Assembly (NCBI GenBank): GCA_023512415.1 | Contig: JAILZQ010000009.1 | Span: forward strand, 1 to 38,073 | Origin: Geminicoccaceae bacterium | GTDB lineage: Bacteria > Pseudomonadota > Alphaproteobacteria > Geminicoccales > Geminicoccaceae | Direction: 5' to 3' | DNA: 38,073 bases | Part shown: piece by piece, positions 1-38,073 of the stretch | How the letters are laid out: every line of letters starts with the position of its first letter | Numbering within the stretch: position 1 is the stretch's first letter | The notes under the pieces: generated by a model | Seen by the model: the letters and a program-made list of their open reading frames with translations, nothing else | Told to the model about the DNA's origin: nothing | Database searches by the model: none | Translations under genes and position numbers: made by a program

Positions 1-110
1 GAGTAGGCCGGTCCCGGCGAGCGCGCGACCCGAGCCGTCGTCGGGTGAGCGCGCACCTGCCCTTCGGCCCGCCCGGCGGGCGCCGGGCGCCGTTGGCTGT
101 GGCGCCGCGA

Positions 111-1592
111 TCAGCCCCGGGACCACGCCGCCTGTCCGAGCGCGTATCGCGCCCCGATCATGCCGGTGCCTCGCAGGAGTTCCTCGATCTCCGGCTCGTC
201 CCGAGCGCTCGCCCAGCCGAGCGCGTAAGCCCAGAGCGCGGCGGGCAGGAGCCGCACCGCCCTTTCGACGAGTTCGAGCCGCAACCGCGTGGTGACGGCG
301 AGGCAGCGCAGCTCGTGGCGGCGGGCGAAGGTCGTGAGCGGCTCGAGCTCGGCCGGATCGCGGACGGGTCGGTCGGTCCACTTCACCTCGACGGCCCAGC
401 GGGGCCGCTGCAGCGCCGGTTCGAGCGCCACGAGGTCGACCTCCAGGTCTTCGGTGCCGCGTTTGAAGCGGGCGTAGCGCATGTCGCGTCGTTCCTGCCG
501 GTGCAAGAGCTGGGCGGCGACACCACTTTCCACGAGCGCGCCGAGCCGTTCCTCGCCCGCCCGCAGTGGCGCGAAGAGGGCGGCGCGCATCGCCGGGTTC
601 ACGAGATGAACCTTGAAGCTCCGTTCGCGTACGAAATCGCGCGCGTTCTCGTCGACCCGCCGGAGGCGATAGATCAAAAAGGCGGCCTCGAGATATTCGA
701 GGTAGCGCTTGATCGTGGGCTTCGCGATTCCGGACCCCGAGGACAAGGCTTCGAGACTCGCTTCTTGCCCCGTGTTGTAAGCGAGCACGGTGAACAGACG
801 GTTGAGCTCGCCGACGTCGCTGATCCCGTAGAGGAGCGGAAGGTCGCGCAACAACACCTTGTCGACGATGTCGCGGCCGAGGAAGCGTTGCAGGCCGCGC
901 CGCACTTCCTCGTCGAGGACGGCTTCGGGATAGCCGCCGAAATTCAAGTAATCGAGAAAGGCGGCATCGAGCCGAGCGATGTCCCGACAGCGGAAACCCG
1001 GAACGTCGCCGTCCGTGGCGACGTCCACCACCTCGTCACCTCGAAAATCCAGAAATTCGGCAAAGGTCAGAGGTGGTAGCTCGACGTCGGTGAACCGGCC
1101 GTCGCCGCTCTCGTCGCTCGCCCGTTTGAGGGCGGCTGCTGCCGATCCGCTGACGACGAAACGGGTTTTCGGGAAGCGGTCGACCAGATCCTTGAGGTGA
1201 CGCTCCCAGTCGCGGAGATATTGAACCTCGTCGAACACGACGAGCCGCGGGCCGTGCGGATCGTGCGGACAGGCCCTTTCGAAGAGCTGGAGGATCCGCT
1301 CGGGCGTGAGGCCCGCATAGGTGGGTGTATCGAGTGCGGCGTAGAGGATCGCCGGGAAGCGTTCGAGATGATCGCCCACGAGCTGCTGCAAGAGGGTCGT
1401 CTTGCCGACGCGTCGGGCACCGAGCAGCACGACCGCGCGCCGCACCCCGCTCCCGATCAGGTCGAAGAGCCTCCGCGCGAAGGCGCGCCGCGGCCAGGAG
1501 AAAGGCGGCCCTTCGCAGGAGAAACCGGGCTCCCACCACGGGTTGTCCGCCCGCAAGCGGGCCAGAACGTCGTCCTCGGCGATACCGAACAT
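111..1592 (-). CDS. AAA family ATPase with DUF4143 domain
   Basis: 493 residues. The N-terminal half is an AAA+ ATPase: a P-loop GARRVGKTT at residues 58-66, a Walker B VVFDEVQ near 118-124 and a sensor-like FVVSGSAAAALK near 145-156. The C-terminal half is the DUF4143 region typical of this bacterial and archaeal ATPase family. It ends in a restriction-endonuclease-like core, with an acidic residue in LEVDLVAL followed by an AVEVKW (ExK) strand. Members are common orphan genes whose biochemical role is not established; some have been linked to DNA binding or mobile DNA, so no function is assigned. The gene stands alone. Upstream lies a good sigma70-like promoter overlapped by a perfect dyad, which suggests tight or self-controlled expression. 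The Shine-Dalgarno before the ATG at 1592 is weak. The family call is solid; the role is unknown. Confidence 0.85.
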   Translation of the reverse strand: MFGIAEDDVLARLRADNPWWEPGFSCEGPPFSWPRRAFARRLFDLIGSGVRRAVVLLGARRVGKTTLLQQLVGDHLERFPAILYAALDTPTYAGLTPERILQLFERACPHDPHGPRLVVFDEVQYLRDWERHLKDLVDRFPKTRFVVSGSAAAALKRASDESGDGRFTDVELPPLTFAEFLDFRGDEVVDVATDGDVPGFRCRDIARLDAAFLDYLNFGGYPEAVLDEEVRRGLQRFLGRDIVDKVLLRDLPLLYGISDVGELNRLFTVLAYNTGQEASLEALSSGSGIAKPTIKRYLEYLEAAFLIYRLRRVDENARDFVRERSFKVHLVNPAMRAALFAPLRAGEERLGALVESGVAAQLLHRQERRDMRYARFKRGTEDLEVDLVALEPALQRPRWAVEVKWTDRPVRDPAELEPLTTFARRHELRCLAVTTRLRLELVERAVRLLPAALWAYALGWASARDEPEIEELLRGTGMIGARYALGQAAWSRG

Positions 1593-1602
1593 GCCCGATC
1601 CG

Positions 1603-1626
1603 ATAATGAAAGAGCGCTTTCATTAT
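1603..1626 (-). promoter_or_regulatory. Perfect AT-rich dyad (putative operator) at the DUF4143 ATPase promoter
   Basis: A 10-base arm, ATAATGAAAG (1603-1612), is followed by a 4-base spacer and its exact reverse complement (1617-1626). It lies 11 bases upstream of the ATPase start codon and overlaps the predicted -10 box. Its AT content contrasts sharply with the surrounding DNA. It could be a repressor site or, if transcribed, a 5' UTR hairpin close to the start codon. Only the symmetry and position are observed; the regulatory role is inferred. Confidence 0.55.
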
Positions 1627-1649
1627 TTTTCAGAAAGCCGAAAAGTCAA
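1622..1649 (-). promoter_or_regulatory. Sigma70-like promoter of the DUF4143 ATPase gene
   Basis: On the minus strand a -35 TTGACT (1649-1644; 5 of 6 consensus bases) is separated by 16 bases from a -10 AATAAT (1627-1622; 5 of 6). Transcription would start near 1615 and give a leader of about 23 bases before the ATG at 1592. It is one of the best sigma70 matches seen by eye in this GC-rich window. Confidence 0.6.
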
Positions 1650-1772
1650 GCCGTTTCAAAATGTTGTGTTCGACCCGAAGGAAGCGGTGTCGAGCAGGTC
1701 CGTCGCGAGGCCGCACGCGGCGGCGAGGATCGGCCACACTCGCCGATGCGCTCCACCCCGTTCCTTCATCCC

Positions 1773-2977
1773 TCACTCCCGCCGCAGCGCCTCGATCGGG
1801 TCGAGGCGGGCGGCGCGGCGGGCGGGGAGGAAGCCGAACAGGATCCCGATCGCCGCGGAGAAGGCGAAGGCACCCGCGATCACGGTCGGGTCGATGCGCA
1901 GCGGCACGGCAAGGGCCTCGGTCGTGCCCCAGGCGACCAGCAGCCCCACGAGCACCCCGATCGCCCCGCCCACCGCCGAGAGCACCACGGCCTCGACCAG
2001 GAATTGCGCCATCACCTGGCCCTCGAGGGCGCCGATCGCGAGGCGGATGCCGATCTCGCGGGTCCGCTCGGTCACCGAGACGAGCATGATGTTCATGATA
2101 CCGATGCCACCCACGATCAGGCTCACCGCGGCCACGAAGCCGAGCACGGCGGTGAGCGCCCCGCTCGTCATCTGCACGGTGCGGACGAGCTCGCGCATGT
2201 CGCGCACCGAGAAATCGTCCTCCTCGCCCGGGCCGATCTTGCGCCGCTCGCGCAACAGCCGCTCGAGGTCGGCCTGGACGCGGGCGGTGTCGACCCCGTC
2301 CTTCGCCGCCACGTAGATCCGCGGGATCTCGGTGTTGCCGGAGAGCCGGCGCTGGAAGGCGCGCAACGGCATCACGACCGTGTCGTCGAGGTCGGTGCCG
2401 AAGCTCGACTGCCCCTTGGACTCGAGCACCCCCACGACCTCGCACGGCACCTTCTTGACCCGGATGGTCTTGCCGAGCGGGTCGCCCGCGCCGAACAGCG
2501 CCTCCTTGACGGTCGTGCCGAGGATGCACACGGCGCGGCCGGCGCGGATCTCGCCCACGGTGAAGAACCGCCCGGCATCCAGCGCCCAATCCTGCACCCT
2601 GAAGAGCGCGTCGTCGGAGCCGGTCACGGTCGTGATCCGGCTGTTGCCGGCGAAGAGCACGGTGGCCGGGAGCTGGGCCACCGGCGCCACCGCCTCGATC
2701 CCGCCCACCTCCTCGCGGATCGCCTGGACGTCGCGGTCGGCGAAGGGCTTGGCTGCCACGCTCGCGCGGCCCGGGCCGATCTGCCCCGGCAGGATGAACA
2801 GCACGTTGGTGCCGAGCCGGGCCAGATCGGCGGTCACGCGCGCCTGGGTGCCGCGGCCGATCGTGACCATGGCGATCACCGCGGCCACCCCGATCACGAT
2901 GCCGAGCACGGTCAAGAACGAGCGCAGGGCGTTGCGGCGGATCGCCCGGAGCGCGAGCCGCAGCGCCTCGGCCAGCA

Positions 2978-2978
<1 letters not shown>
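1773..2978 (-). CDS. MacB-type ABC transporter permease (FtsX family)
   Basis: 401 residues. The architecture is that of a MacB/FtsX permease: one N-terminal membrane segment (about 18-42, with SFLTVLGIVIGVAAV), a long periplasmic MacB_PCD-type domain (about 45-270), then three C-terminal membrane segments and an ending in RRAARLDPIEALR, a typical coupling-region signature. Unlike E. coli MacB, the ATPase is a separate gene, encoded immediately upstream with a one-base TGATG overlap at 2976-2980, so translation is probably coupled. With the upstream ATPase and membrane fusion protein it should form a tripartite exporter. The substrate (macrolide, peptide, lipid or other) cannot be told from sequence. 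No TolC-like outer membrane gene is present in the window. Confidence 0.92.
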
Positions 2979-3681
<703 letters not shown>

Positions 3682-3685
<4 letters not shown>

Positions 3686-4965
3686 CCCTGTCCCCGCGGC
3701 AGGACCGCGTCGGTCACCACCCGCATCCCGGGCTCGAGGCCCCTCTCGACGACCGTCTCGCGGCCGTCGGTCGGGCCGATCGTGACCCGCACGGGCTCGG
3801 GCCGCTCGCCCGTGAGCACCCAGAGCGTGCGCACCGGGCCCGTCTCCTCGGGCCGGCTCGCCTGGCGGAAGCGCGGCATCATCGGCATCAAGGCGCGCAG
3901 CAGCCCCGGCTTTTCGGCCGAATCCTCGGCCGGTGGCGTGAAGCGCAGCGCGGCGTTGGGCACGAGCACCGCGTTCTCGACCGTCTGCACGGCGATCTCG
4001 GCATTGGCCGTCATGCCCGGCCGCAGCAGGAGCTCGCGGTTCTCGACGTCCAAGATCGCCTTGTAGGTCACCACCCCTGCCTGGATCTCGGAAGCGAAGC
4101 GGACGTCGCGGATGGTGGCCGGGAACTTGCGGTCGGGCCAGGCGTCGACCGTGAAGGTCGCGGGCTGGCCGGGGCGGACCTGGCCCACGTCCGCCTCGTC
4201 GACGTCGACCTGGACCTCCATTTGCGTGAGGTCCTCCGCGATCGTGAAGAGCCGCGGGGCCTGGAGTGTGGCCGCCACGGTCTGGCCCGGGTCGACGTTG
4301 CGGTGCAGGACCACCCCGTCGATCGGCGCGGTGATCGAGGCCTTGTCGAGATCGACCTCGGCGAGCCGCAGCTCGGCTTCGGCGACCGCGACGTCGGCTC
4401 GGGCGCTTTCGAGTGCGGCCTTGGCCCGCTCGTGTGCGGCTTGGGCGAGGTCGAGGTCGGAGGGTGCCGCCACCCGGCGGGCGACGAGCTCGCGCTTGCG
4501 CTCGAGATCGCGTGCTTTCTCCGCGAGGGTCGCCTCGGCCTCGACCACCTTGGCCCGGGCCGCCTGGAGCCGCGCCCGGGCACTCGCGAGGCGCGCTTCG
4601 AGCCGCGACGTGTCGAGCCGGGCGAGGACCTGGCCCTTGCTCACGCGGCTGTTGAAGTCGACGAAGACCTCGCGGACGATGCCGGAAAGCTCGCTCGAGA
4701 CCTCGACGAGCCGGCGGGGTTGGACGGTGCCGGTGGCGGTGACGAGCACCGTCAAGGCGCCCGTCCGCGCCGGGACCGTGACCCAGCGGATCCCGCCGTC
4801 GGCCGGCCGGGCGAGCCACCAAGCCGCGGCGGCGGCCAGCCCCAGCGCGAGCAGACCCGAGAGGACCCGCCAGAGCCAGCGTCGCCGTTGCAGCCGGGCG
4901 AGGGCCCGGTCGCCCAGGACCGCCTCGATCCGTTCCTCGAGCCCCTCGGCCGTCGCGACCGCCAT
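3682..4965 (-). CDS. MacA/HlyD-type periplasmic membrane fusion protein
   Basis: 427 residues. A cytoplasmic N-terminal stretch of about 28 residues precedes one membrane anchor (about 32-50). Next come half of a lipoyl-like domain (LSGIVREVFVDFN), a long coiled-coil hairpin rich in Ala, Glu and Arg (about 115-200), the second lipoyl half (ITAPIDGVVLHRNVDPGQTV), a beta-barrel and a membrane-proximal domain ending near PGMRVV. This is the adaptor order of MacA-type proteins, which bridge the inner-membrane transporter and an outer-membrane channel. It is the first gene of the three-gene exporter operon, and its stop overlaps the next start by four bases. The upstream leader, 4966-5114, is the likely promoter region; no clear promoter boxes are visible there. 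Confidence 0.92.
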
Positions 4966-5114
4966 CGACGCCTCTCGCCCGCAGGGTCGTCGGTTCCGAC
5001 CCGGCGACCGCCCGCGTCCCGTCCTTGAACAGCTTCTGAAGTAGGCTCTCGAGCCGGTGCCGTCGACCGGCGCGTTGCCGCGGCAGCGCCGGCATCGGCG
5101 GAGGGTCCTTCAGG

Positions 5115-5146
5115 AATAACAAAGGCCGCGTCGTCCGACGCGGCCT
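5115..5146 (-). terminator. Rho-independent terminator of the secreted-protein gene
   Basis: A GC-rich stem with 11-base arms (AGGCCGCGTCG at 5123-5133 and its complement at 5136-5146) has a nominal 2-base loop, opening to a more realistic 4-base loop. On the minus strand it is followed by TTGTTATT. It lies about 33 bases after the stop of the 5179-5856 gene and separates it from the exporter operon. Confidence 0.75.
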
Positions 5147-5178
5147 CCACTCGCCGGGGTGCGCGATCGGCGCGCGGC

Positions 5179-5856
5179 TCAGAGCGAGCGCTTGAAGAGA
5201 TCGAGCCAAGTGGGGTTCATCGCCACCTGGTGCAGGACCTCGAGCGAGCGCTGTGCCGGTTCGGCGAAGCTCACCCGGTGCACGAGCGCCTTGCCGTTCG
5301 GGACGTCGACCGTGACCGTGAAGATGTTCTGCTTGCCGGCGAGATAAGCCGCGATCGCTCGATCCTCCGAGGCTGCCCTCTCGGCGAACTTCGGAACCCA
5401 CACGCGAAGGTGCAGGAACAGGGCTCCCCCGTAATTCGCGTCGGCGAGCGCGCGGAGCGACGCCTTGGTGAGGGCGTAGTTCTCTTCGGCCGGAACTTGG
5501 CCACCGAAGATCAGCGCGACCGCGTCGCGATCCTTGAACGCGTCGACCGCGGCTGCGGCCTCTTCGGGCTTGGCGAGTGCGGCCACCGCGAAGGCGTCCT
5601 GGGCCTTGCTGGTCGCGACGACCTGGGCGCCGATCGCACCCACGAGGCTGGCGCAGATGCTCGAAGGATTGGTCAGCACGCCCACGCGCTCGGCCCGGAC
5701 GATGCCGGTGAGGACCTGCCCCATCGCGGCACCCGTGTAGCCGCGCAGCGCGAACTGCTCGCCGAGGGTGAGCGGTCGGGCCGGTGCCTCGGTGGCGGCG
5801 GCGAGGACGAGCGCGCCTGCCATGGCCAGGCTGCGGAGCTGGTTCGGAAGGTGCAT
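5179..5856 (-). CDS. Secreted protein of unknown function
   Basis: 225 residues. A plausible Sec signal peptide covers residues 1-27: a short polar start, the hydrophobic stretch MAGALVLAAAT, and a probable cut after APA. The mature part alternates hydrophobic strands and helices (GIVRAERVGVLTNPSS, GAIGAQVVATS, DAVALIFGG), reminiscent of a small periplasmic alpha/beta fold, but no family motif was recognised. It lies between the phn operon and the MacAB-type exporter on the same strand, with its own terminator, so it is probably a single-gene transcript. A functional link to the exporter is possible but unproven. The start is supported by the complete signal peptide. Confidence 0.8.
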   Translation of the reverse strand: MHLPNQLRSLAMAGALVLAAATEAPARPLTLGEQFALRGYTGAAMGQVLTGIVRAERVGVLTNPSSICASLVGAIGAQVVATSKAQDAFAVAALAKPEEAAAAVDAFKDRDAVALIFGGQVPAEENYALTKASLRALADANYGGALFLHLRVWVPKFAERAASEDRAIAAYLAGKQNIFTVTVDVPNGKALVHRVSFAEPAQRSLEVLHQVAMNPTWLDLFKRSL

Positions 5857-6167
5857 CCCGTGTCTCCCGTGTGACGGTGGTGTGCCCGAGCGACCGGCGT
5901 TCCCGCCGGAACATCGGCAATCTCATATATAAGAGGATGGTGACTTGCCGAGGACAACGCCCCGAGCTGCGACCGCCGGTCGCGCGGGCGACGACGGTCT
6001 CGACCGGCCTCCAGCGGCATGGCCCGCACCCGCGGTCGAACCAGGGGAGGTGGGTCCGCGAGCGAAGGCGCGCCCGGCACGGCTTTCGCTAGCCGGTGCG
6101 CGACGGCGGCCGCGGAACCCGCTCGGCGGAACGATTCGCGGCGAGTGGCTCGATCCGATCGTCCGAA
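5857..6167. other. Intergenic region, no gene recognised
   Basis: 311 bases separate phnM from the secreted-protein gene; both are read leftward. No convincing protein frame is present. The only distinctive element is an AT-rich patch at about 5921-5936 (CATATATAAG on the plus strand). On the minus strand it gives TATATA, about 70 bases before the start codon of the downstream gene, and could be its -10 box. No good -35 is visible at standard spacing. No clear terminator follows phnM. Confidence 0.5.
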
Positions 6168-7334
6168 TCAGCTGTGCCGCGAGCGCCCGGGCATGGCTCG
6201 GAGCACGGGCTCGCCCGCGAGCAGCGTGGCTTCGACGGTGGGCGGATCGGGGTCGGCACGGACCAGGAGGAGATCGGCCGTGGCACCCGGGACGATCCGG
6301 CCGAGCTCGGGTCGCCCGAGGAGATCGGCCGGGTGGCGGGTGGCGAGCGCCACCGCCTCGGGCAGGCCCACGAGACCCTCGCGCGCCGCCCGTAGCACGG
6401 CCGGCAGCAGCGTCTGCGGCGCGTAGTCGGAGCAGAGGCAGCGGGCGAGCCCCGTTGCGATCGCCGCCCGGGCGGCGAGCCCTCCCGACTGCGAGCCGCC
6501 GCGATAGAGGTTGGGGGCGCCCACGATCACGGAAAGGCCGTGCGCCGCGGCCGCGCGGGCGGCGTCGAGGTGGATCGGGAATTCGCTCGCGCGCACGCCG
6601 AGCGCGGCCAGGGCCACCACCCGCTCCAGACCATCGTCGTCGTGGCTCGCGAGGAGGACGCCTCGGGCGCGGGCGCGGCGAGCCAGCGCTTCGACCCGGG
6701 CCAGGGCGGCCGCGGCCTCGCTGCGCTTGGCCTCGACCCGGCGGGCGACCTCCTCGGCCGCAGTGCCGTAGGTGCGCGCGAGATAGACGGCGTAGGCCGC
6801 CAGATCGCGGAATTGGCCCTGGCCCGGTGTGTGGTCCATGAAGCTCAGGACCGCAGCTCCGCGCTCCAGGAGTTCGGCGACGACCGGTGCCGCCACGGGG
6901 TCGGTGATCTCGTAGCGCAGATGGAGGCGGTGGCGGACGAGGGGCGGTCCGGCGGGCTCGAGCACCGCCAGGGCCAAGGCGCGGGCCCGCTCCGGTTCGC
7001 GCAAGCCGAGCTCGCCGGAAGCGAACGCGATCGCGTGACACACGGTGGTGACGCCGGCGCAGGCGTAGCGTCGATCGGCTTGAACGAGGGCGAAGTGGGG
7101 CGGGAGGAACACCCCGGGCCTGGGCTCCGCCTCCTTCTCGAGGGCATCGCCGTGCAGGTCGACGAAGCCCGGCAGCACGAGTCGACCGCTGGCATCGAAA
7201 TCCCGCTGTCCGGGCGGCAGACGGTCGGCGATGTCGACGATACGGCCGTCCTCGATGGCGAGATCGGCGTCGGCGACCCGATCGGCGAGCACGAGGCGGC
7301 CGCCGCGCAGCGTGGTCGTGGCGCGCCCGCGCAT
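6168..7334 (-). CDS. phnM: PhnM, alpha-D-ribose 1-methylphosphonate 5-triphosphate diphosphatase
   Basis: 388 residues, close to the usual PhnM length. It belongs to the amidohydrolase superfamily. Visible elements are the metal-site motif PGFVDLHGDALEKE (His61, Asp63), the PhnM signature LSFMDHTPGQGQF, and the HDDD motif in LLASHDDDG. PhnM removes pyrophosphate from the ribose-phosphonate triphosphate made by PhnI with PhnG, PhnH and PhnL, producing the substrate of PhnJ. Its ATG at 7334 overlaps the phnL stop by one base (TGATG), so it is the last gene of the phn operon here. No phnN, phnO or phnP follows. Confidence 0.95.
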   Translation of the reverse strand: MRGRATTTLRGGRLVLADRVADADLAIEDGRIVDIADRLPPGQRDFDASGRLVLPGFVDLHGDALEKEAEPRPGVFLPPHFALVQADRRYACAGVTTVCHAIAFASGELGLREPERARALALAVLEPAGPPLVRHRLHLRYEITDPVAAPVVAELLERGAAVLSFMDHTPGQGQFRDLAAYAVYLARTYGTAAEEVARRVEAKRSEAAAALARVEALARRARARGVLLASHDDDGLERVVALAALGVRASEFPIHLDAARAAAAHGLSVIVGAPNLYRGGSQSGGLAARAAIATGLARCLCSDYAPQTLLPAVLRAAREGLVGLPEAVALATRHPADLLGRPELGRIVPGATADLLLVRADPDPPTVEATLLAGEPVLRAMPGRSRHS

Positions 7335-8041
7335 CAGGCGGCCTCCGCGGTTCCGCGCACCTCGACCACGCGATCGGCCGATCGTTCGATCGCTTCCGGA
7401 TCGTGGAAGATCGCGAGGATGCCGGCGCCGCGCGCCCTGGCGGCCACGATCTGCGCGAAGACCCTTTCCCGGGATGCCGGATCGAGGCTGGCCGTGGGTT
7501 CGTCGAGGAGCAGGAGTCGGGGCTCGGCGGCGAAGGCCCGCGCGAGGTTGACCCGTTGCCGCTCGCCGCCCGAGAACGTCGCGGGCGGCAAATCGACGAG
7601 CCTTTCGGGCAAGCCCGAGGCCCTGAGGGCCGAACGCGCCCGTTCTTCCGCGAGCGCGCGAGGCAGCCCCTGGCGGCGCAGCGGCCGGGCCACGACCTCG
7701 AGCGCCGAAAGCCGGGGCAAGGCGTGCAGGAACTGCGTGACGAACGCGAGCTCACGCACCCGGAGGGCCACGATTTCCGGTTCCGGCAAGGTGGCCAGAT
7801 CGAGGATGCGCTCGTCCGCCGGCCGATAGCGGATCGCCCCCGCGTCGGGTCGGTAGGTGCGCCAAATGCATTTGAGGACACTCGATTTGCCGGCGCCCGA
7901 CGGCCCCAGCAGAGCGACGATTTCGCCGGCGCGTACGGTGAAGGAAAGGCCGCGGAGCGCGACGACACGTCGGCCACGGGCGTGGATCGTGAACGTCTTT
8001 TCGAGGCCCGTGACCTCGAGCAGAGGCGGATCACCACTCAC
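7334..8041 (-). CDS. phnL: PhnL, C-P lyase system ABC-type ATPase
   Basis: 235 residues from a GTG at 8041 that overlaps the phnK stop (GTGA). The frame is open further upstream, but similarity begins here. Motifs: Walker A GPSGAGKS (46-53), the PhnL-typical VLKCIWRTYRPDAG region, signature FSGGERQR, Walker B LLLLDEPTA and a switch histidine in AIFHDPE. PhnL is an ABC-like ATPase required for the first step of C-P lyase, attachment of the phosphonate to ATP ribose together with PhnG, PhnH and PhnI. It has no membrane partner and is not a transporter subunit. Confidence 0.94.
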   Translation of the reverse strand: MSGDPPLLEVTGLEKTFTIHARGRRVVALRGLSFTVRAGEIVALLGPSGAGKSSVLKCIWRTYRPDAGAIRYRPADERILDLATLPEPEIVALRVRELAFVTQFLHALPRLSALEVVARPLRRQGLPRALAEERARSALRASGLPERLVDLPPATFSGGERQRVNLARAFAAEPRLLLLDEPTASLDPASRERVFAQIVAARARGAGILAIFHDPEAIERSADRVVEVRGTAEAA

Positions 8042-8868
8042 AGCGCCGCACTCACGAGTTCTTGGGTGTAGGGATGGTGGGGGTCTTCGAGGATCTGGTC
8101 GGTGAGCCCCGCTTCGACGACCGCACCGTGCCGCATCACCAAGGTGCGGCTGGCCAGATGCCGAACCACACCCAGATCGTGGGTGACCACGAGCATCGAA
8201 ACCGCGAGCTGTTCTTGCAGTTCGAGCACGAGGTCGAGGATCCGGGCCTGGACCGAGAGATCGAGTCCGGTCGTGATTTCGTCCAAGAGCAGGAGCGGCG
8301 GTTCGGTCGCCAGGGCCTTGGCGATTTGGACACGTTGTTGCATGCCACCCGAGAACCGCTTCGGCGGCTCGTCCATGCGTGTCGCGGGCACACCCGTCCG
8401 CTCCAACAGCTCGCGCGCGCGACTGCGCAAGAAGGCGTAGCGCACGCGTTCCGAAGCGATCAGCCGTTCGGCGATGTTGCCGCCGGCCGAGATCGACAGA
8501 TTGAGGCCGAGCATCGGGTTCTGGTAGACCACGCCGAGGCGCGTGTCGCGGAAGGCCCGCTGGCGGGCCGCATCGAGGGCGAAGAGGTCGATCACGCGAT
8601 CGGTTTCGTGGAAGACGGCCCGTCCGGCCGTCGGCGGCTCTTCGAAGCAGAGCAGGCGCACGAGGGTCGATTTCCCGGAGCCGGATTCGCCGATCACGCC
8701 CACGACTTCGCCCCGGTTCAACGTCAAGTTCACGCGGTTGAGTGCCACGACCGCGCCGCAGAGGGGGCAGCGGTTGGTCCCGTGGTCGGGACCCGTGGTT
8801 TCGAGGCATCGCGGGCAGCCTTGGCCGTGGATGCGGGTGAGACCGGACACTTCGAGGAGCGGGCTCAC
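8038..8868 (-). CDS. phnK: PhnK, C-P lyase core-complex ABC ATPase with Cys4 insertion
   Basis: 276 residues from a GTG at 8868 overlapping the phnJ stop (GTGA). Motifs: Walker A GESGSGKST (60-68), Q-loop VVYQNPMLGL, signature FSGGMQQR, Walker B LLLLDEI, H-loop VVTHDLG, and the PhnK-like C-terminus EDPHHPYTQELVSAAL. PhnK binds the PhnGHIJ core complex and is needed for C-P bond cleavage. Between the first two strands there is an extra segment with two CxxC pairs (Cys18/Cys21 and Cys34/Cys37, 12 residues between pairs), as in a small zinc ribbon. E. coli PhnK, as I recall its sequence, lacks this segment. Identity is firm; metal binding is inference. Confidence 0.94.
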   Translation of the reverse strand: MSPLLEVSGLTRIHGQGCPRCLETTGPDHGTNRCPLCGAVVALNRVNLTLNRGEVVGVIGESGSGKSTLVRLLCFEEPPTAGRAVFHETDRVIDLFALDAARQRAFRDTRLGVVYQNPMLGLNLSISAGGNIAERLIASERVRYAFLRSRARELLERTGVPATRMDEPPKRFSGGMQQRVQIAKALATEPPLLLLDEITTGLDLSVQARILDLVLELQEQLAVSMLVVTHDLGVVRHLASRTLVMRHGAVVEAGLTDQILEDPHHPYTQELVSAAL

Positions 8869-9746
8869 CGGTCCGATCTCCCGAGGGCGAGCATCTCGTC
8901 GCAGTAGGCGGTGTCGGAGCACTGGAAGACGCGCCGGCCGGCCGCATCGAAGAACTCGTCCAGAAAGCTCGTCGTCGAGCCGCAGCGGGCGCAAGCTCGT
9001 CTACGGCCGGTGGCCGGGTTGGTGAAGTCCTCGACGCGGAACGGAACATCCTCGAAGGTCAAGGGCTCGGCATCGGTGTTCGGCGGAACCGCGTAGATTT
9101 TCTTCTCACGTCCGGCGGCGAAAAGATAGAGGCAGGCCGCCCGGTGCAACTTCGGTACGTCGAACCGCGGGATCGGTGACGGGTCGATCACGTAATGACC
9201 GGCGATCCGCGTCGGATAACGGTGTGAGAGCGTGATTTCGGAAAAGGTCACCATGTCTTCGTAGAGTTTGACCCACAGCTTGGCATAGTCGGCGCGGCCG
9301 TGCATGAGGCGACGCTTCGCTTCGTTCGGCTCGACCACGACGAGGGGATCCGGATAGGGAACCTGAAGCACGAGGATCTGGTCCGCGCGCAGCGGGACCT
9401 CCGGGATCCGGTGGCGGGTCTGGATGAGCGTAGCCTCTTGCGTGCGCCGGGTTTCGCGGACCCCCGGGCAGGTCGAGAGGAAGAAGCGCCGCAGATTGGC
9501 GGCGTTCACGCTGTCGTCCGAGCCCTGGTCGATGACTTTGACGACCTCCTCGGGTCCGATCAGCGCGAGCGTCACTTGCAGTGCACCGGTCCCGAACCCG
9601 CGCGCGATCGGCAGCTCGCGCGAGGCGTAGGGAACTTGGTGGCCGGGAATACAGACCGCCTTGAAGATCGCCCGACGGAGTTCGCGTTTGGCGTCCTCGT
9701 CGAGATAGCCGAAACCGTGGCCGACGACGGGGGTGCTCGGGTTCAC
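8865..9746 (-). CDS. phnJ: PhnJ, alpha-D-ribose 1-methylphosphonate 5-phosphate C-P lyase
   Basis: 293 residues from a GTG at 9746 overlapping the phnI stop (GTGA). This start yields the N-terminal PhnJ pattern GYLDEDAKRELRRAIFKAV. PhnJ is the radical-SAM-type enzyme that breaks the carbon-phosphorus bond. The key cysteines are present with near-standard spacing: CARC (Cys252, Cys255), Cys276, then Cys282 five residues further on within CSDTAYC, matching the Fe-S ligands and thiyl-radical cysteine known in the E. coli enzyme. Other signatures are KVIDQGSDDS, IQTRHRIPE and DPSPIPRFD. It is about 12 residues longer than the E. coli protein. Confidence 0.97.
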   Translation of the reverse strand: MNPSTPVVGHGFGYLDEDAKRELRRAIFKAVCIPGHQVPYASRELPIARGFGTGALQVTLALIGPEEVVKVIDQGSDDSVNAANLRRFFLSTCPGVRETRRTQEATLIQTRHRIPEVPLRADQILVLQVPYPDPLVVVEPNEAKRRLMHGRADYAKLWVKLYEDMVTFSEITLSHRYPTRIAGHYVIDPSPIPRFDVPKLHRAACLYLFAAGREKKIYAVPPNTDAEPLTFEDVPFRVEDFTNPATGRRRACARCGSTTSFLDEFFDAAGRRVFQCSDTAYCDEMLALGRSDR

Positions 9747-10843
9747 GTTCGAAGCTCCACTCCGGCTTTGCTCCGAGCTGCGCGCAGCCGGTCGAGGTCC
9801 GACTGGAACGTCACGTAATGCGGCATCTTGTAGTGGATGCAGAAACCTTGGGATTCGATGCCGTCGACGTGCAGCAGGACGAAATCGGGGTCTTCCGAGG
9901 GGTTTTTCGGGCCGCCGGCGGCTGCGGCCGCACTCATCGCCCGGTCGAGCACCGCCATGGCGATCGCCTTGACTTCGTTGTGACCGAGGCAGGCGCCGTA
10001 GCCCACCGTGAACCGCGGCGGGCCGTCGTCCTCGCCGGTGAACATCGCGACGATCTCGCATTCGGTGACGAGCACCTCGCCGACCTCGATCGGCTCGCCG
10101 GTCACGGGGTGCGGGAGCTCGACCGGGAGGTAGCCCACCCGCAGCTCGCCCACGGTCGGATGGATGTCGCCGTAGCCGCGCATGTTGGAGTAGGCGAGTG
10201 CCAAGAGCCCGCCGGTTTCTCCGCGCGCCATGATCGCGAGAGCCGCCGAGCGGGGAACGGGAAAAACCAGCGGCTCGCGTGTGATGTCGAAGGCTCGTTC
10301 CGCCCTCGGCTCGAGGGGCGGGACCAGTCCCTCCGCGCGGAGCCGGTCGAGGATCTTGGGGGCGGTCGATGCGGGCACCGCATTCGGTCGCTCGGCGAGC
10401 CATCCGGCAAGGATCCGCTCGAGCGCTCCGTCCTCCTCGTCGAGGAGCTCGAAGCGGAACAGCCGGTGCAGATAATCGGGGGTGGCGCCGAGCATCTGGC
10501 CACCCGGCACGTCTTTGAACGCCGCGGAGATCCGCCGGACGAGCCGCATCCGCTCGGTATCGAGAGGGGCGGTCTCGCCGAGCCGGGGCCGGGTCGAGCG
10601 ATAGGCCCGCAAATAGAGTGCCGCCTCGAGAGGGTCGCCGAGCGCCTGCTTGACGGCCAGCGAGACCAGGCGCGGGTCGGCGAGCCCGCCCTCGGACATC
10701 ACCCGGCCGTGGAGGAAATGCAGCTGATGCTCGATCTGCTTCGGGTCGAGGGGCGGCCCGCCCCCCGCTGCGCGCAGGAGCTCCAGCGCGCGGGCAGCTT
10801 CGGCGATCGCCTCGGCTCCGCCCTTGACCGCGACGTAGCTCAT
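9743..10843 (-). CDS. phnI: PhnI, C-P lyase core subunit
   Basis: 366 residues from the ATG at 10843, which overlaps the phnH stop (ATGA). The frame runs open upstream but is not protein-like there. The start MSYVAVKGGAEAI is the standard PhnI N-terminus. The motif QIEHQLHFLHGRVMSEGG and the C-terminal HVDGIESQGFCIHYKMPHYV stretch are family hallmarks. PhnI is the nucleosidase-like subunit that exchanges the adenine of ATP for phosphonate in the presence of PhnG, PhnH and PhnL. Length is close to E. coli PhnI. Confidence 0.96.
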   Translation of the reverse strand: MSYVAVKGGAEAIAEAARALELLRAAGGGPPLDPKQIEHQLHFLHGRVMSEGGLADPRLVSLAVKQALGDPLEAALYLRAYRSTRPRLGETAPLDTERMRLVRRISAAFKDVPGGQMLGATPDYLHRLFRFELLDEEDGALERILAGWLAERPNAVPASTAPKILDRLRAEGLVPPLEPRAERAFDITREPLVFPVPRSAALAIMARGETGGLLALAYSNMRGYGDIHPTVGELRVGYLPVELPHPVTGEPIEVGEVLVTECEIVAMFTGEDDGPPRFTVGYGACLGHNEVKAIAMAVLDRAMSAAAAAGGPKNPSEDPDFVLLHVDGIESQGFCIHYKMPHYVTFQSDLDRLRAARSKAGVELRT

Positions 10844-11400
10844 CGGTGTTCCTCGATCCGGGTGGTGCGCGGGAGCACGGCAACCCGCTCCCGATCGGCG
10901 AGCACGACATCGACACCGCGCGGGAAGAACGCGCACCAGCCGCACCGCGCGGTGAGCCAAGACGGATCGAGACCCGCCACGGCCAAGCTTCGGGACCCTT
11001 CGATTCCGGGGCCGGAAAGGTGGAGCGATCGACCGCAGCCGACGCCTTCGACCCGCAGCACGAGCGTCGCGCCGCGTTCCGGTTCTTCGAGCGTACCGAG
11101 GGCCGGGACGAAGCCGGCCGGGACGGGCCGCCGACCGTCGCGCAAAAGCCAAGCCGCGCGGTCGGGCTCCTCGGATCGGGCGGGCAAGAAGGCCCGGTCG
11201 CGCGTGCCGAGGAGGCCGTCGGGGTCGGCGAAGCTCACCGCCCGGTCCACGAACACGGAGAGAACGACCAGCCAAGCCGGCGCACCGGCTGCGAGCCCGG
11301 AGAGCTCGGCAACCGTACCGGGTCGCGCCGTAGCGTCGAGCAGCCTCCGGAACACCCGTTGCCGGCAGGCCGGGGAAAAGACCGCGGGAACCTCGATCAA
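10840..11400 (-). CDS. phnH: PhnH, C-P lyase core subunit
   Basis: 186 residues from a TTG at 11400 overlapping the phnG stop (TTGA). This start was chosen because the protein then begins just before the family motif FSPACRQRVFRRLLDATARPG and matches the usual length of about 190 residues. Upstream codons of the same frame lie inside phnG and look like shadow sequence. Further PhnH-like features are RGPG-type glycine turns near GPGIEGSRSL and the C-terminal WCAFFPRGVDVVLADRERVAVLPRTT. PhnH is a structural subunit of the PhnGHIJ complex. Confidence 0.94.
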   Translation of the reverse strand: MIEVPAVFSPACRQRVFRRLLDATARPGTVAELSGLAAGAPAWLVVLSVFVDRAVSFADPDGLLGTRDRAFLPARSEEPDRAAWLLRDGRRPVPAGFVPALGTLEEPERGATLVLRVEGVGCGRSLHLSGPGIEGSRSLAVAGLDPSWLTARCGWCAFFPRGVDVVLADRERVAVLPRTTRIEEHR

Positions 11401-11891
11401 GCTTCCTCTCCCGCGAACTCCGAAAAGGCTCGGAAGTCGACCCGGGTTCGCGCGAGGAGCGTGGTCCGTCGTTCCTCGATCTCGGCCGCTCGTCGAGCGC
11501 CTGCCTGTAAAAGCGCGACCGCGTCCTCCCATCCGGGGAGGGCGTGCGCGAGCGCGGCGTCGAGCAAGGCGACGGCGCGTGCCAGGTCCAGATCCTCGTT
11601 CTGCACGATCGCACCACCCTCGCCGATCCGACCGTCCGCCGTGCTCACCCGCAAGGCGACGCGAGCGGCCGGCATCTCGCCGAGATGGAACGGTACACCA
11701 CCGACGCCGTCACGGACCGCGATCAACACCAACCCCGATTCCGGGGGGGCGAGCGGTTCGATCCGGACACGGGCGGCGATGGCCTTCGCGGTCGCCGAAA
11801 CCGCCTCGCGATCGACCAAGGAGAACAATCGGCTCCAGCTCGAACGAGCCGGTAAATCCGAGAGCGGCTGGTCGGTGCGAGAGGTGGTCAC
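11397..11891 (-). CDS. phnG: PhnG, C-P lyase core subunit
   Basis: 164 residues; the start overlaps the phnE stop (ATGA, 11888-11891). It carries the PhnG pattern: WSRLFSLVDREAV near the N-terminus, GEMPAARVALRV in the middle and the C-terminal region EIEERRTTLLARTRVDF. PhnG is part of the PhnGHIJ core. It is somewhat longer than the roughly 150-residue E. coli protein at its N-terminus. As the first catalytic gene after the transporter genes, it shows that import and cleavage are co-transcribed here. Confidence 0.94.
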   Translation of the reverse strand: MTTSRTDQPLSDLPARSSWSRLFSLVDREAVSATAKAIAARVRIEPLAPPESGLVLIAVRDGVGGVPFHLGEMPAARVALRVSTADGRIGEGGAIVQNEDLDLARAVALLDAALAHALPGWEDAVALLQAGARRAAEIEERRTTLLARTRVDFRAFSEFAGEEA

Positions 11892-12904
11892 AGGAGCCTC
11901 GCGCGCAGTCGTGCGGAAAGCTGGTCGAGCAAGAAAACCGTCACGAAGATAACGACTAAAATCGTGCCCACATGATCGTATTCGAAAAGATCGTAGCGCC
12001 CTTTGAGTTCTTGGCCGATCCCGCCGGCGCCGACCAAACCCACCACCGTGGCCATCCGAACGTTGCGATCGAGGATGTAGAGAGTATAAGCGACGTAAGA
12101 CGGTGCGACTTGCGGTAGCACGGCCGACCGCAACACGCGCAATTTCGAGGCGCCGAGCGCCAGCAACGCCTCCTGCGGTTTTTTGTCCGCTGCCTCGATG
12201 TCTTCGGCGTAGAACTTACCGAGGAAACCGGCCGCGTGCAGGCCGAGCGCCAGGATCCCGGCGATCGGGCCGAAGCCGAAGGCCAAGACGAGGAACAAGG
12301 CCGAGACGAGTTCGGGGATCGCCCGCAGGAAGCTCACCAAGCCTCGAGCGGCCAGATAGACCGAGCGATGGGGCGTGTAATTGGCGGCGGCCAGGATCGC
12401 GAGTGGGGCACTCAGGAGCACCGAGAGGATCGTCGCCCAGAGCGCGATCTCGAGTGTCTCCAGCATTTTCCCGAGGACACGCAGGAGGTAGCCAAAGGGT
12501 TCGACGAGGTACTCCTTGGTTTCGACGATCGGGACGAGTTGCAACGTTTGGCGGTCGAGCTCGTAGCGGGTCGTCTCGACCCGCTCGATCCGGGCGAGCC
12601 AAGGAAGATTCTCGCGGTCGATCTCCGAAAGTCGGGCGAGCTCACGCCGCTCTTCGACGGCGATCGGGAACAAGCTCTGGATCATGCGACCGAGGCCGCG
12701 GCCGACCTGGCTCTCCTCGGCGAGGCCGAGCTGGGCGAGGATGGCCTCACCGGTGAGCGCGGTGAACCGATCGAGCTCGACCCGTTGGCCGGAGAGGATC
12801 AAGCAGAAGCCCACCACCAGGACCGCGAGCGCCGTCCGCCAGTCGTAAGGCGGGTCGAGCCGGGCGGCCGTGTCGCGGAACCGGGGTCGGATGGCGCGGA
12901 TCAC
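11888..12904 (-). CDS. phnE: PhnE, phosphonate ABC transporter permease with enlarged N-terminal periplasmic loop
   Basis: 338 residues, longer than the roughly 260 usual for PhnE. One membrane helix (about 24-40) is followed by some 100 mostly charged residues, then the standard BPD_transp_1 core: helices from about 148 onward, an EAA loop EALLALGASKLRVLRSAVLPQ (245-265) and the PhnE-typical YILDRNVRMATVVGLVGAGGIG. It forms the inner-membrane channel for phosphonates with the PhnC ATPase. The start at 12904 lies 3 bases after the phnC stop. The extra segment between the first and second helices should face the periplasm; what it does is unknown. Confidence 0.93.
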   Translation of the reverse strand: MIRAIRPRFRDTAARLDPPYDWRTALAVLVVGFCLILSGQRVELDRFTALTGEAILAQLGLAEESQVGRGLGRMIQSLFPIAVEERRELARLSEIDRENLPWLARIERVETTRYELDRQTLQLVPIVETKEYLVEPFGYLLRVLGKMLETLEIALWATILSVLLSAPLAILAAANYTPHRSVYLAARGLVSFLRAIPELVSALFLVLAFGFGPIAGILALGLHAAGFLGKFYAEDIEAADKKPQEALLALGASKLRVLRSAVLPQVAPSYVAYTLYILDRNVRMATVVGLVGAGGIGQELKGRYDLFEYDHVGTILVVIFVTVFLLDQLSARLRARLL

Positions 12905-12907
12905 GGC

Positions 12908-13711
12908 TCAGGCCGCGAGCTCGAGGCGGTCGGTCGGGAAACCATGGCCGTAGATCCGGGCGAGAGCGGCGTCGTCGAGGCGTTCGGGTGGCCCGTCGAA
13001 AACGATCCGGCCGGCCCGCAGGCCCAGGATCCGGTCGGCGAAGCGCACGGCGAGCTCGGGCTGGTGCAGGCTGCACAGCACGGTCGCGCTCCGCTCGCGG
13101 GCCGCTTCGCGGAGCAGCGACAAGATGTCCTGCGCCGTGGTCGGGTCGAGGCTCGCCACGGGCTCGTCCGCGAGCAGCAGATCGGGATCGCACAAGAACG
13201 CCCGGGCGATGCCGACGCGCTGCTGCTGACCACCCGACAGCTCGCCGACCCGGCGGTGCAGGTGTTGCGGTTCGAGCCCGACGCGGAGCACCAGCGCCAC
13301 GGCTTTGTTCCGCAGAGGTTCCGGGAACCAGTGCAAGAGCGCCCGCCACGCGGGGACCTGTGCGATGGCTCCGGTGAGGACGTTGATCCCCACCGGAGCC
13401 CGCTCGACCAGGTTGAAGTGTTGGTGGACCATGGCGACACGGCGCCGGATCTCCGGCAGGGTACGGGGGCTCGAGCGCCGGCCGATGACCTCGATCGTTC
13501 CGGCGTCCGGTGCCACGAGGCCGTTGACGCAGCGCAGCAGCGTCGACTTGCCGGAGCCCGAGGGGCCGAGCAGCACGCAGAACTGGCCGCGCGGTACGGC
13601 GAAGCTCACACCGTCGAGCGCCTTGGTGCCGTCCGGGAAGGTCTTCCTGACATCGTGGAAGGCCAACACCACCCGCTCGCCGACGGTCGCCTGGTCCACC
13701 GGGGAGGTCAT
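12908..13711 (-). CDS. phnC: PhnC, phosphonate ABC transporter ATP-binding protein
   Basis: 267 residues; the ATG at 13711 overlaps the phnD stop (ATGA). The ABC ATPase motifs are complete: Walker A GPSGSGKST (49-57), Q-loop VHQHFNLVER, signature LSGGQQQR, Walker B LLLADEPVAS and H-loop CSLHQPE. The VHQHFNLV and SLDP patterns fit the phosphonate-import (PhnC) subgroup. It energises uptake by PhnD-PhnE. Internal distances match family members, with no truncation. Confidence 0.95.
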   Translation of the reverse strand: MTSPVDQATVGERVVLAFHDVRKTFPDGTKALDGVSFAVPRGQFCVLLGPSGSGKSTLLRCVNGLVAPDAGTIEVIGRRSSPRTLPEIRRRVAMVHQHFNLVERAPVGINVLTGAIAQVPAWRALLHWFPEPLRNKAVALVLRVGLEPQHLHRRVGELSGGQQQRVGIARAFLCDPDLLLADEPVASLDPTTAQDILSLLREAARERSATVLCSLHQPELAVRFADRILGLRAGRIVFDGPPERLDDAALARIYGHGFPTDRLELAA

Positions 13712-14640
13712 TGGCTGGCCGCGGCCTTCTCGAGGATCGCCCGGCGCACCTCACCGCTCACTTTCGCGAGGGTGACGAGCGCCGGCTTCATCATGTCCTC
13801 GTCGATCGAGCTGTCGTAGCGGTCCACCTTCTTACCGCCGTAGCCGCGGATCTGCTCCGGGTTGACGCCGGGCATCGTGTGCACCGAACCGAACGCCGCT
13901 TTGAGCTTCGCCTTGACTTCGGCGGGGAGCTTCGTGCTCATCGCGATCGGCGGGTTCGGGATCGGGTCGGACTTGGCGAGCACCCTGAACTTGCCCGGCT
14001 CCAGGACCTTCTGGTTGACCGCCTTCTCGAAGCTGTCGAAGGACGCCGCGGCCGCGTCGACCCTGCCCTCGGCGAGCGCCTTCAAGCTGTTGGCGTGGCT
14101 GCCGGTCATCCGGATGGCGGCCAGGTCCTTGGCCGGGTCGAGACCGGCGGCGAGCAACATCGCCACCGGGTAGACGAAGCTCGAGGTCGAATTGGCGTCG
14201 CCGAAGGCCACGGTCTTGCCCTCGAGGTCGGCGAGCGAGCGAACCGGTGAGTCCGCCGGGACGAAAATGCCGGAGTAATAGACGGCTTGACCGTGATGGA
14301 CGTCGACGGCCAGGAGCTCGGCGCAACCCCGCTCGCGGGCGGGCAAATAGCTCGCCGGGCCGAACCAAGCGATCTCGGTCACGCCGGCGCAGATCGCCTC
14401 GACCACGGCACCGTAGGTCTGGCCCACTTTGATGTCGAAGTGCAGCCCGGTGGCCTTGGTCACGGCGTCGAAGAGCGGCTTGAAATCCGCCTTGGTGCCG
14501 TCCTCGGTGCCGCCGTCGGCCGGCACGAGGGTCGCGCGGAACGGTCGCGCCGGGCTGCCGTCCGGGATCTGTTGGGCCGCGAGCGGCGCGGCTAAGATGA
14601 CTGCCGCGGTCGCGGCGGCGAGTACGCTCGGAAGCTTCAT
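13708..14640 (-). CDS. phnD: PhnD, periplasmic phosphonate-binding protein
   Basis: 310 residues. A Sec signal peptide covers residues 1-22 (hydrophobic AAATAAVILAAPLAA, cut expected near LAAQ). The mature protein is a type II periplasmic binding protein of the phosphate/phosphite/phosphonate family: LVPADGGTEDGTKADFKPL near the N-terminus, FGPASYLPARERG, GKTVAFGDANSTSSFVYP and GSHANSLKALAEGRVDAAAASF are typical ligand-site segments. It delivers phosphonates to PhnE. The start overlaps the phnF stop (ATGA), so the repressor gene and binding-protein gene are translated together. Confidence 0.95.
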   Translation of the reverse strand: MKLPSVLAAATAAVILAAPLAAQQIPDGSPARPFRATLVPADGGTEDGTKADFKPLFDAVTKATGLHFDIKVGQTYGAVVEAICAGVTEIAWFGPASYLPARERGCAELLAVDVHHGQAVYYSGIFVPADSPVRSLADLEGKTVAFGDANSTSSFVYPVAMLLAAGLDPAKDLAAIRMTGSHANSLKALAEGRVDAAAASFDSFEKAVNQKVLEPGKFRVLAKSDPIPNPPIAMSTKLPAEVKAKLKAAFGSVHTMPGVNPEQIRGYGGKKVDRYDSSIDEDMMKPALVTLAKVSGEVRRAILEKAAASQ

Positions 14641-15467
14641 GGGACGATGTCTCCGGGTTGGTCTCGTTCGCTCGGGGGGAGCGGTGCCGCGACCGCGCCC
14701 GCTCCGGGCACGGCCGCAACGTCTCCGGTCGGGCGGGGGTAAGCCTCGACCAGGAGCTCGATCCGGTCACCGCGGAAGCGGGTGACCGAGTATTCGACGG
14801 GCCGACCGGTCCGCGCGCAGACGTTCACACCCTTGACACGCAGGATCGGCCGGGTTGCGGGCTGGCGCAGGAGCCGCGCGTCCTCGGGCTCGGGCAAGCG
14901 TGCCGTGACGAGGCTCGTCCGTCGCTCGAGGACGAGACCGCAGCGTTCGGCCAGGAAGGCGTGCAGCGAGCCGCCGCGATAGGTCCCGAGGACGACATCG
15001 GCTTCGGGCGGCGCGACGAAGTGGGTGATCAGACAGAGCGGCAAGTCCTTGGCGAAGCGTAGTGTCACGAGCCGGGCGAGCGGTGTGCCGGCGGCGAGTT
15101 CCAAGCGTCGGGCGACGCCGCCCTCGGCGGGCACCGCGGCGGCCGCCACGAGCACGCTCCGGCCTTCGAGGCCGGCCTCTTCGAGCCGCAAGGTGAACCG
15201 CGTCGTCCGGTCGATCGCGTAGACGAGATCCGGGCCGAGCACGCGCACGCCGCGGCCGTGTTCCCGGCGGACCAGCCCCTCGGCGACGAGCTCGTCGATC
15301 GCGCGACGAAGGGTCAGCCGGCTGACGCCGAAGGCGGCGGCGAGCTCCGCCTCGGCCGGCAAGAAGTCGTCCGGCTCGTAGCGCTCGGCGATCTCGCGCC
15401 GCAGCCGCTCGGCGATCGCCGGCCACAGCGCCGGCCCGGTGCTCCGTTCGACGGTCGTGAGGCCCAT
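14637..15467 (-). CDS. phnF: PhnF, GntR/HutC-family regulator of phosphonate genes
   Basis: 276 residues. The N-terminus is a GntR winged helix-turn-helix (FLPAEAELAAAFGVSRLTLRRAIDEL, about 35-60). It is followed by a UTRA ligand-binding domain (about 95-240) with the recurrent pattern TTRFTLRLEEAG and RVKGVNVCARTGRPVEYSVTRFRGDRIEL. A Gly/Ala/Pro-rich tail of about 30 residues extends past the usual end. PhnF proteins repress phn operons and are released by a phosphorylated ligand. GGAGG sits 5 bases before the ATG at 15467. It is the first gene of the operon, so autoregulation is likely through the dyad just upstream. Confidence 0.93.
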   Translation of the reverse strand: MGLTTVERSTGPALWPAIAERLRREIAERYEPDDFLPAEAELAAAFGVSRLTLRRAIDELVAEGLVRREHGRGVRVLGPDLVYAIDRTTRFTLRLEEAGLEGRSVLVAAAAVPAEGGVARRLELAAGTPLARLVTLRFAKDLPLCLITHFVAPPEADVVLGTYRGGSLHAFLAERCGLVLERRTSLVTARLPEPEDARLLRQPATRPILRVKGVNVCARTGRPVEYSVTRFRGDRIELLVEAYPRPTGDVAAVPGAGAVAAPLPPSERDQPGDIVP

Positions 15468-15476
15468 GTCCCCTCC

Positions 15477-15500
15477 ACTCGTCGAGATGTCTAGACGAGT
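15477..15500 (-). promoter_or_regulatory. Putative PhnF operator upstream of phnF
   Basis: ACTCGTC at 15477-15483 and its complement GACGAGT at 15494-15500 form a dyad. Its right side overlaps the perfect palindrome GTCTAGAC at 15489-15496. HutC-subfamily GntR regulators are known to bind sites built around a TCTAGAC or TATAGAC core. It lies directly upstream of the phnF Shine-Dalgarno, in the 148-base region shared with the divergent ATPase-protease genes. The symmetry is observed; PhnF binding is inferred. Confidence 0.5.
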
Positions 15501-15553
15501 TGGATGACGGCCGCGTGACGGCGGGGCGGTGGAAGTGTGACAGGCGGCCTATC

Positions 15554-15582
15554 TTGGCACCTTGATATGGCTGCGGTATCCC
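15554..15582 (+). promoter_or_regulatory. Possible promoter of the IetAS-type pair
   Basis: TTGGCA (15554-15559, 5 of 6 consensus bases) is separated by 17 bases from TATCCC (15577-15582, a weak -10), 34 bases before the ATPase start codon. The position is sensible, but the -10 match is poor. Confidence 0.3.
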
Positions 15583-15615
15583 ACCGCGTGTTTCGATTGA
15601 GCTCCCGGAAAAGCC

Positions 15616-16650
15616 ATGGCGCGCAGCGACCTTCTCGTCTCGCTCGTCCGTGCCGCCGTGGCGGGGGATCGGGCCCGGGCGCGGTCGACGGCCGAGGCGA
15701 TCGCCGCCGACGAGCGGGCCAAGAACCACCACCTGCTGGCGGAAAGGCTGCAGCAGGCTCTCTCTTCCCTCTCGGTAGGGGTGCCCGGCACAGGGGCAGG
15801 CGTGACGGGGCCAGCGGGTCGCGAGGCGATCCTGGAAATCTCGCCGCGTATTCGGCTCGACGATCTCCTGCTTTCTCTGCCGGCACGCGAAGCCGCACGC
15901 CAGCTCGTCGAAGAGCACGCGCGCGCCGACGTGCTCAGGGCTCACGGGCTCGAGCCTCGGCATCGGGTGCTGCTCTCGGGCCCGCCGGGCAACGGTAAGA
16001 CCTCGTTCGCCGAGGCGATCGCCGAAGCCCTGGCTCTGCCGCTGTTCCTCGTTCGCTACGACGTGCTCGTGGGCAGTTACCTGGGTGAGACCAACGCCCG
16101 GCTGCGCCGGCTTTTCGACTACGTTCGCACGACGCCATGCGTGCTGCTCTTCGACGAGTTCGACGCTCTCGGTAAAGAACGCGGCGACATCCATGAAACC
16201 GGCGAGATCAAGCGAGTTGTCTCGTTCCTTCTGATGCAGATCGACCAGCTACCGAGCTGGACGATCGTCATGGCGGCAACCAATCATGCCGAACTCCTCG
16301 ACCGTGCCGTCTGGCGGCGCTTTCAATACCGCCTCTCCTTTCCTGCACCGAGTGAACGGGAGGTCGCCGCGTTCCTCGACCGTATCATGAGCGCTTGGCC
16401 GAGGAAGCCGAAAGTCCCCGCGGCGCGGATCGCGGAGAGGCTCGGCGCGTTGAGTTACGCCGAGGCCAAGGACTTCTGCTTGGACGTGCGCCGACGCGAG
16501 ATCCTGGGACTGGGCGAGATCAGCGTGGACGAGGCGCTCCAGGCGGAGCTTCGGACCTGGGAGAGCCGGGTCCGATCGGAGATCCGAGATGGTGGAGGCA
16601 AGGGCGTTCCCACCGCTTCGCGTCGAGCCGGGGGAACCACGCGGGCGTGA
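15616..16650 (+). CDS. ietA: IetA-like AAA+ ATPase (ATPase/subtilase system)
   Basis: 344 residues. The first ~80 residues are helical and charged. A AAA+ core follows: Walker A GPPGNGKT at 122-129, Walker B VLLFDEFD at 176-183, sensor-1 IVMAATNH and an arginine-rich second region of homology (LLDRAVWRRFQYRLSF). A helical lid comes last. Architecture and linkage to a following S8 protease gene match IetA of the IetAS pair, described as a plasmid toxin-antitoxin system on an Agrobacterium Ti plasmid and later as an anti-phage system. In that pair the ATPase is the antitoxin or regulator. The last 62 bases overlap the protease gene. The symbol is by homology of arrangement. Confidence 0.85.
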   Translation: MARSDLLVSLVRAAVAGDRARARSTAEAIAADERAKNHHLLAERLQQALSSLSVGVPGTGAGVTGPAGREAILEISPRIRLDDLLLSLPAREAARQLVEEHARADVLRAHGLEPRHRVLLSGPPGNGKTSFAEAIAEALALPLFLVRYDVLVGSYLGETNARLRRLFDYVRTTPCVLLFDEFDALGKERGDIHETGEIKRVVSFLLMQIDQLPSWTIVMAATNHAELLDRAVWRRFQYRLSFPAPSEREVAAFLDRIMSAWPRKPKVPAARIAERLGALSYAEAKDFCLDVRRREILGLGEISVDEALQAELRTWESRVRSEIRDGGGKGVPTASRRAGGTTRA

Positions 16651-19111
16651 GCTGGGACAACCCCGCCGCATCCCGGGCCCGAGCAGACGTGGCCCCGCGG
16701 AGCAGGAGGCGAGCTTCGGGCCGAAATTCGCGCGGCTCACGGAGGTTCTCGGACGGGATCCGTCCGGGGTCGAGCTTCGCGCCGACCCCAGCAGTCTCGC
16801 GCCGGAACGTTTGCTCGTCATGAAAGTCGGGGGCGCGATCGAGCGCTTCGTCGACGCGGTACGAAAGGTGCCGGGCCTCGAGCTCGTCGATGCCGAGGAG
16901 CTCGATCGCGACAAGCTCGACATGAGCCCGGTCGTCTACCTCCTGTTCCCCGACGTACGAGCTTTGAAACAGCTCGCTTCGCTCTGGGAGCGGTGGCGAA
17001 AGGGGCAGGTGCTCGACCGGGGCTTCGCTCCGTGGAAGGAAGTGTTCGCGCTCCTGCGGGATCTTCGGCCTTGGGGTCCACAGGACCGCTTAACCGCGCG
17101 TGACCGGATGGCGATCGAACAAATGATCGCGGAGTCTCATGCCGATCACCTCGTCCGTCTGGAACTCGAACTCGTCTTTCGCCCGAAGTCCGACGCTTCC
17201 GACGCGAAGGCTTCGATCAAAACACTGGTCCAGAATGCCGAGGGCCGTGTCCTCGACGAAGCACGCCTCGACGCGATCGCGTACGAAGCCCTCCTGATCG
17301 AACTGCCCGTGCGATCGGTCAAGGAGATCCTCGATCACGAGCACGTTCGCAGCACGCTCGCCTGGGCCGATGCGATCATGCACATTCGCCCGCAGGCCGA
17401 GGTCGACGTGGTGGCGCCAGGGCCCGATGTGGAGGAAGGGGCGCCGCACGAGCCGCCCGAGCCGCGCCCGGAGCCGATCTTGGCGCTGCTCGACGGTGTT
17501 CCCGTAGCGAAGCACCCGCGCATCGCTCGTCATCTGATCGTCGAAGACCTTTTCGACCTCGAGTCCCGAGTTCCGGTCGCGGAGCGAAAGCACGGCACCG
17601 CCATGGCATCGCTCATCGTGTGGGGTGATTTGAACCGCACCGAGTCCGCGCTGCCTCGGAAGATCGTCCACATTCCCGTTCTCGGTCCCAACGACAGGGC
17701 GCCCGACGACCAACTTTTCGTCGACCTCTTTTATCGAGCCATCAAACATGTGGTGAGTTCGACCGAATTGAAGGATATGTTAATACTCAACATATCCTTG
17801 GGAAATATCAATGACATTTTTCAAGGACTCCTGTCGCCCTGGGCTCGCCTCGTCGATGCCTTAGCCTATGAGCATGGCTTGTTGTTCGTCATCAGCGCTG
17901 GCAATCATTCTGAAAAGTTCCCGTTGTGCAAGTGTGCGAACTCGCAGGACTTCGAAAGCAAACCACTACCCGAGAAGTGCAAACTCGTACTCCGATCCAT
18001 CGACTGCCGGAAAGCCGAGCGACGACTGCTCTCGCCGGCAGAGTCGATCAACGGGCTGACCGTGGGCGCGGCGAACGTGAGCGAAGGTCCGCCGATGCAT
18101 GGCGCAGGTCGCAATTCGTTCGACCCCTACCCCGACTACGAGATGGCCAACCCGTCGAGTGCGCTGGGCCCCGGGTTCGCGAACGCCGTCAAGCCGGACG
18201 TTCTCCTGCCGGGTGGGCGCGAACGGCTGCGATACCAAGGGAGCAATCCGGTGCTCGAAGTGAAGCCGACACCCGCCTCCAAGTTCACGGGATTGAAAGT
18301 GGCTGCGCCCGAGGCTGCGATGCCGGGCCAGGACCTCGGTTACGCTGTTGGTACGAGCGCCGCGGCCGCCCTCGCCTCGCGGACTGCCCATCGAATTCAC
18401 GACGTGCTCGAAGAAGCCTACGGGCACGGTTTTGTGGAACTGCCGAAACGGCAGCGGGCAGTGTTGCTGAAAGCATTTCTCGTCCACGCGGCATCTTGGC
18501 CTCCCTCAGGCGCCCGTCTCATCGGAGAGACCATTGGTCCCACCGGCAACTCCCAACACGTGCGCCGGAAGGATAATATCCGGCGCTACCTGGGTTACGG
18601 CTCGGTCGACACCGAACGGGCGATCCGGTGCGCCACCGACAGGGCGACGTTCTGGGCCGTGGGCGACATCGCACGGGAGCAGGCAGTCCCGGTCAGCGTG
18701 CCCGTACCCGCACTGATCGGCGGGAAGGCGCAGGCGCATGAAGTCCGGGTCACCCTGGCATGGCTCGCTCCGGTGAAACCCCGCACGCTGCGATATCGAG
18801 GGGTCCGTCTTAAGCTACAGGAGCCGGAACGGCTGAGAACGCTCGGTGTAAAATCTGAGCATAGCCAACCGGGCCAGAACCAAGCAGCTCGGGGAACCGT
18901 CATCCATCGACGTTGGTCGGGGCATCGCGCGGCGACAGTGACGAGCGACGACCAGATGGAGCTTCTGATCCAACGGGAACCGGACCCTCTCGACATCGAA
19001 TCCGGATCGGTCCCGTTCGCACTCGTGCTGACTATCGAAATGCCCGGCGTACAGGGGATCTACGAAGAAGTACGAAACCGCCTCGGGCTCGCGCTTCAGG
19101 TCCGAGCGTGA
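16589..19111 (+). CDS. ietS: IetS-like subtilisin-family (S8) serine protease
   Basis: 840 residues. The start at 16589, inside the ATPase gene, is backed by GGAG seven bases upstream and by a Pro/Arg-rich N-terminus with FGPKFARL, recalled as a feature of this protease group. The S8 domain runs from about 295 to 610: catalytic Asp302 (ALLDGV), His335 (KHGTAMAS), oxyanion Asn439 (ISAGNHS) and Ser590 (GTSAAAA) are all in place, so the protease should be active. No signal peptide is present, so it acts in the cytoplasm. A beta-rich C-terminal region of about 200 residues follows. In IetAS the protease is the toxic effector restrained by the ATPase. The middle of the gene (about 17740-17990) is clearly less GC-rich than the neighbouring genes, hinting at transfer. 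Confidence 0.88.
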   Translation: MVEARAFPPLRVEPGEPRGRELGQPRRIPGPSRRGPAEQEASFGPKFARLTEVLGRDPSGVELRADPSSLAPERLLVMKVGGAIERFVDAVRKVPGLELVDAEELDRDKLDMSPVVYLLFPDVRALKQLASLWERWRKGQVLDRGFAPWKEVFALLRDLRPWGPQDRLTARDRMAIEQMIAESHADHLVRLELELVFRPKSDASDAKASIKTLVQNAEGRVLDEARLDAIAYEALLIELPVRSVKEILDHEHVRSTLAWADAIMHIRPQAEVDVVAPGPDVEEGAPHEPPEPRPEPILALLDGVPVAKHPRIARHLIVEDLFDLESRVPVAERKHGTAMASLIVWGDLNRTESALPRKIVHIPVLGPNDRAPDDQLFVDLFYRAIKHVVSSTELKDMLILNISLGNINDIFQGLLSPWARLVDALAYEHGLLFVISAGNHSEKFPLCKCANSQDFESKPLPEKCKLVLRSIDCRKAERRLLSPAESINGLTVGAANVSEGPPMHGAGRNSFDPYPDYEMANPSSALGPGFANAVKPDVLLPGGRERLRYQGSNPVLEVKPTPASKFTGLKVAAPEAAMPGQDLGYAVGTSAAAALASRTAHRIHDVLEEAYGHGFVELPKRQRAVLLKAFLVHAASWPPSGARLIGETIGPTGNSQHVRRKDNIRRYLGYGSVDTERAIRCATDRATFWAVGDIAREQAVPVSVPVPALIGGKAQAHEVRVTLAWLAPVKPRTLRYRGVRLKLQEPERLRTLGVKSEHSQPGQNQAARGTVIHRRWSGHRAATVTSDDQMELLIQREPDPLDIESGSVPFALVLTIEMPGVQGIYEEVRNRLGLALQVRA
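17771..17799 (+). repeat. Perfect inverted repeat inside the protease gene
   Basis: AAGGATATGTT (17771-17781) and its exact complement (17789-17799) flank a 7-base loop. The repeat lies in an AT-rich patch and encodes the segment just around the protease's conserved ILNISLG strand. An mRNA hairpin here is possible. Confidence 0.7.
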
Positions 19112-19121
19112 CGCGCACGAC

Positions 19122-19137
19122 GCCCGGTGCCCCGGGC
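19122..19137. terminator. Possible bidirectional terminator hairpin
   Basis: GCCCGG (19122-19127) and CCGGGC (19132-19137) form a short GC stem with a 4-base loop, in the 34-base gap between the convergent protease and aldolase genes. There is no T-run on either side, so this is a weak call based mainly on position. Confidence 0.35.
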
Positions 19138-19145
19138 CGACCCGA

Positions 19146-19820
19146 TCACTTGTCCGTCCCCCTGGGCCCGTAGACTTTGAACTTCTCCACCACCCGGGCG
19201 ATCTCGTCGTCGGGGAGGAGCACCGGTGTGCCCACCTGGAGCGCGATCGCGGTCTGCCGGGCCAAGACCTCGACCTCCTGGGCGAGCCAGAGCGCGCGTT
19301 CGAGCGTGGGGCCGGTGGCGATCACCCCGTGGTTGGCCAAGAGACAAGCCCAGCGCCCCTCGAGGGCGACGAGCGCGGCGTCCGAGAGTTCCTGGGTGCC
19401 GAAGGTGGCGTAGTCGGCCACCCGGATCGTGGCCCCGCCGGAAGCGGCGATCATGTAGTGGGCGGCGACGAGCTCCTTGCGGCAGATCGCGAAGGCGGTC
19501 GCGTAGGGGCTGTGGGTGTGGACGACCGCGCCCACCTCCGGCCGGCTGCGCAAGATGTCGAAATGGAACCGCCACTCGCTCGACGGCACGTTGCCGCCGC
19601 GCGCCCTGAAGCTGCTTCCGTCGCCCGCGAGCTCGACGGCGACGACGTCCTCGGGCTCCATCCGCTCGTAGGGAACCCCGGACGGCGTGATCAGCATCCG
19701 CTCGCCGAAGCGCACACTGACATTGCCCGACGTTCCCTGGACGAGCCCCGCCTCGACGAGCCAGCGGCACGCCTCGACGATCGCCGCTCTTGCTGCCTTT
19801 TCCCCCGCCTTCCGTGGCAT
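19146..19820 (-). CDS. Class II aldolase/adducin family protein
   Basis: 224 residues from the ATG at 19820, preferred over a start 36 bases upstream because GGAGG lies 4 bases before it. The class II (zinc) aldolase pattern is complete: GTSGNVSVR phosphate loop (29-37), catalytic Glu82 in SSEWRFH, zinc ligands His101 and His103 (VHTHSPYA) and His164 (ANHGVIA). The family includes L-fuculose-, L-rhamnulose- and L-ribulose-phosphate enzymes and related sugar-acid aldolases; the exact substrate cannot be read from the sequence. It diverges from the racemase gene, so the two may share the 275-base control region between them. Confidence 0.9.
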   Translation of the reverse strand: MPRKAGEKAARAAIVEACRWLVEAGLVQGTSGNVSVRFGERMLITPSGVPYERMEPEDVVAVELAGDGSSFRARGGNVPSSEWRFHFDILRSRPEVGAVVHTHSPYATAFAICRKELVAAHYMIAASGGATIRVADYATFGTQELSDAALVALEGRWACLLANHGVIATGPTLERALWLAQEVEVLARQTAIALQVGTPVLLPDDEIARVVEKFKVYGPRGTDK

Positions 19821-20095
19821 CGAGCCTCCATCGACCGAGCGTTCCGAGAGCTGCAAGCGAGCCCCGCGGAAAGGGGAACACCGGGGCTACCCCGTCCGCG
19901 CCGTTCGGCTCGGCCCGGTCTGGAGCTTGCGCTTCGGCCACGACATCGGCAACGAGACCACCGGGGGTGGCACGAGCCGATCCCGTCGTCACCGGGGGGA
20001 GCGGCGCACCGTTCCCGGTGCTCGGATCGGCACTCGCGGCGGTGCCGCGCCGGGCTCGGCTCCGGTGCCGGCGAGATCCTGGTCGGAGGACAACC

Positions 20096-20830
20096 GTGCG
20101 AGTCAACCTCGTCAACCCCAACACCACCCTCTCGATGACCGAGAAGATCGCGGCGGCCGCCCGCGCGGTCGCGGCACCCGGCACCGAGATCCGCGCCGTC
20201 TCGCCCGCCATGGGCCCGGTCTCGATCGAAGGCGCCTACGACGAAGCCTTCTGCGTGCCGGGGCTGCTCGAGGAGATCGCGAAGGCCGAGGAACTGGGCT
20301 TCGACGGCCACATCGTCGCCTGCTTCGACGATCCGGGGCTCGATGCCGCCCGCCAGCTCGCGCGAGCCCCGGTCGTGGGCATCGCCGAAGCGGCCATGCA
20401 CCTGGCCACGCTCGTGGCGGGCAGCTTCACGATCGTGACGACGCTTTCGCGGGCCGTTCCGACCATCGAGCAGCTCACGCGCAAATACGGCTTCGTGCAC
20501 CATTGCCGGAAGGTCCGCGCGGCCGAGTTCCCGGTGCTCGCGCTGGAAGAGCCCGGCTCCCGCGCCCGCGACCTCCTGCGCGCGGAGATCGCCCGGGCGA
20601 TCGCCGAAGACCGTTGCGAGGCGATCATCCTCGGTTGTGCGGGCATGGCCGATCTCGCCCGGGACCTCGCCGCGGAATTCGGCCTGCCGGTGATCGACGG
20701 CGTGGCAGCGGCCATCAAGCTCGTCGAAGCGGTGGTGGGGCTGGGCCTCCGCACTTCCAAGATCGGCGCCTTCGCGCCCCCGCTGCCCAAGCCCTACACC
20801 GGCGCCTTCGCCCGCTTCGCGCCGCGCTGA
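20096..20830 (+). CDS. Asp/Glu/hydantoin racemase family protein
   Basis: 244 residues from a GTG at 20096 with GGAGG about 6 bases upstream; the reading frame is open further back but not protein-like. The start MRVNLVNPNTT is the canonical N-terminus of hydantoin/allantoin racemases. The two catalytic cysteines are present: Cys76 in VACFDDPGLDAAR and Cys181 in ILGCAGMADL. The family interconverts hydantoin or allantoin enantiomers using the two cysteines as acid and base. Whether the substrate here is a hydantoin, allantoin or an arylmalonate-like acid is open. No hydantoinase lies in the window. Confidence 0.9.
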   Translation: MRVNLVNPNTTLSMTEKIAAAARAVAAPGTEIRAVSPAMGPVSIEGAYDEAFCVPGLLEEIAKAEELGFDGHIVACFDDPGLDAARQLARAPVVGIAEAAMHLATLVAGSFTIVTTLSRAVPTIEQLTRKYGFVHHCRKVRAAEFPVLALEEPGSRARDLLRAEIARAIAEDRCEAIILGCAGMADLARDLAAEFGLPVIDGVAAAIKLVEAVVGLGLRTSKIGAFAPPLPKPYTGAFARFAPR

Positions 20831-20834
20831 GCGG

Positions 20835-21302
20835 TCAGCCACCCGCGAGCCGGCTTTCGATCACGATCTCGCCAGTGAGTGTGCGGTGTACCGGGCAGCG
20901 CTCGGCGATCTCGAGCAGTCGCTGCCGGATCGCCCCGTCGAGCGGGCCCTCGATCTCGATCACCCTCTCGAACCGGTCGATCCTGCCGGTCCTGGTCGTG
21001 CATTCCGCGCAGTCCTGGGCGTGGATCTTGGCGTGCCGCACCGCACAGCGGATCGTGCCCACCTCGAGGCCTTTGTGCTTCGCGTACATGCGGAGCGTCA
21101 TGACGGTGCAGGCGGCGAGCGCTGCGGCCAGGAGTTCGTAAGGGTTCGGTCCGGTGTCGCTGCCGCCCGCCTCGACCGGCTCGTCGGCCGCCAGCCGGTG
21201 CCGGCCCGCCAGGATCTCGAGGGCGTAGGCCCCGGCCCCGGTCTCGCTCGCGATCACCGTGCCGTGGGGCGGATGGATCCGGACCGTGGCGGCTGGCTGC
21301 AT
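20835..21302 (-). CDS. OsmC/Ohr family protein
   Basis: 155 residues from the ATG at 21302, preceded by GGGAG at good spacing; an in-frame ATG 51 bases earlier has less support. The OsmC fold motifs are visible: [20 protein letters not shown] with Cys65, and the second redox cysteine Cys136 in ERCPVHRTL, the pair that reduces organic peroxides in this family. An additional DCAEC pair (Cys98/Cys101) sits between them. It probably detoxifies organic hydroperoxides in the cytoplasm. It converges with the racemase gene, the stops being only four bases apart. Confidence 0.9.
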
Positions 21303-21929
21303 TCCGTGGCTCCCGAAGCCGGCCGAACACCTTCCCCGAGCCGGCGTGGCCAAAGCCGGCGACCGTTGTGGCTCAGGTCACCTCGTCTGGTGCGCGCCGG
21401 CAAGTAGCGTCGTCGCCGAGTTCTTTTCGCACGCCCCCGACTTGCGGAGCCGATCGACCGCTTCCCAGTGCACCGCACCTTGGCCGAACAGGATCGGTCA
21501 TGGCATCCCCGAGCGCCGTGTCGATCGTCCAGCGGCCGAGGCGGTAGGTTCAAACCGCGCTCGGCCGGAGTGGGCGAGAGGCGCCGTCTTCCGGGTCGCC
21601 ACCCTCCCCGTAGGCGCTCCCCGGTCCCCACCCCGATCTCGATCCTCAACCAGGACCGAAACGTTCGCGAACGGGACCCGGACTGCGACGAGCTGGCCGA
21701 GCCGCGCCCTCTCGAGCCAGGCGAGAGCGCGGAGAGATCGCCGGAAAGGGTCGCCACGGGCGGCTCCGATCGCGTTCCAACCCCCCCTTTGCCTCGAGCT
21801 TGCTCGCAGCAGGAGATGCCCCGTTAGGCGCTCCGACTCCCGCCGAGACCGCGTCCTCGCGGCGAGCGACTTGCGGGTCATTTCGCGCTGTGATTGTAAG
21901 TCCGACACGGCCGGCGCGGGGAGGCTGTC
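21303..21929. other. 627-base intergenic region, no gene recognised
   Basis: Several frames are open in this stretch, but their products are Arg/Pro/Ser-rich without any domain pattern, as expected from antisense frames of GC-rich DNA. No convincing Shine-Dalgarno plus start combination, tRNA or terminator was found. The region separates the OsmC-like gene (leftward) from the large fusion gene (rightward) and presumably holds both promoters. It could also be the remains of a decayed gene. Confidence 0.5.
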
Positions 21930-24754
21930 ATGGCCAGAGCGAGCGGGACCGGTGGTCGTCGTGTATCCGGCTCGGGCGAGGATCGATCCGAGCCCGGCGG
22001 CCTCGCCGAAGCCCCGGGCGCGTTCGTTGCCGCGCCAGCCGCCGCCGGTGGGCGCCGAACCCTTTCGCCGGCGGCCCGCGAGCTGATCGTCCGCCACGAG
22101 AGCGGGGCCGAGACTATTACGAGAAGGTCCTCGAGAGCCGGCCACACTGGCCGGGCTATTCTTCGGGCCTGACGATCGGGTTCGGCTTCGATCTCGGCTA
22201 CCACAGCCGCGCCGACCTCGACCGGGCCTGGCGGCCGCATCTCGGGCCGACCGCCACCGATCGCCTCGCGGCGGCTCTGGGGCTGCGCGCGGTCGAGCCC
22301 GACCGCCGTATGAAGGTGGCGCGCTTGAAGGCGCTCGTCCGCGCGTTCGCCGACATCCGGATACCTTGGGAGACGGCCGAAGCGGTCTTCGATGCCGAGA
22401 CCGCCCCGGCGGAAGTCGCTCGGACGGAACGCGCCCTTCCCCACACCGACGAGCTGCCGGACGACTGCTTCGGTGCGCTGGTTTCGTTGGTCTTCAACCG
22501 CGGCGCTGGCGGCTTCGACAATCCGGCACCGCGCTTCACGGAAATGCGCGAGATCAAGACGTGCATGGTGGAGCGGGCATTCGACCGCGTCCCGCAGCTG
22601 CTCCGCGACATGAAGCGGCTGTGGCCCGAGAGCCCCGGCCTGCAAGCGCGGCGGGAGGAAGAAGCGGCACTCTTCGAGCGTGGCCTCGCGGCCGCAGCGG
22701 CACCGACCGTCCGCGCGGCGCGTGCCGCCACAACGGCGATCCCCGCCGCGCCGCTCCCGGTGCTGGACGTCGCTCCCGATCGCGTGGACTTGCGTGATCT
22801 TCCCTACCGCCCCCCGCTCGTGCCGCTGCCCGAGCAATGGCCACTGCCGGAGGCCGTCGTGCGACACTTCGAAGCCTACCGTGCCGACGGGATGATCCTC
22901 GATCAGGGACGGGAGGGGGCCTGCACGGGGTACGGGCTCGCCGCTTGCATCAACTATCTCTTCTGGCGCCGTTGGGTGGCGGCCGGTCGTCCGGCCGAGC
23001 GACGTCCCGTGCGGGTCAGCCCGAAGATGCTCTACGAGCTCGCCCGGCTCTACGACGAGTGGCCGGGGGAGCAGTACGAGGGCTCGTCCTGCCGCGGCGC
23101 GATGAAGGGTTGGCACAAGCACGGTGTCTGTGCCGAGACGCTCTGGCCGAAAGACGGTCGGCCGGATCCCGGCTGGGCGGAGGATGCGGCGGAGCGGCCG
23201 CTCGGTGCCTACTATCGCATCGACCGCAGCGCCATCGGCGATCTCCAGGCGGCGATCCACGAGGTCGGTGCCGTCTACGTCTCGGCCATGGTGCACGCCG
23301 GCTGGCGGCTCGGTCGCGAGCCCGAACTCGCGCGCATCCCCTGGGCGCGGCAGCGCCTCGAGGGCGGTCACGCCTTCGCACTCGTCGGCTACGAGCGACG
23401 CGGCTTCATCGTCCAGAACTCCTGGGGCGAGGGTTGGGGCTATCGCGGCTTCGCGATCCTCGGCTACGACGATTGGCTGGCGAACGGGATGGATGCCTGG
23501 GTCGCCGTGACCGGCGCGCCGATCGCCCGACCCGGGGCCATCGGGCTGGCACCGGCCGCGATCGGCCGATCGTTGCAAGCCCGCGCGGGGCTCGCCGGTC
23601 GCCGGCCGGCCCTCGACGATCCGAGGTGGGACGAGGCCCGGGCCCGTCGGCACACGCTCGTGCTCGGCAACGACGGCCGGCCCCTGCGCCGGCAGCCCGA
23701 CGCGACGAGCGCCGCCGACGAGGTCGAGCTCCTGTGCCATCGCTTACCGGCCGCTGGCCTCGCGGAGCTCGGGGGCGGCAAGCTCGTCCTCTACGCCCAC
23801 GGTGGGCTCAACAGCGAGGAGGCGGCGGTCCGCCGCGCCCAGGTCCTGGGGCCGGTCCTGCTCCGCAACGGGATCTGGCCTGTCTTCCTCGCCTGGCGCT
23901 CCGGGGTCGGCGAGACCTTGTTCGCCGAGATCGAGGACCTCGGTCGCCAGGTCCTCGAGGGGCTCGGGCTGCGCACGGGCAAGACCCCGCTCGAGCGGTT
24001 CAGGGAAACGCTGGCCGAGATCCGCGACCGCTCGATCGAATGGCTGGCGGCCAACGGCATACCTCGCGCCCTCTGGTCGGAGATGAAGGAGAACGGAGCG
24101 GCGGCCTCGGAACCGGGCGGCGGTCTCGGACTCGCCGCCGAGGCGCTCGCGAGGCTGCGCGATTCGGTCCGTGATCTCGAGCTGCATCTGGCGGGGCACT
24201 CGGCCGGATCGATCCTGCTCGGCCGCTTCTGTTCGCCGCTCGCCGATCGGGGGCTCCGGATCGCGAGCCTGCATCTGCTCGCACCGGCCTGCACGATGGA
24301 CTTCGCCGCCCGCACCTTCGGTTCGGCCCTCGGCCGCGGCCGGCGCGCCGTCCTCGATCGCCGCCGGGTCGCGATCCGGGTGCTGAGCGACCGGAACGAG
24401 CGTCGCGACCATGTCGGGCCCTACGGCAAGTCGCTCTTGTATCTCGTGAGCCGCGCGCTCGAGCGGCGTCGTCGGGCGCCGCTCCTCGGCCTGGAGGTCG
24501 CCTGGGATCCGAGCGCCGCACCCGAACGGGAGCCGGTCGACCTCGACGATCCCGGCCGGCTGCGTTGGCTCGAGCTCTGGGCGGACGGCCCACCACCCGA
24601 GGTGCTCCGCGAGCCGCAGGTCAGTACCGGGCCCACCTCGATCCCGGCGGGTCACGGCGCCTTCGACAACAGTGTCGAGGTCGTCAACGCGATCCTGCGC
24701 ACGATCCTCGGCGAAGAGCCCAAGGTGCCGGCGAGCGATCTAACGGGTTTCTGA
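21930..24754 (+). CDS. Lysozyme-like / papain-like (C1) / alpha-beta hydrolase fusion, apparent frameshift near 22104
   Basis: The start at 21930 has GGAGG five bases upstream, but that frame leaves the protein after about residue 58; similarity continues in the +1-shifted frame. One extra G in the GGGG run at 22104-22107 would restore a single protein of about 941 residues (numbering below assumes this). Domains: a GH24-like lysozyme region with Glu57 in RHESG and GLTIGFGFDLGY (about 50-235); a papain-like peptidase with Cys332 (DQGREGACTGYG), His481 (GGHAFALVGY) and Asn497 (QNSWGEGWG); and an alpha/beta-hydrolase-like domain with LVLYAHGGLNS and nucleophile Ser758 (GHSAG), about 610-850. 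No signal peptide or membrane segment is seen. The combination suggests a cell-wall or interbacterial effector, but no function is assigned. The frameshift may be real or a sequencing error. Confidence 0.75.
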
Positions 24755-26404
24755 GGCCTCTTCGCGAGCCAGGGCACGGGCCCGCTCGCGCAGCTCGAAC
24801 TTTTGGATCTTACCCGTCGAGGTCTTGGGCAACGGCCCGAAGACGACCGTCTTCGGCGCCTTGTAGTGCGCGAGGTGCTCGCGGCACCAGCGGATGATCT
24901 CGGCGGCGTCGACCGGGGCCGCGTCGGGTTTCAACGTCACGAAGGCGCAGGGGGTCTCGCCCCAGAACGGATCGGGCTTGGCGACGACCGCGGCTTCCAT
25001 CACGGCCGGGTGCCGGTAGAGCACCTCTTCGACCTCGAGCGAGCTGATGTTCTCCCCACCGCTGATGATGATGTCTTTCGATCGGTCCTTGATCTCGACG
25101 TAGCCGTCGGGGTGGAGCACCGCGAGATCGCCCGTGTGGTACCAGCCGCCGCGGAACGCCTCCTCGGTGGCGGTGGGATTTTTGAGATAGCCCTTCATGA
25201 CCGTGTTGCCGCGCAAGAGCAGCTCGCCCATGGTCCGGGCGTCCGCCGGCACGGGCTCGAGGGTTTCGGGGTCGGCGACCCGCAGTTCCGCCATGGTCGG
25301 GTAGCGGACGCCCTGACGGGCGATCAGCGCCGCTCGCTGCCGGAGCTCGAGCGCGTCCCACGCCGGCTGTTCGACGCACACCGTGGCCGGGCCGTAAACC
25401 TCGGTGAGGCCGTAGAGATGGACGACGTGGAAGCCCATGGCGTCCATCGCCTCGATGACCGCCGAGGGCGGAGCCGCACCACCGGTGCCGACGATCACGC
25501 GCTGCGCGAAACGGCGGCGCACCGCGGGCGGGCTGTGGATCAGCATGGTGAGCACGACCGGCGCTGCGCAGAGGTGGGTCACCCCTTCTTCCGCGATCAA
25601 GCGGAAGATCTCGGCCGGGTCCACCTTGCGCAGGCACAGGTGGGTCCCGCCAGCGGCCGTCACACCCCAGGTATAGGTCCAGCCGTTGCAATGGAACATC
25701 GGCAAGGTCCAGAGATAGACCGAGCGCGGAGACAGACCGAGCACGAGCGCGTTGCCGAGCGCATTCAAAAAAGCACCACGATGGTGGTAGACGACCCCTT
25801 TGGGATTACCCGTCGTGCCGGAAGTGTAGCAGAGGGACAGCGCGTCCCATTCGTCGGCCGGCGTCGACGGCACGAATTCCGGGTCGCCCTCGGCGAGCAG
25901 AGCCTCGTAGTCGAGCGTCCCGAACGGCTCGCCCGGTGCAGCGGGGTCGACGATGTCGACGAGGAGGGGCGGACGGGCGAGCCGCGCCACGGCCGCGCGG
26001 GCGAGCGGGGCGAGTTCGCCGTCGACCAACAGGAGCTTCGCCTCGCCGTGCTCGAGGATGAAGGCGATGGTGGCCGCATCGAGCCGCGTGTTGAGCGCGT
26101 TGAGGACGGCGCCGGCCATCGGCACGGCGAAATGCGCCTCGAGCATCGGCGGGATGTTGGGGCAGAGGATCGCCACCGTGTCGCCCCGGGCGATGCCCCG
26201 TCGCACCAAGGCCGAAGCGAATCGTCGGCAGCGCTCCGCCACCTCGCCCCAGCTCCGGCGCCGGTCGGCGTAGATCACCCCGACACGGTCGCGGAACACC
26301 TCACCGGCGCGGAGGAGGAAGTCGATCGGGGTCAGCGGCCGGAAATTGGCCGGCGTGCGATCGAGCGCCACGTCGAAAATGCTCGAGGCCCGCGCTCCGC
26401 TCAT
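24740..26404 (-). CDS. Acyl-CoA synthetase (AMP-binding ligase)
   Basis: 554 residues, full length for the ANL superfamily. Motifs: P-loop YTSGTTGNPKG (193-203), the acyl-site region LPMFHCNGWTYTWG, the A4/A5 region HLYGLTEVYGPATVC, the hinge GWYHTGDLAVLHPDGYVEIKDRSKDIIISGGENISS, and the catalytic lysine in KTSTGKIQK near the C-terminus. It activates a carboxylic acid as acyl-AMP and then acyl-CoA. The sequence style resembles medium-chain or methylmercaptopropionate-type ligases, but the substrate is not decidable here. The start has a GGGAGG-type site upstream. Its 3' end overlaps that of the convergent fusion gene by 15 bases. Confidence 0.93.
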   Translation of the reverse strand: MSGARASSIFDVALDRTPANFRPLTPIDFLLRAGEVFRDRVGVIYADRRRSWGEVAERCRRFASALVRRGIARGDTVAILCPNIPPMLEAHFAVPMAGAVLNALNTRLDAATIAFILEHGEAKLLLVDGELAPLARAAVARLARPPLLVDIVDPAAPGEPFGTLDYEALLAEGDPEFVPSTPADEWDALSLCYTSGTTGNPKGVVYHHRGAFLNALGNALVLGLSPRSVYLWTLPMFHCNGWTYTWGVTAAGGTHLCLRKVDPAEIFRLIAEEGVTHLCAAPVVLTMLIHSPPAVRRRFAQRVIVGTGGAAPPSAVIEAMDAMGFHVVHLYGLTEVYGPATVCVEQPAWDALELRQRAALIARQGVRYPTMAELRVADPETLEPVPADARTMGELLLRGNTVMKGYLKNPTATEEAFRGGWYHTGDLAVLHPDGYVEIKDRSKDIIISGGENISSLEVEEVLYRHPAVMEAAVVAKPDPFWGETPCAFVTLKPDAAPVDAAEIIRWCREHLAHYKAPKTVVFGPLPKTSTGKIQKFELRERARALAREEASETR

Positions 26405-26447
26405 CGTCCCGCCCTCCCTCGTTGGTTCGCGCCGCGACGTCGCGGTT

Positions 26448-27692
26448 CTAGGCCGTCGCTGCGCTACCCGGAAGATCGTCGTGCGCCGACGACCGGCGGC
26501 AGCTCGCAGTGTGTGGCCGTCGTTCTTCGACCGAGGCGGCCAAGGTCACGAGCACGACGAGGAGCCCGGTCGCATAATAGACGCTGTTGAAGTAATTCTG
26601 GAACAGACTTTGCGCGAGCATGTCGGCTGCGATCGCCAGCATCGTCGCGCGCGGCAGCGGCCGGCTCTCGGCGCGCGCGGCCCGAACCGCCAGGCGTACG
26701 AGATGGCCGAGCAGCAGGACGACGAAGAGGAGACCCGGAAGCCCCGCCTCGACGAAGAACCGGAGGGGCTCGTTGTGCGGCCATTCGAGCAGCCGGGTCC
26801 CGTCGAGAGCCGGGCGGCCGTCCGCGAGCCGCTCGCGCACGAACCCGAAACCCAGGCCGAACGGCTCGTCGAGGGCCGACGCGAGCCAGTGGAGCTGGCT
26901 GACGGCACGCCCGGACGACCAATCCTCCGAGTTGCCCGGCACCAACCGCTCCAGAAAATCGTCGCTGATCACGAGGGTGTAGCAGGTGAGAAGCACGAGG
27001 GTGCCGAGGAGCGCCGGAGCGAGCCGCGCGAGCCGCTCGCTCGGCCGCTTGGCCGCCGCCACGTCGAGGGCACAGTAGATCCCGCAGGTCACGAGCGCGG
27101 TGCGGGTGCCCGTGAGCAGTATGCTCACCGCTGCCGCCCCGGCGAGCGCCAGCTGGGCCGCAGCGGCGAGCGGCCGGCTGGCGCATTCGATGTTCGCCAA
27201 GGTCATGAGCAGGTAGACGACGCACAGGCCGGCATGCGCGACGAGCGAGCCCGAGAAATCGACGCGGGCGAGGTCGGGCCGGCCGCGCAGGAGGAAATCG
27301 GGAACGAACCAGACCGCGAGCAGGGCGGTCCCGAGCACGTACGCCGTGAGCAGACGCCAAATCAGCCCGGCCGGATCGTGTCCTTCGAGCGCGTGCGCGA
27401 GGTTCGGCGCGAGTAAGAGGAGCGGCAGGAGGAGAGCCACCTTGTACTCGACCGGGTCGACCTAGCCCTGCGCCGCATCCGCCGCGAGGATCAGGGCCAG
27501 CAGGAGCGCGAGGAGCGCCGGCGTCCGGCCATCGTTCGGCCGCAGCTGCGGATCGCGCAGGACGGCCCCGAGGAGGAGGGCGCCGAATGCCACGAGGAAC
27601 GCCGGCATCCGAAGCCATCCCAGGCCCCACAGCTCGGCGGCCTCCGAGGACAGGAAGGCGAAGCCCACGACGATGGCGAAGAGCAGCGGCAA
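26448..27692 (-). pseudogene. O-antigen ligase / Wzy-like membrane protein interrupted by an in-frame TAG
   Basis: Two parts lie in one frame: 27692-27462 (76 residues from a TTG) and 27440-26448. They are separated by a single TAG at 27464-27462, and the codons between the TAG and the next start encode plausible sequence (VDPVEYK). Read through, the protein has about 414 residues with roughly ten hydrophobic helices. It shows the ligase-family pattern: SILLTGTRTALV, a long periplasmic loop with SSGRAVSQLHWLASALDEPFGLGFGFVRE, then WPHNEPLRFFVEAGLPGLL. Such proteins polymerise or ligate undecaprenyl-linked polysaccharide. No ATG lies near the 5' end; ATT at 27735 or TTG at 27692 are the options. 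It is probably inactivated by point mutation, or the TAG is a base-call error. Confidence 0.75.
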
Positions 27693-27753
27693 GGGGTGCC
27701 CGGTGCAGTTGGCGATCTTGCCCAGCGATTCAATTTATGGTTGATGTCCTTCC

Positions 27754-28425
27754 GTGTCGAGTCCGCTCTGCCCGTCCCGACCCAAGACCAAGGCCTTCCC
27801 GCTCGTACCGCGTGCGCCGTGGCTCGCCGCGGTGCTGCAGAGTTGTCCCGCGATCCTGGCCATCAACTGGTGCTTCCAGGGGATGCGCGGTATGGATCGC
27901 GGCGAGCTCCTCTTCCGCCTCCTCCTCGAATCCCTCCTCTGGCTCGCCCTGGCCCCGGCGACCGGGCCGATCGCCGCGCTCCTGCTGGCGCACACGGTGA
28001 ATTTCCTGGTCAACGGGCAGCTCTGGGTGTGCGCGCGCTACTGCCGTTTCTGGCATCGCGCGCCGGCCGCGCTGGACCGCTTCCTGCGCGAGGTCGCGGG
28101 AGAGATGCGCGCGATCGGGTGGCTCGAGGAGGTGGTGTGCATCGGCTCTTTCGGGGCAGCCGCGGTGGCTCGGCACGACCGGGCCGATATCGATCTGCGA
28201 TTGATCGCTCCGCCCGGTCCGATCGGCTGGCTGAAGGCCAATCTGCTGCTGCTCCGGCTACGGGCACGGGCTTTGGTGCGGTTCGTCCCGCTCGATGTCT
28301 ACGTCTACGACCGGCCGGAGTCGCTCGGTCGGTTCCGTCAGGACGAGCCGCTCCTCGTCATCCTCGACCGGCGCGGGCGGCTCGCCGAGCTGTTCGCCTC
28401 GCGCCAGCTCGTGGCCCTGCGATGA
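27754..28425 (+). CDS. Membrane-anchored nucleotidyltransferase-like protein
   Basis: Up to 223 residues from a GTG at 27754 (an ATG at 27892 with GGGG upstream is an alternative start). Hydrophobic segments near 22-40 and 55-90 precede a small domain with the pattern CIGSFGAAAVARHDRADIDLRLI. The GSFG plus D-x-D (Asp145, Asp147) spacing is that of a polymerase-beta-type nucleotidyltransferase core. The third acidic residue may be Asp in LDVYVYDRPE. It is translationally coupled to the PssD-like gene (ATGA overlap) and is therefore probably part of polysaccharide synthesis. The nucleotide donor and acceptor are unknown. Confidence 0.7.
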   Translation: MSSPLCPSRPKTKAFPLVPRAPWLAAVLQSCPAILAINWCFQGMRGMDRGELLFRLLLESLLWLALAPATGPIAALLLAHTVNFLVNGQLWVCARYCRFWHRAPAALDRFLREVAGEMRAIGWLEEVVCIGSFGAAAVARHDRADIDLRLIAPPGPIGWLKANLLLLRLRARALVRFVPLDVYVYDRPESLGRFRQDEPLLVILDRRGRLAELFASRQLVALR

Positions 28426-28892
28426 GCACGCCCCGCCACGTCGAGACCCGGCGGACCTGCCTCGCCTATTCCCCGGGCGGGCATCTCGCCGAGCTCGAGC
28501 GCGCGCTCGATGGCATAACCTTCGTGGATTGTTTCCACGTCACCTACGGTGGGGGGCGACCGTCGAGCTTGCCGGCGCGCCGGGTCTACCGGCTCTGCCA
28601 TCCCCGGCGATCGGTGCTGCGCACGCTCGTGAACGCTCTGGGGGCGCTGCGGGTGCTCCTTCGGGAACGGCCGCGGCTCGTCGTCTCGACCGGCGCCGAC
28701 GTGGCCGTAGCGACCGTCCTGTTGAGCAAGCTGTTCGGGGCGCAGGTCGTGTACATCGAGACCGCCGCGGCTCTCGACGGTTCGCTCTCGGGGCGGCTCT
28801 GCTATCGCGTGGCCGATCTGTTCATCGTCCAGTGGCCGGACCAGCTCGTCCACTACCCACGCGCCGTCCTGGCCGGGGGTCCGTTGCTTTGA
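28422..28892 (+). CDS. pssD: PssD/Alg14-like glycosyltransferase anchor subunit
   Basis: 156 residues from an ATG overlapping the previous stop (ATGA). Alg14-family signatures: CLAYSPGGHLAELERAL near the N-terminus, RPRLVVSTGADVAVATVLLSKLFGAQVVYIETAA in the middle, and the C-terminal DLFIVQWPDQLVHYPRAVLAGG. In rhizobia, PssD and PssE together form a split GT28-type enzyme that adds glucuronic acid to the lipid-linked sugar at the inner membrane. PssD supplies the membrane-proximal acceptor half. The next gene is the matching catalytic half. The symbol is by family; the transferred sugar is not proven. Confidence 0.88.
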   Translation: MSTPRHVETRRTCLAYSPGGHLAELERALDGITFVDCFHVTYGGGRPSSLPARRVYRLCHPRRSVLRTLVNALGALRVLLRERPRLVVSTGADVAVATVLLSKLFGAQVVYIETAAALDGSLSGRLCYRVADLFIVQWPDQLVHYPRAVLAGGPLL

Positions 28893-29419
28893 GCGGTCCG
28901 CCGGGGCTCCTGGTCGCCGTCGGCACCTTCCTCCACGGGTTCGACGAGCTCGTCGCCGCCGCCGATCGAGTCGCGGCCGAGCTCGGGATCGGCGGAACCG
29001 CCCAGATCGGCGGCTCGCGCGTCCGGCCGCGGCACCTCGCCTGGGTGCGGTTCCTGCCACCCGACGAGCTGCGCGCTCGGATCGCGGCGGCGCGGGTCGT
29101 CGTCTGCCACGGCGGGGTGGGTATCTTGGGCGATGCCATGCGCGCCGGCCGACCGATCGTCGCCGTGCCGCGGCGCGGTCAGCCGAGCTTCGACCATCCG
29201 GCCGACGATCAGCTGCCGTTCCTGCGTCGGCTCACCACGCGCTATCCGATCCAACTCTGCGAGCGGGTCGAGGGGTTGCGTGCGGCCGTCGAGCGGGCAC
29301 TCTCGGGACCCGCGACGATCACCTACCCGCTCGGTAGCGACGTGCCGGACATCGTCGCCCGCTTCCTCGCCACCGGTCAGGGCGGGGCACTGCCGGTCCT
29401 CGGCCGGGCGAGGCGATAG
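28889..29419 (+). CDS. pssE: PssE/Alg13-like glycosyltransferase catalytic subunit
   Basis: 176 residues from a TTG at 28889 overlapping the pssD stop (TTGA). It has the GT28 C-terminal pattern: LLVAVGTFLHGFDELV at the start, RFLPPDELRARIAAARVVVCHGGVGILGDAMRAGRPIVAVPR (sugar-nucleotide site with HGG) and a C-terminal DHPADDQLPFL region. It acts with PssD as a two-part transferase on a polyprenyl-linked acceptor. Its last 43 bases overlap the 3' end of the convergent flhB gene, so no terminator can lie between the two transcripts. Confidence 0.88.
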   Translation: MSGPPGLLVAVGTFLHGFDELVAAADRVAAELGIGGTAQIGGSRVRPRHLAWVRFLPPDELRARIAAARVVVCHGGVGILGDAMRAGRPIVAVPRRGQPSFDHPADDQLPFLRRLTTRYPIQLCERVEGLRAAVERALSGPATITYPLGSDVPDIVARFLATGQGGALPVLGRARR

Positions 29420-30462
29420 ACGTACGCGATCAGCTCCGCCACGGCTCGGTAGTGGGCCGGGGGGATCGCCTCGCCCGGCTCGAGGGCGGCGTGCAGGGCA
29501 CGCGCGAGCGGGGGGTTCTCGACGACGGGCACGCCGTGCCGACGGGCGAGGTCCCGGATCGCGAGCGCCAAACTGTCGACCCCCTTGGCGACCAACTTGG
29601 GGGCGGCCATCGTCGCCGCATCGTAACGCAGCGCCACGGCGTAGTGGGTCGGGTTCGTCACGACCACCGTGGCTTTCGGCACTTCGGCCATCATCCGCCG
29701 CCGCGCCCGCTGCAAGCGCAACTGGCGGAGCTTCTGCTTGACGAGCGGGTCGCCCTCGCTCTCGCGCAGCTCCTCTTTGACCTCCTGCCGGGTCATGCGC
29801 AGCCGGCGACGATGGTCGAGTCGCTGCCAGACCGTGTCCACCACGGCGAGGACGAGCAAGATCGCCAGCACGGCGCCGACCAGGCGGGCGGAGAGCTCGA
29901 GCAGACGGCCCACGAACGCGATCGGGGCGAGCTCCACGAAACGGGCGACGTCGGCGGCGAGCGGTCGCAGCACGAACACCGTGGCACCGGCTACGATCGC
30001 GAGCTTCAACAGGCCTTTCGCGAACTCCACCACGGTCGAGAGCGAGAACAATCGACCGAGGCCGGCGACCGGCGAGATCCTCTCGAGCTTGGGCAGGAGG
30101 GGTTGGGCGGTCCACACGACGGCGCCCTGAAGGAAAGGGCCGGCGAGTCCGGCCGCGAAGAGCGCGAGGAGCCAGGCGAGGAGGACGAGAAGGCCGTCGC
30201 CCGCTGCGGCCAGGAGCTCGGCCGATCCGGCCAGGCCCGAACCCGAGGGTGCGCCGGCGGCTCCGAGCAGGGCACGGAGCGAACGAGCGAGCCGCTCGGC
30301 GCTCCACGGACCGGCCCAGAGCATGAGCAGCAGACCGCAACCCAGTACCATGACGTGGCCCGGCTCCCGCGAGGTGGCGACCTGGCCGCGCTCGCGCGCC
30401 TGTTCCAATCGTCGTTGGGACGGTTCTTCGGTCCGATCGGCGTCGTCGCGTTCCTCGGCCAC
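29377..30462 (-). CDS. flhB: FlhB, flagellar type III export gate protein
   Basis: 361 residues. The N-terminus RTEEPSQRRLEQARERGQV is the standard FlhB start. Four membrane segments lie between about 38 and 210. The cytoplasmic domain carries the autocleavage site N270-P271-T272-H273 in VVVTNPTHYAVALRYD, which permits the switch from rod/hook to filament export. It sits at the membrane base of the flagellar export apparatus with FliR and FliQ, encoded just upstream. The start lies 6 bases after the fliR stop. Confidence 0.96.
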   Translation of the reverse strand: MAEERDDADRTEEPSQRRLEQARERGQVATSREPGHVMVLGCGLLLMLWAGPWSAERLARSLRALLGAAGAPSGSGLAGSAELLAAAGDGLLVLLAWLLALFAAGLAGPFLQGAVVWTAQPLLPKLERISPVAGLGRLFSLSTVVEFAKGLLKLAIVAGATVFVLRPLAADVARFVELAPIAFVGRLLELSARLVGAVLAILLVLAVVDTVWQRLDHRRRLRMTRQEVKEELRESEGDPLVKQKLRQLRLQRARRRMMAEVPKATVVVTNPTHYAVALRYDAATMAAPKLVAKGVDSLALAIRDLARRHGVPVVENPPLARALHAALEPGEAIPPAHYRAVAELIAYVYRLARPRTGSAPP

Positions 30463-30468
30463 GGGCGT

Positions 30469-31230
30469 TCAGTCCACGAGCCAAGCCGAGCTCTGGTCGA
30501 GGAAGCGCAAGGCGGCGGCGACGCCGCTGCCGAGCGCCAGTCCCAGCGCGGCAAGGGCCAAGAGGATCTGCAAGGGCAGCGCAACGAAGAGGACCTGGAG
30601 AGCCGGTACGAGACGCGCGAGCAAGCCGACCGCCAGGTTGGCGAGGAACGTCGCCACCAGGACCGGGGCGGCGATCGCGAGCCCGAGGGCGAGTGCCGCG
30701 TTGCCGAGCCGGGCGGCCAGCGTCAGGAGGTCGCCGGCATTCGGCAGGAGACCGGGTGGCAAACCCTCGTAGCCGGCGATGACCCGCTCCAAGAGAACGT
30801 GATGTCCGTCGGTCGCGACGAACACCACGAGAAAAACCGTCGACAAGAGAGCCCCGGGCACGGTCCCCTGGGTCGCTTCCGAGGGATCGAAAAAAGCGGC
30901 CGCGGCCAGCCCCGACTGGAGCGCGACGATCGAGCCGGCCCAGTGCAGCGCCGCGAGGACCAGCCGGAGAAGCGCACCGATCGCGAGCCCGACCGACACC
31001 TCCGTTGCGACGAGCCTCACGAAAGCGCCGGCTTCGGTCGGGGGTGGTGGCAGCCGGTCGCCCAGCGCCGTCGCCACGAGCGCGCTCGCGAAGAGCGCGA
31101 GCCAGAGGCGCAATCTCGGCTGCACGTAGCTCTCGCCGAAGCCCGGAAGCAGCATGAGCGCGGCGCCGAGCCGGGCGAACACGAGCAGCACGGCGAAGGC
31201 CTCGCCGACCAGCAGGTCCGCGAGCTTCAT
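30469..31230 (-). CDS. fliR: FliR, flagellar export gate protein
   Basis: 253 residues, of which about five or six hydrophobic helices cover almost the whole length. FliR features include ARLGAALMLLPGFGESYVQPRLRLWLALFASAL near the N-terminus, the EVSVGLAIGALLRLVLAALHWAGSIVALQSGL motif, and a C-terminal half with LPNAGDLLTLAARLG. It forms the export-gate core with FliP and FliQ. The gene order fliQ-fliR-flhB is conserved in many proteobacteria. The gap to fliQ upstream is 43 bases. Confidence 0.95.
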   Translation of the reverse strand: MKLADLLVGEAFAVLLVFARLGAALMLLPGFGESYVQPRLRLWLALFASALVATALGDRLPPPPTEAGAFVRLVATEVSVGLAIGALLRLVLAALHWAGSIVALQSGLAAAAFFDPSEATQGTVPGALLSTVFLVVFVATDGHHVLLERVIAGYEGLPPGLLPNAGDLLTLAARLGNAALALGLAIAAPVLVATFLANLAVGLLARLVPALQVLFVALPLQILLALAALGLALGSGVAAALRFLDQSSAWLVD

Positions 31231-31273
31231 GCGCGGGCCTCCGCTGTCGGGCGAGCTCGTACCGATCCCGGCC

Positions 31274-31549
31274 TCACGGCAACGACGGAACCCCGGCGAT
31301 GCGCCCGAAGAGGCTCACCGTGAAGCTCCGCAACACCTCGAGGCTCCACGGCATCGCCAGGACGAGGGCCAGTGCCACGCCCAGGAGCTTGGGCACGAAC
31401 GCGACGGTGGCTTCTTGGACCTGGGTCAGCGCCTGGAGGATCGCGATGGCGAGGCCCAGCACGAGCGCACAGGCCATGCTCGGGGCACCCACGAGCATGG
31501 TCACCCAGATCGCCTCGCGGCCGATGTCGAGGATCTGGTCGGGGCTCAC
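31274..31549 (-). CDS. fliQ: FliQ, flagellar export gate protein
   Basis: 91 residues with two hydrophobic hairpin helices (about 15-40 and 50-75), the typical size and topology of FliQ. The motif ILQALTQVQEATVAFVPKLLGVALAL is strongly conserved in the family. It builds the export channel with FliP and FliR. It lies between fliE (11 bases upstream) and fliR. fliP is not found in the window. Confidence 0.95.
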   Translation of the reverse strand: MSPDQILDIGREAIWVTMLVGAPSMACALVLGLAIAILQALTQVQEATVAFVPKLLGVALALVLAMPWSLEVLRSFTVSLFGRIAGVPSLP

Positions 31550-31560
31550 GACGCCGCCCC

Positions 31561-31875
31561 TCAGATCGGCATCCGCAGGATTTCTTGATAGGCGGCGATC
31601 ACCCGGTCCCGGACCGCGGCGATCTTCTGGAGCGAGAGTTCGGCCGAGCTCACGGCCTCGACCACGTCCTGGATGCTCGCCTTGCCGAGCAGGCCCGCCA
31701 CCGCCATGGCTTCCCCGCGGGCGAGCGCGCTCTTGGTCGACGCGAGCTCTTCGCGCACGAGCGCGCCGAAGCTGAGGCCGCCGGCTGTCGCCGGTTCGGC
31801 CGGGGCGAGGTCCCCTCGACCGTGCGCGAAGGCTGCCGTGTAAGCCGCGAGGGCCTGTCCGAGCGTGGCTCTCAT
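31561..31875 (-). CDS. fliE: FliE, flagellar basal-body rod/MS-ring junction protein
   Basis: 104 residues. Typical FliE: a variable N-terminus, then FGALVREELASTKSALARGEAMAV and the conserved C-terminal DVVEAVSSAELSLQKIAAVRDRVIAAYQEILRMPI. FliE joins the MS ring to the rod and is the first substrate of the export apparatus. Its position between flgC and fliQ is standard. Confidence 0.94.
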   Translation of the reverse strand: MRATLGQALAAYTAAFAHGRGDLAPAEPATAGGLSFGALVREELASTKSALARGEAMAVAGLLGKASIQDVVEAVSSAELSLQKIAAVRDRVIAAYQEILRMPI

Positions 31876-31906
31876 CGTCCGTTCTCCGACCGTTCGACCG
31901 GTTCGT

Positions 31907-32314
31907 TCACCGCAGGATGTCCAAAGTCCGCTGCAGCATGGTCCTGGCCATCTGCATCACGTTCAGGTTGGCCTCGTAGGAGCGCTGCGCCTCGCGCATG
32001 TCCATGAGCTCGATCAGGGGGTTGACGTTGGGGAACCGAACATAGCCGGCAGCGTCGGCGGCCGGGTGCCCCGGCAGGTGCCGCAGGGGCAGCTCGCTGC
32101 GGTCGACGCCGTAGCGACGCACCGCAGCCAGGGTGGCACCGGTCTCGCGATCGCGCCGGGCCGCGACCTCCAGGATCTTCCGCCGATAGGGCTCGGCCTC
32201 CGGCGTCGGTGCGGTCGACTCGGCATTCGCGAGGTTCTCGGAAACGACCCGCAGCCGGGCGGCCTGCAGCTTCATCCCGGCACTGGCGATGCGCATGGCG
32301 ACGTCGAGATCCAT
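31907..32314 (-). CDS. flgC: FlgC, flagellar proximal rod protein
   Basis: 135 residues, normal for FlgC. The N-terminus has the rod signature with ENLANAESTAPTPEAEPYRRK. The C-terminus YVRFPNVNPLIELMDMREAQRSYEANLNVMQMARTMLQRTLDIL is the helical half of the coiled-coil shared by axial proteins. It polymerises in the periplasm to build the rod with FlgB, encoded upstream. Confidence 0.95.
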   Translation of the reverse strand: MDLDVAMRIASAGMKLQAARLRVVSENLANAESTAPTPEAEPYRRKILEVAARRDRETGATLAAVRRYGVDRSELPLRHLPGHPAADAAGYVRFPNVNPLIELMDMREAQRSYEANLNVMQMARTMLQRTLDILR

Positions 32315-32348
32315 GGCTCAGCGGTCCTCCTGATCTTCGGGGGTGGGT

Positions 32349-32762
32349 TCAGCCGGCCGGCGTACCGAGCGCGGTGCGCAACATCGCCACGTGCCGGCTG
32401 TAGAGGCTCGTGGCGAGCTGGTGCTCGAGCTGGGTGCGCGCGAGCTTCTCCATTTGCTCCTCGAGCACGACCGCGTTGCCGGAGGGAGCCAACTCCCACG
32501 AGCCGGTGCGCCGCCCGCGCGGCTCCTCCGCCCGAGCCGGCGCCGTTCCGGGAAAGTGCGCCGCTGCGGTCCGCGCGAGGGTGGGAGCGGGGATCGGCCC
32601 GGGCGCGGCGAGCGACCGCTCGAACGGAGCGAGGTCGTTCGGCCGGAAACCGGGGGTGTCGGCGTTGGCGAGGTTCTGCGCCAGCACGCTTTGCCGGGCG
32701 CCGAGCCAGGCCGCCCGCTTCGAGAGCAGGGCGAAGAGCAGCGAATGGACGGGCACGCTCAC
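32349..32762 (-). CDS. flgB: FlgB, flagellar proximal rod protein
   Basis: 137 residues from a GTG at 32762, chosen because GGAGG lies eight bases upstream and the protein then starts as expected for FlgB ([42 protein letters not shown]). An in-frame ATG 45 bases earlier gives an unlikely extension. The [10 protein letters not shown] motif is the axial-protein signature, and the C-terminus [29 protein letters not shown] is the second coiled-coil half. It is the first gene of the flagellar operon, divergent from csrA. Confidence 0.93.
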
Positions 32763-32892
32763 GACGGGTTCCTCCGCGCTCCGGCGGGTCGCCGGGGCGG
32801 TTGCCAAGCTAGGCGCGGAACGGTTAACAGATCCTCAACGACTTCGGCCCTAATCTCGTTTCGGGCGACGGCTCGCTGGAGGGTCGGTCGGT

Positions 32893-33141
32893 ATGCTGTA
32901 CTTGACACGGCGGCAGGGCGAGGCGGTGATCATCAACAACGAGATCACGGTCCGCGTGGTCGAGCTGCGCGGGCGGTCCGTGAAGCTCGGCTTCAGCTTC
33001 CCGGCCGGCGCCTCGGTGCTGCGCGAGGAGCTCTTCGTGCAGATCCGGGCCGCCAACGAGGCGGCCTCGCGCTCGGCAGCCGTGCTCGACACCTGGGACG
33101 GCGGGGAGCCGACCGGCGATCCCGCCGCCGAGCCTCCGTGA
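32893..33141 (+). CDS. csrA: CsrA, carbon storage regulator
   Basis: 82 residues. The CsrA core is complete: [14 protein letters not shown] with Leu4, the GxxVKLGF strand and the RNA-contacting Arg44 in VLREE. A 20-residue Asp/Gly/Glu/Pro-rich tail extends beyond the usual end. GGAGG lies about 10 bases before the ATG. CsrA dimers bind GGA motifs in mRNA leaders and often repress flagellin or motility genes. The gene diverges from the flagellar operon but overlaps purE by four bases (GTGA), so it is translated together with the purine genes. Confidence 0.95.
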
Positions 33142-33647
33142 GCGCGGCCCGGCCCCTCGTCGCGGTCGTCATGGGCAGCCGCTCGGACTGGCCGACGATG
33201 CGCCATGCCGCGGCCGTGCTCGACGAGCTCGCGGTCCCGCACCTCGTGCGGATCGTCTCCGCGCACCGCACGCCGGAGCGGCTGTTCGCTTTCGCCCGCT
33301 CGGCGGCCGACGCGGGGCTCAAGGTGATCGTGGCCGGGGCCGGCGGAGCCGCCCATCTCCCGGGCATGATCGCTTCACTCACACCCTTGCCGGTGCTCGG
33401 AGTGCCCGTCGCGAGCCGGGCGCTCAACGGCCTCGACAGCCTGCTCTCGATCGTCCAGATGCCCGCCGGCGTGCCGGTCGGCACGCTCGCCATCGGCGAG
33501 GCGGGCGCCGCCAACGCCGGGCTCTTGGCGGCGGCGATCCTGGCCTTGGGCGACCCCGCGCTCGCCGAGCGGCTCGCCACTTGGCGCGCGCGGGCCACGG
33601 CCTCGGTCGGCGAGCATCCCGAAGAGCCCGTGGCGGAGGGGACATGA
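33138..33647 (+). CDS. purE: PurE, N5-carboxyaminoimidazole ribonucleotide mutase
   Basis: 169 residues from a GTG at 33138 overlapping the csrA stop. Class I PurE motifs: [12 protein letters not shown] (phosphate and substrate binding), [15 protein letters not shown] with the catalytic His, [18 protein letters not shown] and [23 protein letters not shown]. It converts N5-CAIR to CAIR in purine synthesis, acting after PurK, which is encoded immediately downstream. The presence of purK supports the bacterial two-step route. Confidence 0.96.
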
Positions 33648-34723
33648 TCCCGCCGGGATCGACCTTGGGCATCCTCGGCGGGGGCCAGCTCGGCCGGATG
33701 ACGGCTCTCGCCGCCGCGCGCCTGGGCTACTCGTGCCACGTCTTCGCCCCCGAGCCCGACAGTCCGGCCTTCGCGGTGGCTCGCCACACCTGCGCCTCCT
33801 ACGAGGACCGAGCCGCCCTCGAGGCGTTCGCGGACTCCGTCTCGGTCGTGACGCTCGAATTCGAGAACGTTCCGGTCGCCGCGCTCGAGATCCTCGCCCG
33901 CCGTGTCAGGGTGCGACCCGATGCCACCGTCCTGGCCGTGACCCAGGATCGGCTCGCAGAGAAGCGGTTTCTGGAAGCCCGAGGCTTTCCGCTCGCCCGA
34001 TACCGCGACGTGCGAAGTCGCGAGGACGCTGGACGGGCACTCGCGGAGCTCGGCGACCGTGGTGTTCTCAAGACGACGCGGCTGGGTTACGACGGTCGCG
34101 GCCAGCGGATCGTGGCCAGCCCGGGTGAGGCCGCGGAAGCCTTCGCGGCTCTGGGTGGCGGCCCCCAAGTCCTCGAAACCTTCGTCACGTTCGAGCGCGA
34201 GATCTCGGTCGTGACGGCGCGCCGCGCCGACGGTGCGCGTGCGAGCTACCCGCCGGTCGAGAACCGGCACGAACACCACATCCTGCGGACCACGCTCGCA
34301 CCGGCGCCGATCGCGCCGGCGCTGGCGCGCGAGGCCGTGGCGTTGGCGGAGGCGATCGCCGAGGCGCTCGGTGTGGTGGGACTCTTGGCGGTCGAGATGT
34401 TCGTCACCGGCGAGAGCGGGCTGCTCGTCAACGAGCTGGCCCCGCGACCGCACAATTCCGGCCATTGGACCCTCGACGCTTGCCCGGTGAGCCAGTTCGA
34501 GCAACTCGTGCGGGCGATCTGCGATCTGCCGCTCGGCGATCCCACGCCCTTCGCGGCCGCGGTCATGGACAACCTCCTCGGCGAGGAGGTGCACGCCTGG
34601 CCGAGGCTCTTGGCCGAACCGGGCGCTCGGCTCCATCTTTACGGTAAGCGCGAGGTCCGACCGGGGCGGAAGATGGGTCACGTGACCCGGCTCTTCCCGC
34701 TCGCGGGCGGGCTCACGCGATGA
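33644..34723 (+). CDS. purK: PurK, N5-carboxyaminoimidazole ribonucleotide synthase
   Basis: 359 residues from the ATG at 33644 overlapping the purE stop (ATGA). ATP-grasp enzyme: the N-terminus [41 protein letters not shown] and [11 protein letters not shown], then the C-terminal catalytic motif [14 protein letters not shown]. It uses ATP and bicarbonate to carboxylate AIR. Length and motifs are normal. Its 3' end overlaps that of the convergent DUF465 gene by 11 bases. Confidence 0.96.
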
Positions 34724-34922
34724 TGTCGGGCAAGCGCTGCCGTTCGAGGAAGGCGATCCGGTCCTTGAGCGCCAGTTTCTGCTTTTTCAAGCGCTGGAGC
34801 TCCACGGCGTCCGTCACGCCTTCCGCCGTGAGCTGGCGGATCCGATCGTCGAGGGCGCGATGCGCCGCTTTGAGTGTCGCGAGCCGCGTGTCGATGTCGG
34901 TGGTCGTGCCGTGCTCGCTCAT
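34713..34922 (-). CDS. DUF465 (YdcH-like) small coiled-coil protein
   Basis: 69 residues from the ATG at 34922 (a start 39 bases upstream adds an unlikely segment). The sequence is a helical hairpin with RLATLKAAHRALDDRIRQL and ELQRLKKQKLALKDRIAFLE, the DUF465 signature, ending in LPDIIA. Such small proteins are widespread in alphaproteobacteria and their function is unknown. A second DUF465 gene lies on the far side of the phosphofructokinase gene. Confidence 0.88.
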   Translation of the reverse strand: MSEHGTTTDIDTRLATLKAAHRALDDRIRQLTAEGVTDAVELQRLKKQKLALKDRIAFLERQRLPDIIA

Positions 34923-35024
34923 GCCCGCCGGGTCCCCGTCCAAGCTCGCCGATGTTAGCACGATCGGGGCTCGCCTTCAGCCCCGACAGCTTCGACCCGC
35001 GCGCCGCGGCGACGGAGGAGAGCG

Positions 35025-36095
35025 ATGCGGATCGGCCTTTTGACCTCCGGAGGGGACTGCGCCGGGCTCAACGCGGTGATCCGTGCGGTGACGTTGCGCG
35101 CCGTGCTGGGTTACGGCTTCGAGGTTTGGGGGATCCGCGAGGCCACCCACGGGCTCTTGAAGCGACCGGTCGCTGCGGAGCGGCTCACCCCGGAGAGCGT
35201 CAAGGGCATCCTGCACCTGGGCGGCACGATCCTCGGCACGACCAATCGCGGCAACCCGTTCGCCTACCCCTCGCCGGACGGCGTACCGGTCGATCGGTCG
35301 GCGGAGGTCGTCGCGGGCTACCACGAACTCGGACTCGACGCGCTGATCGGGGTGGGTGGCGACGGCAGCCTCGCGATCCTGCGCCGGCTGGCACGCCAGG
35401 GCGGCTGGAACCTGGTCGGCATCCCGAAGACCATCGACAACGATCTGGGCCACACCGAACGATCGGTCGGTTTCTCGACGGCGGTCGACATCGCCACCGA
35501 GGCGGTGGACCGCTTGCACGTCACCGCCGCCAGCCACAATCGGGTCATGGTGCTCGAGGTCATGGGGCGCGATGCCGGCCACATCGCTCTCCATGCCGGC
35601 ATCGCCGGCGGTGCCGACGTCATCCTCATCCCCGAGATCCCCTACGACATCGAGAAAGTGTGCGCGAAGATCGAAGCGCGCCGCGCCAGCGGGCGGAACT
35701 TCAGCTTGGTGGTCGTGGCGGAATCGGTGCGGGCGGTCGACGGCGAGGTCCAGACCTACACCGACGCGCACGGCCAGTCGCGGTACGGTGGGATCGGGCG
35801 GGTCATCGCCGAGGCGATCGCCCGACGGACCGGCGCCGAGAGCCGGGTGACCGTTCTCGGCCACGTCCAACGGGGAGGCTCGCCCGTGGCCCTCGATCGG
35901 GTGCTCGCCGCCGCGTTCGGTGTGCACGCGGTCGACCTCGTGGCGCAGCGGCGCTTCGACCGGGTGGTCGGCTGGCAGAACCGCAGGGTGATCGACCTGC
36001 CACTCGCCGAGGCCTGCGCGTCCTTCAAGGCCGTCGATCCGCACGATCCCCTCGTCTGGACGGCCCGCGGTCTCGGCATTTCCTTCGGCGATTGA
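35025..36095 (+). CDS. pfkA: 6-phosphofructokinase
   Basis: 356 residues. PfkA-type fold: TSGGDCAGLNAVIRA at the N-terminus, GGTILGTTNRGNPF, the nucleotide motif GVGGDGS (110-115), the catalytic PKTIDND (134-140), MGRDAGHIALHAG, and the substrate-site GHVQRGGSPVALDRVLA. At the position that separates phosphoryl donors it has Gly (GGDGS), as in ATP enzymes, but it carries the Lys in PKTIDND that is typical of PPi-dependent and group III enzymes. ATP use is the likelier reading, without certainty. An AGGAG-type site precedes the ATG. No other glycolysis gene is near. Confidence 0.93.
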   Translation: MRIGLLTSGGDCAGLNAVIRAVTLRAVLGYGFEVWGIREATHGLLKRPVAAERLTPESVKGILHLGGTILGTTNRGNPFAYPSPDGVPVDRSAEVVAGYHELGLDALIGVGGDGSLAILRRLARQGGWNLVGIPKTIDNDLGHTERSVGFSTAVDIATEAVDRLHVTAASHNRVMVLEVMGRDAGHIALHAGIAGGADVILIPEIPYDIEKVCAKIEARRASGRNFSLVVVAESVRAVDGEVQTYTDAHGQSRYGGIGRVIAEAIARRTGAESRVTVLGHVQRGGSPVALDRVLAAAFGVHAVDLVAQRRFDRVVGWQNRRVIDLPLAEACASFKAVDPHDPLVWTARGLGISFGD

Positions 36096-36278
36096 TCCCG
36101 ACCCGGCCGCTTCGACCCTCCGCGTCGGTCGCGGCTCGGGCCGTTTGCGGGCCTCGACCGCCCTGGTTTAGCCGGCTCCGGGTGAGTGCCACTTGCCGGT
36201 TTTCTTTCCCTCTGGAAAGCGGGCGGCAGGATCACTAAACTGCCACACTGTGGGGTTAGCCCGGGAGGTAGTGCGACG

Positions 36279-36476
36279 ATGCCCATGCAGGAGCATGTCG
36301 AGAGCCTGCGCTCCAAGCACGCGCGCCTGGAAGAGCTCATCCAGGAGGAGCTGCACCGACCGCTTCCCGATCAGGGCGTGATTTCCCGTCTCAAGAAAGA
36401 GAAGCTCAGGATCAAGGAGCAGATCGAGCGGATCCGCGGCGCGCAGACCCGATCGGACCCGCTCGCGACGCACTGA
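36279..36476 (+). CDS. DUF465 (YdcH-like) small coiled-coil protein
   Basis: 65 residues from the ATG at 36279, 10 bases after GGGAGG (36263-36268); another ATG follows two codons later. Two amphipathic helices, HVESLRSKHARLEELIQEEL and ISRLKKEKLRIKEQIERI, form the DUF465 pattern. The 183 bases between pfkA and this gene include a less GC-rich stretch that may hold a promoter, so it may be transcribed independently. Function unknown. Confidence 0.88.
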   Translation: MPMQEHVESLRSKHARLEELIQEELHRPLPDQGVISRLKKEKLRIKEQIERIRGAQTRSDPLATH

Positions 36477-36484
36477 GCGTGCTC

Positions 36485-36507
36485 GGGGCCGGAGGCCTTC
36501 CGGCCCC
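36485..36507. terminator. Bidirectional terminator hairpin
   Basis: A 9-base GC-rich arm GGGGCCGGA (36485-36493) pairs with TCCGGCCCC (36499-36507) around a 5-base loop, in the 42-base gap between the convergent DUF465 and FAH-family genes. No T-run follows, as is common in GC-rich genomes. Confidence 0.6.
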
Positions 36508-36518
36508 CCAGGCGCGGG

Positions 36519-37703
36519 TCAGCGGCCGGCGAGCAGGCCGCGCCCGGCGAGATTGCGCATCAAGGCCCCGACGCCGAAGGTCCAAGGCTCGGCCCGATCG
36601 CAGGTCGTCACGCGGTTGACGAGTGTCCCCAATCGGTCCGCGCGGATCGCGACGACGTCGCCGAGCTTGTGGGTGAATCCCATGCCCGGGGCGTCACGGT
36701 CCCGAGTGGGCGCGAACATCGTGCCGCAGAACAAGAGGGCCCCGTCGGGATAGCGGTGATGCGGGCCGATGAGTTGGGCCACCAGCTCGGTCGGGTCGCG
36801 GCTGATCTCGCGCATCGAGCTCCGCCCGTCCAATCGGAATCCGTCCGGCCCCTCGACCTCCATCAGCAGTTCGGCCGATCGCACGGCGTCGAGGTCGAAG
36901 CGCTCGTCGATCAGCCGGATGAACGGTCCGACCGCGCAGGAAGCGTTGTTGTCCTTGGCCTTGCCCAGCAGAAGGGCGCTTCGACCCTCGAAGTCGCGGA
37001 GGTTGACGTCGTTGCCGAGCGTGGCACCGACGATCTCGCCTCGCGAGGTGACCACGAGGACGACCTCGGGCTCGGGATTGTTCCAGGTCGAGCGCGGGTG
37101 GATCCCCACCTCCGCACCGTGGCCGACCGCCGACATGGGCTGGCCCTTGGTGAAAATCTCCGCGTCGGGCCCGATCCCCACCTCGAGATATTGCGACCAC
37201 AGCCCCTCGGCCAGGAGATGCTCCTTGACCCGGGCAGCCTCCGGCGAGCCGGGCCGTACTTCGCGCAACGAGCCGCCGATCGCCGCCTCCAGTCGCTCTC
37301 GGATGGCCTGGGCGCGGCTCGCATCGCCGCGGGCCCGCTCTTCGATCACCCGCTCGAGCAGGCTCCGGACGAAGGTGACCCCCGCCGCCTTGAGCGCCTG
37401 GAGATCGGCCGGCGCCAACAGCCACGGTCGTTCGTGCCGGCGGCGGTCGAACCGCGAGTTGGCCAGGATCTCGGCGAGCCGGCCGATCCGGCGTGCCGGC
37501 GCCTCGCGGACGAGCGCGAGCCGATCGGGCCGCTCGAGGAGCAGGCTCACGGTCGGGGCGAGCGGTGTCAGGTCGAACAGTTCACCGCCGCGTACCGCGA
37601 CCACCGCCGGCCCGTCTTCTTCCGGCAGCCAGACTCGGCCCACCAGCGCCGCGGCATCGGCGTCGACCGGCAAGGTTGCCTCGACCTCGAGGTGGCGATC
37701 CAT
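36519..37703 (-). CDS. Fumarylacetoacetate hydrolase (FAH) family protein
   Basis: 394 residues from the ATG at 37703, favoured by GGGGAG seven bases upstream over a GTG 15 bases earlier. The C-terminal half is the FAH fold: EIFTKGQPMSAVGHGAEVGIHPRSTWNNPEPEVVLVV with the metal-binding acidic residues, then GATLGNDVNLRDFEGRSALLLGKAKDNNASCAVGP. A roughly 150-residue N-terminal domain makes it longer than simple FAH enzymes. This size and the GNDVNLRD..GKAKDNN pattern recall 2-keto-3-deoxy-arabonate/xylonate dehydratase-like members, so a sugar-acid dehydratase role is plausible. No other pentose-pathway gene is adjacent. Confidence 0.85.
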   Translation of the reverse strand: MDRHLEVEATLPVDADAAALVGRVWLPEEDGPAVVAVRGGELFDLTPLAPTVSLLLERPDRLALVREAPARRIGRLAEILANSRFDRRRHERPWLLAPADLQALKAAGVTFVRSLLERVIEERARGDASRAQAIRERLEAAIGGSLREVRPGSPEAARVKEHLLAEGLWSQYLEVGIGPDAEIFTKGQPMSAVGHGAEVGIHPRSTWNNPEPEVVLVVTSRGEIVGATLGNDVNLRDFEGRSALLLGKAKDNNASCAVGPFIRLIDERFDLDAVRSAELLMEVEGPDGFRLDGRSSMREISRDPTELVAQLIGPHHRYPDGALLFCGTMFAPTRDRDAPGMGFTHKLGDVVAIRADRLGTLVNRVTTCDRAEPWTFGVGALMRNLAGRGLLAGR

Positions 37704-37787
37704 CCGACGTCTCCCCACGGCTGTCGCGTCGCGGCATAGCTAGGCGGCAGCGCACGTCGCGCCTAGAGCCGGGCGCCGGGAGGGGTC

Positions 37788-38073
37788 ATGCCGTGGGATA
37801 TCGCCGAGTTCGAGGAGGCACTCGCCCTCGATGCGCCACCGGCCGGGCTCGAGCCGCCGTTGCTCGCGCTGTGGCACGGCCTCAAGGGTGCCTGGAACAC
37901 CGCCCATGCGATCGTCCAAGCGGCCGAGGGCGATCCTGCCTGCGATTGGGTGCACGCTTGGCTGCACCGGGTCGAGGGGGACCTCGCCAACGCCGCCTAT
38001 TGGTATCGCCGCGCGGGACGGTCGGCGCCGACCGGCTCCGTGGCCAGCGAAGGCCGAGCTATCGCCGCCGAGC
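37788..38073 (+). CDS. Conserved hypothetical protein, 3' end outside the window
   Basis: An ATG at 37788 with GGGAGGGG directly upstream opens a frame that runs to the window edge without a stop (95 codons visible). The product is rich in Trp, His and Ala: WDIAEFEEALAL at the start, then LWHGLKGAWNTAHAIVQA and the striking WVHAWLHRVEGDLANAAYWYRRAG. I recall this last pattern from uncharacterised bacterial proteins with no known function; it suggests a helical, TPR-like or metal-binding protein. It diverges from the FAH-family gene across an 84-base gap. Confidence 0.8.
   Translation, partial: MPWDIAEFEEALALDAPPAGLEPPLLALWHGLKGAWNTAHAIVQAAEGDPACDWVHAWLHRVEGDLANAAYWYRRAGRSAPTGSVASEGRAIAAE

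Follow-up and report, generated by a model that had tools for sequence, protein, structure and literature searches.

A four-cysteine hairpin beside the ATP site in a variant of the C-P lyase subunit PhnK

Described systems and the C-P lyase operon of the window

PhnK is an ABC ATPase subunit of C-P lyase, a type of protein in which the aromatic residue of the A-loop stacks on the adenine of ATP. In the structures of Escherichia coli PhnK (7z15-7z19), as described in PMC9947105 (partial text), PhnK and its sister ABC subunit PhnL share one orientation on the core of the complex, and the beta1-beta2 hairpin of PhnL extends from the PhnL underside onto PhnK. The PhnK studied here is encoded in a stretch of 38,073 nucleotides from a Geminicoccaceae bacterium (contig JAILZQ010000009.1), called the window throughout. 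It has the ABC fold and motifs of E. coli PhnK, the gene order phnJ-phnK-phnL and most of the PhnJ contact residues (compared with PMC9947105, partial text), but it carries a 23-residue insert with four cysteines that the E. coli protein is without. The PhnL hairpin (7-14 in E. coli) is similar as a beta1/beta2 extension used in subunit contact, but it has no cysteines in either the E. coli or the window sequence and touches PhnK, not the core. Four-cysteine metal sites critical for assembly are known from near ABC relatives, the C-terminal domains of DppD, DppF and OppD, which differ from the insert in their position, their cysteine spacing and their binding of a [4Fe-4S] cluster; Cys-to-Ser exchanges in those of DppD/DppF make the transporter fall apart (PMC12136057, partial text). 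Two CxxC knuckles, with the form CPxCG, also characterize zinc ribbons (TFIIB, PF08271; Zn_ribbon_3), whereas the PhnK insert scores below the Pfam cut-offs and is set in an ABC hairpin. In NBD1 of CFTR, where Trp401 is the A-loop residue, a regulatory insertion joins beta1 and beta2; it is phosphorylated, unlike the PhnK insert, and we know of no metal site in it. It resembles the PhnK insert in beginning soon after Trp401, with 405-407 as its first residues, and the residues right after Trp401 were proposed to contact a coupling helix, although an R170C/W401C cross-link tried in the same work was not seen (PMC5290968, partial text).

An original prediction from the window's letters had placed phnK at 8038-8868. 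Both the coordinates and the identity proved right, with the gene on the minus strand (8868-8038), since a plus-strand reading gives a different sequence. The gene is flanked by phnJ on one side and phnL on the other within phnGHIJKL, in an operon that runs on the minus strand from a GntR/UTRA regulator through phnD-, phnC- and phnE-like genes, phnG, phnH, phnI, phnJ, phnK and phnL to a phnM-like gene (Table 1). Neither phnN nor phnP follows phnM in the window (below 6168), where Methylibium, Marinobacter and Thiothrix have phnN or phnP. The best PhnP-like (C48, 84.5 bits) and PhnN-like (C215, 50.1 bits) matches of the genome lie on other contigs, both below cut-off.

Besides Walker A, the PhnK motifs were located at Gln116 (Q loop), residues 172-179 (signature), 192-197 (Walker B) and His230 (H switch). 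Synteny and the trees mark the protein as a divergent PhnK; it lies outside the NCBIfam equivalog model TIGR02323, with 224.1 bits against a cut-off of 302.85, a score taken for the window protein only among the insert-bearing PhnKs. AlphaFold2, run on an 18-row alignment, gave a full-length model with a mean pLDDT of 84.3, for which structural comparison returned E. coli PhnK (7z19_I) first, with Z 28.0, rmsd 2.7 and 242 aligned residues; MetN followed at Z 27.9, only 0.1 apart, so that the fold alone cannot decide the identity. A second structure comparison was also headed by E. coli PhnK chains, with other ABC proteins close behind.

In the PhnJ tree, the closest relative of the window PhnJ came from a genus mate (89%). 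Its nearest counterpart among plasmid records was that of Methylibium (76%), and the best other match within the class sample reached 57%. As phn genes were found in two of the six genomes of the genus looked at, this pattern of similarity suggests that the phn operon at 6168-15467 was transferred.

Table 1. Features of the phn operon and of its phnK gene in the window (coordinates in nucleotides, residues of the window PhnK)
Feature	Position	Strand	Description or basis
phnM-like amidohydrolase	6168..7334	-	PF07969, E 2.5e-10; same place as in Methylibium
phnL	7334..8041	-	TIGR02324, E 3e-73, 246 bits, slightly below cut-off 256.3
phnK	8038..8868	-	276 aa, GTG start at 8868; C-P lyase ABC ATPase subunit with four-cysteine hairpin
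Walker A GESGSGKS, residues 60-67	8668..8691	-	translation
Insert between beta1 and beta2, residues 15-39	8752..8826	-	AlphaFold2 strands beta1 3-14, beta2 40-51; 23 residues more than E. coli
Second CxxC, Cys34 and Cys37 (CPLCG)	8758..8769	-	translation, alignment
First CxxC, Cys18 and Cys21	8806..8817	-	translation, alignment
A-loop aromatic position, His14 (E. coli Tyr15)	8827..8829	-	H/Y/F in 52/52 Cys4 rows
phnJ, all four Fe-S cysteines present	8865..9743	-	PF06007, E 3.9e-130; alignment
phnI	9743..10867	-	PF05861, E 6.4e-140
phnH, start uncertain	10840..11403	-	PF05845, E 4e-37
phnG	11397..11891	-	PF06754, E 1.1e-27
Upstream genes, whole block	11888..15467	-	Pfam matches; phn names after Methylibium gene order
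phnE-like	11888-12904	-	Pfam match
phnC-like	12908-13711	-	Pfam match
phnD-like	13708-14640	-	Pfam match
GntR/UTRA regulator, phnF-like	14637-15467	-	Pfam match

The four-cysteine insert and its conservation

Translation confirmed the two predicted CxxC pairs, Cys18/21 and Cys34/37, ahead of Walker A. As the original prediction stated, E. coli PhnK lacks such an insert: its sequence in NC_000913.3 is free of cysteines in this stretch. The A-loop aromatic and Walker A are 23 residues apart in E. coli K-12 versus 46 in most insert-bearing rows, and Cys18 stands four residues past the aromatic. The insert region is among the confidently predicted parts of the model (pLDDT about 95-97 for residues 11-50), and a 57-residue hairpin modelled alone reached a mean pLDDT of 93.6, with about 96-98 for residues 11-40. 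A probable metal site is the natural reading of the four cysteines. An Opp/Dpp-type C-terminal four-cysteine domain was not found in the window PhnK, whose last cysteine lies at or before residue 74 and in which oligo_HPY matched 24 of 65 positions (24.1 bits, below the cut-off of 27.1). Searched against Pfam, the window insert (30 residues) had its best match in PF08271, the TFIIB zinc ribbon (E 0.00084), whose layout of one CxxC pair followed by another it shares. Judged by sequence, it thus resembles this zinc ribbon, yet it is not classed as one because 19.3 bits fall short of the gathering score of 29. Among four further inserts, PF08271 headed the Pfam matches of L059 and L076 (E 0.055 and 0.083) and Zn_ribbon_19 those of L080 (E 0.28), while L056 had no match. 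A fold search of the PDB with the hairpin model alone gave no significant match and a hairpin profile against PDB sequences nothing credible (best E 0.13, CTCF), results that show neither novelty nor absence.

Among 176 phnJ-linked PhnK rows, which include repeat fetches of the same locus (L022, L112 and L140 among the 52 rows with the four cysteines, here Cys4 rows; L032, L041, L049, L051, L084 and L184 among the 114 E. coli-type rows), the A-loop aromatic and Walker A stood 23-24 residues apart in 123 and at least 31 in 53. When rows were split by this distance only, with cysteines ignored so that the test was not circular, at least four cysteines were counted in the segment of 52/53 long rows versus 0/123 short ones. 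The long exception, L154, is an E. coli-type protein with 31 residues and no cysteine pairs. Gly15, Cys18, Cys34 and Cys37 are invariant in the 52 Cys4 rows and Cys21 is kept in 51, L061 having CX3C; the two pairs are separated by 7 to 13 residues, usually 12, and many of the intervening residues vary. The original prediction had made conservation of the cysteines in orthologues one of its tests, and they are indeed kept throughout the insert-bearing set, but the insert is wholly absent from two clades.

Carriers belong to the Alpha-, Beta- and Gammaproteobacteria, Desulfobulbus, Chloroflexota, Verrucomicrobiota and, from plasmids only, haloarchaea, Bacillota (one record) and Actinomycetota (one record). 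Tblastn with the first 70 PhnK residues against plasmid records gave 14 matching records, with the genera Natribaculum, Marinobacter, Haloarcula, Methylibium, Halomarina, Halorientalis, Thiothrix, Natrinema, Haloferax and Arthrobacter. Among the records examined from this set, phnK comes after phnJ, as it does in Mesobacillus and Natronorubrum, whose PhnKs have the four cysteines as well. A scan of genome contigs with the insert alignment led to 18 loci, assigned by their titles to Alpha-, Beta- and Gammaproteobacteria, Chloroflexi, Verrucomicrobia, Syntrophales and Desulfobulbus; the 17 with a full PhnK all have the four cysteines, and the 18th (L081) is cut. With carriers in many other genomes, the insert is no oddity of the window genome, and its conservation in independent genomes rules out a sequencing or frame artefact.

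As the contig scan targeted the insert itself, it gives no information on frequency, for which surveys were seeded by PhnJ, blind to the insert, with types read row by row and tallied by hand; the window's genome or the seed genome is among those counted, and the class and phylum surveys overlap in genomes. Besides insert-bearing and E. coli-type proteins, they returned an insert-free third type (see below). In the window's class, 49 phnJ places were found in 48 of 289 genomes, and the PhnKs readable beside 48 of them comprised one with the insert (the window's), one of the third type and 46 of the E. coli type. The window's phylum gave 57 rows in 52/299 genomes; after one fragment was dropped, two of 56 had the insert, three were of the third type and 51 of the E. 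coli type. The insert is therefore rare within the window's own phylum. The phylum of the Chloroflexi locus had phnJ in 19/251 genomes (14 with insert, five of the third type), that of Desulfobulbus in 16/247 (eight with insert, eight of the E. coli type, a 19.5-bit fragment having been dropped) and that of the Verrucomicrobia locus in 3/194, all three with insert.

The hairpin appears specific to PhnK as far as we looked. With the hairpin profile against 299 Pseudomonadota genomes, at most 21 candidates being scored per genome, the 28 match rows listed were headed by two PhnKs (105 and 96 bits), the next reaching 28 bits, and cysteine pairs before Walker A occurred in two of 20 examined rows among the matches listed, both PhnK. 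Five ABC ATPases (L195, L196, L197, L202 and L204; frames of 405-432 aa), which we take to be ProV-like, also carry an insertion at this point past the A-loop, but one that lacks the cysteine pairs. Insert-bearing PhnKs in the plasmid records examined (L056-L060, L062, L187-L189) are annotated 'ATP-binding cassette domain-containing protein'. The four-cysteine hairpin is a variant within the known PhnK family, and no cysteine insert in PhnK was mentioned in the literature listings searched or in the accessible part of PMC9947105, most subscription papers, supplements and bioRxiv lying outside the scope of the search.

Three types of PhnK and the Fe-S cysteines of PhnJ

A quick PhnJ tree of 97 rows, from which near copies were dropped and for which the remaining E. 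coli-type rows were thinned to every other one, separates the PhnK types cleanly, with SH-aLRT 99 for the E. coli type, 99 for the third type, and the Cys4 rows as the rest. Outside its class, the nearest relatives of the window PhnJ were beta- and gammaproteobacterial. The tree needs two changes among the three types, the second insert-free clade being nested in Cys4 lineages; in a test of joined PhnJ and PhnK columns from 63 hand-chosen rows, a single split of Cys4 versus the rest was not rejected (AU p 0.469), and the base of a PhnK tree with Opp/Dpp-like proteins from the window's genome as outgroup was unresolved. By these alignments, one gain of the insert and two losses would both be compatible with the trees.

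In all 114 E. coli-type rows, PhnJ keeps the four Fe-S cysteines and PhnK lacks the four-cysteine insert; the Haloarcula PhnJ has all four Fe-S cysteines as well. In the third type (L025, L063, L120, L125-L128, L152, L153 and L185), by contrast, three of the four (E. coli 244, 266 and 272) are lost in 10/10 rows, with Gly32 kept, and the PhnK insert is absent, likewise in 10/10. These rows come from five genomes of the Chloroflexi phylum, Haematobacter and Thermus plasmids and three genomes of the window's class, and the third type could be a C-P-lyase-like machine without a radical cluster. Two genomes of this class, G376 (L098, L149, L152) and G490 (L086, L150, L153), have three phnJ copies each, one standard, one divergent E. 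coli-type and one Fe-S-less. An ancestral metal knuckle of C-P lyase, still kept in many lineages, might have coupled the PhnK ATP site to the state of PhnJ, the E. coli line losing the knuckle and the third clade losing it together with the PhnJ Fe-S cysteines, which would leave the machine without a radical cluster, but we consider this course of events quite improbable.

Possible role of the hairpin

From its conservation, its position and its predicted fold, we propose, at roughly even odds (about 0.5), that the insert defines a conserved PhnK subfamily in which a hairpin with two CxxC knuckles on one metal ion, likeliest zinc, acts as clamp and lever at the core face. The two knuckles, just past the ATP-stacking aromatic, would hold the ion, which would stiffen the beta1-beta2 hairpin, and the knuckle would project from the PhnK face seated on the C-P lyase core and add a contact with its PhnJ side. 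As this contact would be tied to the A-loop, ATP binding, dimer closure and core opening may be coupled more tightly. The direction of the E. coli PhnL hairpin and the orientation shared by both subunits imply that the PhnK hairpin should face the core, and the precedents of PhnL, CFTR and Dpp are why a metal-stiffened clamp is favoured here.

The E. coli docking residues are largely present in the Cys4 rows, on the PhnJ side as Asp229 (52/52), Tyr158 (51/52) and Glu149 (D/E in 48/52), and on the PhnK side as Arg78 (46/52), Tyr118 (Y/F in 40/52) and Arg116 (30/52). PhnJ Asp226, one of the contact residues in E. coli, is present in just 4/52, so the contact between PhnK and PhnJ in Cys4 systems is not identical to that of E. 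coli. Against a clamp stands the E. coli PhnK, which is functional and docks despite having no insert. Two PhnJ columns track the insert, 166 and 169 in E. coli numbering, where the PhnK-binding region ends; they hold mostly acidic or aliphatic residues in Cys4 rows and basic or polar ones in both insert-free types. Seven control groupings were comparable, with 0 to 4 PhnJ columns each (15 in total, six of them in the PhnK-binding region, one control having two there), so that these columns carry no usable signal and PhnJ-PhnK co-variation was dropped as evidence. For PhnI (14 columns, controls 0-12) and PhnL (2, controls 0-3), as for PhnJ, no co-variation clearly above controls was detected. 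An apparent loss of PhnK Arg82 in Cys4 rows (Asn in 37/52) was also set aside, since it hinges on the placement of a one-residue gap, Arg107 being invariant in 18/18 rows. PhnL Arg82 has been called fully conserved (PMC9947105, partial text); among 162 rows, we read arginine at PhnL position 82 (E. coli numbering) in 80 E. coli-type and 13 Cys4 rows, possibly a gap effect.

These co-variation results would also suit a knuckle that binds zinc solely to hold a long hairpin, as a neutral relic or stability element with no part in docking or catalysis, and so would the variable spacer and the two clades that manage without the insert. We regard this as possible, if rather unlikely, for a dispensable loop should decay more often than is seen, whereas the four cysteines are kept across bacteria and archaea and the only long row without them, L154, itself falls in the E. 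coli-type clade.

With Cys18 standing so near the A-loop aromatic, metal loss or oxidation might shift the A-loop and stop ATP binding when PhnJ, an oxygen-sensitive Fe-S radical enzyme, cannot work, and the sole clade with an Fe-S-less PhnJ is also without the insert (10/10 rows). Such a redox or metal switch is nevertheless doubtful, as knuckles of the Zn(Cys)4 kind tend to be inert, the E. coli-type rows pair an Fe-S PhnJ with a PhnK lacking the site in 114 of 114 cases, and the Fe-S-less clade represents just one event. The [4Fe-4S] Dpp transporter, which oxidants dissociate (PMC12136057, partial text), would be its precedent.

That the site carries iron or an Fe-S cluster and passes it or electrons to PhnJ, the cluster delivery considered in the original prediction, is very unlikely, because E. 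coli-type PhnJ keeps its cysteines beside an insert-free PhnK (114/114) and the CPxCG knuckle and weak Pfam matches suggest zinc ribbons, while the docking of PhnK on PhnJ (PMC9947105, partial text) and the insert-free, Fe-S-less clade, a link seen in a single clade, speak for it. In E. coli, one bound PhnK brought no change at the putative Fe-S site, which contradicts an earlier report cited there (PMC9947105, partial text).

Naming models may overlook PhnKs of this kind, as the window protein scores below the TIGR02323 cut-off and those on plasmids are named only as ATP-binding cassette proteins. The PhnK structures met in this analysis are all from E. coli and thus without the four-cysteine module; four cysteines beside the ATP site, missing from the model system, are a concrete handle on which step of the machine fails.
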